Below, piece after piece: positions 1 to 50,910 of a DNA stretch of 50,910 nt. How positions within the stretch are numbered: the first letter of the stretch is position 1; each line of letters starts with the position of its first letter. The stretch comes from an uncultured Lachnospiraceae bacterium (GTDB taxonomy: Bacteria > Bacillota > Clostridia > Lachnospirales > Lachnospiraceae), in contig CANRFZ010000019.1 in the NCBI GenBank assembly GCA_947630025.1, forward strand, positions 1 to 50,910. The letters are read 5' to 3'. The notes beneath the pieces were generated by a model. That model worked only from the letters and a program-made list of their open reading frames with translations. It searched no databases and had not been told where the DNA came from. Position numbers and translations under genes: made by a program.

Positions 1-62
1 CTTGCGCTACGAGAATTGCTTCGCAATTCTCCCGAAATGATTTATGCTATTGGCATCAGAGA
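1..62 (-). repeat. Dispersed palindromic repeat, family 2, copy 1
   Basis: Read on the minus strand this begins with CTCTGATGCCA, continues through CATTTCGGGAGAAT, and ends in a hairpin (AGAATTGC / GCAATTCT) followed by CGTAGCGCA. The same order of elements occurs at 10633-10712 and 24518-24572 on the plus strand. The copy is cut by or begins at the window edge, so its true end is not known. Function unknown; it looks like a small intergenic mobile-type palindromic repeat. Confidence 0.75.
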
Positions 63-112
63 TATAGTACCATATGCTCGGCATGATTGCAACAGAATTT
101 TTCCAGAAATTT

Positions 113-171
113 AAACGATATTTCGTTTATTTGGGCAAGGGATTGCTTTTGCAAAACAAGGGCAGTATAAT
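113..171 (+). promoter_or_regulatory. Promoter and palindrome upstream of the DUF6062 gene
   Basis: TTGCTT (143-148), a 17-bp spacer and TATAAT (166-171) form a good sigma-A type promoter pointing at the gene that starts at 378. Just upstream, 113-128 is a palindrome (AAACGA-TATT-TCGTTT). A related AAACGATAG...CGTT sequence lies just after the -10 box near 183-197, so two similar half-palindromes bracket the promoter and could be regulator sites. The operator role is inference. Confidence 0.6.
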
Positions 172-241
172 GGAGTTTAAGTAAACGATAGTACCGTTAG
201 CGCACAGTTAATGAGTAAGATTTCTATTAGATAAGGACGTA

Positions 242-377
242 GTGTGAAAAATCACACTGATGTGCTGATTTTTCACACGGGAATTTGTGCCGGAGCGTCA
301 CAAATTCCCCTGATGGCAGACGCGAATTTGAGATTCGCGTCGCCTCGTCGCGAGAACGCTCCGAAATGGGGATTCCT
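242..377 (+). repeat. Mosaic hairpin repeat, family 1, copy A (5' leader)
   Basis: Three consecutive perfect stem-loops: 242-254 with 266-278 (13 bp), 279-289 with 299-309 (11 bp), and 319-327 with 333-341 (9 bp). They are followed by CGTCGCGAGAACGCTCCG and a G-rich tail GGGGATTCCT that directly precedes the ATG at 378. Parts of the same element recur at 6386-6445 (plus) and 20517-20610 (minus). The tail supplies the only ribosome-binding sequence for the next gene. No terminator T-run follows the stems. Confidence 0.75.
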
Positions 378-1136
378 ATGAAAGAACAATTATACACCAT
401 CCCACTGAATGATGCGGTGAATGCCGGCGACGAATGCCCCTTCTGCTTTATCGAGCGGAACGTGGAGCAGGATCTTCTCGACTTCGTGCTGGGCTCCGGC
501 TCCTCGTATATGGAGAGCGACATCCGCGAACAGACCGACCGGGCCGGCTTCTGCCGCAGCCACTTCAAAAAGATGTTCGACTACGGCAACACGCTGGGCA
601 ACGCTTGGATTCTGAAGACGCACTACCGCCAGATGATCCGTGAGATGCAGAGCCGGTTTCAGGACTATAAACCCGGCAAGACGTCGTTAAAGGACAGGCT
701 GAAAAAGTCCTCCGGACGGCAGAATCCGATCGGCGTCTGGGCGCTGGAAAAGGAGAAATCCTGCTACATCTGCAGCCAGTACGCTGACACTTACGAGCGC
801 TATCTGGACACCTTTTTTGTCCTGTATAAAAAGGACGAGGCGTTCCGCGACAAGATCAGAAACGGCAAGGGCTTCTGCCTGCCCCACTTCGGCGACCTGT
901 GCGAAGCGGCGCAGGCCCGTCTCGGCGACAAGGAGCTGGCGGCATTTTTTGACATGATGTTCCCGCTGATGGAAAAGAACATGGAGCGGCTCTCCGAGGA
1001 CGTCTCCTGGATGGTGGAAAAATTCGATTACCGCAACAAGGACGCGGACTGGAAGACTTCCAAGGACGCGATCCAGCGGGGAATGCAGAAATTAAAAGGC
1101 GGGTATCCCGCAGATCCGCCCTATCAGAAAAGCTGA
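378..1136 (+). CDS. DUF6062-type protein with two CxxC/CxxH zinc-binding-like motifs
   Basis: A 252-residue protein that I place in the DUF6062 family, common in clostridia and of unknown function. It has two matching halves. Each carries a CxxC pair followed by a CxxH pair: CPFC then FCRSH in the first, CYIC then FCLPH in the second. This pattern suggests two bound metal ions, probably zinc, but no enzyme motif is visible. There is no signal peptide or membrane segment. The frame is open further upstream to 285, but that part lies inside a palindromic repeat; the ATG at 378 follows a G-rich sequence at suitable spacing, so it is preferred. The gene ends 15 bp from the converging aldo/keto reductase gene. 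The family name is from recognition of the N-terminal pattern, not a search. Confidence 0.75.
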   Translation: MKEQLYTIPLNDAVNAGDECPFCFIERNVEQDLLDFVLGSGSSYMESDIREQTDRAGFCRSHFKKMFDYGNTLGNAWILKTHYRQMIREMQSRFQDYKPGKTSLKDRLKKSSGRQNPIGVWALEKEKSCYICSQYADTYERYLDTFFVLYKKDEAFRDKIRNGKGFCLPHFGDLCEAAQARLGDKELAAFFDMMFPLMEKNMERLSEDVSWMVEKFDYRNKDADWKTSKDAIQRGMQKLKGGYPADPPYQKS

Positions 1137-1151
1137 CCTAGAAACATTCTC

Positions 1152-2303
1152 CTAGCAGCCGAACAGTTCCGCCGTCTTCTTCATTCTCTCGGCCACGGGC
1201 ACACCGAACGGGCAGCGCGCTTCGCAGGCGCCGCAGGCGATACACTCGGAAGCCTTGTGCGCCAGCAGTTCGTAGTGCGACCGGATCGTGGCGGGTACGG
1301 AGGGCTGCATCGCGGCCAAGTCATAGTACTTGTTGATCATCGCGATGTCCAGCTTCGCCGCGCAGGGCTTACAGTGGCCGCAGTAAGTACACTCTCCCCG
1401 GTAGGAATGGAACGGCGCGTTGGCCAGCACCGACGCATAATCTTTCTCCTCCTCCGAGGCGTCCTCATAGTGCAGCGCCTGATCGATCTGCTCCTTCGTG
1501 TCATATCCGCACAGAATCGACGATACGCCGGGCCTTGTCAGCGCATAGTGGATGCACTGCACCGGCGACAGTCTCACGCCGAACGGCGACCGCTTTTCGT
1601 CAAAAAGCCTGCCTCCGGCAAATCCTTTCATAACGGTGATCCCGACATCTTTTTCCTCGCACAACCGGTACAGTTCGGCTCTGGCGGCGTCGATGCCCGC
1701 CAGCTTTCCGTCGTACTGGTATCCCTCCGAAAGCAGCTCGTCCAGATCTTCATTGGCCGGCAGCATATCGAACGCAGGATTGACGCTGAACAGAAGCATT
1801 TCGATCCGTCCCGACCGCACGGCTGCCTGCGCCGTCTCCGGGTTGTGGGAGCTCATACCGATGTGCCGGATCGCGCCTTTGTCCTTCAGTTCCTCCACAT
1901 AGTCCATATAGGCGGAATCCTGCAGCCGCTCCCAATCTTCCATGGTGTCCACATAGTGGATCATGCCCAGATCGATATAGTCTGTCCGAAGCCTTGCAAG
2001 CAGATCCTCAAACGCCGGCTTCACATAGTTCAAATCTCTGGAGCGCACGTACTGCCCGTCCTGCCATGTAGAGCCCAGATGCCCCTGCACATACCAGTTT
2101 TCCCGGTTTCCCTGCATGGCCCTGCCGATGATGTCCCATGATTTCGGATCGGGCATCCAGCAGTCGATGATATTGATGCCCTTGCTTCCCGCGTACCGCA
2201 TCAGCTCCACGGCCTCGTCCTCGGAATGGCGCTCCAGCCACTCCCCGCCGAATCCGATTTCGCTCACCATGAGGCTGGTTTTTCCCAGCATTCGTTTCTT
2301 CAT
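1152..2303 (-). CDS. Aldo/keto reductase with C-terminal 4Fe-4S ferredoxin-like domain
   Basis: A 383-residue predicted oxidoreductase. The N-terminal part is an aldo/keto reductase barrel (LGKTSLMVSEIGFGG opening, DYIDLGMIHYVD on the barrel, LCEEKDVGITVMKGFAGG later). The C-terminal part carries cysteines typical of iron-sulfur binding: CTYCGHC, then CIACGACEARCPFG near the end, the CxxCxxCxxxCP pattern of a 4Fe-4S cluster. This architecture is common in anaerobes; substrates are mostly unknown. The ATG at 2303 has AAGGAG six bases upstream; a longer frame from 2324 would overlap the kinase stop and lacks a site. It lies 13 bp after the hybrid kinase gene on the same strand, so the two are very likely one transcript. 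Confidence 0.85.
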   Translation of the reverse strand: MKKRMLGKTSLMVSEIGFGGEWLERHSEDEAVELMRYAGSKGINIIDCWMPDPKSWDIIGRAMQGNRENWYVQGHLGSTWQDGQYVRSRDLNYVKPAFEDLLARLRTDYIDLGMIHYVDTMEDWERLQDSAYMDYVEELKDKGAIRHIGMSSHNPETAQAAVRSGRIEMLLFSVNPAFDMLPANEDLDELLSEGYQYDGKLAGIDAARAELYRLCEEKDVGITVMKGFAGGRLFDEKRSPFGVRLSPVQCIHYALTRPGVSSILCGYDTKEQIDQALHYEDASEEEKDYASVLANAPFHSYRGECTYCGHCKPCAAKLDIAMINKYYDLAAMQPSVPATIRSHYELLAHKASECIACGACEARCPFGVPVAERMKKTAELFGC

Positions 2304-2316
2304 ACTAATCTCCTTA

Positions 2317-4908
2317 TCATCCAATTTCCAAAATCTCCTCCAGCACCGTCATCAACTGGTCCACGTCGATGGGCTTCGCGACGTGTGCGTTCATGCCGCT
2401 CTCCAGCGCTTTTTTCCGGTCCTCGTCGAAGGCGTTCGCAGTCATGGCCACGATCGGGATGCCTGCCCGCGCGGGATCTGCCATCGCCCGGATCGCTCTC
2501 GTGGCGTCGTAACCGTTCATCTTAGGCATCTGAATATCCATCAGGACGAGCGCATAATACCCCGGCTCCGCGTTCTTCACTTTCTCCACGGCCACCGTGC
2601 CGTCCTCCGCCGTATCGACGACGAAGCCCTTCTCGGTGAGCAGCTCTACGGCGATCTCCCGGTTCAGCTCGTTGTCCTCCGTGAGCAAAAGCCGCGTGCC
2701 TTTCAGACGTTGTGCGAGATCGCGCTTCTCCTGCGCCCGATCCGTCATCTCCTGCGCGCGCAGGGAATCGTTTCCGGCGGCGATCAGGACATCCCGCAGA
2801 TCCGAGAGGAAGATCGGCTTGTTGCAGAAGGCGGTGACGCCCGCCGCCCTCGCCTCCTCCTCGAAAGGCGACCAGTCATAGGCGGTGACAACGATAATCG
2901 GCGTACTGTCTCCCACGATGCCGCGGATCTGCCGCACCACTTCCAGCCCGTTTAAGTCGGGCAGAAACCAGTCCACGATATAGGCATAGTATTCGTCGCC
3001 CAGCTCATACGCCTGCCGCGCGTGCAGAACGGCCTCCTTGCCGTGCAGCACCCACTCGGGACGCATCCCGATCTGCATGAGCATCTTGGTGATACTGTCG
3101 CAGGTCGTGTAGCTATCGTCCACCACCAGCGCGCGCATTCCTTGCAGCGCCGCCACGCTGCCCTCTTTCTTCGGCTCCGTCTGCAGGCGGAAATCGAGGT
3201 TGATGATAAATTCCGTCCCTTTGCCCGGCTCCGAGTGCAGCTCGATCGTGCCGCCCATGGCGTCGATGATATTCTTGGCGATCGCCATCCCCAGGCCCGT
3301 TCCCTGAATGCCGCTGGCGGTCGTATTCCGCTCCCGCTCAAAGGGCTCGAAAATATGTCTGGTAAATTCCTCACTCATGCCGATGCCCGTGTCCTTGACT
3401 CGTATCTCATAGGAGCCGTAGCCTTTGGGCGCGCGGGATTTCTGCCGGATCGTCAGCGCCACCGTTCCGCCGGGCGGCGTGAACTTGATCGCATTGGAGA
3501 GCAGATTTAAGAGCACCTGATTGACGTGCAGTTTATCGCAGTAAATATCCTCGTCGATGACGTCCACCGCGTCCATGTAGAAGTCAAGCTGCTTGGCGTG
3601 CATCTGCGTCTGGATGATATCGCGCATATCCCGGAAAATATCGGAGAGCGAGCACTCCTTTTCCTCGATATTCAGCTTGCCAGACTCGATGCGGCTCATG
3701 TCCAGAATGTCGTTGATCAGCGAGAGCATATGGTTGCTGGAGGCAAGGATTTTTTTCAGATACTCCTGCACCTTTTCGCGGTTGTCCAGATTGGTCTGTG
3801 CCAGCGTCGTAAAACCGATGATGGCGTTCATCGGCGTGCGGATGTCGTGGGACATATTGGAGAGGAAGGCGCTCTTGGCGCGGTCGGCGGCCTCGGCCTT
3901 CTGCAGTTTCTCCGTCAGCACCGCCTGATCCACCGCCTGCCGCATCGTCTCCTTGGCGCTGCGGCTGACTGTGCCATAGTAGAGCACGATGACCACCGCC
4001 AGCAGGACGCCCAGTACGAGGCAGATCCGCTGCACCGCAAAGACACTGGCGAAAGCTTCCCTTTCCGGCACGGACACGGCGATCTCCCATGCGTTGATGC
4101 CCGCAGGCGCATAGTACATATACTCCCAGCCGTCCGTGTTCGGCGTGCGGAAGACCACATACCCTGTGCCCTGATTCATCATGTCCGCCGTGTACGCATC
4201 CCACGTCTGGTCGCCCTTCGTCTTCCTCGGCGACACGGCTGCGGAATAGTCCCTGATATTGCCCAGATGATCGTGCCATGTATCCAGTATAAACTGCCCG
4301 CTGCGCGTGTCGATGATGTAAGCGCTGGCGCTGGCATTGTAGATATTGTCGATATTCAGGCTATCCGGCAGACTGTCCAGATCCGTCACGCCGTAGAGCA
4401 CGGCCGCCGTCCTGCCGTCCTGCATGATCGGCACAAAATGTCTGAGGATATCCCTGCCGTCCACCGTGGAAACGCGGTCAGAGATATGTTCGCCCAGAGC
4501 GGCTTCCTCCGTAAAAGAGAGATTTTCGCTGGCCGCATCGATGACGCTGCCGTCCGGCAGGAGCACCTGATCGTCCGCCAAAAGCACCCGCACCTTCATC
4601 GTCTCCAGCAGCGGCTCATTGGCCATCATCACACTAAGCGTTGCCTCCCGATCGAAATTGTCCGCCCGGGAGATCGTGTCCGCCATGGCGTTGAGCAGGC
4701 GGCTGTCCCGCATCAGCTTCGAGGTCACTTCCTCGATAACGGTGTTGACGCCCTCCTCCATGCGGCCCAGCGACCGCTCCCGGATGGAAGCCGTGATCCT
4801 GAAATAGGCGATGAGTAAGAGCCCTACAATGATGGCGATGACAATACCTGTCGCCCGCAGGCTCTTGTTTTTCCGCAGCGCTTTCCTCTGTCTTCTGCTT
4901 TCCTCCAT
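2317..4908 (-). CDS. Hybrid sensor histidine kinase with two receiver domains
   Basis: An 863-residue membrane sensor kinase. A first membrane segment (about residues 19-38) and a second (near 290-310, RICLVLGVLLAVVIVLYYG) flank a large extracellular sensing domain of the Cache type. Then come the HisKA domain with phospho-acceptor His354 in SHDIRTPMN, an HATPase domain (NLLSNAIKF N-box; DTGIGM and GTGLGMAI G-boxes), and two receiver domains with likely acceptor Asp646 (VDWFLPDLNG) and Asp791 (LMDIQMPKMNG). There is no Hpt or DNA-binding output domain, so signal output must involve a protein encoded elsewhere. Start at 4908 has GGGAGAGG upstream; the 28-residue longer frame lacks one. A strong promoter lies at 4963-4992. 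The aldo/keto reductase gene follows at 13 bp. Confidence 0.92.
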   Translation of the reverse strand: MEESRRQRKALRKNKSLRATGIVIAIIVGLLLIAYFRITASIRERSLGRMEEGVNTVIEEVTSKLMRDSRLLNAMADTISRADNFDREATLSVMMANEPLLETMKVRVLLADDQVLLPDGSVIDAASENLSFTEEAALGEHISDRVSTVDGRDILRHFVPIMQDGRTAAVLYGVTDLDSLPDSLNIDNIYNASASAYIIDTRSGQFILDTWHDHLGNIRDYSAAVSPRKTKGDQTWDAYTADMMNQGTGYVVFRTPNTDGWEYMYYAPAGINAWEIAVSVPEREAFASVFAVQRICLVLGVLLAVVIVLYYGTVSRSAKETMRQAVDQAVLTEKLQKAEAADRAKSAFLSNMSHDIRTPMNAIIGFTTLAQTNLDNREKVQEYLKKILASSNHMLSLINDILDMSRIESGKLNIEEKECSLSDIFRDMRDIIQTQMHAKQLDFYMDAVDVIDEDIYCDKLHVNQVLLNLLSNAIKFTPPGGTVALTIRQKSRAPKGYGSYEIRVKDTGIGMSEEFTRHIFEPFERERNTTASGIQGTGLGMAIAKNIIDAMGGTIELHSEPGKGTEFIINLDFRLQTEPKKEGSVAALQGMRALVVDDSYTTCDSITKMLMQIGMRPEWVLHGKEAVLHARQAYELGDEYYAYIVDWFLPDLNGLEVVRQIRGIVGDSTPIIVVTAYDWSPFEEEARAAGVTAFCNKPIFLSDLRDVLIAAGNDSLRAQEMTDRAQEKRDLAQRLKGTRLLLTEDNELNREIAVELLTEKGFVVDTAEDGTVAVEKVKNAEPGYYALVLMDIQMPKMNGYDATRAIRAMADPARAGIPIVAMTANAFDEDRKKALESGMNAHVAKPIDVDQLMTVLEEILEIG

Positions 4909-4962
4909 ATGCCTCTCCCTTTCCAAACCACTCCCCGGCGGGAACGCGGTGCCTGCAGAATT

Positions 4963-4992
4963 ATTATATAAGATTCCCCTGTCTATTGTCAA
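4963..4992 (-). promoter_or_regulatory. Promoter of the hybrid kinase gene
   Basis: On the minus strand TTGACA (4992-4987), an 18-bp spacer and TATAAT (4968-4963) match the vegetative consensus exactly in both boxes. It lies about 55 bp before the kinase start codon. Confidence 0.8.
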
Positions 4993-5007
4993 TTTGCGAA
5001 CGGAGCC

Positions 5008-5042
5008 TAAAAAAAGAGCTGGCCGCCGCCAACTCTTTGTTT
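5008..5042 (-). terminator. Rho-independent terminator of the small acidic protein gene
   Basis: On the minus strand AAAGAGTTGGC and GCCAGCTCTTT form an 11-bp stem with one G-T pair and a four-base loop, followed by a run of T. It sits about 60 bp after the stop of the gene ending at 5102. Confidence 0.8.
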
Positions 5043-5101
5043 TTACTTCTTTCTTTTTTTACTTCTTTACTTCTTTCCTGCCTGCTGCTTTTCCCGTCTG
5101 C

Positions 5102-5470
5102 TTACTTCTCTGCGCCGTCCTCGTCGTCAAAGAATTCTTCCACCTTTACTTTGGCTTTATCGGCTTCCTCTTTGACTTTACCGGCAGTCTCCTCCGCCGC
5201 GCCCACGATCTTGTCTGCGGTGTCGGCCTTGGCAGCGTCGATGCCCTCTTTGAACTCCTCCGCCTTGTCCAGATTCAGGTCCACATAATTGCGGCTGGCG
5301 TCCTTCGCCGTATCCTCCTCCAGATCGTCGTCAAAATTGTCAAAATCGTCATCGTCGTCGAAATTTTCATCCGCAAAACCGTCTTTCTTCTGCAGATAAT
5401 AGTACGCGCCTGCCGCAACAGCGCCGAGCGCCGCCGTCACCATTAAAAACTTACCGAATTTCTTTGCCAT
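5102..5470 (-). CDS. Small acidic membrane-anchored protein
   Basis: A 122-residue protein of unknown function. The N-terminus (MAKKFGKFLMVTAALGAVAAGAYYYLQKKD) is one short hydrophobic segment with positive charges before it, so the rest probably faces the cell exterior or stays tethered at the membrane. The remainder is highly charged, with an Asp-rich stretch (ENFDDDDDFDNFDDD), then a helical Lys/Glu/Ala part ending in EFFDDEDGAEK. This resembles the loosely defined YtxH-like small stress proteins, but no specific family is claimed. The ATG at 5470 has AAAGGAG upstream; the longer frame to 5635 runs through AT-rich intergenic DNA. It is divergent from the TetR gene and ends before its own terminator. 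Confidence 0.75.
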   Translation of the reverse strand: MAKKFGKFLMVTAALGAVAAGAYYYLQKKDGFADENFDDDDDFDNFDDDLEEDTAKDASRNYVDLNLDKAEEFKEGIDAAKADTADKIVGAAEETAGKVKEEADKAKVKVEEFFDDEDGAEK

Positions 5471-5634
5471 AAGGGTTCTCCTTTCACCGACATCATGTAA
5501 TATATATAGTAATACTATTTTACCAAATTGAAAAGGGAATATGAGCAAAAAAATATGATTTTTTTCGCATCCGCCGCGCGGCATACAATATCTTGTGTCT
5601 GAAAAATTTTTTAAAACAAGTTTTTTGTCAAACA

Positions 5635-5686
5635 TTGAATCGTCATGTTATTTATGATATATTATATTTCGACTCATAAAGTCAAT
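5635..5686 (+). promoter_or_regulatory. tetR promoter with overlapping candidate operator
   Basis: TTGAAT (5635-5640), a 17-bp spacer and TATATT (5658-5663) form a promoter toward the TetR-type gene. Immediately downstream, GACT-CATAA-AGTC (5671-5683) is an imperfect palindrome placed where a repressor would block transcription. Autoregulation is inferred from position only. Confidence 0.55.
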
Positions 5687-5742
5687 GAAAACGGATTTTC
5701 CGTACAAAATACAGGGTGCAGACCGCACGGATAAGGATTGGT

Positions 5743-6348
5743 ATGAACGAGAAATTTTTTGATCTGAAAAAAGAAAAACAGGACCGCATGATCAACGCCG
5801 CGCTGAAGGTATTCGCCTTAAACGGCTACAAACACGCCAGCACGGACGACATCGTGGCGGAGGCAGGGATCAGCAAGGGGCTTCTGTTCCACTATTTCGG
5901 GAGCAAATCGGGGCTCTACACGTTCCTGCACGACTATAGCGTGCGCTTTATGAAACTGGAATTGACCACGGGAGTCTCCTCCTCCGAAGACGACTATTTC
6001 GAGATCCGCAAGCAGATGGAAGCCGCCAAAATGCAGGTTTTGAAAAACTATCCCTATATGCAGCGCTTTCTCGACCGCTGCGCGGCGGAAACCGCGGAGG
6101 AAGCGGTAAACGCCATCCGCGCGGAGCGGCGCGCCATACAGGATGTGTACGCCGTGCTGAAAAATCAGGCCGACCGTTCGCGGTTTATAGACAACGTATC
6201 CTATGAAAAGCTGGACGCGATGCTGGACTATACGCTGACGGGGCTTCTCGGCGCCCACTGCGCGGGCGATTCGTTCCAGCCGGAAAGTCTCTACGAGGAA
6301 ACCGTATCCTATCTGGACATGATGAAAGAAATTTCCTATAAAAAATAG
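5743..6348 (+). CDS. TetR/AcrR-family transcriptional regulator
   Basis: A 201-residue regulator. The N-terminal helix-turn-helix is clear: INAALKVFALNGYKHAS, then TDDIVAEAGISKGLLFHYFGSKSGLYTFL, the standard TetR pattern. The C-terminal two thirds form the variable ligand-binding part, so the ligand cannot be read. The ATG at 5743 follows AAGGA at six bases; the frame is open to 5716. The gene is divergent from the small acidic membrane protein and may control it as well as itself, given the palindrome between them. It converges with the MocR-type gene, with a repeat between them. Confidence 0.88.
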   Translation: MNEKFFDLKKEKQDRMINAALKVFALNGYKHASTDDIVAEAGISKGLLFHYFGSKSGLYTFLHDYSVRFMKLELTTGVSSSEDDYFEIRKQMEAAKMQVLKNYPYMQRFLDRCAAETAEEAVNAIRAERRAIQDVYAVLKNQADRSRFIDNVSYEKLDAMLDYTLTGLLGAHCAGDSFQPESLYEETVSYLDMMKEISYKK

Positions 6349-6351
6349 AAA

Positions 6352-6483
6352 TCAACGTCGCATGAAACGTAAAAACAGTATAAGGCGGGCGCGAATTTGA
6401 GACTCGCATCGCCCATCGTGGGAACGCTCCTGAACGGAGATCAAAGTCACATGAAGCGCTGAAAAACAGTATAAGGCAGGCAC
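6352..6483 (+). repeat. Family 1 hairpin repeat copy B, framed by a 40-bp direct repeat
   Basis: The core at 6386-6445 matches copy A of family 1 (GCGAATTTGAGA, then CGC...GGGAACGCTCC and a GGAGA tail). On either side lies a direct repeat of about 40 bp: 6352-6391 and 6440-6483 both contain an ATGAA(A/G)CG segment and AAAAACAGTATAAGGC. The copy ends in GGAGATCAAAGTCACATG, again placing an ATG a few bases after the tail, but here only a four-codon frame follows. It lies between converging genes. Confidence 0.65.
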
Positions 6484-6487
6484 GGTT

Positions 6488-7900
6488 TTACGCCCAGATC
6501 CGCTTCAGGATTTCCACGCCCCGGACGATCTCGTCCGGCGTCAGCGCGCCGTACCCCAAAATCATTCTGGCAGGTTCCTCGGAATCTGCCTTTTCTATTC
6601 TGTAGTCCTGCATCGGATAGACTTTGACGCCCGCGTCCATGGCCGCCTGCGCCAGCGCATCCTCGCTCCTGCCTTTTCGATCCATCAGCACGATATGAAG
6701 CCCGGCGTTGCTCCCGGAGATAAGGAACGCCTGCTCCAGCGGCTTCAGGCCGTTCAGCAGCAGATCGTGTTTCTCCCTGTAGCGCTTGCGCATTTTGTTC
6801 AGATAGCGCTCGAAATAGCCGTCGCGGATAAACTCGTTGAGGATCGTCTGGTCGATTCTGGACACGGTGGAGGAATAAAAGCCGCACCTCTCGCGGTAAC
6901 GCTTCAGCAGCGGATACGGCAGCACCATATAGCTGATGCGGATGGCGGGGGCGATGGCCTTGGAAAAGGTGCCGATGTAGACTACCCTGCCGTCGGCGTC
7001 GGAAGCCTGCAGCGACGGCAGCGGCTTGCCCTTGTAGCGGAACTCGCTGTCGTAATCGTCCTCGATCAGATAGCGCTCCGGCGCCTCCGACGCCCATTTT
7101 AAGAGCTCCATCCGCCTCCCGATCGGCATCGACACGCCCAGTGGGTACTGGTGCGCCGGCATCACGTAGGCCGCCTGTGCGCCGGTTTTGCGCAGGCAGT
7201 CCACCCGCATACCGTTCTCGTCCGCCGGAACGAGCGGCACCGGGTAGGCGAACGAGCGGAAAATCCGGTAGGCGCGCACATAGGTGGGGTTCTCCATCGC
7301 CACGGGGATGTGCCGCCCGAGTATCTTTTCCAGCAGCACTAGCAGATAATCGTTGCCGGCGCCGATGACGATCTGTTCCGGCGTGCAGTTGACGCCTCTG
7401 GAGCCGTGCAGATAACGGCAGATCGTCTCCCGGAGCGAAGCGTCTCCCTGCGGCTCTCCCAGCGAGAACATATGGCTATTGGCGTCCACCAGCGTATTCT
7501 TGGTAATTTTCTTCCATGTCGCATAGGGGAAAAAGCGCATATCAATGGCGTTTGGCGAGAAATCGCAGTATGTGACACTTGTGTCATTTTCATTGACCGA
7601 TTCGGTCACTGTCTCCTGACGGCCTTGTTCCAACGCATATAATTCTTCAAACGCACTGACAAAATACCCTCTGCGGGGCTGCGATTCCACGTACCCCTCC
7701 GCGACTAACTGCCCGTAAGCCATGTCCACGGTGGTGCGGGATACCTGCAGATATTCAGAAAGGAAACGCGCCGACGGAAGTTTTTCATTCCGCAGCAGGT
7801 TTCCCGTCCTGATCTCGTTCCTGATATATTCATAGATTTGTTCATACAGTGTGAGCCCGCTATCCGGGTCCAGTTGTATGTGAATCGGCAATTCTTTCAT
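6488..7900 (-). CDS. MocR/PdxR-type regulator (GntR helix-turn-helix fused to aminotransferase fold)
   Basis: A 470-residue fusion protein. Residues 1-80 are a GntR winged helix (LYEQIYEYIRNEIRTGNLLRNEKLPS, then SRTTVDMAYGQLVAEGYV). The rest is a class I aminotransferase fold with the PLP region YLIEDDYDSEFRYKG and the Schiff-base lysine in TFSKAIAPAIR. Members bind pyridoxal phosphate and act as regulators, often of vitamin B6 or amino-acid genes. No pdx, GABA or ectoine gene is next to it, so the target is unknown. The start has a GGGAG site about 11 bases upstream. The DUF2225 gene lies upstream on the same strand. Confidence 0.9.
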   Translation of the reverse strand: MKELPIHIQLDPDSGLTLYEQIYEYIRNEIRTGNLLRNEKLPSARFLSEYLQVSRTTVDMAYGQLVAEGYVESQPRRGYFVSAFEELYALEQGRQETVTESVNENDTSVTYCDFSPNAIDMRFFPYATWKKITKNTLVDANSHMFSLGEPQGDASLRETICRYLHGSRGVNCTPEQIVIGAGNDYLLVLLEKILGRHIPVAMENPTYVRAYRIFRSFAYPVPLVPADENGMRVDCLRKTGAQAAYVMPAHQYPLGVSMPIGRRMELLKWASEAPERYLIEDDYDSEFRYKGKPLPSLQASDADGRVVYIGTFSKAIAPAIRISYMVLPYPLLKRYRERCGFYSSTVSRIDQTILNEFIRDGYFERYLNKMRKRYREKHDLLLNGLKPLEQAFLISGSNAGLHIVLMDRKGRSEDALAQAAMDAGVKVYPMQDYRIEKADSEEPARMILGYGALTPDEIVRGVEILKRIWA

Positions 7901-7946
7901 CTGACCGGCTTCTCCCTGCTCTCCGGCAGCATTTCCGGGCCGGCTT

Positions 7947-8807
7947 TTATTTTCTGGCGGCGTTCTTCTGCTTGATCTTCTGCATCAGCATCTCTTTGAT
8001 ATCCCTCGCCTTATCCTTCATGCGCGGGTTGGCCGTGGGCGACTGCAGGATGCCCGTGATCAGACGGCTGGACAGGTCGTACTGCTCGAAACGCATCGCC
8101 GTCACCGCGATCAGATAGTCCACGGTGGGTTCGTCCATGCCGCACATCGGGAAGCTCTCCGTCTGTCTGGCCGCCAAGAAGCCTTCCAGCGCGTTTTTCA
8201 AAAAATCGTTCTCGCCGTCCTCGCACTGCTTCTTCTGTTCCTCATAGTCGGGGAGATTCTTGTCGAGATGCTCCGCCTTGCCCCGAAGGAGCCACGCGGT
8301 CTTGAGGCAGATATACGCTTTCTCGCTGGGTTTCGCCTGCTTGACAATGGCGTTGACCAGCGTCAGCTTGTAGCGCTCCAGCGCCTCGTCGTAAGTGTAG
8401 ATCTCTCTCGTGTCGTTCTGGGGTTTGAACGTCGCGGAAATCTTTTCCTTGATATTCTTGGCCTGCGGGCTCGTCACGAATTTGAAAAATCTGCTGAGCG
8501 ACGCATAGCCGCACATGGGGCACATGATGATATCGTATTTGAGCAGATCGATCTGTTCATAGCGGGGCCGCAGATCCAGATCGCTGCCCTGCAGCTTCGC
8601 CTTGCCGATCTTTACCGTCCTCGCCTTGAACTCACCGTCGCAGATCGGGCAGGTAAACGTCTTGTCAAACAGGAAATCCTGTTCCTGCACCACGGGCGCA
8701 GCCGGTTTGCCGTCGGCTCCCTTTTCCTCTTTCTTTTTTTCGTAGAGATCCATGTTCTCTAAATTGCCTAATCCGAACTGCTCCAGTCCCGACAATAATC
8801 CTGCCAT
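7947..8807 (-). CDS. DUF2225 family protein
   Basis: A 286-residue protein of the DUF2225 type, whose biochemical role is not established. Near the N-terminus is CPICDGEF and further on CPMCGYAS, two CxxC pairs that suggest a zinc ribbon. The central and C-terminal parts are helical and resemble TPR-like repeats (ERYKLTLVNAIVKQ, AYICLKTAWLLRGKAE). The ATG at 8807 follows GGGAGG at seven bases; an upstream TTG at 8822 would lie over that site and is rejected. It is followed after 46 bp by the MocR-type gene and preceded by glnS on the same strand. Confidence 0.85.
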   Translation of the reverse strand: MAGLLSGLEQFGLGNLENMDLYEKKKEEKGADGKPAAPVVQEQDFLFDKTFTCPICDGEFKARTVKIGKAKLQGSDLDLRPRYEQIDLLKYDIIMCPMCGYASLSRFFKFVTSPQAKNIKEKISATFKPQNDTREIYTYDEALERYKLTLVNAIVKQAKPSEKAYICLKTAWLLRGKAEHLDKNLPDYEEQKKQCEDGENDFLKNALEGFLAARQTESFPMCGMDEPTVDYLIAVTAMRFEQYDLSSRLITGILQSPTANPRMKDKARDIKEMLMQKIKQKNAARK

Positions 8808-8871
8808 TGTACTTCCTCCCAAATGAATATCTGTAACTTATAATGCCGTTATCTTTTATTCTCTCACAAAT

Positions 8872-10575
8872 TTACCGTTTCGGCAAGACATAAGAACTTT
8901 TTAGTGACACAATCCTGTTAAATACCGGGTGATCCGGCGCGGAATCCCTGCAGTCCACACAGAAGAAACCCTGTCTGACGAACTGGAATCTGTCGTAGGC
9001 CGCCGCGCCTTTCACCGAAGGCTCAATGAAGCAGCCCTCCCGCACCGTCAGCGAATCGGGGTTCAAATTCAGGCTGCCATCCTCGTTGTAAACGCCCTTT
9101 TCCTCGTCGATGATATTCTCATACAGGCGCACCTCGGCCTGAACCGCCTCCGCCGCGGAAACCCAGTGGATCGTTCCCTTGACCTTGCGCCCGTCGGGAC
9201 TGCTGCCGCCGCGGGAAGCCGGATCGTAAGTGCAGTGCACGGTCGTGACCACGCCGTTCTCGTCCTTGTCGCAGCCGACGCATTTCACGAAATAGGCGCC
9301 CATCAGCCGCACTTCGTTGCCGGGGAACAGGCGGAAATATTTCTTAGGGGGCTCCTCCATGAAGTCCTCCCTGTCGATATACAGTTCGCCGGAAAAAGGC
9401 ACCTGTCTGCTGCCCAGCGCCTCATTTTCGGGGTTGTTGACGATCTCCAGCATCTCGGTCTGCCCCGCGGGGTAATTGTCGATCACCAGTCTGACCGGGT
9501 CAATCACCGCCATGACGCGCGGGCACTTCAACTTCAGGTCTTCCCGGATGCAGTATTCCAGCATGGAATATTCCGCGGACGAATTGGCCTTGGAGACGCC
9601 GCACAGATCCACAAACATACGGATGGACTCCGGCGTGAAGCCGCGTCTTCTGAGCGCCGCGATGGACACCAGCCTCGGATCGTCCCAGCCGTCCACGATG
9701 CCGTCCTCCACCAGCTTCTTGATATAGCGCTTGCCGGTGACTACATTGGTCAAATACATCTTTGCAAACTCGATCTGCCTCGGCGGATGGGGATATTCCA
9801 GCTCCTGCACCACCCAGTTGTAGAGCGGTCTGTGATCCTCGAACTCCAGCGTACAGATCGAATGCGTGATGCCCTCGATGGCATCCTCGATCGGGTGCGC
9901 GTAGTCGTACATCGGATAGATGCACCACTTGTCGCCGGTGTTGTGATGCGTCAGATGCGCCACGCGGTAGAGGATCGGATCGCGCATATTGATATTGGGG
10001 GAAGCCATATCGATCTTGGCCCGCAGCGTTTTCTCACCGTCCGCGTACCGGCCCGCCCGCATTTCTTCAAACAGGCGCAGATTCTCCTCCACGCTCCTGT
10101 CCCGGTTCGGATCGTTCTTGCCCGGCTCGGTCAATGTGCCGCGGTACTCGCGCATCTGCTCCGCCGTCAGGTCAGACACGTACGCCTTGCCCTTTTTGAT
10201 CAGCTTCACCGCGCCCTCGTACATCTGCTCGAAATAGTCCGACGCAAAGAAAAGCCTGTCTTCATAATCGGCGCCGAGCCATCTGACGTCCTCCTTGATG
10301 GACTCCACGAACTCGTTCTTCTCCTTCGTAGGGTTCGTGTCGTCGAAGCGGAGGTTGAACTTGCCGCCGTACTCCTCCGCCAGACCCGCATTCAGCAGAA
10401 TGCTCTTGGCGTGCCCGATGTGCAGGTAGCCGTTGGGCTCCGGCGGGAATCTGGTGTGTACGGTGTCGTAGACGCCCTCTGCCAGATCCTGATCGATGGC
10501 CTGCTCGATAAAGTTGCGGGAAACGACTTCCTTTTCTGCCGTTCCTTCCGTTGTCGTAATGTCGTTCTCACTCAT
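8872..10575 (-). CDS. glnS: Glutaminyl-tRNA synthetase
   Basis: A 567-residue class I synthetase that charges tRNA-Gln with glutamine. The ATP-binding signature [15 protein letters not shown], the DDTNP motif and the long C-terminal beta-barrel anticodon-binding domain (from about residue 340) are all present, and the length fits the family. The second signature, VMSKRKL in E. coli GlnRS, reads here as [11 protein letters not shown] before DGWDDPR; the position is clear from the flanking motif, so the enzyme is probably active. ATG at 10575 follows AAGGAG at eight bases; the GTG at 10584 abuts that site. A palindromic repeat lies upstream. Confidence 0.97.
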
Positions 10576-10632
10576 AACAACCACTCCTTACGCCGATGTG
10601 CTTAATTGCGGAGACTGTTCCTATTTTATCAT

Positions 10633-10712
10633 TTCTCTGATGCCAGTATCGTAAACCATTTCGGGAGAATTACGAAGTAATTCTCGTAGCGCAGGCTGCT
10701 GAGCCTGCGCTT
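10633..10712 (+). repeat. Dispersed palindromic repeat, family 2, copy 2
   Basis: CTCTGATGCCAGTATCGTAA, CATTTCGGGAGAAT, hairpin GAATTAC / GTAATTC, then CTCGTAGCGCAG. It is extended by a second hairpin at 10689-10696 with 10703-10710 (GCGCAGGC / GCCTGCGC). It lies between the DHH gene and glnS, both on the minus strand, so it could end the DHH transcript or sit in the glnS leader. Confidence 0.75.
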
Positions 10713-10748
10713 ATTGTATCATATGCCTCTCAAAATAGAAAGCCCTAA

Positions 10749-12302
10749 TTATGCCGGCGCGTATGTCTCGAAGAAGATTTCCCGCTCCACCACATAGATA
10801 TCGTGTCTGTCGTCGCAGCGCACCGCCAGGAAATCCCCCTCCCTGCCGAGCATATATTTCTCCGTGTCCCATGCGGTAAATATCTTGACTCTGCCGGTCA
10901 ATTCTCTCGCGTAGATGCGCGCGCCGCCCCGCGCGATGCAGCTTTCGGCGCAGTCCGCCAGCTTCATGACCTCTCCGGTGGCCCGGTTGCGTATCGTAGG
11001 CTCATAGAGGTTGCCCTTGCCGCGCGAGCACATATGCCCGATGCGGTACGGCTCGCCGGTGACGGTGTAGTGCTTCTCGAAATTCTCCCGGCGGTTGGGG
11101 TAGACCTCTCCCCGGATGCCGATCATAATGATCAGATCCGGCTCCACCGTCATGTCCACGTCTCCCTCCAGCGTCCTGACCGTGACGGGCGTGCCCACGG
11201 GCAGCACCTTTACCGCCTCCACGAAACCCACGTGGACGGGCTTCTTCACATAGCGGCGCATATCGGACAGATCGATCTCGCACTCCGCGGCATAGATGAT
11301 CCGGCAGTTGTCGAAATAGTCGTTCAGGCGCTGGCTGAAAAAAGCCTCGGAGTGCAGCGTCGGATAGACATTTTCATACAACGCCCTATTGAGGAAGCCG
11401 CCCGCCTTCTCCCGGTGGCCGCCGCCGGAACCGATTCCTTCCGCGAGGAACGCCGCCAGCTCGTCGGCCTGCACCTCCCGGATGCAGCTCCTGACGGAAA
11501 ATTTGTAGCCGTCTCCTGTCTCGTTGTAGACGACGCAGCTGTCCACCTCCGCCACCTGAATCAAAAAGTCGCTGATCAGGCCGAGAATATTCGGATCGCA
11601 GGGCTGGGAGTGGATGATGGCATAGCGGTAGTCGTCGTTGTAAATATAGCGTATCATCGCCACGCCCGCGATCTCCATCTCCTGCAGCGACAGATTGGAA
11701 TTGCGGAAAAGCGTGACCAGCGATTTCTCACAGGGTACGGCGTCCCGCATATCCATGTCCAGCGGCGCGAAGATCTCGGAAAACTGGTTTGTGTCCGTAT
11801 ATAACCCATAGTAAAGCGCCGTTCCGACCTTGCTATCCTCTATCCGGTAACCGTTGTCCCGCAGCATACTCCACACGAGGGTGGAGCAGCTCCCCAGATG
11901 CGGATCGATCTCGCTTTTCTCCACATCGGTAATCTCCGTCTGGTGGTGATCGATAATCGCCACGTCCGAGGCCGGAAGCCGCGTCACGTTGCCGGCGCCG
12001 TACTGACAGTCCACGGTGATCAATAGCTCCGGCATCCCGGCGCCGATCTCCGCCGATCTGACAGGCCGCGTCCCCTGCGCTTCTGTCTCCACATACTCGA
12101 TCGGAATGTGCAGCTTCTCCACCATCAACAGCAGATTGGGCTTCTGAATCCTGTTTCTCCCGGCGTACACGAGCCGCACCTGTTTGCCCTGACTCTGAAA
12201 ATAGGCGTACAGGGCAAAGCCCGAAGCGATGGCGTCCGCGTCGGGATTGTCATGGCACTGGATCGTAATGATATCGTATTGCAGCAGTTCTTCCAATCGC
12301 AT
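10749..12302 (-). CDS. DHH-family phosphoesterase
   Basis: A 517-residue predicted phosphoesterase of the DHH superfamily, whose members cleave short oligonucleotides, cyclic dinucleotide products or phosphate esters. The metal-binding motifs are visible: HDNPDADAIASG at the start, VDCQYGAG, the DHH signature in AIIDHHQTE, and the DHHA1 motif GSGGGHREKAGG near residue 340. The C-terminal 150 residues are additional to the NrnA-like core and unassigned. ATG at 12302 follows GGAGGAAAACG; the frame extends to 12425 but overlaps the aldolase gene. It lies 67 bp after the aldolase gene and may share its transcript. Confidence 0.88.
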   Translation of the reverse strand: MRLEELLQYDIITIQCHDNPDADAIASGFALYAYFQSQGKQVRLVYAGRNRIQKPNLLLMVEKLHIPIEYVETEAQGTRPVRSAEIGAGMPELLITVDCQYGAGNVTRLPASDVAIIDHHQTEITDVEKSEIDPHLGSCSTLVWSMLRDNGYRIEDSKVGTALYYGLYTDTNQFSEIFAPLDMDMRDAVPCEKSLVTLFRNSNLSLQEMEIAGVAMIRYIYNDDYRYAIIHSQPCDPNILGLISDFLIQVAEVDSCVVYNETGDGYKFSVRSCIREVQADELAAFLAEGIGSGGGHREKAGGFLNRALYENVYPTLHSEAFFSQRLNDYFDNCRIIYAAECEIDLSDMRRYVKKPVHVGFVEAVKVLPVGTPVTVRTLEGDVDMTVEPDLIIMIGIRGEVYPNRRENFEKHYTVTGEPYRIGHMCSRGKGNLYEPTIRNRATGEVMKLADCAESCIARGGARIYARELTGRVKIFTAWDTEKYMLGREGDFLAVRCDDRHDIYVVEREIFFETYAPA

Positions 12303-12369
12303 CGTTTTCCTCCGATCGCCGGATTTCACCGGCAGCCTTAGGCAGGATAGCCTCCGCCGCACCGCACAA

Positions 12370-13047
12370 TCAGTTCCGCCGCGGCACGCCGCCCTGCGTG
12401 ATGCCGAACTTTTCCCGCATGGCAAGCAGCCTGTCGATCTGCTCGTCGCTCAGACGGTTCTGCGCGCCGAGAATCTTGTCGGTGAGCAGCAGTATCTTGG
12501 CATAATACTCCATGGATTCCATCCGATAGTAGGCGTTGTAGGCGTCCTCCGCCCAAGTCACGGCCCCATGGTTGGCGAGCAGGACGCCGTTGTGGGTATG
12601 GCAGTAGGGCGCGACGGCATCGGATACCGCATCCGTTCCCAGCTCCGCATAGGGAGCCACCGGCACATCGCCCAGCGTGATCACCGCCTCCGCCAGAATC
12701 GGACCATCCAGCGGGATGCCCGCCACCGCAAAGCAGGTGCAGATCGGCGGGTGGGCGTGGCAGACGCTCCGAATCGCCTCGTTCTCCCGATAGGCCCGCA
12801 GGTGCATCTTCAGCTCGGACGAGGGCCTGCACGTTCCCTCCAGCACCCTGCCGTCCAGATCCACCTTGACCAGCATTTTCTTTTTCATATAGCCTTTGGA
12901 AACGCCCGTGGGAGTCGCCCAGACTTCATTAGCCCCAACCCGCACGGAGATATTTCCATCGTTGGCCGCCACGAAACCGCGCACATACATACGCTGCCCG
13001 ATGTCGATGATGGCTTTCTTGGCTGCCTTGTCGCTCATGTCATTCAT
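12370..13047 (-). CDS. Class II aldolase (FucA/MtnB-like), probable deoxyribulose-phosphate-type aldolase
   Basis: A 225-residue zinc-dependent class II aldolase/adducin-family enzyme. The general acid-base glutamate lies in PSSELKMH, zinc-binding histidines in CHAHPP, and a third in LLANHGAV, with the NISVR and TPTG phosphate-binding elements earlier. Its ATG overlaps the stop codon of the mtnA-like gene as ATGA, with AAAGGAG five bases before it, so translation is coupled. The pairing suggests that the product of the isomerase, a 5-deoxyribulose or methylthioribulose 1-phosphate, is cleaved to dihydroxyacetone phosphate and an aldehyde (the DHAP shunt). L-fuculose-phosphate aldolase activity is possible, but no fucose gene is nearby. 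Confidence 0.85.
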   Translation of the reverse strand: MNDMSDKAAKKAIIDIGQRMYVRGFVAANDGNISVRVGANEVWATPTGVSKGYMKKKMLVKVDLDGRVLEGTCRPSSELKMHLRAYRENEAIRSVCHAHPPICTCFAVAGIPLDGPILAEAVITLGDVPVAPYAELGTDAVSDAVAPYCHTHNGVLLANHGAVTWAEDAYNAYYRMESMEYYAKILLLTDKILGAQNRLSDEQIDRLLAMREKFGITQGGVPRRN

Positions 13048-14138
13048 AGGCGCTCCTTTTGTGTATCAAACAACCGGCGAAACGCCGCCTCGTAGGGAGG
13101 CCGCAGCACGCCGTACTCGGTCACGATGGCCGTAACCAGTTCGTTGTCCGTGACGTCAAACGCCGGATTATAGACTTTTACCCCGGCGGGGGCTACCGGC
13201 TGCCCGTACCACATATCCGTCACTTCCCGGGCGGGCCGCTCCTCGATCACGATGTCCGCGCCCGTGGGCGTATTCCGATCGATCGTCGAAGTCGGCGCGC
13301 ATACATAGAAAGGGACGTGATAGCGTTCCGCCACCGCAGCCACCACGGAAGTGCCGATCTTATTGGCCACGTCGCCGTTGGCCGCCACCCGGTCGCAGCC
13401 CACAAACACCGCGTTGATCCAGCCGTTTCGCATGACCGCCGCGCACATATTGTCGCAGATCAGCGTCACGTCCACGCCCGATGCCTGCAGTTCATAAGCC
13501 GTCAGCCGCGCGCCCTGCAGAAGCGGCCTCGTCTCGTCCGCATAGACGCGGAAATGATAACCTCGCTCCTGTCCTAAGTAAATCGGCGCCGTGGCCGTGC
13601 CGTACTTACAGGTAGCCAGCTGCCCCGCGTTGCAGTGCGTCAGTATTCCGTCGCCGGGCCTGACCAGCGACAGACCGTGCTCGCCGATGGCCCGGCACAC
13701 GCGGATATCCTCCTCCTTCATAGTTTGTGCCGTCTCCCGCAGACGCCGCTTGATCTCTGCCACGGGCAGGGTGCGGTTTTCCACGCAGACGCGCGCCATT
13801 CTGTTGAGGGCCCATGAGAGATTGACCGCCGTAGGTCTGGCGGAATTCAGATAGTCTTGATACTCGCAGAACTTCCGGTAAAACGTGTCGTAGTCCTCCG
13901 TGTTGATCCCCTTGGCCAGCAGATAGATGCCGAATGCCGCCGCCACGCCGATGGCCGGCGCGCCGCGCACTTTGAGCAGATAGATCGCGTCCCAGATCTC
14001 CTGCGCGGTGTGCAGTCGGAGCAGCTCCGTCACCGCCGGCAGCTTCGTCTGATCGATCACCACCAGCGCGCTGTCCGCGTCGTCCAGCGCCACCGTCTCG
14101 TATTCCATAATATTTTGATTCTGCCCCATGCCGTCCAT
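13044..14138 (-). CDS. mtnA: MtnA-like aldose-1-phosphate isomerase
   Basis: A 364-residue enzyme of the S-methyl-5-thioribose-1-phosphate isomerase family (eIF2B-related fold). Diagnostic motifs: LKVRGAPAIGVAAA near residue 60, ILTHCNAG with the catalytic cysteine, and GCDRVAANGDVANKIGT with the catalytic aspartate. It interconverts a 5-substituted ribose 1-phosphate and the ribulose form. The usual kinase (MtnK), nucleosidase or phosphorylase (MtnN/MtnP) and the rest of the methionine cycle are not adjacent, whereas an aldolase is coupled directly behind it. This favours a byproduct-salvage role for 5-deoxyribose or methylthioribose over full methionine regeneration. ATG at 14138 follows GGAG at six bases. 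Confidence 0.92.
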   Translation of the reverse strand: MDGMGQNQNIMEYETVALDDADSALVVIDQTKLPAVTELLRLHTAQEIWDAIYLLKVRGAPAIGVAAAFGIYLLAKGINTEDYDTFYRKFCEYQDYLNSARPTAVNLSWALNRMARVCVENRTLPVAEIKRRLRETAQTMKEEDIRVCRAIGEHGLSLVRPGDGILTHCNAGQLATCKYGTATAPIYLGQERGYHFRVYADETRPLLQGARLTAYELQASGVDVTLICDNMCAAVMRNGWINAVFVGCDRVAANGDVANKIGTSVVAAVAERYHVPFYVCAPTSTIDRNTPTGADIVIEERPAREVTDMWYGQPVAPAGVKVYNPAFDVTDNELVTAIVTEYGVLRPPYEAAFRRLFDTQKERL

Positions 14139-14288
14139 ATCCGTCTCCTGCAGCCGTTTTCCGGGCCTGCCAACAGGCCGCCAAATAGCTGAAACATTTT
14201 GAAAATACCGGTTTTATTATACGCACTGTATTCCGTTTTCGCAAGTGGAATTGTGGGAGAGGAAGATTGACATTTGTGGGAGGGGAGA

Positions 14289-14317
14289 TTGACATTCCCG
14301 CCGCCGCGTAGTATAGT
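14289..14317 (+). promoter_or_regulatory. Promoter of the mntP riboswitch transcript
   Basis: TTGACA (14289-14294), a 17-bp spacer and TATAGT (14312-14317) are near consensus. The segment GATTGACATT with its G-rich preceding bases occurs twice in tandem (about 14263-14272 and 14287-14296), so the -35 region is duplicated; only the second copy has a well-spaced -10 box. Confidence 0.8.
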
Positions 14318-14333
14318 AAATGCAGCATCATCC

Positions 14334-14422
14334 CATGAGGGAGTAGCAAGCACGCAGCGTGTAGCAAGTCAACATACTGGCCGTCGTTTCGGTCTGGCTT
14401 GTTTTAAATTGCGAGACTCATG
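14334..14422 (+). promoter_or_regulatory. Manganese riboswitch aptamer (yybP-ykoY type)
   Basis: The closing helix P1 is CATGAG (14334-14339) with CTCATG (14417-14422). The conserved GGGAGTAGC follows the 5' strand and GAGACT precedes the 3' strand, the two signature blocks of yybP-ykoY aptamers, which bind Mn2+. Helices between them can be drawn (GCAAGCACGC / GCGTGTAGC region). The downstream gene is a manganese exporter, the known partner of this class. The assignment rests on the signature blocks; no covariance search was run. Confidence 0.88.
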
Positions 14423-14506
14423 TATAACCGCCGGGCAGCTTCGGATCTCAGCGTTCTGTAAGTTGTCCTGCCGGTACGTCCGGCGCGGTTATACGTGAGT
14501 CTTTTT
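14415..14506 (+). terminator. Riboswitch-controlled terminator
   Basis: The left arm 14415-14431 pairs with 14485-14501 over 17 positions with a single wobble, enclosing further GC-rich pairing, and is followed by TTTTT. The left arm contains the 3' strand of aptamer helix P1. Folding of the Mn-bound aptamer and of the terminator are therefore mutually exclusive, giving a transcriptional ON switch. Confidence 0.85.
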
Positions 14507-14529
14507 GATTACGTCAGGAGAAAACATCG

Positions 14530-15111
14530 ATGGAATGGAGCCTTGTATTTATCTTTAACAGCGTCCTGCTGGGCGTAGGGCTGGCCATGGACGCCTTTTC
14601 GGTATCTCTGGCCAACGGCCTGCACGACTCACAGATGAAAGCGGGACGGATGAACGGAATCGCCGGTGTGTTCGCCGGATTCCAGTTCGCCATGCCGCTG
14701 ATCGGCTGGCTCTGCGTCCACACGATTGTCCGCTATTTCCGAGCATTCGAGCGGGCCGTTCCATGGATCGCTCTCCTGCTGCTGGCTTTCATCGGCGGCA
14801 AGATGCTGCTGGAGGGCATCCGCGGCGGCGGGACGGAAGCGTCGGCAGGACTAGGCATCGGACTGCTGCTCATGCAGGGCGTCGCCACCTCCATCGATGC
14901 GTTGTCCGTGGGCTTTACCATCGCCGGGTACGGCTGGGGCATGGCGTTTGCCGCCTGTCTCATCATCGCCGCCGTCACCTATGCGCTCTGCATGGCGGGG
15001 CTGATCCTAGGCAAAAAATGCGGAACGAAACTGTCCGGCCGGGCACAGATTCTCGGCGGCGTCATCCTGATTGTCATCGGGGTTGAAATATTTATCAGGG
15101 GCGTGTTTTGA
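14530..15111 (+). CDS. mntP: Manganese efflux pump MntP
   Basis: A 193-residue membrane protein with six hydrophobic segments. The two halves carry the family's acidic repeats: GLAMDAFSVSLANG in the first and TSIDALSVGFTIAG in the second, where aspartates in the membrane form the ion path. It exports Mn2+ to prevent toxicity. The start follows TCAGGAG. Expression is controlled by the riboswitch and terminator directly upstream, so the pump is made when manganese is high. A short hairpin follows the stop. Confidence 0.95.
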   Translation: MEWSLVFIFNSVLLGVGLAMDAFSVSLANGLHDSQMKAGRMNGIAGVFAGFQFAMPLIGWLCVHTIVRYFRAFERAVPWIALLLLAFIGGKMLLEGIRGGGTEASAGLGIGLLLMQGVATSIDALSVGFTIAGYGWGMAFAACLIIAAVTYALCMAGLILGKKCGTKLSGRAQILGGVILIVIGVEIFIRGVF

Positions 15112-15114
15112 TGG

Positions 15115-15140
15115 ATTGGGAAAGAGGTTTCCCAATTTAA
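15115..15140 (+). terminator. Hairpin after mntP
   Basis: ATTGGGAAA (15115-15123) pairs perfectly with TTTCCCAAT (15128-15136) around GAGG. Only two T follow before A-rich sequence, so it may be a weak terminator. Confidence 0.5.
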
Positions 15141-15163
15141 AGGAAGCCCCCTCAATTCCGATC

Positions 15164-15192
15164 TTGACTTTCCCTGATTCCCATGCTACAAT
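15164..15192 (+). promoter_or_regulatory. Promoter of the Rpn-type nuclease gene
   Basis: TTGACT (15164-15169), a 17-bp spacer and TACAAT (15187-15192) form a strong promoter. About 140 bp of leader follow, including a small hairpin GAAGGA...TCCTTC near 15204-15221. Confidence 0.75.
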
Positions 15193-15332
15193 GAATCCAC
15201 TTTGAAGGATAATCTTCCTTCTTCAGCGCTTGCGGTCTTTGGCAGTTCGCCAACCACTTCGCATCATTTAACAGATCCGGCTCACTTTCTATTGTCTGCC
15301 GGCCAAACACATCACGAAAGAGAGGTCTGTTC

Positions 15333-16169
15333 ATGTCTGAAAATCTATCTGTCTCACCCTTTTCCAAGGCGCTGGCAAATGCTACCGGTCCGATTGAGTT
15401 CGGCTTTACCAATGATTACATATTCCGCGCCGTCATGGAAAGAAATCTTGTCGTCCTGAAAGGGCTCATCTGTGCCCTGCTCCACCTGCGCCCGGAAGAC
15501 GTCAATTCCGTCGTCGTCACCAATACAAGTTTGCCCGGCCAATCGACCGATAGCAAAGAATTTCTTCTGGACATTGAAGTCATATTAAACAACAATCTGC
15601 TCATCAATTTGGAAATGCAGCTATGGAACAGGGGCGACTGGCCCGAGCGCTCTCTAAGCTATCTGTGCCGCCGTTTTGATCATCTGGAGAAAGGCGAAAA
15701 CTACATCAACTGCCATCCGGCTATCCATATCGGCTTCCTTGACTTCCAGCTCTTTTCAGAATATGCGGAATTTTATGCAACATATAAACTGTTAAATATT
15801 CGAAATCATCATTTATATAGTGACAAATTCATACTGAGTGTGGTAGACTTATCGCATATAGAACTGGCAACCGACGAAGACAAATCCTACGGCATTGACC
15901 GTTGGGCCCGTCTCTTTAAAGCAAAAACATGGGAGGAACTCAAAATGATCGCTGGAAACGACCCTGCCCTTACAGATGCTTCCGAAAGCCTGTTCCGGCT
16001 CAACGCCGACGAAATGGAGCGGCAATATGCGCGTGCGCGCGCCGAGCGCGAAGCCTATGAAAATTACATCAACCGCAGACTTGCGGAAGTAACCGCTGAA
16101 AATGAAACTCTGACCGCAGAACTCGAACGTCTCCGCGCAGAACTGGCCAAATATCAGGCGCCATCATAA
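15333..16169 (+). CDS. Rpn-family PD-(D/E)XK nuclease/putative transposase
   Basis: A 278-residue protein of the Rpn (recombination-promoting nuclease) / PDDEXK transposase-like family. It opens with the typical FGFTNDYIFRAVM, and the nuclease core shows LLDIEV followed by INLEMQL, the D...ExQ form of the active site. The C-terminus (ENETLTAELERLRAELAKYQ) is a short coiled coil, usual in the family. Members are DNA endonucleases that spread in multicopy in gut bacteria; in vivo roles are uncertain. It has its own promoter and converges with the MATE exporter gene. No terminal inverted repeats flank it. Confidence 0.85.
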   Translation: MSENLSVSPFSKALANATGPIEFGFTNDYIFRAVMERNLVVLKGLICALLHLRPEDVNSVVVTNTSLPGQSTDSKEFLLDIEVILNNNLLINLEMQLWNRGDWPERSLSYLCRRFDHLEKGENYINCHPAIHIGFLDFQLFSEYAEFYATYKLLNIRNHHLYSDKFILSVVDLSHIELATDEDKSYGIDRWARLFKAKTWEELKMIAGNDPALTDASESLFRLNADEMERQYARARAEREAYENYINRRLAEVTAENETLTAELERLRAELAKYQAPS

Positions 16170-16276
16170 AGCGTGCCAATGGTTTGTGCGACAATACGGC
16201 GCGGAGCAGAGTGCCGATGCCCCAACCATAGCCCAGCTAGTCTTCCACCATGGACAACCGCAGTATTCCGAAAAAT

Positions 16277-17626
16277 CTATTGCAGGCGTTTCCCAATCTC
16301 CGCCATCCTGACGTAATAGCTGGTCAAAAGCACCACATCCGCGCCTATCCATGCCAGCACCTCCGCCCAGAAAAGCCCTTCCTCCCCGATCAGCGCCGGG
16401 AGGAGGAGAATCGTCAGCGTGCGCATGACCAGCTCCGCCACGCCCGACACCATCGGCATAACGGTATCTCCCAGCCCTTGCAGCGAGGAACGGTAGATGT
16501 AGAGCAGATACAACACCGGCAGGAACGCCGCTACGATGCAGAGATAGTGATAGGCGATCTTGGCCGCCGCTGCCGCATCCGCCGGATTGCCCGAAATAAA
16601 GGCGCCGACGATGGTTCTGCCAAAGAGGATCATCACCACGCCGATCACCACCGACGTCACGATTCCCATCAGTGCGCCCGTGCGGACGCCCCTGCGGATA
16701 CGCCGGATTTCGGCGGCCCCATAATTCTGCCCCACATAGGTCGTGAGGGCGAAGCCGTAGGAAATCGCCGCGATTTCCAGCAGGCCATAGAGTTTGTTGG
16801 TCGCCGTAAAACCCGCGATATACACTACGCCGTAACCGTTGATCACGAACTGCACCACCAGCCCGCCCACCGAGATGACGAGATTCTGGAAGGCAAACGG
16901 CATGGCGAGTTTTAAGAGCCTGCCCGCAATCTCCCTGTCAAAAGTGCGTTCCGCGCCGGAGAGCCGTATCACCTCGATCTTCCGCAGGGAGCCATAACAG
17001 ATCAGCGCCGAGATGCCCTGCCCGATCAGCGTCGCGCCCGCCGCGCCCGCGACGCCCCATTGAAAGACGATCACAAACAGAAGATCCAGCACGATATTGC
17101 AGAGCGACGCGGCGATCATGGCGTACAGGGGCGTCCTGCTGTCGCCCAGCGCGCGCAGCACGGAGGCCAGAAAGTTATAGGCCATAACGATCGGAACGCC
17201 CGCGAAGATGACGCTCAAATACGTCACCGTGATCGGAAAGATCTCATCGGGCGTATGCAGAAGCCGCAGGACAGGCCGCAGGGCGGCAAAAGCAAAACAG
17301 AGGATGCCCGCCGCGCACATGACTGAGAGCGCCAGAGAAGTGGCGTACGTCCTGCGGAGTCTGGCCTTGTCATCCGCGCCGAAATCCTGTGCCAGACGAA
17401 TGGAAAATCCCTGTGCGAAGCCCTGCAACAAGCTCAGGACGAGCCAGTTGAGCCACTCGCCGTTTCCCACCGCCGCCAGCGCACGGAGGCCCAGCACCCT
17501 GCCGACAACCAGCGAGTCCACCAGCGTATACAACTGTTGAAACACATTACCGACCATCAGCGGCAGTGTAAACGAAAACAGGATCTTCAACGGAGAGCCT
17601 GTCGTCATATTTTTGACCGTTGCCAT
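16277..17626 (-). CDS. MATE-family multidrug/cation exporter
   Basis: A 449-residue membrane protein with about 12 hydrophobic helices in two similar halves. The N-terminus MTTGSPLKILFSFTLPLMVGNVFQQLYTLVDSLVVGR is the standard MATE opening, including the helix 1 acidic-adjacent region. It exports organic compounds in exchange for Na+ or H+; substrate cannot be read. The start at 17626 follows GGAGGG. It lies 54 bp after the cardiolipin synthase gene on the same strand. Its 3' end converges on the Rpn-type gene. Confidence 0.9.
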   Translation of the reverse strand: MATVKNMTTGSPLKILFSFTLPLMVGNVFQQLYTLVDSLVVGRVLGLRALAAVGNGEWLNWLVLSLLQGFAQGFSIRLAQDFGADDKARLRRTYATSLALSVMCAAGILCFAFAALRPVLRLLHTPDEIFPITVTYLSVIFAGVPIVMAYNFLASVLRALGDSRTPLYAMIAASLCNIVLDLLFVIVFQWGVAGAAGATLIGQGISALICYGSLRKIEVIRLSGAERTFDREIAGRLLKLAMPFAFQNLVISVGGLVVQFVINGYGVVYIAGFTATNKLYGLLEIAAISYGFALTTYVGQNYGAAEIRRIRRGVRTGALMGIVTSVVIGVVMILFGRTIVGAFISGNPADAAAAAKIAYHYLCIVAAFLPVLYLLYIYRSSLQGLGDTVMPMVSGVAELVMRTLTILLLPALIGEEGLFWAEVLAWIGADVVLLTSYYVRMAEIGKRLQ

Positions 17627-17680
17627 CTATTTCTTTCCCTCCGGAGCATTATATATCGGGCCTGTTCCACCGGCCCCCAA

Positions 17681-19195
17681 CTAGCATAGCGGCGCGAAAA
17701 TCCGCAGGATTCCGTCCATGATCCATTTGCCAATGCCTGTGCCGATGTTGTCCGGCGTCCGCTCCCTGCACTTTTCCAGCGTTCGCTCGTAGTCCGCCTT
17801 CAATTCCCGCAGCAGTGACGCGCGGTAAAAGAGGGCGTTGTTCTCAAAGTGCAGAAACAGGCTGCGGTAGTCCAGATTGACCGTGCCCACCATTCCCACG
17901 ATGCCGTCCACAACGCAGCCCTTGGCATGAACGAAACCCGGCTCGTACTCGTATATTTTGACGCCGGCCTCCAGAAGCTCCGGGTAGAAGCTGCGCGACA
18001 TACGGTACACCAGCTTTTTGTCTGGAACGCCCGGCATGATAATGCGGACGTCCACACCGCGCCCCGCCGCACGGACGAAAGCTTCGATCAGCGCCGCACC
18101 CGGCATCAGATAGGGCGTGTAAAACCACGCATAGTCCTGCGCCTGCGCCAGCAGCTCGATATACAGTTCGTTGCTGACCGCATCTTCGCGCAGCGGCGAA
18201 TCATAGTAACTCAGGACATAGCCGTCTCCCGGCCCTTCTTTGGGAGGAAAAGCAGGCATCTGCATATACTCGTCAGGGATGCGCTCCCCCGTAAAAGCAT
18301 TCCAAAATTCCGCGAACATCCGCGTAAAATTCTGCACGCCTTCTCCGGTCAGCCGGAAACCGATATCTTTCCAGTGCCCGAACTTAACCACGCCGTTGAT
18401 GTACTCGTCGGCCAGATTCACGCCGCCGCTGAAAGCCACCCGTCCGTCGATGATCAGCATCTTCCTGTGGTCCCTGTAATTCAGCGTGCCTTTGATAATG
18501 ACGAGGGGATTGAACGCCTCACACTTGATGCCCTTGCGCCTGAGCGCCTTAGCCATCTCTTTTGTATAAGTGGAAATGCTGCCGAGATCGTCATACATCA
18601 CCCGCACGTCCACACCGGCGGCTGCCTTGCGCGCCAGAATTTCCACCATAGAATCCCACATATGGCCGTTTTCGATGATAAAATATTCCACAAAAACGAA
18701 TTTTTCCGCCTTTTCCAGCTCCTCCAGCATCACGGGGAACATATCGTCGCCCAGCGGAAAGTAATCCGCCTTCCGGTTTTCATGCAGGGGAAATCCGGTC
18801 TTCTCCTGTACCCAGCGGAAAGTCTGCGACAGACGCCTGTTGTCCGCGGCAAAAGCCTCATAGAGTTCCGCCGTATCGCCCTCCTCGGGCGGCAGCGGCT
18901 TTGCGCCGGCCAGCTTCTTCTGCAGCGGTCTGGTCGTCCGCTTGTTGCCAAAGAGCAGGTAGAGCAGAGCACCGGCCAGCGGAAAAGTCAGAATCACGAG
19001 CAGCCACAGAATCTTATAGGTACTCTCCTCCCGCTTGGTGATCAGATAGAGCACAAACAGGCACGCCAGAATCGACAGAATCAGGTTGATCGCCGGCGCC
19101 CAAGGCGCAAGCCACGAAAACAGGACATACCACCATAGGCCCTGCAGCAGCACGGCAGGCAGAACCGACAAAATGTGCTTGATAATTTTGTTCAT
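17681..19195 (-). CDS. cls: Cardiolipin synthase (phospholipase D type)
   Basis: A 504-residue enzyme that joins two phosphatidylglycerols into cardiolipin at the membrane. The N-terminus has hydrophobic helices (residues about 7-85, ending LLYLLFGNKR). Two phospholipase D motifs follow: HRKMLIIDGRVAFSGG in the middle and HAKGCVVDGIVGMVGT towards the C-terminus, each with the HxK and downstream Asp. Length fits bacterial Cls. The ATG at 19195 matches the family start; a longer frame to 19312 has no membrane segment. It follows the ABC permease gene by 177 bp of unremarkable sequence. Confidence 0.93.
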   Translation of the reverse strand: MNKIIKHILSVLPAVLLQGLWWYVLFSWLAPWAPAINLILSILACLFVLYLITKREESTYKILWLLVILTFPLAGALLYLLFGNKRTTRPLQKKLAGAKPLPPEEGDTAELYEAFAADNRRLSQTFRWVQEKTGFPLHENRKADYFPLGDDMFPVMLEELEKAEKFVFVEYFIIENGHMWDSMVEILARKAAAGVDVRVMYDDLGSISTYTKEMAKALRRKGIKCEAFNPLVIIKGTLNYRDHRKMLIIDGRVAFSGGVNLADEYINGVVKFGHWKDIGFRLTGEGVQNFTRMFAEFWNAFTGERIPDEYMQMPAFPPKEGPGDGYVLSYYDSPLREDAVSNELYIELLAQAQDYAWFYTPYLMPGAALIEAFVRAAGRGVDVRIIMPGVPDKKLVYRMSRSFYPELLEAGVKIYEYEPGFVHAKGCVVDGIVGMVGTVNLDYRSLFLHFENNALFYRASLLRELKADYERTLEKCRERTPDNIGTGIGKWIMDGILRIFAPLC

Positions 19196-19372
19196 AGCCT
19201 TTATCCTCTTTTCCTTGTCATATGTGTACCGCCGGCGCCCACACGGGTTTGCGCAGTTATCTGTGCAGGCATGGCCCGGGAAAACCGCAGCGGAGGACTG
19301 ACAGACGAGCAATCCGACTGACAGATTGACAGACTAACGGACGGACCGGCGGGTACGCGGGCCGGCAGACTG

Positions 19373-20503
19373 TTATAGCCGCAGATAGTATGTCACGGGG
19401 AAAAACTTCTCCAGCACCGCAAAGACCGGCACATACGCCGCCAGCCTGATGAACACGGGCGCGCATACGAGACATCCCAGCGTAAGAAGCGGAATGGCCG
19501 CCGCGACCGTCTCCCTCCTGCGCAGAAACAGACGCAGCACCAAACAGTAACCCACGATCATGCCCTGATAGACGACGAGCCGCCCGATCTGGGCCAGCCA
19601 CATTCCCGCGCTCCACACGGACAACATTCCGCCTAAGCCGCCCTGTCCTCCCGCCGCGCGTATGCCGTCCGCCAGCCACAGGCAGACGAGCGCCGCCGCA
19701 GAGAGAAAAACCGTCGGCAGCCATACATCGACTATATAAGTCAACACATTCGGCGCGAGACGAAAGAATCTTTTTTCCTGTAAGTCTCTGTCATATTCCA
19801 GCATCCCGCACATACCGCCGATAAGAATAACCACCGCAAACACCCCTTTTAGGGGGAAAACAGTTGTGTCATATGCGGCATCCGTGTCATCTTCTGATTG
19901 ACTGTATTGGTCATCATATAAATAGTGAAACCCGAACGTACTGCCGTCCGCCAGATGATTCTCATAGGCATCCCATGCAAACGCTATCGCGTCAGGCTGC
20001 AGTTCGGACAGATAGGCCCTATAGCTCTGCTCGGAATACTGTCGGAAAATCACTTCGGCGATTCGCTCTTTCGCCATACCCGTGATGCTGCTGGCGTCCG
20101 TCTCGTAGGCGGTGACGCACCTGTGCCAGTCGCTCTCCATGACTCTCTCCTCGATGTCTTCCGGTATGACGAACCCACAGTCGGCCTCCCCATATAGCAC
20201 CTTGTCCTCTGTCTCTGCCTCGTCCCCGCAGAACACATACGTCAGCACACTGTCAGCCTCCTGTGCCCGCAGTCCGTCTGTGATCTGCGCCGCCCATGAG
20301 CCGTCCGCCACACAGACCGCCACCACCGCGCCGCTCTTTTCTTCCTGCTCCACCGCACTGACTGCGCAGCCGAGAACCGGAAGCAGCACCAGCAGCAGGA
20401 GATAGGCGGGCTGCCGCCATAGCCGCTTGACGAGAAGCCGCAGCCATATACCGTACTGTTTCCGCCGCGGAAGCCTTCTTCCGCCCTCCGATGACTCTCC
20501 CAT
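19373..20503 (-). CDS. ABC-2 type permease, second of the operon
   Basis: A 376-residue membrane protein. One helix at residues about 30-50 (YLLLLVLLPVLGCAV) precedes a soluble external domain (about 55-215), then about five helices at the C-terminus. This is the ABC-2 exporter layout. It shares the layout, not obvious identity, with the permease encoded upstream at 20771-22027, so the two probably form a heterodimer driven by the ATPase at 23800-24504. The ATG at 20503 is preceded by CGGAGAG, which is the tail of a family 1 repeat. The 267 bp to the previous gene hold repeats only. Confidence 0.82.
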   Translation of the reverse strand: MGESSEGGRRLPRRKQYGIWLRLLVKRLWRQPAYLLLLVLLPVLGCAVSAVEQEEKSGAVVAVCVADGSWAAQITDGLRAQEADSVLTYVFCGDEAETEDKVLYGEADCGFVIPEDIEERVMESDWHRCVTAYETDASSITGMAKERIAEVIFRQYSEQSYRAYLSELQPDAIAFAWDAYENHLADGSTFGFHYLYDDQYSQSEDDTDAAYDTTVFPLKGVFAVVILIGGMCGMLEYDRDLQEKRFFRLAPNVLTYIVDVWLPTVFLSAAALVCLWLADGIRAAGGQGGLGGMLSVWSAGMWLAQIGRLVVYQGMIVGYCLVLRLFLRRRETVAAAIPLLTLGCLVCAPVFIRLAAYVPVFAVLEKFFPVTYYLRL

Positions 20504-20612
20504 ATGACTCTCCGTTCCGGAGCGTTCTCGCGACGAAGTAAAAAGTAAATTCCTTCGGAATCCACTTTACCACCAGAGGAATTTGTGACGCTCCGACACA
20601 AATTCCTGTTCT
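20504..20612 (-). repeat. Mosaic hairpin repeat, family 1, copy C
   Basis: On the minus strand it reads GGAATTTGTGTCGGAGCGTC, then ACAAATTCC (first hairpin, as in copy A), a different central hairpin (AAGTGGATTCC / GGAATTTACTT), and then CGTCGCGAGAACGCTCCGG and ACGGAGAG, ending just before the ATG at 20503. Outer parts match copy A closely while the middle stem is exchanged. The tail acts as the ribosome-binding site. Confidence 0.75.
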
Positions 20613-20770
20613 TAAAATCTCTGTACTGCTATAACTCTGCCTGTTTCTTGAAATCTCTGTGCTGCTATAACTCTGCCTGTTTCTTGAAATCTCTGTGCTG
20701 CTGCAGCCTGCCTGTTTCTTGAAATCTCTGTGCTGCTGCAGCCTGCCTGTTTCTTGAACGCTCCGCACCG
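20611..20770. repeat. 36-bp tandem repeat array between two permease genes
   Basis: Four units begin at 20611, 20647, 20683 and 20719, each opening CTT(G/A)AAATCTCTGT and closing CTGCCTGTTT. Units 1-2 carry ATAACT and units 3-4 carry GCAGCC in the middle. A degenerate fifth copy from 20755 runs into the stop codon of the permease gene ending at 20771. Because 36 is a multiple of three, one minus-strand frame stays open through the array, encoding a 12-residue repeat; no start site supports it as a gene. Confidence 0.9.
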
Positions 20771-22027
20771 CTACCCGCTATGCCTGCTTCTTAGCCGCTC
20801 CAGCCCGCAGGCTGCCGACTCGAACACCACCGCATACAGGCATAGCCATGCCGTGCAGCCCTCCGTTCCGGCGCCGTACCCCGCGAACAGGCTGCCGCAG
20901 GCGCGAATCATCCATGAGACAGGGAGCGCTTCCCCCACCGTGCGCACCGCGCCGGGCAGAAACGCCGGCGGCACGAAACCGCCCGACAGATATACCGCCG
21001 CTATGGAGAGCAGGAACACCAGCAGAATACCGCTCGTCCTGCTGCCCGACGCACTGTAGATCATGCAGTGGAACGAAGCTGCCGCCGCCAGCACCAGCAG
21101 CAGCATCCCTATCCGCCCTCCGATGCCCCGCCTGCCTGCGCTCATCAGAATCTCCTGCAGCCGCATGGCCGCCTCCGGCGCACACAGGCGGATTCCCCAC
21201 CAGACGACGCAGAGGACGCCCGCAAGACAGAGCAGATACAGGAAACCGCACAACCATCTGCACAAGTTCTGCCACAGACCGCCGACACCCGCCCGCATAA
21301 GCTGCCGCCTGAAAGCCGCCGGCTCCGGCTGCATCACGGAATAGGCCGCCATGCCCGAAAGCAGCAGAAAGAGCACGATGCCCGACGCCGCATAGTGCTG
21401 CGCCACGCTCAGCCGCCCGGTGGCGGAAACCCTTTCCTCATCATATAGTACCAGTCTGTCCAGCGCAAAAGCCAGATTGAAACTGTCGATCTCCGCTTCC
21501 ATCACGGACAACTCATCCGTCAGCCCATACTGCACCGCCGTGTCGCCCGCGCCGTAAATCTGGGCCTGCGCCACGCGCAGAAGCCCTTCGCCCGCCTCCG
21601 CCAGCTCCCGGAAAAGCATCGCTTCCAGCCGGGCGTCCCGCGGGAACAGGACGTCTACCGACGGATTGCGTCCGTCCATAATGCCTTCCACCAGTTCCTC
21701 CGGCAGCACAACGAGCGCCGCCAGTTTTCCCTCCGCCAGCATATGCCTGCCGTCCTCCTCGGACACCTGCACAAACCGGCAGAGTTTGGCCGCGCTCTCC
21801 ATATTTTCCACATAGACGAGGGCCAGCCGCGTTATGCGGTCGTCCCCGCGCACCACGACGCCGATATCCACGCTGACCGCCAGCGGCTCTCTCTCCATGC
21901 GCCGGGCCGCGCCGAAGGCGGCTCCGCCGGTCAATAGCACAAGTATCATGGCGGAGAATAGCATCAGCGGAAAAATCCGCACCGTTTTTTTCAGTTCCGC
22001 ATACAGATACCGCATTCTATATTTCAT
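20771..22027 (-). CDS. ABC-2 type permease, first of the operon
   Basis: A 418-residue membrane protein with an N-terminal helix (IFPLMLFSAMILVLLTGGAAFGA, about residues 17-38), a large external domain to about residue 230, and five or more C-terminal helices. This fits one half of an ABC-2 exporter. The start at 22027 is chosen because the helix then lies at the normal distance from the N-terminus; the frame to 22129 overlaps the small gene upstream. Its ribosome site is weak, and it starts only 5 bp after that gene, suggesting coupling. Confidence 0.82.
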   Translation of the reverse strand: MKYRMRYLYAELKKTVRIFPLMLFSAMILVLLTGGAAFGAARRMEREPLAVSVDIGVVVRGDDRITRLALVYVENMESAAKLCRFVQVSEEDGRHMLAEGKLAALVVLPEELVEGIMDGRNPSVDVLFPRDARLEAMLFRELAEAGEGLLRVAQAQIYGAGDTAVQYGLTDELSVMEAEIDSFNLAFALDRLVLYDEERVSATGRLSVAQHYAASGIVLFLLLSGMAAYSVMQPEPAAFRRQLMRAGVGGLWQNLCRWLCGFLYLLCLAGVLCVVWWGIRLCAPEAAMRLQEILMSAGRRGIGGRIGMLLLVLAAAASFHCMIYSASGSRTSGILLVFLLSIAAVYLSGGFVPPAFLPGAVRTVGEALPVSWMIRACGSLFAGYGAGTEGCTAWLCLYAVVFESAACGLERLRSRHSG

Positions 22028-22032
22028 ATGCG

Positions 22033-22260
22033 CTACGCCTTCCGATCCGGTTCGCCCGCGCTGATGTCCGTATACATATCGAGCAGCCCCACCGTTTCCG
22101 ACGCGGGCCTGCCGTACATATTGCAGCATTTGTGCGACACCGTTTTGTTTTCTTCCGTCTCGTCAAAAGAAACGCTCATGCGGCAGACGCCCTGCGAAAC
22201 CTCCGCGTCCAGATGCCGCAAAAGATCCTCTATCATCGTTTCTCTGCCTGTATCGCCCAT
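22033..22260 (-). CDS. Unidentified 75-residue protein within the ABC operon
   Basis: A small soluble protein not recognised as a known family. It is moderately acidic, with a central cysteine pair (SHKCCNMYGRP), and no membrane segment or signal. It fits exactly between the membrane-anchored 497-residue protein and the first permease, with 21 bp and 5 bp gaps, and ATG 22260 follows GAGGATTAGT. An in-frame ATG at 22272 lies directly after a run of nine G (22273-22281). Tight packing and coupling argue for a real gene; a regulatory or assembly role is only a guess. Confidence 0.6.
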   Translation of the reverse strand: MGDTGRETMIEDLLRHLDAEVSQGVCRMSVSFDETEENKTVSHKCCNMYGRPASETVGLLDMYTDISAGEPDRKA

Positions 22261-22281
22261 ACTAATCCTCATCCCCCCCCC

Positions 22282-23775
22282 TTAGAAGTAATTCAGGAGA
22301 TCCTTATATTCATTGTCGATCTGGTAGATCACTTCGTACCAGTCGTCTATCGACATCTCAAAAAGTGCCGTCTCCGGCCTTGCCACCTTTTTGACTGAAC
22401 CGGTCAGCGGCTCGATGGCGATATCGCCCGACACCGTAAAGAGCCTCTCGTCGTTCATCGACAGTTCTATTTTATGCAAATCGAACGTCACGCTTTCCCC
22501 TTGGACAAAATCCTCCGCATCTCCTCGGGCGACCAGCTCGCATATGTCCGTATCGTCCTCGGCGCTGCAGTAGAGATCAAAATTCCGGTCGTTTCTGTCA
22601 AAGTCATAGGTGAGCTTCATCTTCATAATCGTCTCGCCGTCAACCGTCAGTTTCATGTCCGCGGCAGTTCCTGCACTTTTCTCCTCGTCCTGCTGCTCGA
22701 CCTGCCAGACGACGCTCCGCACCACACCGTCGATGCCCGTAACTTCCACCTTGCCCTGCATCAAGTCGGTTCCGCGGTTCTCGCCTTTCAGCAGCAGCTC
22801 CGCGCCGAAGGAAGCCTCGCCGTCCAGCAGGCCGACCGGCTCCTCCACCTCGATGCTGCGGATATGGTTCCCGCGGCTGATCTCAAAAAGCAGGCTGACG
22901 TCGGAATCCACGAACCTGTCATACTCTCCCAGTACTCCCAGCGTGTCCATATCGTAAGCGTCCGCGTATAGATCCACCATATCCTCTACCAGACGGTTCA
23001 CCTCTTTCTGGGGAAAAGTAACCCGGTACAACCCATGCCCCGCCTTTACTACCGTCATTCTCTCCCGGCACGCATCCATATCCGTTTCCAGCTTCTTATA
23101 CGTTTGGGATTCGCTGCGGAAGTCCCGCAGAGAGATCCGCTCGTCCGCACTGCGGAACAGATCGATGGAAAAGTCTTCCGCCTGATCCGCCTCACCCAGA
23201 TAATAGGCCAGGACGGAATCGTTATACTGGCTGACCAGATCCTCATTGTCGATGTAGAGATCCTCCAGAAACAGTTCCGGCACGGAAAAGCATATCTGCT
23301 CGTCGTCCGCGTAAATGTCCAGATGCGCAAAATTATACCGCATCACGCTGAAAGCGGTCTCCAGACTCAGCTTTTTCGCCTGCATATCCTTATAAAAATC
23401 GCTGGTGATCCCCAGCGTGACGTCGCCGTACACAGGCACATCCACCGTCAGATCCAGATCCGCCTGCACATGGCTTCCCTCGTTCTGCATCATCAGCTCG
23501 ATATCGTCCATGCCGACCATATCGGTCAACGGCTCCTTCGACGCCTCCAGATCCCGCTCCAGATTTTGTATACCCTTGGTCACCCGGTAGGCCGGCCTCA
23601 AAGTGTAGACATAGTATACGCCGAGAAGCATCGTGATCAGTACGGCGCACACACTGACCGATATCGCCGCGATTTTGGCGCCTGAGTGCTTCTTGGGCTG
23701 GGGCGGCTGATAGGGATACTGCGGAAAGCCTCCGTACTGATTCGGGGGATAGAGCCCGTTTTGATTCTGTTCCAT
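22282..23775 (-). CDS. Membrane-anchored extracytoplasmic protein of the ABC operon, unidentified
   Basis: A 497-residue protein without a recognised enzyme motif. Residues 1-32 are a Pro/Gln/Tyr-rich cytoplasmic tail (YPPNQYGGFPQYPYQPPQPKKHS), followed by one membrane helix (about 34-56, AAISVSVCAVLITMLLGVYYVY). The remainder, about 440 residues, is external and rich in beta-type, Asp/Glu-heavy sequence with few cysteines. This is the layout of a tethered accessory or substrate-handling protein. The start follows GAGGAG. It lies 24 bp after the ATPase gene and 21 bp before the small gene. Confidence 0.75.
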   Translation of the reverse strand: MEQNQNGLYPPNQYGGFPQYPYQPPQPKKHSGAKIAAISVSVCAVLITMLLGVYYVYTLRPAYRVTKGIQNLERDLEASKEPLTDMVGMDDIELMMQNEGSHVQADLDLTVDVPVYGDVTLGITSDFYKDMQAKKLSLETAFSVMRYNFAHLDIYADDEQICFSVPELFLEDLYIDNEDLVSQYNDSVLAYYLGEADQAEDFSIDLFRSADERISLRDFRSESQTYKKLETDMDACRERMTVVKAGHGLYRVTFPQKEVNRLVEDMVDLYADAYDMDTLGVLGEYDRFVDSDVSLLFEISRGNHIRSIEVEEPVGLLDGEASFGAELLLKGENRGTDLMQGKVEVTGIDGVVRSVVWQVEQQDEEKSAGTAADMKLTVDGETIMKMKLTYDFDRNDRNFDLYCSAEDDTDICELVARGDAEDFVQGESVTFDLHKIELSMNDERLFTVSGDIAIEPLTGSVKKVARPETALFEMSIDDWYEVIYQIDNEYKDLLNYF

Positions 23776-23799
23776 CCTGTCTCCTCTCTTTCTGCCGGT

Positions 23800-24504
23800 T
23801 CAAAATTCCCTGACCAGCGCTTCGCCGCGCAGACTTCTGTCGATGGGCCGCAGTCTGCCGTCATTCATCACGTAGATTCTGCTGCACAGATCCAGTTCGC
23901 TCTCCTCGTGGGTGGTGATGACCACCGTTCCCTGATGCTGCAGATACGCCTGCAGATATTTCCTGATATCTTCTTTACAGATCAAATCCAACGCCGCGCT
24001 GGGCTCGTCCAGCAAAAGGATTGGCGGATTCGACGCCATGGCGATGCCGATGCTGACGCGCTTCTTCATGCCGCCGGAGAGTTTGGACGCCTGCATCCTG
24101 CTAAAGCCGTCGACGCCCAGCATTTTCAGGACGCCCTGCTGAAGCTGCCACTGCAGGACATCTCTGTCCGGATACCACAACCGCAGATTGTCCAATACGG
24201 TCAATTCCGGAATCAGCGGATTATCCTGCGGCACGTAGCCCGTCATTCTCCGAATCGTTCCCATGTCGGCGCGCATATGCCCAGCCGCGCCGCCCTGCCA
24301 CGCCGGTGCCCCTCCGTAGAGAACCCGCCCGGCTTTTGGTCGCAGCGTGCCCGCCAGAATAGACAGAAGCGTGGATTTGCCGCATCCGTTCGCCCCCACG
24401 ATGCCGACGCAGTCACCCTGCCCTGCCATAAACGAGGCGCCCTTCAAAATCTGTTTCCTGCCGTATGCACTTTTGAGGTCTTCCACTGTAATCATTGTCA
24501 TCAT
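23800..24504 (-). CDS. ABC transporter ATP-binding protein
   Basis: A 234-residue ATPase with Walker A GANGCGKST, signature KLSGGMKKRVSIGIAMA, Walker B ILLLDEPSAALD and the switch histidine in VITTHEE. The signature matches drug/peptide/ABC-2 exporter ATPases, so it should power the two permeases encoded downstream. Several ATG codons are available (24504, 24501, 24495); none has a clear Shine-Dalgarno sequence, and a family 2 repeat begins 14 bp upstream, so this repeat may have replaced part of the original leader. Confidence 0.9.
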   Translation of the reverse strand: MMTMITVEDLKSAYGRKQILKGASFMAGQGDCVGIVGANGCGKSTLLSILAGTLRPKAGRVLYGGAPAWQGGAAGHMRADMGTIRRMTGYVPQDNPLIPELTVLDNLRLWYPDRDVLQWQLQQGVLKMLGVDGFSRMQASKLSGGMKKRVSIGIAMASNPPILLLDEPSAALDLICKEDIRKYLQAYLQHQGTVVITTHEESELDLCSRIYVMNDGRLRPIDRSLRGEALVREF

Positions 24505-24517
24505 AGTAGTATATCAT

Positions 24518-24652
24518 CATCTCTGATGCCAGTATCGTAAATCATTTCGGGAGAATCCCGCAGGGATTCGCTAGAGTTAATTGCGGAGCAATTTACTCAT
24601 CCTAATTGCGGAGCAATTTTCGAGTTAATTGCGCAGCAATTTACTCATATGA
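24518..24652 (+). repeat. Dispersed palindromic repeat, family 2, copy 3, with extra hairpins
   Basis: 24518-24572 carries CTCTGATGCCAGTATCGTAA, CATTTCGGGAGAAT and a hairpin GAATCCC / GGGATTC, then GCTAGAG. Three small hairpins follow (AATTGC-GGA-GCAATT twice and AATTGC-GCA-GCAATT), separated by TTACTCAT or TTCGAGTT. A related single hairpin lies at 32419-32441. It sits directly upstream of the ABC ATPase gene. Confidence 0.75.
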
Positions 24653-24664
24653 TATCATATTTCC

Positions 24665-24708
24665 CCATAAAAGAAAACGCCTAAGCAGTGTTTTGCTCAG
24701 ACGTTTTC
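24665..24708 (-). terminator. Terminator of the butyrate operon
   Basis: On the minus strand GAAAACGTCTGAGCA pairs with TGCTTAGGCGTTTTC with only minor mismatch, followed by TTTT. It lies 30 bp after the etfA stop codon. Confidence 0.85.
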
Positions 24709-24736
24709 GTTATGTCTGTTTCCGCCGGATAATCTG

Positions 24737-25783
24737 TTATTTGGCAGCGGCGATCTCTGCCTTCAGCGCCGCCGTCAGCTTGGGAACGATCTTGTTCAAA
24801 TCGCCCACTACGCCGTAGTCGGCTACGTCAAAAATCGGCGCGTCCGCATCCTTATTGATGGCGATGATGATATCGGACTCCTCCATGCCTGCCACGTGCT
24901 GGATGGCGCCGGAAATACCGATTGCAAAATATACGTTGGGGCGGACGGTCTTACCCGTCTGGCCTACCTGCAGATCCTTGGGCTTCCAGCCGGAATCTAC
25001 CACCGCACGGGAGCAGCTCACCGTACCGCCGAGCACCTCCGCGAGATCTTCGAGAATCTTGAAGTTCTCCGGGCTGCCCACGCCGCGTCCGCCGGACACG
25101 AGGATCTTCGCATCCATGATGTCAACCGTCTCCGTAACGGCCTTAACGATGTCCATGATCTCAACGTATTTGTTGTCGGGCGTAAAGCCGGGATTGAACT
25201 CCTCTACGACCGCTTTTGCGCCTTTGACCGGCTCGATCTTCTGCATAACGCCCGCGCGCACCGTAGCCATCTGGGGCCGGTTGTAAGGGCAGGCGATCGT
25301 TGCGATCGTGTTGCCGCCGAATGCCGGACGTGTCATCAGAAGCTGATTGTGGAGCTGCTCCTGTCCGGGAACCGCCTGCAGCGGGAAATCGCCGATCTCC
25401 AGTACGGTACAGTCCGCCGTAAGTCCGGTGGCAACCCTCGCGGAGACTCTGGGGCCCAGATCACGGCCGATCGCCGTAGCGCCTACCAGCATGATCTCCG
25501 GTTTGTACTTGTTGATTACGGATGCCAGTCCGTGTGCATAAGGCTCGGTTCTGTAATCCTTTAATTCGGGATCGTCCACAACGATCACCTTGTCTGCGCC
25601 GTACTCAGCCAGCTGGTCGGCCAGCCCTTTTACGCCGGAACCCAGTAATACCGCCGTCACTTCCGTATTCAAATCTTTCGCGAGATCCTTTGCCTTGCCG
25701 AGTAACTCAAATGCGATGCTGCTGATCTCGTTGTCTACCTGCTGGGCAAAGACATACACGCCCTTGTATTCTTCTAAATTCAT
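24737..25783 (-). CDS. etfA: Electron transfer flavoprotein, alpha subunit
   Basis: A 348-residue FAD-binding subunit that pairs with EtfB. The C-terminal FAD domain shows VSGGRGVGSPENF, SRAVVDSGW, QVGQTGKTVRPNVYFAIGISGAIQH and IIAINKDADAPIFDVADYG, all family hallmarks. With butyryl-CoA dehydrogenase, EtfAB complexes of clostridia couple crotonyl-CoA reduction to ferredoxin reduction by NADH (electron bifurcation). The ATG at 25783 has AGAGG before it. It is the last gene of the operon, 132 bp after etfB, and a terminator follows. Confidence 0.97.
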   Translation of the reverse strand: MNLEEYKGVYVFAQQVDNEISSIAFELLGKAKDLAKDLNTEVTAVLLGSGVKGLADQLAEYGADKVIVVDDPELKDYRTEPYAHGLASVINKYKPEIMLVGATAIGRDLGPRVSARVATGLTADCTVLEIGDFPLQAVPGQEQLHNQLLMTRPAFGGNTIATIACPYNRPQMATVRAGVMQKIEPVKGAKAVVEEFNPGFTPDNKYVEIMDIVKAVTETVDIMDAKILVSGGRGVGSPENFKILEDLAEVLGGTVSCSRAVVDSGWKPKDLQVGQTGKTVRPNVYFAIGISGAIQHVAGMEESDIIIAINKDADAPIFDVADYGVVGDLNKIVPKLTAALKAEIAAAK

Positions 25784-25914
25784 GTTATACCTCTTTCTGC
25801 GCATTTGTTCTACGCTATTCTTTCACTCATCCCGCCGCGCCCCGCGCTCCTTGTGCGCCACAGGCCGCCGGCAGGACTGTCAGACTCGCAAACCCGCGCT
25901 TACCGCGCGCTCCG

Positions 25915-26697
25915 TCAGATGACGTGTTTGTCTTTTAACTTGCCGACAATATAGCTTACGGATTCGTCAGCGTCCAGAGTTACCTTTTCGCCCGCGCCTT
26001 TTCTCACCTTATCGGAAGCCTTGGCGATCTTGGTCGGGGAACCCTGCAGGCCCAGATTGGAATCGTCCACATCTTTCAGATTGGCTCTGCCCCAGACGGT
26101 AATCTCCTGCTGGTATGCGTCAAAGATGCCGCCGGGCGTCATGTAACGGGGCTCGTTCAGCTCGGAAAGCGCCGTGATCAGGCAGGGCATTTTGGCCTTT
26201 AATACATGGTATCTGTCCTCAAACTGGCGCTCCACGATAACGCTATCGCCGTCGATCTTAATATTCTGCGCGTAAGAGATGACCGGAATATTCAGATGCT
26301 CGGAAATCTGAGGGCCTACCTGAGCCGTATCGCCGTCGATCGCCTGACGGCCCGTGATAATCAGATCGTAGTCGAGATTTCTGATCGCGCCCGCCAGCGT
26401 CGTGGAGGTAGCCCATGTATCGGCGCCGCCCAGCACTCTGTCGGTGACGAGGATTCCCTTGTCCGCGCCCATCGCCATAGCCTCGCGCAGCACTTCTTCC
26501 GCCTTGGGAAGTCCCATCGTTACGACGGTCACTTCCGCGCCGTACTGGTCTTTTAATCTGAGCGCGGCTTCCAGACCTGCCTTATCGTCAGGGTTCATGA
26601 TCGTCAGCATCGCGCCTCTGTCGAGGGTTCCATCCGGATTAAACTTCACGCCGCCCTTTGTATCAGGAACCTGTTTAATACAAACAACAATTTTCAT
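25915..26697 (-). CDS. etfB: Electron transfer flavoprotein, beta subunit
   Basis: A 260-residue EtfB. Recognisable segments include MKIVVCIKQVPDT at the start, INPDDK-type MNPDDKAGLEAALRLKD, VTDRVLGGADTWATS and TGRQAIDGDTAQVGPQ. In the bifurcating form this subunit binds the FAD where electrons from NADH are split. It lies 53 bp after bcd and precedes etfA in the usual clostridial order. Confidence 0.97.
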   Translation of the reverse strand: MKIVVCIKQVPDTKGGVKFNPDGTLDRGAMLTIMNPDDKAGLEAALRLKDQYGAEVTVVTMGLPKAEEVLREAMAMGADKGILVTDRVLGGADTWATSTTLAGAIRNLDYDLIITGRQAIDGDTAQVGPQISEHLNIPVISYAQNIKIDGDSVIVERQFEDRYHVLKAKMPCLITALSELNEPRYMTPGGIFDAYQQEITVWGRANLKDVDDSNLGLQGSPTKIAKASDKVRKGAGEKVTLDADESVSYIVGKLKDKHVI

Positions 26698-26750
26698 TGT
26701 ATTTTCTCTCCTTATATTTTTATTTTGTATACACAGTGCCGTCCGCCGTC

Positions 26751-27902
26751 CTATTTGAGCAGTGCACCGGAAATAACCATACGCTGTACTTCGCTTGTTC
26801 CTTCATAGATCTCCGTGATCTTTGCGTCACGCATCATACGCTCTACATCGTACTCTCTTATGTAGCCGTAACCGCCGTGAAGCTGCACAGCCTTGGTCGT
26901 CACTTCCATCGCCGTCTCTGCGGCGTACAGTTTCGCCATAGCCGCCTCTACGGAATAGGTCTTCTGGGTTGCCTTCGCTATAGCCGCCTTGTATACAAGG
27001 AGCTGGGCCGCCTGAACCTTGGTGGACATATCGGCGAGCTGGAACTGGGTGTTCTGGAATGCGCCGATGGTTCTGCCGAACTGTTTTCTCTCTTTTACAT
27101 AAGCGATGGTCGTCTCGAGGGCGCCTTCAGCAAGTCCTAACGCCTGAGAAGCGATACCGATACGGCCTCCGTCCAGCGTGTGCATCGCGATCTTAAAGCC
27201 GTTGCCCTGCTGCCCCAGCATATTTTCTTTCGGAATACGGCAGTCCGTAAAGATCAGCTCGTACGTGGACGAACCGCGGATACCCATCTTCTTTTCCTTC
27301 GTGCCGAACGTAAAGCCGGGCGTGCCTTTCTCTACGATAAACGCGGAGATCTCTTTCTGCATCCTGCCGCGCTTCTCCACCGTTCCCGTGATTGCAAAAA
27401 TGACATAAACGTCAGCTTCTTTACCGTTCGTGATAAAGCACTTGGAGCCGTTTAATACCCACTCGTCTCCGTCCAGAACGGCCTTGGTCTGCTGCCCCTG
27501 CGCGTCCGTGCCGGCGCCGGGCTCCGTCAGGCCGAATGCGCCGAGCTTCTCGCCTTTTGCAAGGGGAACCAGATACTTCTGCTTCTGTTCTTCCGTACCG
27601 TAAGTCATGATCGGATCGCAGCACAGCGATGTGTGCGCGGATACGATAACGCCTGTGGTGCCGCATACTTTGGAAAGCTCCTCGACGCACATCACGTATG
27701 TCAGAGGATCGCAGCCCTGTCCGCCGTACTCCTTGGGAACGGGAATGCCTAAGAATCCCAGCTTCGCCATCTTTTCAACGGTTTCTCTGGGGAAAGTTTC
27801 CGTCTCGTCTACCTCCTGCGCGAGAGGTTTTACTTCTTTTTCAGCGAACTCTTTAAAGAGCGCTCTCGCCATTTCATGTTCTTTGCTTAAAGTAAAATCC
27901 AT
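26751..27902 (-). CDS. bcd: Butyryl-CoA dehydrogenase (acyl-CoA dehydrogenase family)
   Basis: A 383-residue flavoenzyme that reduces crotonyl-CoA to butyryl-CoA with EtfAB. Signature sequences: GAFGLTEPGAGTDAQGQQT and the C-terminal QLHGGYGYIREYDVERMMRDAKITEIYEGTSE in pieces, with the catalytic glutamate in YEGT. Length and context (between hbd and etfB) fit short-chain Bcd of butyrate producers rather than a beta-oxidation enzyme. Confidence 0.96.
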   Translation of the reverse strand: MDFTLSKEHEMARALFKEFAEKEVKPLAQEVDETETFPRETVEKMAKLGFLGIPVPKEYGGQGCDPLTYVMCVEELSKVCGTTGVIVSAHTSLCCDPIMTYGTEEQKQKYLVPLAKGEKLGAFGLTEPGAGTDAQGQQTKAVLDGDEWVLNGSKCFITNGKEADVYVIFAITGTVEKRGRMQKEISAFIVEKGTPGFTFGTKEKKMGIRGSSTYELIFTDCRIPKENMLGQQGNGFKIAMHTLDGGRIGIASQALGLAEGALETTIAYVKERKQFGRTIGAFQNTQFQLADMSTKVQAAQLLVYKAAIAKATQKTYSVEAAMAKLYAAETAMEVTTKAVQLHGGYGYIREYDVERMMRDAKITEIYEGTSEVQRMVISGALLK

Positions 27903-27938
27903 GATTGTTCATTCCTCCATCTATTTTTTTATATCTGC

Positions 27939-28778
27939 TTATTTAGAATAGTCAAAAAAGCCTGCGCCGGTCTTTCTGCCGAGCTTCTTCTCCTCAACCA
28001 TCTTCTTCAGAAGCGGCTGCGGAGCATACTTCTCGTCCTTCGTCTCATTGTAGAGCACTTCCATGATGGCCAGACAGATATCCAGACCGATCAGATCGCC
28101 CAAGTGCAGCGGCCCCATCGGATGAGATGCGCCGAGCTGCATCGCCACGTCGATATCCTCTGCGGAAGCGGTGCCCGCATCCAGCACGCCGATGGCTTCG
28201 TTGATCATCGGGATCAGGATTCTGTTTACGACAAAGCCGGGAGCTTCCTTGACCTGTACGGGAGTCTTGCCGATCTCCGTCGCGATCGCGGTGATCTTAT
28301 CCACCATCTCCTGCGGCGTGTTCTCGCCCCGGATGACCTCCACCAGCTTCATTCTGTCGGCAGGGTTAAAGAAGTGCATACCGATCATCGGTCTGTCCAG
28401 ACCTTCGCCGATCTTCGTGATGGAGAGGGAAGAAGTGTTGGACGCGAACATACAGTCCTTCTTCACGATGCCCATCAGCTCTTTGAAGATCTGCTGCTTG
28501 ATCTCCATCTTCTCCAGCGCAACCTCCACGATCAGGTCGCAGTCCGTGCAGATGTTGTTGAGGCCCGTGGTGATCTTGCTCATTACCTCGTCTGCCTTCT
28601 CCTTGGTGATCTTCTCTTTTCCTACAAGGAAATCCATGTTCTTCTGGATTTTCGCCTTGCCGCCTTCCGCGTACTCCTCTTTGATATCGCAAAGACATAC
28701 TTCATAGCCGTCTGTCATCGCGAAAGCCTGTGCAATACCGGAACCCATGGTTCCCGCACCGATGATACCTACTTTCAT
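27939..28778 (-). CDS. hbd: 3-hydroxybutyryl-CoA dehydrogenase
   Basis: A 279-residue NAD(P)-dependent enzyme that reduces acetoacetyl-CoA to 3-hydroxybutyryl-CoA. The dinucleotide-binding site is GIIGAGTMGSGIAQAFA at the N-terminus; the catalytic histidine lies in GMHFFNPAD, and VKEAPGFVVNRILIPM is also typical. It ends 36 bp before bcd. Upstream, 290 bp of tandem hairpin repeats separate it from crt, which may affect its share of operon expression. Confidence 0.97.
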   Translation of the reverse strand: MKVGIIGAGTMGSGIAQAFAMTDGYEVCLCDIKEEYAEGGKAKIQKNMDFLVGKEKITKEKADEVMSKITTGLNNICTDCDLIVEVALEKMEIKQQIFKELMGIVKKDCMFASNTSSLSITKIGEGLDRPMIGMHFFNPADRMKLVEVIRGENTPQEMVDKITAIATEIGKTPVQVKEAPGFVVNRILIPMINEAIGVLDAGTASAEDIDVAMQLGASHPMGPLHLGDLIGLDICLAIMEVLYNETKDEKYAPQPLLKKMVEEKKLGRKTGAGFFDYSK

Positions 28779-28808
28779 GATAGATCCTCCTTTTATATTG
28801 CTTTTCTT

Positions 28809-29065
28809 AGTTTAAAACCGCTCGAAAATCTTTTTGCTTCGCAAAATCGCGCTTACGCGCGTTTGCTCTTTTTAGTTTAAAGCAGCTCGAAAATCTTTTT
28901 GCTTCGCAAAATCGCGCTTACGCGCTTTGCTTCGCGCTTGCTTTTTTATTTAAAGCAGCTCGAAAATCCTTTTGCTTCGCAAAATCGCGCTTGCGCGCTT
29001 CCGATTTTCTCGCTGTACGCCGTCAAAAAAGCAAATGCCGCTTCGCGTCGCTTGCTTTTTTTAGA
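28809..29065 (-). repeat. Three-copy tandem hairpin repeat inside the butyrate operon
   Basis: Units begin near 28810, 28875 and 28948, spaced 65 and 73 bp. Each contains GCTCGAAAATC, the hairpin TTTTGC-TTC-GCAAAA and the hairpin GCGC-TTAC-GCGC or its variant. The stretch 29015-29060 adds a fourth hairpin-type segment (AAAAAAGCAAATGCCGCTTC ... GCTTGCTTTTTT). No frame with a start site is present. The array fills the crt-hbd gap and may act as an mRNA-stabilising or processing region. Confidence 0.85.
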
Positions 29066-29068
29066 CGG

Positions 29069-29854
29069 CTACACGTTTTTGAACGGTTCTTTGACTTTGT
29101 CTTTATTTTTGTCCAGGAAAAACGCCATGCCGTATTTCTGGTCTTCCGTTTCGAAGCAGTCGCCGAACAGTTTCTCCTCGATGGCGATCGCCTGATCCAT
29201 ATCCGCCTCTAAGCCGTCGTTGATCGCTTTCTTGCAGTTGCGCACCGCGATCGGCGCGTTCTTGGCGATGCCGGAAGCCATCTTCTCCGCAGCCGCCATC
29301 AGCTCCTCCTGCGGGTATACGGCATTGACCAGACCGATCCGCAGCGCCTCGTCCGCCTTGATATTTCTGGCCGTGTAGATCATCTGCTTCGCCATGCCGG
29401 GGCCTACCAGTCTGGCCAGTCTCTGGGTGCCGCCGAATCCCGGCGTGATGCCGAGCCCCACCTCAGGCTGCCCGAACACCGCATTCTCGGAACAGATTCT
29501 GATATCGCAGCTCATGGAAATCTCGCAGCCGCCGCCCAGCGCAAAGCCGTTGACCGCAGCGATCACGGGGATCGGGAAAGTCTCCAGCTTGCGGAACACA
29601 TCGTTGCCCTTCTTGCCGAACGCCTCGCCCTCCGCCTTGGTGAGCGTGCTCATCTCGCCGATGTCCGCGCCCGCCACAAACGATTTCTCGCCGGCGCCGG
29701 TCAGAATCAGGCATCTCACCGTGTCGAGATCCACGTTGTCAAGCGTCTGGTCTAACTCTCCCAACACAGTAGAGTTTAATGCGTTAAGCGCCTTCTCACG
29801 GCTGATTGTGATGATACCAACCTGGCCTTTTACTTCATATAATACAAATTCCAT
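29069..29854 (-). CDS. crt: Crotonase (3-hydroxybutyryl-CoA dehydratase)
   Basis: A 261-residue enoyl-CoA hydratase-family enzyme converting 3-hydroxybutyryl-CoA to crotonyl-CoA. The oxyanion-hole segments AGADIGEM and the catalytic glutamates in NGFALGGGCEISMSCD and FGQPEVGLGITPGFGG are present. It is the second gene of the operon, 117 bp after thl; the intervening sequence shows no feature. Order thl-crt-hbd-bcd-etfB-etfA is that of many Lachnospiraceae. Confidence 0.97.
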   Translation of the reverse strand: MEFVLYEVKGQVGIITISREKALNALNSTVLGELDQTLDNVDLDTVRCLILTGAGEKSFVAGADIGEMSTLTKAEGEAFGKKGNDVFRKLETFPIPVIAAVNGFALGGGCEISMSCDIRICSENAVFGQPEVGLGITPGFGGTQRLARLVGPGMAKQMIYTARNIKADEALRIGLVNAVYPQEELMAAAEKMASGIAKNAPIAVRNCKKAINDGLEADMDQAIAIEEKLFGDCFETEDQKYGMAFFLDKNKDKVKEPFKNV

Positions 29855-29971
29855 AGTCCACTCCGTTTCTGCGCCGCTATTGCAGCAGATCCCAAACCGC
29901 TGCGGCCCGGTGTCCGGCAGCGCACAGGCCCGGGCCCGGCTTGGAATCCGCAGATCTTATTTTACGCTTTT

Positions 29972-31153
29972 TTAGTCGCGCTCTACGATCGTCGCGCAGC
30001 CCATACCGCCGCCGATGCAGAGTGTTGCGAGGCCCTTCTTGGCGTCGCGCTTCTCCATCTCATGCAGCAGCGTTACCAGAATACGGCAGCCGGAAGCGCC
30101 TACGGGATGGCCGAGCGCGATCGCGCCGCCGTTCACGTTGAGCACGTCGTCCTTGAAGCCGAGATCCTTCTGTACCGCCAGCGACTGCGCCGCAAACGCC
30201 TCGTTCGCCTCGATCAGATCGAAGTCGTCGATCTTCATGCCGGCTTTCGCCATAGCCTTTTTCGTCGCGGGCACGGGGCCTACGCCCATGATCGCGGGAT
30301 CTACGCCGCCCAGCGCGCCGGCCACAAAAGTGGCCATCGGCTTTACGCCCAGCTCTTTTGCCTTTTCCTCGCTCATCACAACGACCGCCGCGGCGCCGTC
30401 GTTGATGCCGGAAGCATTGGCCGCCGTCACGATGCCGTCAGGCTTGAACGCGGGGCGCAGCTTGGAAATGCTCTCCACGGTAACGCCTGCGCGGGGGCCT
30501 TCGTCCGTATCAAAAACAACCGTCTCTTTTTTCTTCTTCACTTCCACGGGAACGATCTCGTCCTTAAACTTGCCCTCGGCACGCGCCTTTTCGCATTTCT
30601 GCTGGGACCATGCCGCGAACTTGTCCAGATCCTCTCTTGTAAAGCCGTATTTCTCGGCCACATTCTCCGCCGTGATACCCATGTGATAGTTGTTGAAAGC
30701 GTCCCACAACGCATCGTTTACCATGGTATCCACCAGCGTTCCGTTGTTCATCCTGTAACCGTAACGGCCCTGCATCACTGCGTAGGGAGCCATCGACATA
30801 TTCTCCATGCCGCCGGCTACCACGATGTCCGCGTCGCCCGCCTGAATCATCTGCGCCGCCATGTTGACACAGTTCAGGCCGGAACCGCACACGACGTTGA
30901 TCGTCACCGCAGGAACCTCGTTGGGAAGCCCCGCCTTGATCGATGCCTGACGCGCCACGTTCTGTCCCTGGCCTGCCTGAATAACGCAGCCCATGTATAC
31001 GTGGTCTACCTGATCGGGAGCCACGCCCGCCCTGTTCAGCGCTTCCTTAATCACGATCGCGCCGAGCTCGGTCACCGGCGTCGTGCTCAGTCCTCCACCC
31101 ATCGTGCCGATCGCTGTACGGCAGGCGCCTGCCAAAACAACTTTTTTTGCCAT
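29972..31153 (-). CDS. thlA: Acetyl-CoA acetyltransferase (thiolase)
   Basis: A 393-residue biosynthetic thiolase that condenses two acetyl-CoA to acetoacetyl-CoA, the first step towards butyryl-CoA. The active-site cysteine lies in [15 protein letters not shown]; the C-terminal motifs [17 protein letters not shown] and CIGGGMGCA carry the catalytic His and second Cys. The ATG at 31153 follows GGAGGG; the in-frame ATG at 31168 overlaps that site. It is first in the operon and has a strong promoter about 95 bp upstream. Confidence 0.97.
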
Positions 31154-31249
31154 CTTTTTTCCCTCCATTGTGGTGTTAGTAGAATAGAAAAATCTCCGAA
31201 ATTTCGGACTGACGAGATTGTTATTTTTTTGTCAGTCTCCGCTTTTCCT

Positions 31250-31278
31250 ATTGTATCACAACGGTGTCCGTTTTGCAA
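31250..31278 (-). promoter_or_regulatory. Promoter of the butyrate operon
   Basis: On the minus strand TTGCAA (31278-31273), a 17-bp spacer and TACAAT (31255-31250) form a good vegetative promoter. The spacer itself contains a partial palindrome (AACGG...CCGTT), a possible operator. The leader to thl is about 90 bp. Confidence 0.75.
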
Positions 31279-31293
31279 CGGCTTTTCTGGACA

Positions 31294-31327
31294 GAAAAAA
31301 GACCTGCGGGTGATGTCATCCCGCAGG
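31294..31327 (-). terminator. Terminator of hpf
   Basis: CCTGCGGG (31303-31310) pairs perfectly with CCCGCAGG (31320-31327); on the minus strand TCTTTTTT follows. It separates hpf from the butyrate operon promoter. Confidence 0.9.
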
Positions 31328-31370
31328 CCATAGTATCGCTATGTGATTTTCTCATCCCTGCTGCCGTCCG

Positions 31371-31898
31371 TCACTGCTCCGGCTCGATCAGCCCATACGT
31401 ATTTCCTTTTCTCTTATAGACCACGTTGACCTGATCCGTCTCCGCGTTGCAGAACACAAAGAAATTGTGGCCCAGAAGCTCCATCTGCACGCAGGCGTCC
31501 TCGGGGTACATCGGCTTGATGTCAAACTTCTTGGTACGGATGATCTGTACCTCCTCGTCCTCCATATAGTCTTTCTCCACAAATTCCTGTTTGAAGAAAG
31601 ACGAAGCCTGCTTCTTGTCCACCAGTCTGGTCTTGTATTTCTTCAACTGACGCTCGATGATTTCCTCCACCAGATCGATGGACACATACATATCGCTGCT
31701 GACCTGTTCGGAACGGATGATATTGCCCTTCACCGGGATCGTCACTTCTATCTTCTGTCTGTCCTTCTCAACGCTCAGCGTGACGTGCACTTCCGTATTC
31801 TCGGTAAAATACTTCTCCAGCTTGCCGATCTTGTCCTCCACGGCAGCGCGGAGCCCGTCCGTAACGTCGATATTCTTTCCCACAATGATAAATTTCAT
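31371..31898 (-). CDS. hpf: Long-form ribosome hibernation promoting factor
   Basis: A 175-residue protein. The N-terminal S30AE domain (MKFIIVGKNIDVTDGLRAAVEDKIGKLEKYF onward, residues 1-100) binds the small ribosomal subunit. The C-terminal domain (about 120-175, EDACVQMELLGHNFFVF) dimerises to hold two ribosomes as inactive 100S particles in stationary phase. ATG 31898 follows AAAGGA; 20 extra upstream codons lack the fold. A terminator follows. Confidence 0.95.
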   Translation of the reverse strand: MKFIIVGKNIDVTDGLRAAVEDKIGKLEKYFTENTEVHVTLSVEKDRQKIEVTIPVKGNIIRSEQVSSDMYVSIDLVEEIIERQLKKYKTRLVDKKQASSFFKQEFVEKDYMEDEEVQIIRTKKFDIKPMYPEDACVQMELLGHNFFVFCNAETDQVNVVYKRKGNTYGLIEPEQ

Positions 31899-32136
31899 AG
31901 CCCCATCCTTTCCACTACAAAATTGTAAGCCGAGAGCGCCTGCGGTCTTGTCCCGCACAAGCCGTGCGCCCTCCGTGAATCTTCGCTTATGTGTTTATCA
32001 TAGCATAAATTCCGCCGCGGTGCAACAACCGAGGCCGCCGATTTCCTTTTTTGCAAAAAAGCATTTTCATGACAACTTCACAAAACGTCCGTTCGTTCAG
32101 TTACCATAAATCCGCCGTATCGTTCGCCCAAAAATC

Positions 32137-32208
32137 TGTGGATAAAGTGGATAAATCGGTGTATAAGTCCATTTTCCGCGCGAATCGGTTTTTTCGGAAT
32201 GTGGATAA
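32137..32208 (+). promoter_or_regulatory. Cluster of DnaA-box-like sites
   Basis: TGTGGATAA (the reverse complement of the consensus DnaA box TTATCCACA) occurs exactly at 32137-32145 and 32200-32208. AGTGGATAA at 32146-32154 has one mismatch and directly abuts the first. GGTGTATAA at 32158-32166 has two. All share one orientation. Binding by DnaA is inference from the match. Confidence 0.6.
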
Positions 32209-32344
32209 CCGGCGAAGCAGCGGAGCGCGCCATAGCGCCGGCTGACGGCATATTTGTGTAAGATATACAAACGGTTTTTCATGCAAGCGGATATTTTCTT
32301 TTTTATCAAAAAAGTTTTCTGCTTATATGTATATATGTATATAT

Positions 32345-32384
32345 TATATATAAAGAAGCCCCTCTGCCTGCATCGCAGAGGGGC
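32345..32384 (-). terminator. Terminator of the NlpC/P60 gene
   Basis: GCCCCTCTGC (32358-32367) pairs perfectly with GCAGAGGGGC (32375-32384). On the minus strand the stem is followed by TTCTTTATATA. Confidence 0.85.
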
Positions 32385-32441
32385 GTTGTGCCTGTCTTAG
32401 ACAATCCTTCGGGTGTATATGAGTAAATTGCTTCGCAATTA

Positions 32442-33776
32442 CTAGAAAATCCTCCGGATGGAAAGGATGGAACGGTATGTCGCGTTGGAAACGATAATAC
32501 CCGTTCTCGAGGTGGACGCATGGACGATCTGGCCGTTGCCCACATAGAGGGCCACATGGCCGGAGTAGCAGATGATATCGCCCGGCTGCGCGTTCTCGAT
32601 GCCGTTGACCGTCGCGCCTACGCTTCTGTCTGCCGCCGACGAATGGGGCAGGCTCACGCCGAAGTTCTTGTATACGCTCATGACGAATCCTGAGCAGTCC
32701 GCGCCGTTGGTCAGGCTGGTGCCGCCGTATACATACGGATTGCCGACAAACTGCAGCGCAAAGTTTACTACGTCCTGTCCGGTGCTTCCGGTAGGGCTCG
32801 CATAGGTCTTGCCGCCGGATGTCTCCGCGGAGGAAGAACCGCTCTGGGCGTTCTTGCCCGCCGCTTCCCGAGCCGCCTTTCTCGCCGCTTCCTGAGCCGC
32901 CGCCTCTTTTGCCAGACGCGCTTTCTCCTCCTCGATGGATTCCGCCTTCACAAACTCGGTGGACAATGTCACATAATCGGAAGAAACATAGCCGTCGCCT
33001 TCCTCGATATTGACCTTTACCCAGCCGTCCAGTTCTTCCGTGACGATCAGTTCGTCCTCGATGGGCACGAGGCCCAGCACCGTCGCGTCGAGGTTCGGCT
33101 CCTCGCGCACTTTCAGCGTCGTCGTCGTGACCGTTGCGATTCGTGTGCCCACTTCCTTGGCATAATCCACGGCGTCGTCTCCCGTCACGCAGAACTCGCC
33201 TTTGACATATCCTTCCACGGAACCGGAGCTGATCTTATACCAGCCGTCCTGTTCCTCTATAAAAGTGCCTACCGATTTATCATACAACTTGCCGACAATT
33301 TCGCCGTCCTCGCTGGGAATGTCACGGACGTTGACGTAGTTGTTCACCTGCGCGATAACCAGATTTTTAAAACTCTCCTCTTCCTCCGTCAGTCCGCTGC
33401 CCGCGGCTTCTTTCAGGTCTTCCGTGTACTTCTCGCTGACGACGATGGTGTCCTCGATCTTTTTTTCAGGCGCCGGACTGACCGTATCGCCCGCGCTCGC
33501 CAGATCGGAGTAAACGCCGGTCTGGATATTGGCCGGATTCGCGTCTGCACCGCTCTTTGCGGCATTCGCCGCGTCCTGTTTATCGATCTCCTCCTGCAGC
33601 GATGCAAAAGAAGCGGATTTTTCCTCATTCTGTAAAAAGAACTCAACGCCGGATGACGGCAGTGCCGAGCTCACTTTTTCCTCATCGCCCGCAGCGTGTG
33701 CGTCTAACCCCGCTCCCGTAAACGAGAGGACTGCCGCCATCGTGCACGCCGCGATTCTCATATGCTGTCGCTTCAT
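32442..33776 (-). CDS. Secreted NlpC/P60 peptidoglycan hydrolase with SH3 repeats
   Basis: A 444-residue exported cell-wall enzyme. A signal peptide (about residues 1-28, cleaved after AHA) is followed by an acidic linker, then two bacterial SH3 domains (NYVNVRDIPSEDGEIVGKL and TLKVREEPNLDATVLG), a helical Ala/Lys/Glu linker, and the NlpC/P60 domain. Catalytic Cys361 lies in ADCSGF, His407 in GHVALYVG, and a further polar residue in IVHAST. Such enzymes cut the D-Glu/diamino-acid bond in stem peptides. GAGG precedes ATG 33776. Its upstream region contains two 11-bp repeat arrays. Confidence 0.94.
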   Translation of the reverse strand: MKRQHMRIAACTMAAVLSFTGAGLDAHAAGDEEKVSSALPSSGVEFFLQNEEKSASFASLQEEIDKQDAANAAKSGADANPANIQTGVYSDLASAGDTVSPAPEKKIEDTIVVSEKYTEDLKEAAGSGLTEEEESFKNLVIAQVNNYVNVRDIPSEDGEIVGKLYDKSVGTFIEEQDGWYKISSGSVEGYVKGEFCVTGDDAVDYAKEVGTRIATVTTTTLKVREEPNLDATVLGLVPIEDELIVTEELDGWVKVNIEEGDGYVSSDYVTLSTEFVKAESIEEEKARLAKEAAAQEAARKAAREAAGKNAQSGSSSAETSGGKTYASPTGSTGQDVVNFALQFVGNPYVYGGTSLTNGADCSGFVMSVYKNFGVSLPHSSAADRSVGATVNGIENAQPGDIICYSGHVALYVGNGQIVHASTSRTGIIVSNATYRSILSIRRIF

Positions 33777-33937
33777 ACGTTACCTCATTTGTTACAAAAT
33801 TGTTACATCCGAGATATAATATAGCATCGACAGGCCGTTTTGTCAACTACATCATGTGCCACCAAAATGGCGCATTTCCGCAATTTCTTGTATGCGCCGA
33901 AGAAATTCACAAATATTTCACAGTCTGTAACAAATCA

Positions 33938-33981
33938 TCCGCCCTTTATCCGCCCTTCGTCCGCCCTTTATCCGCCCCCCC
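33938..33981. repeat. 11-bp tandem repeat array, first
   Basis: Four direct units start at 33938, 33949, 33960 and 33971: TCCGCCCTTTA, TCCGCCCTTCG, TCCGCCCTTTA, then TCCGCCC running into a C-tract. The spacing equals about one helical turn. The array is 160-205 bp upstream of the NlpC/P60 start codon. Confidence 0.85.
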
Positions 33982-34014
33982 CCTCGCCCGCGCCGGATTC
34001 TCCCCGGAGTCACG

Positions 34015-34069
34015 CGCCTGATTCACGCCTGATTCATGTCTGCTTCATGCCTGATTCGTCCCGGATTCA
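34015..34069. repeat. 11-bp tandem repeat array, second
   Basis: Five units at 34015, 34026, 34037, 34048 and 34059: CGCCTGATTCA twice, TGTCTGCTTCA, TGCCTGATTCG, TCCCGGATTCA. The last overlaps the trxB stop codon. The period matches the first array 34 bp away, though the sequence differs. Confidence 0.85.
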
Positions 34070-34975
34070 AACCAGATACCGCTGCACCGACGCCACCGCG
34101 CAGGCGCCGTCCGACACCGCCGTGATGATCTGGCGCACCTGCTTGGTGCGCACGTCGCCCGCCGCAAAGATGCCCGCCGTCTGCGTCGCGCAGTCCTCGC
34201 CGGCGATCACATAGCCCGCACTGTCACAGGGAACGGTTTCCCGGAAGGCTTCCGTATTCGGTTTCATCCCCACCGCCACGAACACGCCGTCCACCGCCAG
34301 CTCCTCCCGAAACTGCCCCGCGGCGTCCGCCAGACGCAGCCGCTCCACCGTATCGCCGCCGGCGATTTCCTGCACGGTACTGTTCCATAGGATCTCCACA
34401 TTTCCGCAGGCCGCCAGCCTGTCCTGCAGCGCCCTCGCCGCCCGCAGACTGTCGCGGCGGTGTATCAGCCATACTTTGCGGCAAAGCGCCGACAGATAGA
34501 CGGCGTCCTCCACCGCCACATCTCCGCCGCCGATGACCGCCACATCTTTTTTCCGGAAAAAAGCGCCGTCGCAGACTGCGCAGTACGAGACGCCCCTGCC
34601 CCGGTACGCCGCTTCGCCCGGCACGCCCAGTTCCCTGTGTTCCGCGCCGGTGGCGATGATCACCGCCTTAGCCTCGCGTTCTGTTCCGTCCGCCAGCTTC
34701 ACGATCTTTGCGCCCTGCCCGTCCACGATACCGGCGACGGCGGCATTTTCAAACCGCGCGCCGGCGCGCTCCGCGTGCTCCCGAAACTTCGTTCCCATAT
34801 CGAATCCGTTCATGCCCGGCATTCCCAGATAATTGTCCACTTCATAAGTATTCAGCACCTGACCGCCGCCCATCGGCTTCTCCTCTATCACCAGCAGATC
34901 CAGCCCCGCACGCCTGCCGTAAACCGCCGCCGACAGGCCCGCAGGCCCCGCGCCGACAATAATCAGATCATACAT
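34067..34975 (-). CDS. trxB: Thioredoxin reductase
   Basis: A 302-residue flavoprotein that passes electrons from NADPH to thioredoxin. The FAD site is IIVGAGPAGLSAAVYGRRAG at the N-terminus, the redox pair is CAVC in YCAVCDGAFF, and the NAD(P) site is VAVIGGGDVAVEDAVYLS. The C-terminal FAD segment IFAAGDVRTKQVRQIITAVSDGA is typical. GGAGG lies eight bases before ATG 34975. It is divergent from the SDR gene. Confidence 0.95.
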   Translation of the reverse strand: MYDLIIVGAGPAGLSAAVYGRRAGLDLLVIEEKPMGGGQVLNTYEVDNYLGMPGMNGFDMGTKFREHAERAGARFENAAVAGIVDGQGAKIVKLADGTEREAKAVIIATGAEHRELGVPGEAAYRGRGVSYCAVCDGAFFRKKDVAVIGGGDVAVEDAVYLSALCRKVWLIHRRDSLRAARALQDRLAACGNVEILWNSTVQEIAGGDTVERLRLADAAGQFREELAVDGVFVAVGMKPNTEAFRETVPCDSAGYVIAGEDCATQTAGIFAAGDVRTKQVRQIITAVSDGACAVASVQRYLV

Positions 34976-35081
34976 CTTCCTGTCCTCCGTATTTTATTTC
35001 TATGACTTTTTTATTTCTATCTTATTATAAACATGATATGATGAAATAAAAAGAGCAATCTGACAGGAGCGGACAAAAAAT

Positions 35082-35828
35082 ATGCAGACAACGCAGACAA
35101 CCCACCCATCTTCCCCCTGCGCGCTGGTCACAGGCGCATCCCGCGGTATCGGTGCAGCCATAGCGGAGGCGCTGGCCGGGGAGGGATATGCCCTGTACCT
35201 GACGTGCCGCCGCTCCGCGGACAGGCTCGGCGCTCTGGCCGACAGGCTGGCCGCACAGTACGGCGTCTCCTGCACGCCCGTCATAGCGGATATGGGAAAA
35301 GAGGAAGACGTGGACAGGCTTTTCGGCCTGATTCCCTCATTGAACGTGCTGGTCAATAACGCCGGCGTCTCCTATATCGGCCTGCTCCATGAAATGTCCG
35401 CCGACGACTGGAGACAGGTAATGGCCTCCAATCTCGACTCCCTCTTTTACACGTGCAGGCGCGCGGTGCCGCTGATGCTGCAGAACCATAGCGGCAGAAT
35501 CGTCAACATCTCCTCCGTCTGGGGCAGCGTGGGCGCCTCGATGGAAACCGCCTACTCCGCCTCCAAGGGCGGCGTCAACAGTTTTACAAAAGCGCTGGCA
35601 AAAGAGCTGGCTCCCAGCGGGATTCAGGTCAATGCCGTCGCCTGCGGCGTGATCGACACGGACATGAACCGCTGCCTGACCGCTGAGGAGGTGGACGCGC
35701 TGCGGAGCGAAATCCCCGCTGACCGTATCGGTCAACCAGAGGAAGCCGCACAGATGGTGCTTTCCGTGCTCCACGCGCCCGCCTATATGACCGGTCAGGT
35801 CATCACACTTGACGGCGGCTGGTATTAA
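35082..35828 (+). CDS. Short-chain dehydrogenase/reductase (FabG-like)
   Basis: A 248-residue NAD(P)-dependent oxidoreductase. The cofactor motif is VTGASRGIGAAIA, the NNAG motif is present, and the catalytic Ser-Tyr-Lys are in NISSVWG and YSASKGG. The closing GQVITLDGGWY resembles 3-oxoacyl-ACP reductase FabG, but no fatty-acid synthesis genes adjoin, so the substrate is open. The start follows CAGGAG. It begins the run of plus-strand genes. Confidence 0.9.
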   Translation: MQTTQTTHPSSPCALVTGASRGIGAAIAEALAGEGYALYLTCRRSADRLGALADRLAAQYGVSCTPVIADMGKEEDVDRLFGLIPSLNVLVNNAGVSYIGLLHEMSADDWRQVMASNLDSLFYTCRRAVPLMLQNHSGRIVNISSVWGSVGASMETAYSASKGGVNSFTKALAKELAPSGIQVNAVACGVIDTDMNRCLTAEEVDALRSEIPADRIGQPEEAAQMVLSVLHAPAYMTGQVITLDGGWY

Positions 35829-35886
35829 GCAGATCGGTCAACGCCGCCCGACACATCCTTTTCGTTTCAAAAATTTTTTATAAAAG

Positions 35887-35914
35887 TGCAACCTGCGCCA
35901 TTTTTTTCCCTTTA
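35887..35914 (+). promoter_or_regulatory. Candidate ECF-type promoter of the sigma factor operon
   Basis: TGCAACC (35887-35893) resembles the AAC-containing -35 element of ECF sigma promoters; a suitable -10 would fall near 35909-35914 (CTTTAT). If right, the operon is autoregulated. The -10 is not distinctive, so this is tentative. Confidence 0.3.
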
Positions 35915-36047
35915 TAAAGATAGAGAAAGTCATAAACAAAACCTTTTCATGGTAGAAAAGGCAGAGAAGACTTTAGGCAACAGCGGCAGAACGCATAAGC
36001 AAAAACATCGCAAAAAACTCATGCAGCATGAAGGAAGGAGAACCGTT

Positions 36048-36605
36048 TTGGAGGACAGGGCGATTATCGACCTCTACTGGCAGAGGTCTCCGCAGGCAAT
36101 CGACGAGACCGCGCACAAATACGGCGGCAGACTGGAAAGCCTGTCGGTCAATATACTGCACAACAGACAGGACGCCGAAGAATGCGTCAACGACACCTAC
36201 CATGCGGCCTGGAACACAATGCCGCCCCGGAAGCCGGAATTTTTGTTCGCGTATCTGGCCAAAATCGCGCGCCATTTTTCGCTGGGCAGATATGACTATT
36301 ATCACGCTCAAAAGCGGACGGCGTCGGTGGTGGAATTGAGCGCCGAGCTGGAGCGTTGTCTGCCCGCTCCCGACGATGCGGAGCGCAGAATGGAGAGCGA
36401 GGAGATCGGGCGGGCGATCAGCGGCTTCCTGCGCGGCCAGAGCGTGCGGACGCGGCAGGTTTTTGTGCGGAGATACTGGTATATGGATTCCGTCAAAGAC
36501 ATCGCCCGAACCTTTGGCATCAGCGAGAGTAATGTCAAATCGATTCTTTTTCGGATGCGCGCCGGACTGCGCGAATACTTTGAAAAGGAGGGCATCGCAC
36601 TATGA
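36048..36605 (+). CDS. ECF-type RNA polymerase sigma factor
   Basis: A 185-residue sigma-70 family protein with region 2 (SLSVNILHNRQDAEECVNDTYHAAW) and region 4 (RQVFVRRYWYMDSVKDIARTFGISESNVKSILFRMRAGLREYF) and little else, the ECF layout. The start is a TTG at 36048 with AAGGAG seven bases upstream; upstream in-frame ATGs (35949 and others) lack such a site and give no homologous residues. The stop overlaps the next gene's ATG as ATGA, so the downstream membrane protein is translated from the same message and is its likely partner. Confidence 0.87.
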   Translation: MEDRAIIDLYWQRSPQAIDETAHKYGGRLESLSVNILHNRQDAEECVNDTYHAAWNTMPPRKPEFLFAYLAKIARHFSLGRYDYYHAQKRTASVVELSAELERCLPAPDDAERRMESEEIGRAISGFLRGQSVRTRQVFVRRYWYMDSVKDIARTFGISESNVKSILFRMRAGLREYFEKEGIAL

Positions 36606-37657
36606 GAGGCAGAGATTTGCTGGACGCCATGGAATACATCGACGACGCGCTGGTGGATGAGGCGGCGCTGCCGGATGAGATGCTGGTGGACGAAGCGACG
36701 CAGCCGGTCGAAACGCTGCAGAACGAGACACCGGTGGACGAAGCGCTGCCTGATGGCGGCAGCACGAGACGCGGTTCTTCCAGACGGCTGCGCTTCTTCT
36801 ATACTGCCGCCGGGCTGCTGGCCGCGGCGGGACTCTCCGCGCTGGCAATACACACCTACCGTCTCTCCGGGCATACCGCCGCCGGAGCGCAGGAGCAGCC
36901 CACGTCTGAATCGTCTGAAATCGCCGCAGGAAATGTGCCCGGCCAAGAACCGGCTGCGGCAGCGGACGGAAACGCCGGGGCAGACATGGCATCCGACGCG
37001 GCGGCGGACGAAAGTGCCGAAGCAGACACGGCATCCGGCGTGGCAGCGGACGAAAGCACAGATGCAGGCATAGCGGAAGGTGCGGCAGCGGACGAAAGCG
37101 CCGAGGCAGACACGGCATCCGGCGCGGCGGCAGACGAAAGCTCAGAAGCAGGCATAGCGGAAGATGCGGCGGCGGACGAGAATACCAAGCAGCAGGCTAA
37201 GGCCGCCCAAGAGTATACGGTCATCCACGGCTATCCGCAGGACGAAACCGGAACGGCATATGTGAATGTCGATTATGCCCTGCCCGAAAAAGGAACTTTT
37301 TTCTGCACGATTCTTTTGGAGAACGCCATTGGATTTTATGACGGAACATACAACACGGCGAGCAGGGAAAGCGGCCTCCCATACGCCTATGCGGTTCGCA
37401 TCAATGTATTCGGCGACGCGGTGGGAGACGGCGGCGATGCCTCCGGCGAAAACTATATGCTCCTGAGTCTCAGCGAAGACGGACGCGGCAAGCTCAGAGC
37501 GGAATACCAGCGTCTTCTGGAGCTCGGATACCACGTGTCGCTGACAGAAAATGACGATAGTGTCATATTGACCGGAACGCTGACCAAGGAAGAAATCGAC
37601 TCTTTCAGGCCGCTGCCCGATTACGGCTATATTTTCCAATTTGAAAATGAAGAATAG
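36602..37657 (+). CDS. Probable membrane-bound anti-sigma factor with repeat linker
   Basis: A 351-residue single-pass membrane protein. Residues 1-63 are an acidic cytoplasmic part opening MRGRDLLDAMEYIDDALVDEA, similar in style to N-termini of proteins following ECF genes in this group. A helix lies at about 65-88 (FFYTAAGLLAAAGLSALAI). Outside, residues about 100-200 are an Ala/Asp/Glu/Ser linker with four 14-residue repeats, then a compact C-terminal domain (about 210-351) with no recognised family. The anti-sigma call rests on coupling to the sigma gene and topology; there is no classical zinc anti-sigma motif. Confidence 0.65.
   Translation: MRGRDLLDAMEYIDDALVDEAALPDEMLVDEATQPVETLQNETPVDEALPDGGSTRRGSSRRLRFFYTAAGLLAAAGLSALAIHTYRLSGHTAAGAQEQPTSESSEIAAGNVPGQEPAAAADGNAGADMASDAAADESAEADTASGVAADESTDAGIAEGAAADESAEADTASGAAADESSEAGIAEDAAADENTKQQAKAAQEYTVIHGYPQDETGTAYVNVDYALPEKGTFFCTILLENAIGFYDGTYNTASRESGLPYAYAVRINVFGDAVGDGGDASGENYMLLSLSEDGRGKLRAEYQRLLELGYHVSLTENDDSVILTGTLTKEEIDSFRPLPDYGYIFQFENEE
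37001..37183 (+). repeat. 42-bp in-frame tandem repeat in the anti-sigma linker
   Basis: Units start at 37001, 37043, 37085 and 37127, with a partial fifth at 37169. Each begins GC(G/A)GC(G/A)GACGAAAG and encodes AADES plus nine residues. Units 1 and 3 resemble each other (AEADTASG), as do 2 and 4 (xxAGIAEx), so an 84-bp pair was duplicated. Confidence 0.9.
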
Positions 37658-37778
37658 GCGTAGAGGCAGCGCAGAAACACAGGCAGCAGCGGCATACACG
37701 AAAGTAACACGAAAATAGAAGCAGCATGGAAACAGGCAGCATCGAATCGCGTGAAGGAAGCGCAGAAACGGAGCGGAT

Positions 37779-39263
37779 ATGAAAAAGAAACTTTTATCGG
37801 TATTTCTCATCACACTGGGCATAGGGATGCTGAACGCCTGCGGCGGCGCGCCGGAGATAGCGCCCGACGAAGCGCAGCGGGAACAGAAGCAGACATCGCC
37901 TGCCGCGGCGCAGACAGACGGCACACAGGCGGACGGCGCAAGGCAGACGCAAGATGCGCAGAATATGCAGAATGCGCAGAATCCCAGCCGGATGTCTGGC
38001 GTTACGGAGCTGACGGACACTACGGCTGCCGATACCGCCGTCGGCGTAGCGATCGACTATTCGATAAACGATTACCGAAATCTGCAGGACTTTAGTTATG
38101 ACTTGTTCCGATTGAGCGCCGACGAGACGAACCCCGTGTTATCGCCCGTATCGGCGTACCTGTCGCTCGCCATGGCCGGAATGGGCGCCAAAGGTGACAC
38201 GAGAGAGCAGTTCGCGGACGTACTCGGCGCAGATATGACCGTGTTTGCCGACGATATGATGAACTCGTATCTGGCCGACGAGGAAAGCATGACGCTGCGC
38301 GCCGGCAATTCGACGTGGATCGACGAGGGATTTGGCGTAAGCGAAGAATGGCTGGGCGAGATCCGCTCCCTGATGGACGCGCAGGCGTTCCGGGCGGACT
38401 TATCCGGCGAGGAGGCGATGAACGCCGTCAATGCGTGGATCAGCGCAAACACGGAGGGCCTGATAGACGGAATGCCGGAAAACCCTTTCGACGACCGCAC
38501 CGCGCTGGCCCTGATCAATACGCTGTACTTTAAGGCGGACTGGCTGAACCCGTTCGACGGTCAGGCTACCGCGCGGGAATCTTTTATGCCCGACGGCGCG
38601 GACGCCGTGGAAACGGATATGATGAACAAATATGCCGAACACTGTGATTATATTGCCAATGATTTTGCCGAAGGCGTGGTTCTGCCCTACCGAAGCGCAT
38701 CCGGCACAAACATCGCGTTCGTCGCAATCAAACCCGCCATGCTGCCGTATCCCGAAGCGGCTGCCGGGGAAGGCGCGGCGGCGGACGTGATGATACCGGC
38801 CAAATACGACATCCGCACCGTATATGGCAAATTGACCAGTGAAGTCATAAACGATATGATCGAGGGCAGAACGGACCGTCCGGTCAATTTGAAACTGCCT
38901 GTCTTTGCGATATCGTTCGAGCGGAAACTGAATGACGACCTGATCCGCATGGGACTGGACAAGGCTTTTGGCGATTCGGCAGATTTCAGCGGTATCGGCG
39001 ACGGGCTTTCCATCAGTCTGGTACTCCAACAGTCAAAAATCATCGTGGACGAAGCGGGCACGGAAGCGGCGGCGGCGACGTTGACCGCAGAGGCCGGAAG
39101 CTCCATGGCAGAACCGACGGATGTGGTCAATGTGTATTTCAACGAGCCGTTCCTATACATGGTCATGGATATGGACAGGAAAACGCCGTTGTTGATCGGC
39201 ATCATGGACAATCCGGCTGTGCAGGAGAAACTCCCGGCGTATGCCAAGCCGATGGCGCGTTGA
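37779..39263 (+). CDS. Lipoprotein serpin (serine protease inhibitor)
   Basis: A 494-residue serpin predicted to be anchored outside the membrane. The N-terminus MKKKLLSVFLITLGIGMLNAC is a lipoprotein signal with lipid-attachment Cys21, followed by a Gln/Ala-rich linker to about residue 85. The serpin fold shows NPVLSPVSAYLSLAMAGMGAKGDT, NAWISANTEGLI, ALINTLYFKADW and the C-terminal PFLYMVMD. The reactive loop hinge is GTEAAAATL from Gly427; counting from the conserved P15 Gly puts P1-P1' at Ser441-Ser442 after Ala-Gly, suggesting inhibition of elastase-like proteases with small P1 preference. It follows the sigma/anti-sigma pair by 121 bp, with CGGAG before the ATG. Confidence 0.92.
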   Translation: MKKKLLSVFLITLGIGMLNACGGAPEIAPDEAQREQKQTSPAAAQTDGTQADGARQTQDAQNMQNAQNPSRMSGVTELTDTTAADTAVGVAIDYSINDYRNLQDFSYDLFRLSADETNPVLSPVSAYLSLAMAGMGAKGDTREQFADVLGADMTVFADDMMNSYLADEESMTLRAGNSTWIDEGFGVSEEWLGEIRSLMDAQAFRADLSGEEAMNAVNAWISANTEGLIDGMPENPFDDRTALALINTLYFKADWLNPFDGQATARESFMPDGADAVETDMMNKYAEHCDYIANDFAEGVVLPYRSASGTNIAFVAIKPAMLPYPEAAAGEGAAADVMIPAKYDIRTVYGKLTSEVINDMIEGRTDRPVNLKLPVFAISFERKLNDDLIRMGLDKAFGDSADFSGIGDGLSISLVLQQSKIIVDEAGTEAAAATLTAEAGSSMAEPTDVVNVYFNEPFLYMVMDMDRKTPLLIGIMDNPAVQEKLPAYAKPMAR

Positions 39264-39327
39264 AGGCCGCCGGCCTTGACTAGCAGACGCGGAATGACGT
39301 ATGTGTCATGCAAAGCGTCCTATTTCC

Positions 39328-39356
39328 TTGCATTGTCCGGACGAAAGAATTATAAT
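39328..39356 (+). promoter_or_regulatory. Promoter of the bceRS-like operon
   Basis: TTGCAT (39328-39333), a 17-bp spacer containing GTCCGGAC, and TATAAT (39351-39356). It is about 125 bp before the GTG start of the response regulator. Confidence 0.78.
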
Positions 39357-39358
39357 CT

Positions 39359-39421
39359 CCCATAGAAAATGATTATTTCCCATAGAAAATGATAATTTAG
39401 AAAATGGTAATTTCCCATAGG
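39359..39421 (+). repeat. 20-bp repeats in the bceRS leader
   Basis: CCCATAGAAAATGATTATTT (39359-39378) is followed directly by CCCATAGAAAATGATAATTT (39379-39398), then AGAAAATGGTAATTT and CCCATAGG (39399-39421), a partly degraded third copy. They begin two bases after the -10 box. Confidence 0.85.
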
Positions 39422-39480
39422 AAGTGCGCGTATGAATGGCATGACTTTGCGGAAAGCAAGCGGGAAAAAGGGAGGCTGCG

Positions 39481-40158
39481 GTGACAAAAGCATCGAAAAT
39501 CATGATTGTGGAAGATGACTCTGCCATCCGGGAAGAACTTGTGCTGCTATTGGAAAACGAAGGCTATCAGGTTCTGACGGTCACAAATTTTGACACCATC
39601 ACGGATCAGGCCGTACAGGAGCAGCCTGATCTTATTCTTTTGGACATCGGACTGCCGCGGCAGGACGGATTTTCCCTGTGCGCCGCCCTGCGAAAAACTG
39701 TCCCGGCGCCGATCATCTTTGTCACCAGCCGGGACTCCGGGCTGGACGAGGTGCGGGCGCTGAGTCTGGGCGGGGACGATTACATCACGAAGCCGTACAA
39801 CGTTCCCGTCCTGCTGGCCAGAATCAGGGCCGTCCTGCGCCGCAGCAAAGATGCGTCTGAACACGCGGACACTATGGAAGCCGCGGGCGTGCGCTTAAGC
39901 CTGACAAAAGGAACGCTGGCATCGGCAAAAAAGTCGGTGGAGCTCACCCGGAACGAGCTGCAGATTATGGCCTGTCTGATGGAGCATAACGGGCAGATCG
40001 TCTCCCGCGCCAGTCTGCTGGACGCACTGTGGGACAACCAAATCTACATCGACGACAACACGCTCAGCGTCAACATGACGCGGCTTCGCGGAAAGCTGGC
40101 GGAACTGGATCTGCCCGATCTGATCAAAACCCGCCGGGGAATGGGGTATCAGCTATGA
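39481..40158 (+). CDS. bceR: BceR-like response regulator
   Basis: A 225-residue OmpR-type regulator. The receiver domain has acidic pocket VEDD, phospho-acceptor Asp55 (LLDIGLP), and the lysine in DDYITKPYN. The winged-helix domain ends NTLSVNMTRLRGKLAELDLPDLIKTRRGMGYQL in pieces. The GTG at 39481 follows AGGGAGG at normal spacing. It overlaps the sensor gene as ATGA. The set RR, small kinase, ATPase and ten-helix permease is the Bce module for cell-wall-active peptides. Confidence 0.93.
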   Translation: MTKASKIMIVEDDSAIREELVLLLENEGYQVLTVTNFDTITDQAVQEQPDLILLDIGLPRQDGFSLCAALRKTVPAPIIFVTSRDSGLDEVRALSLGGDDYITKPYNVPVLLARIRAVLRRSKDASEHADTMEAAGVRLSLTKGTLASAKKSVELTRNELQIMACLMEHNGQIVSRASLLDALWDNQIYIDDNTLSVNMTRLRGKLAELDLPDLIKTRRGMGYQL

Positions 40159-41165
40159 CCTTCGGAAAATTTTTGTCTGACCGACTGAGTCGGATCATCC
40201 TGTGGCTCGCCTGCTTCGCGGCAGCGGCTCTTTTTCTCACCGCAACCGGCACGCAGACCGGCGTCCTCCTCCTTTTGCTGCCGCCTCTGCTGCTGGTTTT
40301 TCTGACCGTTACAGGAACAGACTATCTGCGCGAACGTGCCCGCCTCCGGGAACTGGAGAACATTCTGGAAGGCTTGGATGAAAAATATCTGTTCACCGAA
40401 TGTGTCCCCGCGGCAGACCGGCTCTATGAGCGCTGCCTTTTTGACCTGATGCGCCGTGCAGGTCAGGCGATGATCGGCGCGGTGTCCGATGCGCGCGCCG
40501 CCCAGCGGGACTACCGGGAGTACGTGGAGAGCTGGGTGCACGAAGTCAAGACTCCCATCACCGCCGCGCGGCTCGTCTGCCGTCAGCTTGCGGGGGAACC
40601 CCGGCGAAAACTGGATTTGGAACTGGCACAGATTGAGGCCCATGTGGAAAGGGCCTTATTCTACGCCCGCGCGGAGACGCCGGAGCAGGACTGCGTGATC
40701 CGTCAGGCCGTCTTGTCCGACATCGTCTCCGAGGCAGTGGAAAACCACCGGACGCTGCTGATGCAGAGCGGCGTCCGCATCGAGACGGAGGGCCTTGCGC
40801 AGCAAGTCTACACGGACAAAAAATGGGCCGCTTTTATTCTCGGCCAACTGCTCCAAAACGCCGCCCGCTACCGGAGCGACGCGCCAGTCATCACCCTATC
40901 CGCCAAGCCCATGGGAAACCGGGTGCGGCTCACCGTCCGGGACAATGGAATCGGCATCCCTGCCCACGAACTGCCCCGCGTATTTGATCGGGGATTCACC
41001 GGCTCCAACGGTCGTTTCCGCGGCGGGGCCACAGGCATGGGCCTGTACCTGTGCAAAAAACTGTCCGGCTTTCTGGAGCTGGACATTCATCTGACCTCGG
41101 AGGAGGGAAAAGGAACCTGTGTGGCTCTCACGTTTCCCGCCAAAGAGAATCTTACAAAAATGTAA
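40155..41165 (+). CDS. bceS: BceS-like intramembrane-sensing histidine kinase
   Basis: A 336-residue kinase with two closely spaced N-terminal helices (about 12-55) and almost no external loop, as in BceS kinases, which sense through the partner transporter. Phospho-acceptor His129 lies in WVHEVKTPITAARL; the ATP site shows QLLQNAARY, DNGIGI and GATGMGLYLCKKL. The true start is the ATG at 40155 overlapping the regulator stop. Its last codons overlap the BceR-type operator. Confidence 0.92.
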   Translation: MTFGKFLSDRLSRIILWLACFAAAALFLTATGTQTGVLLLLLPPLLLVFLTVTGTDYLRERARLRELENILEGLDEKYLFTECVPAADRLYERCLFDLMRRAGQAMIGAVSDARAAQRDYREYVESWVHEVKTPITAARLVCRQLAGEPRRKLDLELAQIEAHVERALFYARAETPEQDCVIRQAVLSDIVSEAVENHRTLLMQSGVRIETEGLAQQVYTDKKWAAFILGQLLQNAARYRSDAPVITLSAKPMGNRVRLTVRDNGIGIPAHELPRVFDRGFTGSNGRFRGGATGMGLYLCKKLSGFLELDIHLTSEEGKGTCVALTFPAKENLTKM

Positions 41166-41166
41166 G
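41151..41166. promoter_or_regulatory. BceR-type operator
   Basis: CTTACA-AAAA-TGTAAG is a perfect inverted repeat and fits the TNACA-N4-TGTAA box described for BceR-like regulators. It covers the bceS stop codon and lies 75 bp before the transporter ATPase gene, so the transporter probably has its own inducible promoter. A matching -10 near 41208 (TACCAT) is plausible. Confidence 0.78.
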
Positions 41167-41241
41167 GAAACCTAATCGCAATTCGATACAAGCGCCGTTC
41201 CTTTTGATGTACCATGAACCCATCAGAAAGGAGGCTATACT

Positions 41242-42000
41242 ATGCTGCAAGTGCAGAACATCGAAAAATACTACGGAAGCAGAAACAATGTCACCAAGGC
41301 TCTGGACCGGGTGAGCTTCGACGTGGCAGACGGGGAGTTTCTGGTCATCATGGGTGCGTCCGGCAGCGGCAAGACCACGCTGCTCAACTGCATCTCTACC
41401 ATTGACACGGTCAGCGCGGGCAAAATCCTGATGGACGGCGTCAATATCGCCGATCTGTCCGAGGACGCTCTGGCAAAGTTCCGTCGGGAACGGCTGGGCT
41501 TCGTGTTTCAGGACTTTAATCTGCTGGACACGCTGACGGTGGAGGAAAATATCGGTCTGGCGCTTTCCTTAAATCATATGAACGCGGGATCTGTGCAGGA
41601 GCGGGTGCGCAAGGTGGCCGAAAAATTTGGCATCACGGAAATTCTCTCCAAATTTCCCTATCAGATCTCCGGCGGACAGAAGCAGCGGACTGCCTGTGCC
41701 CGCGCCATCGCAGCGGGACAATCGCTGCTTTTGGCCGATGAGCCGACCGGTGCGCTGGATTCCAAAGCATCCAAAAATCTGCTGGAAATCCTGTCCACGA
41801 TGAACCGGGACTTGGGCGCAACGATCCTCATGGTCACGCATGACGCTTATAGCGCCAGCTACGCGGGCCGGGTGCTTTTTCTCAAAGATGGCCGCGTCTT
41901 TAACGAGCTGCTTCGGGGAGACCGGGACAGGTCTGTATTCTATCACGAAATTTTGGACGTTTTAGCCGCGTTGGGAGGTGATATCAGTGACGTTATTTAA
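41242..42000 (+). CDS. bceA: BceA-like ABC transporter ATPase
   Basis: A 252-residue ATPase of the MacB/BceA group. Walker A GASGSGKTTLLN, signature ISGGQKQRTACARAIA, Walker B LLADEPTGALDSKAS, and the switch histidine in MVTHD. The sequence FQDFNLLDTLTVEENI is typical for BceA. AAAGGAGG precedes ATG 41242. It overlaps the permease gene by 14 bp. Confidence 0.95.
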   Translation: MLQVQNIEKYYGSRNNVTKALDRVSFDVADGEFLVIMGASGSGKTTLLNCISTIDTVSAGKILMDGVNIADLSEDALAKFRRERLGFVFQDFNLLDTLTVEENIGLALSLNHMNAGSVQERVRKVAEKFGITEILSKFPYQISGGQKQRTACARAIAAGQSLLLADEPTGALDSKASKNLLEILSTMNRDLGATILMVTHDAYSASYAGRVLFLKDGRVFNELLRGDRDRSVFYHEILDVLAALGGDISDVI

Positions 42001-43939
42001 ACTGTCTCTCCGCAACGCAAGACGGCAGGCGCAGGATTATCTCGTCTATTTTGCCACTATGGTGCTGGCCGCCGCTCTGCTTTACGCCTTTAACGGACTG
42101 ATCTTTTCCGAGGAAGTGCGGCGTCTGGCCGAGGGAATGGCTACGCTTCCGGTTGTCATTTTTCTCGCCAGCGTCGTCGTCGTTTTTATCTTCGGATGGC
42201 TGGTGTCCTATTCTACCCGCTTCATGCTGACGAGACGCAGCCGGGAACTGGGGCTCTACCTCCTGAGCGGCATCACGAACCGGCAGGCGGCGCGGCTTTT
42301 CTTTCTGGAAAATCTGGCAGTGGGTGCGGTCAGCCTGTTCTTTGGCGTCGCTCTGGGCGGACTGCTCTATCAGGTGATACGCGCCATTGTGCTGTCCCTG
42401 TTTGGACTGCCGTACCGTTTCTCCCTGACGCTTTCCCTCCCTGCCGTCCTGCTGACTGTGGGCTATCTGACTGCCATTTATCTTTACGCGCTCCAAAAGA
42501 ACCGCAGGCGCATCCGCCGGATGAAAATATACGATCTGGTCTATTATGAAAAGCAGAATGAAAGCGCCGTCATCCGGACGGGCAAAGAGCGGCGGAGAAT
42601 CTTCCTCGCATCCGTTGTCGCAGGCGTAGCCGGAACCGCCCTGCTCATGGCAGGCGGCACGGCAGCCGGTCTTGTCGGCGCGGGAGGTGTCATTTTTGCC
42701 CTGTTTGGTTTTTTCCTGAGCTTTTCGTCGGGTGTTCCCGCCTTTTTTGACAAACGCCCCGCCAGAAAATATCAGGGGCAGAATCTGATCGTTTTCCGCA
42801 CCCTGACGGCTAAACTGGCCACAATGGGCATGGTCATGGCCATCATCTCTGTCATTTTCACCGCCACTCTCCTGACGGAAGGAAGCGCTTTCATGATCAA
42901 CGGGCTGGTCAAAGGCCGGGCGGCGGACAACGCCTGCTTCGACCTCTATCTGTCCGCCGACGGCGAGGAAAAGGATTTCTCCCCTTATCTCGATTCTATC
43001 GCGGAGAATATTCCGGTCGAGCAGTCTGTTTTGTACCGGATCTACGAAAGCGGCGGCACGCAGGTGATGGACTATATCCTTGCACACACCGATTATGACA
43101 ATTATATTGTGTATGAATCCGATCCTGTTCTTCGTTTCAGCGATTACGCCATGCTGCGGTCTTTGGCGGGTTATCCGGTTGTGGAGCCGGAGCCGGGGAA
43201 ATACCTGATTCACTGCAAAACCTTTCTCGAAGAACCGCTGCGCGGCTATGCCGGAACGATCTCCCTGAACGGAACCTCTCTGACAGCGGGGAGCATCCAT
43301 ACCGAGCATCTCAATCAGGGGTTCTACGATATGACCAATGGCCGGGATTATATTCTGGTCGTCCCGGACGAGGCGGCGGACGGCTTAAAGATACACCACA
43401 CGGCCTATGCCGCCAAAACGACAGAACCGGTGACGGAGGCGCAGCTTGCGGCGTTAAACGATATAGCCGAACAGAACGAGCAGACAGACTCGCAGGGCTA
43501 TGTATTTATCGATACCAAGGCGAACGAAGAAAACATGGCGGCCATGCAGATTTTACTGGTTGTTTTTCCTCTGTTCTATATAGCGCTTGCTCTCACGATG
43601 ACCGCTGCCGCGATCCTGACGATCCAGCAGCTCGCCGAAACAGACCGCTACCGGCGCCAGTTCGCGCTCCTGCGCAAGCTGGGAATGAACCGGCAGGAAA
43701 TGGCCCGCGCGCTGCGAAACCAGTTCGCCGTCTATTATACCATGCCGGTTGTTCCGGCAGTGTTGATTGCAGTCCCTTTTATCCTGCAATTATGCCGCCA
43801 GCCGGAGCCGGGGGTTATGGTAGGATACAACAGTCCGGCGGCTGTCATAACAATCTCCCTGAGCGTGTTCTTTTTCATTTACGCGGTCTATATCCTGCTG
43901 GCCTATAGCAGCTTGAAACGGAATGTGCTGCGGGAATAA
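41987..43939 (+). CDS. bceB: BceB-like FtsX-type permease
   Basis: A 650-residue membrane protein with the BceB layout: four helices, an internal pair, a large external domain (about residues 305-510) that contacts the peptide antibiotic, and the final three helices. SRELGLYLLSGI near the N-terminus and RRQFALLRKLGMNRQEMARALRNQ in pieces near the C-terminus are FtsX motifs. The start is taken as GTG 41987, after GGGAGG; GTG 41978 lies in that site. It confers resistance to, and helps sense, cell-wall-active peptides such as bacitracin or lantibiotics; the ligand here is unknown. Confidence 0.92.
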   Translation: MTLFKLSLRNARRQAQDYLVYFATMVLAAALLYAFNGLIFSEEVRRLAEGMATLPVVIFLASVVVVFIFGWLVSYSTRFMLTRRSRELGLYLLSGITNRQAARLFFLENLAVGAVSLFFGVALGGLLYQVIRAIVLSLFGLPYRFSLTLSLPAVLLTVGYLTAIYLYALQKNRRRIRRMKIYDLVYYEKQNESAVIRTGKERRRIFLASVVAGVAGTALLMAGGTAAGLVGAGGVIFALFGFFLSFSSGVPAFFDKRPARKYQGQNLIVFRTLTAKLATMGMVMAIISVIFTATLLTEGSAFMINGLVKGRAADNACFDLYLSADGEEKDFSPYLDSIAENIPVEQSVLYRIYESGGTQVMDYILAHTDYDNYIVYESDPVLRFSDYAMLRSLAGYPVVEPEPGKYLIHCKTFLEEPLRGYAGTISLNGTSLTAGSIHTEHLNQGFYDMTNGRDYILVVPDEAADGLKIHHTAYAAKTTEPVTEAQLAALNDIAEQNEQTDSQGYVFIDTKANEENMAAMQILLVVFPLFYIALALTMTAAAILTIQQLAETDRYRRQFALLRKLGMNRQEMARALRNQFAVYYTMPVVPAVLIAVPFILQLCRQPEPGVMVGYNSPAAVITISLSVFFFIYAVYILLAYSSLKRNVLRE

Positions 43940-43964
43940 GTTTCATACGTTTTTTTGTGTATCC

Positions 43965-43993
43965 TTGCTATTCTCCGCTGAATCCGTTATACT
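43965..43993 (+). promoter_or_regulatory. Promoter of the AAA/DUF4143 gene
   Basis: TTGCTA (43965-43970), 17-bp spacer, TATACT (43988-43993), about 48 bp before the ATG at 44041. Confidence 0.75.
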
Positions 43994-44040
43994 GTATCTA
44001 AAAGTAGCATCATTTGCGTCGTAAATTTGAGGTGAAAATT

Positions 44041-45315
44041 ATGATTAGCAGGGATTTTTATCTGGAAAACATCGTCCGTAAAATGTGGAACGGAGAAATT
44101 AAAGTCATTACTGGTATCCGCCGGTGCGGAAAATCCGTATTGCTCTTTGAGTTGTTTTATCAATATCTTCTGGACCACGGTGTAAGTGAGGAACAAATCA
44201 TTAAAATCGAACTGGACCAGCGCCGGTATTACAAGTATCGGAATCCCATTCTATTGTGCGAATATGTGGAATCCATCGCTGCGGCAGACAACAGAAAGCA
44301 ATTTTATCTTCTGATTGACGAGGTGCAGTTGACCGGCAAGGTGACCGACCGGGAAAACGGCGGCATTGAGGTCACAATCTACGATATGCTGAATGAGCTG
44401 AGGGCCTATAAAAATCTGGACGTTTATGTCACCGGAAGCAATTCCAAGGGGCTGTCAAGCGATATTGCCACCGAATTCCGCGGCAGGGCATCGCAGATCC
44501 ATATCTATCCGTTGTCCTTCAAAGAATATTACTCGGCAGCCGGCGGCGATGAACGACAGGCGCTGGAACAGTATATGCTTTACGGCGGTTTGCCCCGGAT
44601 CACCGCATTGGCGGACGAAAAGGATAAAAAAGAATATCTGACAAACCTGTATCAGGAATTGTATATCAAGGATATTGTAGAGCGGCATGGGATCGAGCGG
44701 GAGGATCTGCTGGGCGACATCTTGGATTTCCTCGCTTCGCAGATCAGCTCTCTGACGAATCCTGCCAATATTGCCAACGCCCTTACAAGCATTAAAAACG
44801 AAAAGGTCAATTCTATACTGGTTTCTAATTATGTCCAGTATATTATGGATTCATTCCTGATCTCTCAGGCGCGCAGATACGACGTAAAAGGGAAAACCTA
44901 TTTCAAATTTCCCAGCAAATATTATTATACCGACACAGGTTTGCGAAACGCCCGGCTTAATTACAGGCAATATGACCCCGGCCATTTGATGGAAAATATC
45001 ATCTACAATGAACTTCTGCGCCGAGGCTATTCCGTCGATATCGGCGTGGTGACCGACCGCACCGCCGGACAGAATGTGCAAAAGGAAATTGATTTTGTTG
45101 TCAATGACGCCGATAAACGGATTTATATTCAATCCGCTTTCCGTATCGATACGGAAAACAAAGCGGACGCAGAAATAAACTCTCTGCTGCTGGCAAAGGA
45201 TTTTTTCAAAAAAACTGTCATCCGGCTGGATATTCCTCACAACTATTATGACGATAACGGAATTTTCCATTGTAGCCTGCTTGATTTCTTATTGGAACGG
45301 TGCGAACTGTTCTAG
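44041..45315 (+). CDS. AAA ATPase with DUF4143 domain
   Basis: A 424-residue protein. The N-terminal ATPase (AAA_14 type) has Walker A GIRRCGKSVLLFEL and Walker B FYLLIDEVQL, with the arginine-type segment VTGSNSKGLSS. The C-terminal DUF4143 part (about 190-424) resembles a restriction-endonuclease-like fold (VQKEIDFVVNDADKRIYIQSA, with Glu-Asp and a later QxA in place of ExK). These are abundant in gut bacteria and archaea; the cellular role is unknown. Base composition is more AT-rich than the genes to its left. GAGGTG precedes ATG 44041. Confidence 0.9.
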   Translation: MISRDFYLENIVRKMWNGEIKVITGIRRCGKSVLLFELFYQYLLDHGVSEEQIIKIELDQRRYYKYRNPILLCEYVESIAAADNRKQFYLLIDEVQLTGKVTDRENGGIEVTIYDMLNELRAYKNLDVYVTGSNSKGLSSDIATEFRGRASQIHIYPLSFKEYYSAAGGDERQALEQYMLYGGLPRITALADEKDKKEYLTNLYQELYIKDIVERHGIEREDLLGDILDFLASQISSLTNPANIANALTSIKNEKVNSILVSNYVQYIMDSFLISQARRYDVKGKTYFKFPSKYYYTDTGLRNARLNYRQYDPGHLMENIIYNELLRRGYSVDIGVVTDRTAGQNVQKEIDFVVNDADKRIYIQSAFRIDTENKADAEINSLLLAKDFFKKTVIRLDIPHNYYDDNGIFHCSLLDFLLERCELF

Positions 45316-45364
45316 GGCAAATGTGCCGCGGATTGCTGCGATGGCCGAGAGAAGGAGCGTTTGT

Positions 45365-45565
45365 ATGACAAATCCTGATGTATTAAAACAATTAGATGCC
45401 TTATGTGACTTATACAAGCAACGATGGGGAAAAGATGTTGATTACACAACCCTCCCTAAAGGTATCACGCAAGAAAAGTTAGTTAATGTATTAGAAAGAA
45501 TTGTAGATACCGGCGAAAGTATTTTAGTCGGCTATAATAAACTTTTTATCATTTCACGAGGATGA
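45365..45565 (+). CDS. Small conserved-looking protein, unknown
   Basis: A 66-residue soluble protein (MTNPDVLKQLDALCDLYKQRWG..., KGITQEKLVNVLERIVDTGES). No motif is recognised. AGAAGGAG lies ten bases before ATG 45365 and the codon use looks coding. It follows the AAA gene by 49 bp and ends next to the 145-bp-period repeat. Its frame is open upstream to 45248, overlapping the AAA gene, which is rejected. Confidence 0.65.
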   Translation: MTNPDVLKQLDALCDLYKQRWGKDVDYTTLPKGITQEKLVNVLERIVDTGESILVGYNKLFIISRG

Positions 45566-45581
45566 TCTGCGGAACCCAAGT

Positions 45582-45850
45582 GATGAACCTCGATTCCGCT
45601 CCGCTTCATCTCGGTCATCTCTTGCAGTCCTCGCTTCGGATTACTGCGAATGCAAGCGACCATTCGCAGGCACTTCGTGCCTTGCTCATCATCTCTTGCA
45701 TTCCTCGTTATATCTGCGATGACTGGGATGAACCTCGATTCCGCTTCGCTTCATCTCGGTCATCTCTTGTAGTCTTCGCTTCGGATTACTGCGAATGCAA
45801 GCGACCATTCGCAGGCACTTCGTGCCTTGCTCATCATCTCTTGCATTCCT
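45582..45850. repeat. Two-copy direct repeat, 145-bp period
   Basis: 45582-45705 and 45727-45850 are 124-bp copies with only about three differences, separated by 21 bp of spacer. Each contains the palindrome CTGCGAAT ... ATTCGCAG and GGCACTTCGTGCC. Frames through both strands are open by composition but no start site supports a gene. Confidence 0.92.
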
Positions 45851-45870
45851 ATGAACCAATCCGCATAACA

Positions 45871-45903
45871 AAAGCTCCACGAATGCAAGCATTCGGGAGC
45901 TTT
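45871..45903. terminator. Bidirectional terminator-like hairpin
   Basis: AAAGCTCC-A-CGAATGC pairs with GCATTCG-G-GAGCTTT around AA, with T-rich sequence beyond both arms (TTTGTAT on plus, TTTTGTT on minus). It could end the plus-strand genes on the left and the integrase transcript from the right. Confidence 0.75.
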
Positions 45904-46079
45904 GTATATGCGTCTTGATTCGCAGTAATCCTTATCTCTTTGAAAACTGTGGAGCCCTTCTTGCGGCTTTGAGGCCGTACTACGCGAGTTTTTGAGCTGT
46001 TTTCCCTTGATATTCCGGGCTTTTCCGGCTTTCTGCCTCTCAGTTATCCGGTGTGCGGACCATAAAAAACGGCCTTTTT

Positions 46080-47291
46080 TCATTCAGCGACAGGCTGATG
46101 AAACGCACCATTTACTACCCCAAACAACTCCTCTGGTTTATTGTACTTCACTTTTGCATAAATGTCCATAGTTGTTTTGCTGTTTTCATGTCCGGCAAGG
46201 TATTGTACTGTCTTTGGATCAACGCCCGCATAGAGAAGATTGGTGATGTAAGTGTGCCGTAGCTGATGGGGTGTCACATCGAAGTCCAGCGTATATTTGA
46301 TTTTGGGTTGATTCTTCTGGGTCATACCCAGCGTTGGAGTAACCGTATATTTGATACTCTCCCCATTTACATACTTATAATAGTTCCGGGGCTTGGTGGA
46401 ACGAACAACTACATACTGCCATACTCTTTGAAACTGCGAAGCAGCCAGCGGCTCCCCTTTGCTGTCAGCAATCACATAATCTGATATGGAGTTTTCTTTC
46501 GCTTCTCTCAGACACTCTACCAAACACTTTGGTATCGGAATATCCCTTTTTGCCGCCGGAGTTTTTAGCACCGTAGAAATCACGGGCCTGTTATGCTCTG
46601 TACGCCATGCCCGCCTCACCGATAAATAAGGTGTATCCTCATCCAGAAATACACAATCCCATTGCAGTGCAAGAATTTCTTCCCGGCGCAGACCGGAATA
46701 CAAACCGAGCATAATAAACAAATATGGAGGAAGTCCCTTGACGGTATCCAGAAGCACGGCTACCTGCTGATCTGTCAATGCCTCTTTCTTTTTTGTCGGT
46801 TTTCCGCCTTTACCAGATATTCCTGCACAGGGGTTGTGTTCAAGGAGTTGGTTTCGCTCTGCCGTATAAAAAATGCACTTGAGCAGCATATTGACCTTGT
46901 TGTATAAGCCTTCCGATTTCTTTGACAATGGAACAAGCGCCAGCCGAATATCGTCAGCAGTCACTTCTTCCATATACATCTCTCCCAGGGGTTTGATGAT
47001 ATAGTTTGTCATATCCCTCGTATAACCTCTGAGTGTAGACGCAGACACCTTTGCCGACTGCATCAGCAGCCACTTCTCGCCATACTCGGCTACTGTCGGG
47101 TGCTGCCGGTGAAAGATAATTTCTTCTACCTGCTTCCGGGCCTCTAACTGCTTCTCATACAATTCTTCACAAGTAGCGGCATACAAACTCAACTCTTTGC
47201 CATCTGCATCCGTAATCCTGGTTCTGTAATACTGGATTCCTTTCAATGTAATGGTTCCATACTTCGGGATCTGTGTTTTCTTTTTTGCCAT
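46080..47291 (-). CDS. Tyrosine recombinase (integrase 1)
   Basis: A 403-residue site-specific recombinase. An N-terminal arm-binding part (to about 60), an SAM-like core-binding domain (VAEYGEKWLLMQSAKVS...), and the catalytic domain with Arg in SGLRREEILALQWD, HQLRHTYITNLL, the second His in LAGHENSKTTMDIYAKV and nucleophile Tyr there. It is a close paralogue of the recombinase directly upstream. It is the outermost gene of the element on this side, as expected for an integrase beside its attachment site. A terminator separates it from integrase 2. Confidence 0.93.
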   Translation of the reverse strand: MAKKKTQIPKYGTITLKGIQYYRTRITDADGKELSLYAATCEELYEKQLEARKQVEEIIFHRQHPTVAEYGEKWLLMQSAKVSASTLRGYTRDMTNYIIKPLGEMYMEEVTADDIRLALVPLSKKSEGLYNKVNMLLKCIFYTAERNQLLEHNPCAGISGKGGKPTKKKEALTDQQVAVLLDTVKGLPPYLFIMLGLYSGLRREEILALQWDCVFLDEDTPYLSVRRAWRTEHNRPVISTVLKTPAAKRDIPIPKCLVECLREAKENSISDYVIADSKGEPLAASQFQRVWQYVVVRSTKPRNYYKYVNGESIKYTVTPTLGMTQKNQPKIKYTLDFDVTPHQLRHTYITNLLYAGVDPKTVQYLAGHENSKTTMDIYAKVKYNKPEELFGVVNGAFHQPVAE

Positions 47292-47341
47292 CTTTGATCG
47301 TCCTTTCTTGATAATGTGTAGTCTCCGTATCTACACTCTCT

Positions 47342-47378
47342 TTTTATCAGAAAGCCTCGATTTAATCAAAGATACGGC
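47342..47378 (-). repeat. Upstream block shared by both integrase genes, copy 1
   Basis: TTTTATCAGA, about eight bases, GATT..ATCAA, then GATACGG occurs here and at 48700-48735, in each case about 45-50 bp upstream of an integrase start. It shows that the duplication included upstream DNA, or that both genes keep the same regulatory or recombinase-binding site. Confidence 0.7.
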
Positions 47379-47382
47379 TGAT

Positions 47383-47416
47383 GTAAAACAAAGAGCGAGA
47401 CATCCTTGCCTCGCTC
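47383..47416 (-). terminator. Terminator between the two integrase genes
   Basis: GAGCGAG (47393-47399) and CTCGCTC (47410-47416) form a stem; on the minus strand TTTGTTTT follows. It should end the integrase 2 transcript before integrase 1. Confidence 0.75.
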
Positions 47417-47439
47417 CTGCTTTACTTCCTATTTTATTA

Positions 47440-48657
47440 TTACTGTGCTGCATCCCAGCTTGCAAACGCGCAACTCATTGATCTGACCAGCTCATCCGGC
47501 CTGTTATACTTAACCTTTGCATAGATGTCCATGGTAATCTTGCTGCTTTCATGGCCTGCCAGGTATTGAACCGTTTTGGGATCTACCGACGCATGAATAA
47601 GGTTGGTGATGTAAGTATGCCGCAACTGATGGGGTGTTACCTCAAAGTCCAGGCTGTAAACCACTTTTCCGTTATGAGCGGCCTTTTCTCCCAAGACAGG
47701 TGTGACAGTATGCTTTACTCTTTTTCCATCTTCATACCGATAATAGCTCCGTTCCTTGACCGTTCTCGTAACAATATACTGCCACAGCCGCTTAAACTGC
47801 GTATAGGACAGCGGTTCGCCATCCCGGTTTGAAACTACATATTCCGAAGTCGAAGTTTCCTTTGCTGCTTTCAAGCACTCGGCCAAACAAACAGGGAGGG
47901 GGATATTTCTCTCCGCAGCCTTGGTTTTCAATTCATCCGAAATCACCGGTCTGTTGTGTTCTGTATGCCATGCCCGTCTTACCGTCAGATATGGAGTATC
48001 TGTATCCAGATATACTGAATCCCATTGCAGTGCAAGAATTTCTTCCCGCCGTAGCCCTGCATACAAACCGATCATGACAAAGACATAAGGCGGCAAATCT
48101 CGGATAGCATCCAAAAGGCGCGCTGCCTGTTCATCTGTCAAGGCCTGACGATCCTCTTGTGGAACACCGCCACCTTTTGTTGTCAGATAAATCGTCGGGT
48201 TATGGTCAATGATCCTGCTTTCCATCGCTGCGCGAAAGATAGACTTGTAAAGGATTACCACAGATTTATAAACCGATGCAGATTTCTTGGAAACCGGAAC
48301 AAGGGCAAGCTGAATATCATCCAGGTTAACCTCACCCATCCGTTTATCTCCCAATTCCGCTATAATATGCCGCCTGACCTTTGAGGTGTAATCCGTCAAG
48401 GTAGTGGCCCGTACATGAACCGACTGCATCATCAGCCACTTTTCACAATACTCTGCAACTGTGGGCGTTTTCCGATGAAAAGTAGCATTCTCAATCTGTT
48501 CCAACGCAAGCGTTTCTTTGTTGTAGAGTTCTTCAGGTGTTTTTGCGTAGATAGCTACGAGCTTACCATTCGCGTCTTTGATTCTGGTCCTATAATATAG
48601 GACACCTCTTTTCATAACTGTGCCATATTGAGGAAGCATTATTTTCCTATTTGCCAA
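47440..48657 (-). CDS. Tyrosine recombinase (integrase 2)
   Basis: A 405-residue paralogue of integrase 1, aligned end to end with the same domains: AGLRREEILALQWDS, HQLRHTYITNLIHAS, LAGHESSKITMDIYAKV. The start is assigned to the TTG at 48657: AGGAGG lies eight bases upstream, and the protein then begins MANRKIMLPQYGTV, aligning with MAKKKTQIPKYGTI of integrase 1. A GTG at 48666 lies too close to the site. It follows the excisionase gene by 84 bp. Confidence 0.92.
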   Translation of the reverse strand: MANRKIMLPQYGTVMKRGVLYYRTRIKDANGKLVAIYAKTPEELYNKETLALEQIENATFHRKTPTVAEYCEKWLMMQSVHVRATTLTDYTSKVRRHIIAELGDKRMGEVNLDDIQLALVPVSKKSASVYKSVVILYKSIFRAAMESRIIDHNPTIYLTTKGGGVPQEDRQALTDEQAARLLDAIRDLPPYVFVMIGLYAGLRREEILALQWDSVYLDTDTPYLTVRRAWHTEHNRPVISDELKTKAAERNIPLPVCLAECLKAAKETSTSEYVVSNRDGEPLSYTQFKRLWQYIVTRTVKERSYYRYEDGKRVKHTVTPVLGEKAAHNGKVVYSLDFEVTPHQLRHTYITNLIHASVDPKTVQYLAGHESSKITMDIYAKVKYNRPDELVRSMSCAFASWDAAQ

Positions 48658-48699
48658 TTCCTCCACCTCCTAAGAATAGTCTCCAGCGCTGTACCTTTG

Positions 48700-48735
48700 T
48701 TTTATCAGACGCTCCTGATTCCATCAAGGATACGG
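48700..48735 (-). repeat. Upstream block shared by both integrase genes, copy 2
   Basis: TTTTATCAGA, spacer, GATT..ATCAA, GATACGG, as at 47342-47378. It lies between the excisionase stop and the integrase 2 start. Confidence 0.7.
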
Positions 48736-48741
48736 ATCGGC

Positions 48742-48969
48742 TCACGATCTTCCGCGAGGCTTACGGTAAGTTGTGCTTCTCTCAACAGGCTTTGCCCTGT
48801 GCGTACATTTTGCGATATACTCCTGGAGACCCGCCGCAGTAAAATACACACAGCCATTCTGAACATACTGCACATAAGAGATCAGGCCGTTGTTACGGGC
48901 GGCATCCAGCGTTGCGATGCTGATTCCTAAGATTTCAGCAGCTTCTTTTCGTGTAATGAGTTTTTCCAT
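48742..48969 (-). CDS. xis: Excisionase-type small helix-turn-helix protein
   Basis: A 75-residue basic protein with a MerR-like winged helix (MEKLITRKEAAEILGISIATLDAARNNGLI in pieces), typical of excisionases and directionality factors of Tn916/Tn1549-like conjugative elements. It stands directly upstream of integrase 2 in the usual xis-int order. GGAGGG lies upstream of ATG 48969. Confidence 0.85.
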   Translation of the reverse strand: MEKLITRKEAAEILGISIATLDAARNNGLISYVQYVQNGCVYFTAAGLQEYIAKCTHRAKPVERSTTYRKPRGRS

Positions 48970-49521
48970 AGACCATATTCCCTCCAATCTGTCAAGGTTA
49001 TCATCGTGCTTTCAAAATCACATGAATACGCTGGCAGCCGAAACTGCCAGCGCATGGTATCTGATTTTGAATAGAAAACGACCAACAAAGAAAGTAATCG
49101 CTTCCTATTTTAATATGACTCAATTCTCGCCACATTTGCCACGCAACCCTGACGATGGGAACATAGCAGGTCTCCGCTGGCGCGGTTGTCATAACTCCAC
49201 AGCGTCGTTTTACTCGTGCGCCGCAGGGTTCCCCCCAAGTCTTTAGGAGGCCGTGAGGAAGTATCTTTAAGCCCCCGTGCAGTCCTCGCGCCGGATCTGC
49301 CACCATCCGTTTTGTGGAATCGTAGATCGCTCCGAAACAGCTTTGTTCATCACCTCCCTGGCTGCTCCATCTTCGCGGCGTTCCACACTCGCTCGTACAC
49401 GGGTTATGTACCTATTATGCTGTCTATGAAATTGTCAAAGTGCTGTTGAAGGGGGAAAACTTGTCCTTCTTATTAACTCTGACAAAAAGAGCAAAAAACG
49501 AGCGCACCAAACGAAACTTTT
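48970..49521. other. Noncoding stretch between the sigma-like gene and xis
   Basis: 552 bp. A 101-codon minus frame (49001-49306) exists but has no ribosome site and low-complexity unusual composition, so it is not called. An 8-bp hairpin (GCTGGCAG / CTGCCAGC, 49030-49051) lies just before xis. The high content of short CGC/GCG stems from 49180 to 49400 suggests structured RNA or control of excision, but no known class is recognised. Confidence 0.5.
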
Positions 49522-49935
49522 TCAAAAATACTTTGCCAGCTGCTTCAGACCACGCCGGATGCTGTCACGGACACGGCTTGGGTCTACACCCTCCGCTGCG
49601 GCGATCTCACTCACACGCATACCCAGGTAATACCGGGCATAGATCCTCTTGGCCTGCTTCTCTGGCAGAGCCATCACAGCGGCATAGAGTTGCTCCCGCA
49701 GCTGCTTTTCCTCCAGAAGCATTTCTGGTGTCTGGGGCTTCATCAGAATCGCATTTTCAATGCCGTTGTCACAGTCCAAGGAGTAGTACGCCTTATAGCG
49801 ATACATCCTCCGGTCATAAGCAGCTTCCGCACGCTCAGCGGCACGGATTGTCTCCAGCACATCTTCTGTTACTTCTACAAAGTGATCGGTTTTATAAACA
49901 TCGGGATACAATTCCCGGAGATTGACTTTCTTCAT
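49522..49935 (-). CDS. Small sigma-70-like regulator of the integrative element
   Basis: A 137-residue protein with a sigma region 4-type helix-turn-helix at the C-terminus (ALPEKQAKRIYARYYLGMRVSEIAAAEGVDPSRVRDSIRRGLKQL) and no region 2. Such short sigma-like proteins are found in Tn916- and Tn1549-type elements upstream of xis and int. GGAGGTACATA precedes ATG 49935. The upstream frame to 50049 lacks a site. Confidence 0.85.
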   Translation of the reverse strand: MKKVNLRELYPDVYKTDHFVEVTEDVLETIRAAERAEAAYDRRMYRYKAYYSLDCDNGIENAILMKPQTPEMLLEEKQLREQLYAAVMALPEKQAKRIYARYYLGMRVSEIAAAEGVDPSRVRDSIRRGLKQLAKYF

Positions 49936-50461
49936 TATGTACCTCCATTTCGATTCACGGGCGATTAACGAGTGAATCGAAAGGAGGCGGGGATCGGCAG
50001 CGACATACTTCGGGAGTTTCCCCGAAAAATCGACAGCAAAAAACGCCAACTCCCCATAACGGGAAATCGGCGCAACAAAAATACCTACTATTCTGCTGAT
50101 TTAGATGGAACGATAATACTGATAGATAGTCATACTCCCCCGGAGGAGGGGCAAGACTTTTTTTAGCTGGTGTAACTCATGGCTATTGTGAATGACAAAA
50201 ATTGACATGGCGGCATCCTCCTATGTGCCGCCGTACCAGATTGCAGGGTGTAGGGTCGTCGTTCATTTTAGATAGACGAAAGGAAACGGCGGCTCTGATT
50301 TTTTCAAAGCCACCGTTACAAAGTGCATAACAATATAGTCGCTGTACGATGGCTTTTTTTCTTTTGCCATCGTTCGGCAACTTTTTCACTTTTCTTTTAT
50401 TTTAACAGGCAATCCTCACAGAAATGTCACGGGCATACGCCATTTCGACAAAATAACAAGC

Positions 50462-50497
50462 TGAAATCTCACCAATCTGTGAGATTTCAAATTTTTT
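50462..50497 (+). terminator. Terminator-like hairpin
   Basis: A perfect 10-bp stem, TGAAATCTCA with TGAGATTTCA, loop of eight, followed by ATTTTTT on the plus strand. On the minus strand it could also act for the permease gene. Confidence 0.6.
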
Positions 50498-50501
50498 GAG
50501 G

Positions 50502-50533
50502 AAAGCCGAGAGGAAATGCCTCCTCCCGGCTTT
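50502..50533 (-). terminator. Hairpin after the FtsX-type permease gene
   Basis: AAAGCCG-A-GAGG and CCTC-CTC-CCGGCTTT form an interrupted stem 40 bp after the permease stop. T-rich sequence is lacking directly behind it on the minus strand; together with the hairpin at 50462-50489 it probably ends that transcript. Confidence 0.5.
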
Positions 50534-50572
50534 CAATAGGTTTATGATTATTTATTGTAGCAATCTCTGCCG

Positions 50573-50910
50573 TTACTCCGATGTCCTCAGCCGTTCCACC
50601 ACAGTTCCCTTGTTAAAGAAGTGGAGAACAATCAGCGGAATGACCGCAGCCAGCAGCAGATAAAGCACACCAATGACCAGAACGGGAACCAATGTAATAT
50701 TTAGAGTAAAGAACCACATGGAAGGGCCATTCAATGCGCTCTTTAGCACTGTGACAGCCAGGATCGCTGCGACTGCTCCGCCGATAATGTCCGCACCTAC
50801 GGCATAGTAGATGCCCTCATAGACCGTCAGGCGGCGAAGCTGCTTGCCGGTCATACCGATGCTCTGCATGGTAGCAAACTCATGGCGGCGGGTGATGATG
50901 TTGGTAATAA
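50573..50910 (-). CDS. C-terminal part of an FtsX-type ABC permease (cut by window edge)
   Basis: The frame continues to the last base of the window, so the ATG at 50869 is internal. The visible 112 residues (TRRHEFATMQSIGMTGKQLRRLTVYEGIYYAVGA at the start, in pieces, then two or three helices and a short basic-acidic tail) are the standard end of FtsX/MacB-type permeases. Placed inside the element upstream of the sigma-like gene, it is probable cargo; an ATPase gene is expected just outside the window. Confidence 0.85.
   Translation of the reverse strand, partial: ITNIITRRHEFATMQSIGMTGKQLRRLTVYEGIYYAVGADIIGGAVAAILAVTVLKSALNGPSMWFFTLNITLVPVLVIGVLYLLLAAVIPLIVLHFFNKGTVVERLRTSE

Follow-up and report, generated by a model that had tools for sequence, protein, structure and literature searches.

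Does a serpin gene that follows the genes of an ECF sigma factor and a membrane protein belong to the same regulatory circuit, and what would such a circuit sense? To our knowledge, few bacterial serpins have an assigned function. We addressed this question in a stretch of 50,910 nucleotides from an uncultured Lachnospiraceae bacterium (hereinafter, the window), in which an initial annotation had placed a sigma gene, an anti-sigma gene and a serpin gene on the plus strand. All three were found there, consecutive and in this order. Judging from sequence, we consider it somewhat probable (roughly 0.55) that they form one circuit, which would detect attacking proteases and increase the output of the serpin.

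Organization of the three-gene row

The row comprises the following features:

35887..35918, plus strand: predicted candidate ECF-type promoter (TGCAACC, 19 nt, TATAAAG region)
36048..36605, plus strand: ECF sigma factor, 185 aa, likely TTG start (TIGR02937, Pfam sigma-70 region 4)
36602..37657, plus strand: predicted single-pass membrane anti-sigma factor, 351 aa (ATGA overlap, helix, weak profile match)
36860..37213, plus strand: polar linker of 118 residues, residues 87-204 of the anti-sigma protein (composition, repeat arrays)
37214..37654, plus strand: outer C-terminal domain of the anti-sigma protein, with no fold assigned by model or structure match
37658..37778, plus strand: gap of 121 bp, with no terminator-like site
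37779..39263, plus strand: lipoprotein-like serpin, 494 aa (PF00079)
39057..39152, plus strand: serpin hinge and reactive loop, GTEAAAATLTAEAGSSMAEPTDVVNVYFNEPF (sequence, alignment to solved chain)

The sigma protein scores 55.2 bits against TIGR02937 (cut-off 42.9); in Pfam, sigma-70 region 4 is above the cut-off and region 2 is below it. The start codon is most likely TTG at 36048, behind AAGGAAGGAG, rather than 35887, and among the listed sigma relatives the alignments begin at the residue encoded by this TTG. The sigma stop codon overlaps the following start codon (ATGA, 36602-36605), and the spacing before the serpin is 121 bp, both in agreement with the initial annotation. Within this gap, neither a sigma70-type promoter nor a plus-strand terminator was found.

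The candidate promoter lies 161 bp from the sigma start codon; the corresponding distance is 43-113 bp in the other 12 sigma genes with the box. TGCAACC occurs once in the whole window (6.6 expected), and TG[CT]AACC precedes 13 of 57 related sigma genes, the window's own included, versus 1.9% of 22,800 control windows, with kinship ignored. The exact pattern TGCAACC-N18-TATA missed the operon because its spacing is 19, and an unsupervised paired-motif search gave no clear winner. We infer that this candidate promoter is read by the operon's own sigma factor.

The serpin matches PF00079 with E 9e-71 over profile positions 2-370 of 370, i.e., a complete serpin fold, and its closest solved chain is alpha-1-antitrypsin (E 5e-38). 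The hinge is intact, as had been claimed: GTEAAAATL occupies residues 427-435 and includes the small-residue hinge P15-P9, GTEAAAAT. This form was found in 34 and GTEAAAVT in 74 of the 114 homologues that were read, out of 120 listed. Both serpin clades retain their hinges, with mostly small residues at P1/P1'; small residues at the cut site of a serpin favour elastase-like enzymes. The serpin is also lipoprotein-like. The lipobox, LNAC, contains the Cys, which is retained in the listed homologues, and an unusual Asn at -2, because of which a strict lipobox pattern missed this protein. One serpin was found in the whole 2.6-Mb assembly, which is 82% complete.

Linkage and fusion of serpins to sigma/anti-sigma pairs in relatives

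Serpin loci were taken from the listed matches, with a few listed places left out, and 145 were fetched besides the window; 55 of these were added once the first 90 had shown the pattern, as the remainder of the list, chosen irrespective of sigma content. The 146 loci contain 168 serpin domain hits. For 38 of them, an ECF sigma gene of the same strand lies no more than 2.5 kb upstream; this number is likely a lower bound, given that some loci run into a contig end. The sigma gene is downstream in five of the 168 hits and on the opposite strand in one, and random placement (500 rounds) produced a mean of 6.8 and a maximum of 13 upstream same-strand cases. The sigma profile was built from one genus; therefore, other types of serpin-adjacent sigma factors may be overlooked. 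Pairing or fusion recurs in relatives from other genera, and the window is not a one-off.

The same loci bear on control by the two-component system located downstream (39481-41165). Its regulator gene begins 218 bp after the serpin gene, and in Bifidobacterium breve, according to PMC8012564, a dedicated protease-inducible regulator, SerRK, adjoins a serpin gene. However, the system is followed by ABC transporter genes of its own, and at E 1e-15 the regulator matches in 5 and the kinase in 0 of the other 145 serpin loci. Control by this system is thus very improbable, and we set it aside.

The linkage is not uniform. In the clade of the window serpin, 6 of 10 rows are linked to a sigma gene, one of them (L014) to another type of sigma gene; no sigma gene adjoins the nearest serpins, L012 and L013, and L101 and L103 of the same clade are unlinked, too. 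On the whole serpin tree (FastTree, with long-branch warnings), 127 of 166 serpins have no such link. The separate-linked serpins do not cluster more than expected from shuffled labels (a value as low arose in 115 of 500 shuffles), which indicates that separate linkage is not a stable inheritance. The interpretation given in the initial annotation is partly supported: the proposed tie between serpins and ECF pairs is backed by recurrence, by common strand and side and by the fusions described below, and it fails for the nearest serpins. Serpins unlinked from the pair in other genomes had been named there as a refutation, and this refutation applies in part. These unlinked neighbours and the scatter of linkage over the tree are what would be expected if the serpin had landed behind the pair by chance and had its own transcription. 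The bias of strand and side, the excess over random placement, the terminator-free gap and the anti-sigma-serpin fusions all argue otherwise, and we regard chance as improbable.

A serpin ORF immediately follows the sigma gene in 19 cases, which were labelled as fusions by this distance; the membrane helix was detected by script in 15 and by eye in L106 and L121, and L190 and L226 carry the label by distance alone. The third gene of L170 is also a fusion, though labelled as a separate serpin. In the 15 checked cases, an N-terminus of the anti-sigma type is joined through a membrane helix to a serpin in a single protein. In a set of 28, the N-termini of these 15 match the profile of stand-alone anti-sigma factors with E between 4e-19 and 3e-4, and at least 10 share an ATGA/GTGA overlap with the sigma gene. 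An anti-sigma-type N-terminus was found in 92 of the 120 listed homologues of one fusion and in 0 of the 120 listed homologues of the window serpin. L249, L245, L247 and L170 each have an operon that encodes a free lipoprotein serpin in addition to a fusion. Fusions occur in the window's family and also outside it, in one or more other families of the order. Many metagenome proteins, where they have a name, bear just that of 'serpin family protein' or 'serine protease inhibitor'. The hinge of the fused serpins, GVTGAAYT, departs from the classic one, and for this reason they may not inhibit. Because the serpin replaces the sensor domain in these proteins, it is likely to be the protease receptor there.

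Viewed from the sigma side, the association is rare. In the window's genus, this sigma type is present in 30 of 77 genomes and adjacent to a serpin solely in the window's genome; three other genomes of the genus carry the sigma type and a serpin on separate contigs. Pairs of this sigma family, with diverse outer domains, are present in 81 of 200 genomes of the family, mostly with no serpin in the flanking DNA that was covered: a serpin is present in 3 of 29 family sigma loci and in 0 of 20 wider loci of the genus, and some pairs precede other lipoprotein genes. The neighbourhood search suggested by the initial annotation showed recurrent linkage around serpins and none around these 20 sigma loci. 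Such counts would suit a general envelope-stress switch that responds to a signal other than proteases and has the serpin as one of several protective cargo genes. For mere cargo, however, direct fusion of the serpin to an anti-sigma-type part would be odd, and so would operons with both a fusion and a free serpin; we consider this explanation unlikely.

The predicted anti-sigma protein and the nature of the signal

The membrane helix of the predicted anti-sigma protein begins near residue 65. The anti-sigma N-terminal profile gives a weak match of 14 bits at residues 1-21 (E 5e-5, set of 28). In Pfam and NCBIfam, no family scores above the cut-off. The linker consists of 59% A/G/S/T/V and 23% D/E. 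Its annotated repeats are real: tandem arrays of 42/84 nt at 36950-37179 encode 14-residue repeats, the number of which varies between anti-sigma variants. The AlphaFold model of the whole protein is poor (mean pLDDT 42); the outer domain gave no match at E 0.001 or better in a structure search and none to solved structures by sequence.

Separate anti-sigma factors linked to serpins have long polar linkers rich in small residues. The median length is 68 residues in 11 such proteins (window included; only those with a serpin seen beside them were counted, hence not P0010) versus 28 in 22 unlinked ones, with kinship ignored. It should be noted that the flanks of the 22 comparison loci extend about 1.5 kb, and a serpin farther away could escape. 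Linkers of over 60 residues also occur in 2 of the 22, which counts against the proposed circuit.

If the circuit is real, the attacking protease could be bacterial, i.e., a subtilisin-like enzyme of the cell itself or of a competitor, rather than host elastase. The genome has subtilisin-like genes at three places and two trypsin-like genes, which are other possible targets, and a cellulosomal clostridial serpin inhibits subtilisin-like proteases, as cited in PMC12484212. On the other side, the predicted cut-site loop residues are mostly small, and siropins, serpins of gut Firmicutes, act on host elastase-like proteases, with human enzymes inhibited by those of a gut relative (PMC8201313). A bacterial protease as the signal appears improbable.

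Proposed circuit and comparison with known systems

The switch is likely to be protease-sensing because the serpin shares a gene row with the pair and because this pairing or fusion is repeated in relatives. In the proposed circuit, the anti-sigma protein would keep the sigma factor at the membrane until its exposed linker and outer domain are clipped or disturbed by an external protease, likely one that cleaves beside small residues. An M50 site-2 protease, the gene for which is present in the genome, would complete the release of the sigma factor. Once free, the sigma factor would direct transcription of its own operon from the TGCAACC promoter, with read-through into the serpin gene. The lipoprotein serpin would then capture the protease on the cell surface, turning the circuit off.

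Several known systems are related to this scheme. In SigV-RsiV of Bacillus subtilis, the outer domain of the membrane anti-sigma factor is a receptor for lysozyme, and the output protects against lysozyme (PMC6066255). The proposed circuit likewise has an ECF sigma factor held by a membrane anti-sigma factor, but its output is a serpin, which in relatives forms the outer domain; the window protein has no Pfam match up to E 1 to RsiV-type domains (DUF4179, lysozyme-binding). In SigI-RsgI of Clostridium thermocellum, the outer sensor domains of the anti-sigma factors (CBM, GH) are related to the output enzymes (PMC3413522, PMC12484212). This relation of outer domain to output is shared, whereas the sigma factor and the N-terminal domain differ and SigI-RsgI senses carbohydrate; the RsgI N-terminal domain has no Pfam or NCBIfam match in the window. 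The same sources describe serpins of C. thermocellum as cellulosome parts, not sensors. SerRK is a two-component system, as opposed to the ECF pair in the window, and has no fusion. For the window serpin, in contrast to the siropins, inhibition is predicted; the passages of PMC8201313 contain no siropin regulator. The initial annotation knew of no ECF pair tied to a serpin, and our literature searches likewise turned up neither such a pair nor any further ECF system based on an inhibitor of proteases.

More tentatively, and with somewhat less than even confidence, we suggest that bacterial serpins can serve as transmembrane protease receptors. Attack on the reactive loop would convert the serpin to its relaxed form, and this movement or the trapped protease would free the ECF sigma factor, leading to more serpin. 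The window would then represent a split version, with a free lipoprotein as the output and the small-residue linker as bait.

If the proposed circuit is correct, the recurrent operons and fusions would assign a function to bacterial serpins, namely, sensing and disarming of proteases at the surface in Clostridia, and the role of many metagenome proteins named as serpins would become directly testable. If host elastase is the signal, gut inflammation would be tied to gene control in common gut bacteria.

Gene row and surroundings in the window

The row of sigma, anti-sigma and serpin genes on the plus strand, proposed as one operon in the initial annotation, was confirmed:

36048-36605, plus strand: ECF sigma gene, with ECF-type family matches
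36602-37657, plus strand: membrane protein of 351 residues, predicted anti-sigma, overlapping the sigma gene by 4 bases
37779-39263, plus strand: serpin gene, third in the row

The anti-sigma has a membrane helix from about residue 65 and a linker of 118 residues in which A, S, G, T, D and E are abundant and 14-residue repeats occur; no fold could be assigned to its outer domain by AlphaFold modelling and structure comparison. In the protein database, it has eight close variants (74-89% identity, with varying repeat number) and one distant relative (P0010, 32% identity). In variant P0009, the first part including the membrane helix is swapped for unrelated residues, reflecting either a rearrangement or faulty assembly. 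The window serpin is full-length and has the hinge GTEAAAAT and the loop residues GSSMAEP; its named relatives come from Lachnospiraceae MAGs, and the database protein P0011 is 95% identical to it. For both P0009 and P0011 the longest contig is given as 3683 bases, so the two may share a contig. By canonical counting, Ser is P1, whereas the HMMER alignment to alpha-1-antitrypsin places Met-Ala opposite the Met-Ser cut site of that protein. Under general specificity rules, both assignments would suit elastase-like enzymes.

The window has a single copy of TGCAACC, at 35887 upstream of the sigma gene, compared to 6.6 expected copies. Among 57 related sigma genes, the window's included, TG[CT]AACC lies upstream of 13 (versus 1.9% of control windows), and is found with its spacing to TAT[AT] in six (versus 0.3%); this box is a candidate site putatively read by the window sigma. 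The 121-bp gap before the serpin contains no TGCAACC-type box, which favors read-through into the serpin.

The upstream gene (35082-35828) scores above the cut-off to the NCBIfam elongation factor P 5-aminopentanone reductase (YmfI). Between the serpin and the response-regulator gene lies an A+T-rich tandem repeat (39348-39420), with 3.9 copies of a unit of about 20 bp (CCCATAGAAAATGATAATTT type), which may be a site where a regulator binds. At 39481-43939, genes for an ABC transporter ATPase and a permease-like protein come after a two-component system, in a layout resembling Bce-type peptide-antibiotic modules.

Linkage of serpins to ECF sigma genes

Among 77 genomes of the genus, the window's sigma type is present in 30 and a related serpin in 10, and the two are adjacent only in the window. 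Three genomes (G016, G039, G053) carry both on different contigs, and in G008 the serpin (locus L014) sits after a sigma pair of another type. The window anti-sigma has a full-length match only in its own genome, and short weak matches in two others; the same 4-base overlap at the start of the second gene is found in 25 of 31 genus sigma pairs. No serpin was detected near the sigma genes at 20 wider genus loci, with 1.0 to 9.0 kb downstream examined, and no sigma gene adjoins the nearest named serpins (loci L012 and L013, 45%). Taken alone, these close surroundings, with genus pairs lacking a serpin and nearest serpins lacking a sigma gene, would point to a chance neighbor of the sigma pair.

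However, the broader neighborhood search suggested in the initial annotation showed that serpins are recurrently linked to an upstream ECF sigma gene. PF00079 is present in 140 of 397 family genomes; the survey applied a sigma profile derived from genus sequences to 145 loci chosen by serpin matches and to the window, and covered 168 serpin domain matches in 167 ORFs. A sigma gene lies less than 2.5 kb upstream on the same strand for 38 matches, compared to a mean of 6.8 and a maximum of 13 in 500 random placements of sigma genes. On the same strand downstream there were five cases, and on the other strand one upstream and none downstream. Under a slightly altered distance rule, 39 ORFs at 36 loci are linked.

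A FastTree phylogeny was built from 166 serpin domains, of which 19 lie directly behind sigma, 20 are linked but separate and 127 are unlinked; strongly supported branches carry at least 8 and at least 14 changes of the first two states, respectively. Clustering exceeds that of shuffled labels for the directly-behind-sigma state (3 of 500 as low) but not for the linked-separate state (115 of 500 as low). Six of the ten rows in the well-supported clade of the window serpin are linked.

At three loci (L142, L194, L225), a same-family sigma gene lies just 3' of the serpin on the same strand, the window order reversed. Locus L138 (597-6998) carries five consecutive serpin ORFs of one tight clade, a local expansion.

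Serpins as outer domains of predicted anti-sigma proteins

All 15 ORFs checked, of the 19 directly behind sigma, encode a membrane helix and a serpin. In all 15, the N-terminus matches a profile derived solely from stand-alone genus anti-sigmas (E 4e-19 to 3e-4, set of 28), and at least 10 overlap the sigma gene by ATGA or GTGA. The window anti-sigma matches this profile more weakly (14 bits, E 5e-5, set of 28). With the fusion of locus L227 as the query, 7995 proteins were scored, 877 at E 1e-30 or better. Among the matches listed, the anti-sigma N-terminus is present in 92 of 120 L227 homologues (E under 1e-3 for 1000 sequences) and in none of 120 window-serpin homologues, 91 of which carry a lipobox-like motif.

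For ten proteins tested, Pfam gave the serpin alone in nine and one extra sub-threshold match in the tenth. The AlphaFold model of one fusion, P0132, has a low-confidence helix at 32-55 and, from residue 81, a serpin fold modelled with confidence (block means 81-96, loop 431-450 excepted) that Foldseek matched to antithrombin, tengpin, antitrypsin and miropin. The fused hinge reads GVTGAAYT in 92 of 105 readable sequences among the 120 matches listed, and P1 and P1' are mostly small residues. By serpin rules, residues P14, P12, P10 and P8 of this hinge still look able to insert; thus, fused serpins may still move.

Some operons contain two serpins: at locus L249, sigma comes first, then a fusion and then a free lipoprotein serpin; at L245 and L247, a lipoprotein serpin lies behind a fusion, and the flanks examined contain no sigma gene; and L170 has the order sigma, secreted serpin, fusion. 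Among 20 order-level loci examined, sigma and fusion occur together in L236, L241 and L249, which belong to another family of the order. The best hint of one serpin serving as sensor and another as effector comes from these two-serpin operons.

On the minus strand of L106, an ORF (5476-7644, strand coordinates) encodes a 719-residue anti-sigma-type serpin protein whose long C-terminal stretch appears leucine-rich-repeat-like by eye. L225 carries two tandem units of sigma and anti-sigma-serpin, with the classic hinge lost in the second serpin.

Linker length and the candidate circuit

In separate anti-sigmas adjoining a serpin (n=11; the window, those of the same sigma type and L014), the polar linker has a median length of 68 residues, compared to 28 in family anti-sigmas that are serpin-less within the DNA examined (n=22; one-sided Mann-Whitney p 3e-4, uncorrected for relatedness). 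Linkers of over 60 residues also occur in 2 of these 22. The median is 24 in genus anti-sigmas (n=31) and 24.5 in ORFs with a serpin directly behind sigma (n=16, including the L170 secreted serpin, which is not a fusion). Long linkers in separate serpin-linked anti-sigmas and short ones in fusions fit a model in which an anti-sigma without an attached serpin would offer a cuttable linker as protease bait.

Beside the serpin gene of Bifidobacterium breve lies a dedicated two-component regulator, SerRK, inducible by proteases, as stated in PMC8012564. Known anti-sigmas with sensing roles include RsiV, a lysozyme receptor (PMC6066255), and the RsgI proteins, with outer carbohydrate-sensing domains (PMC3413522, PMC12484212). 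In the available portions of PMC10059941, PMC12484212, PMC3413522 and PMC3990059, serpins and ECF or SigI pairs are treated separately, and the available part of the 2021 serpin phylogeny (PMC8233489) yielded no sigma, operon or fusion. Judging from their listed entries, the few papers found on serpins together with anti-sigma, ECF or sigma factors, Firmicutes or Lachnospiraceae, in a search of mainly open-access journals, describe no serpin system of this kind.

The proteolysis-sensing circuit of the initial annotation is a real candidate; that a protease would be the signal, that it would release the sigma factor, and that the window sigma would control the serpin is what we infer. The recurrent association of serpins with ECF pairs in this group, often as the outer domain of the anti-sigma itself, makes the candidate circuit both stronger and stranger than first proposed.
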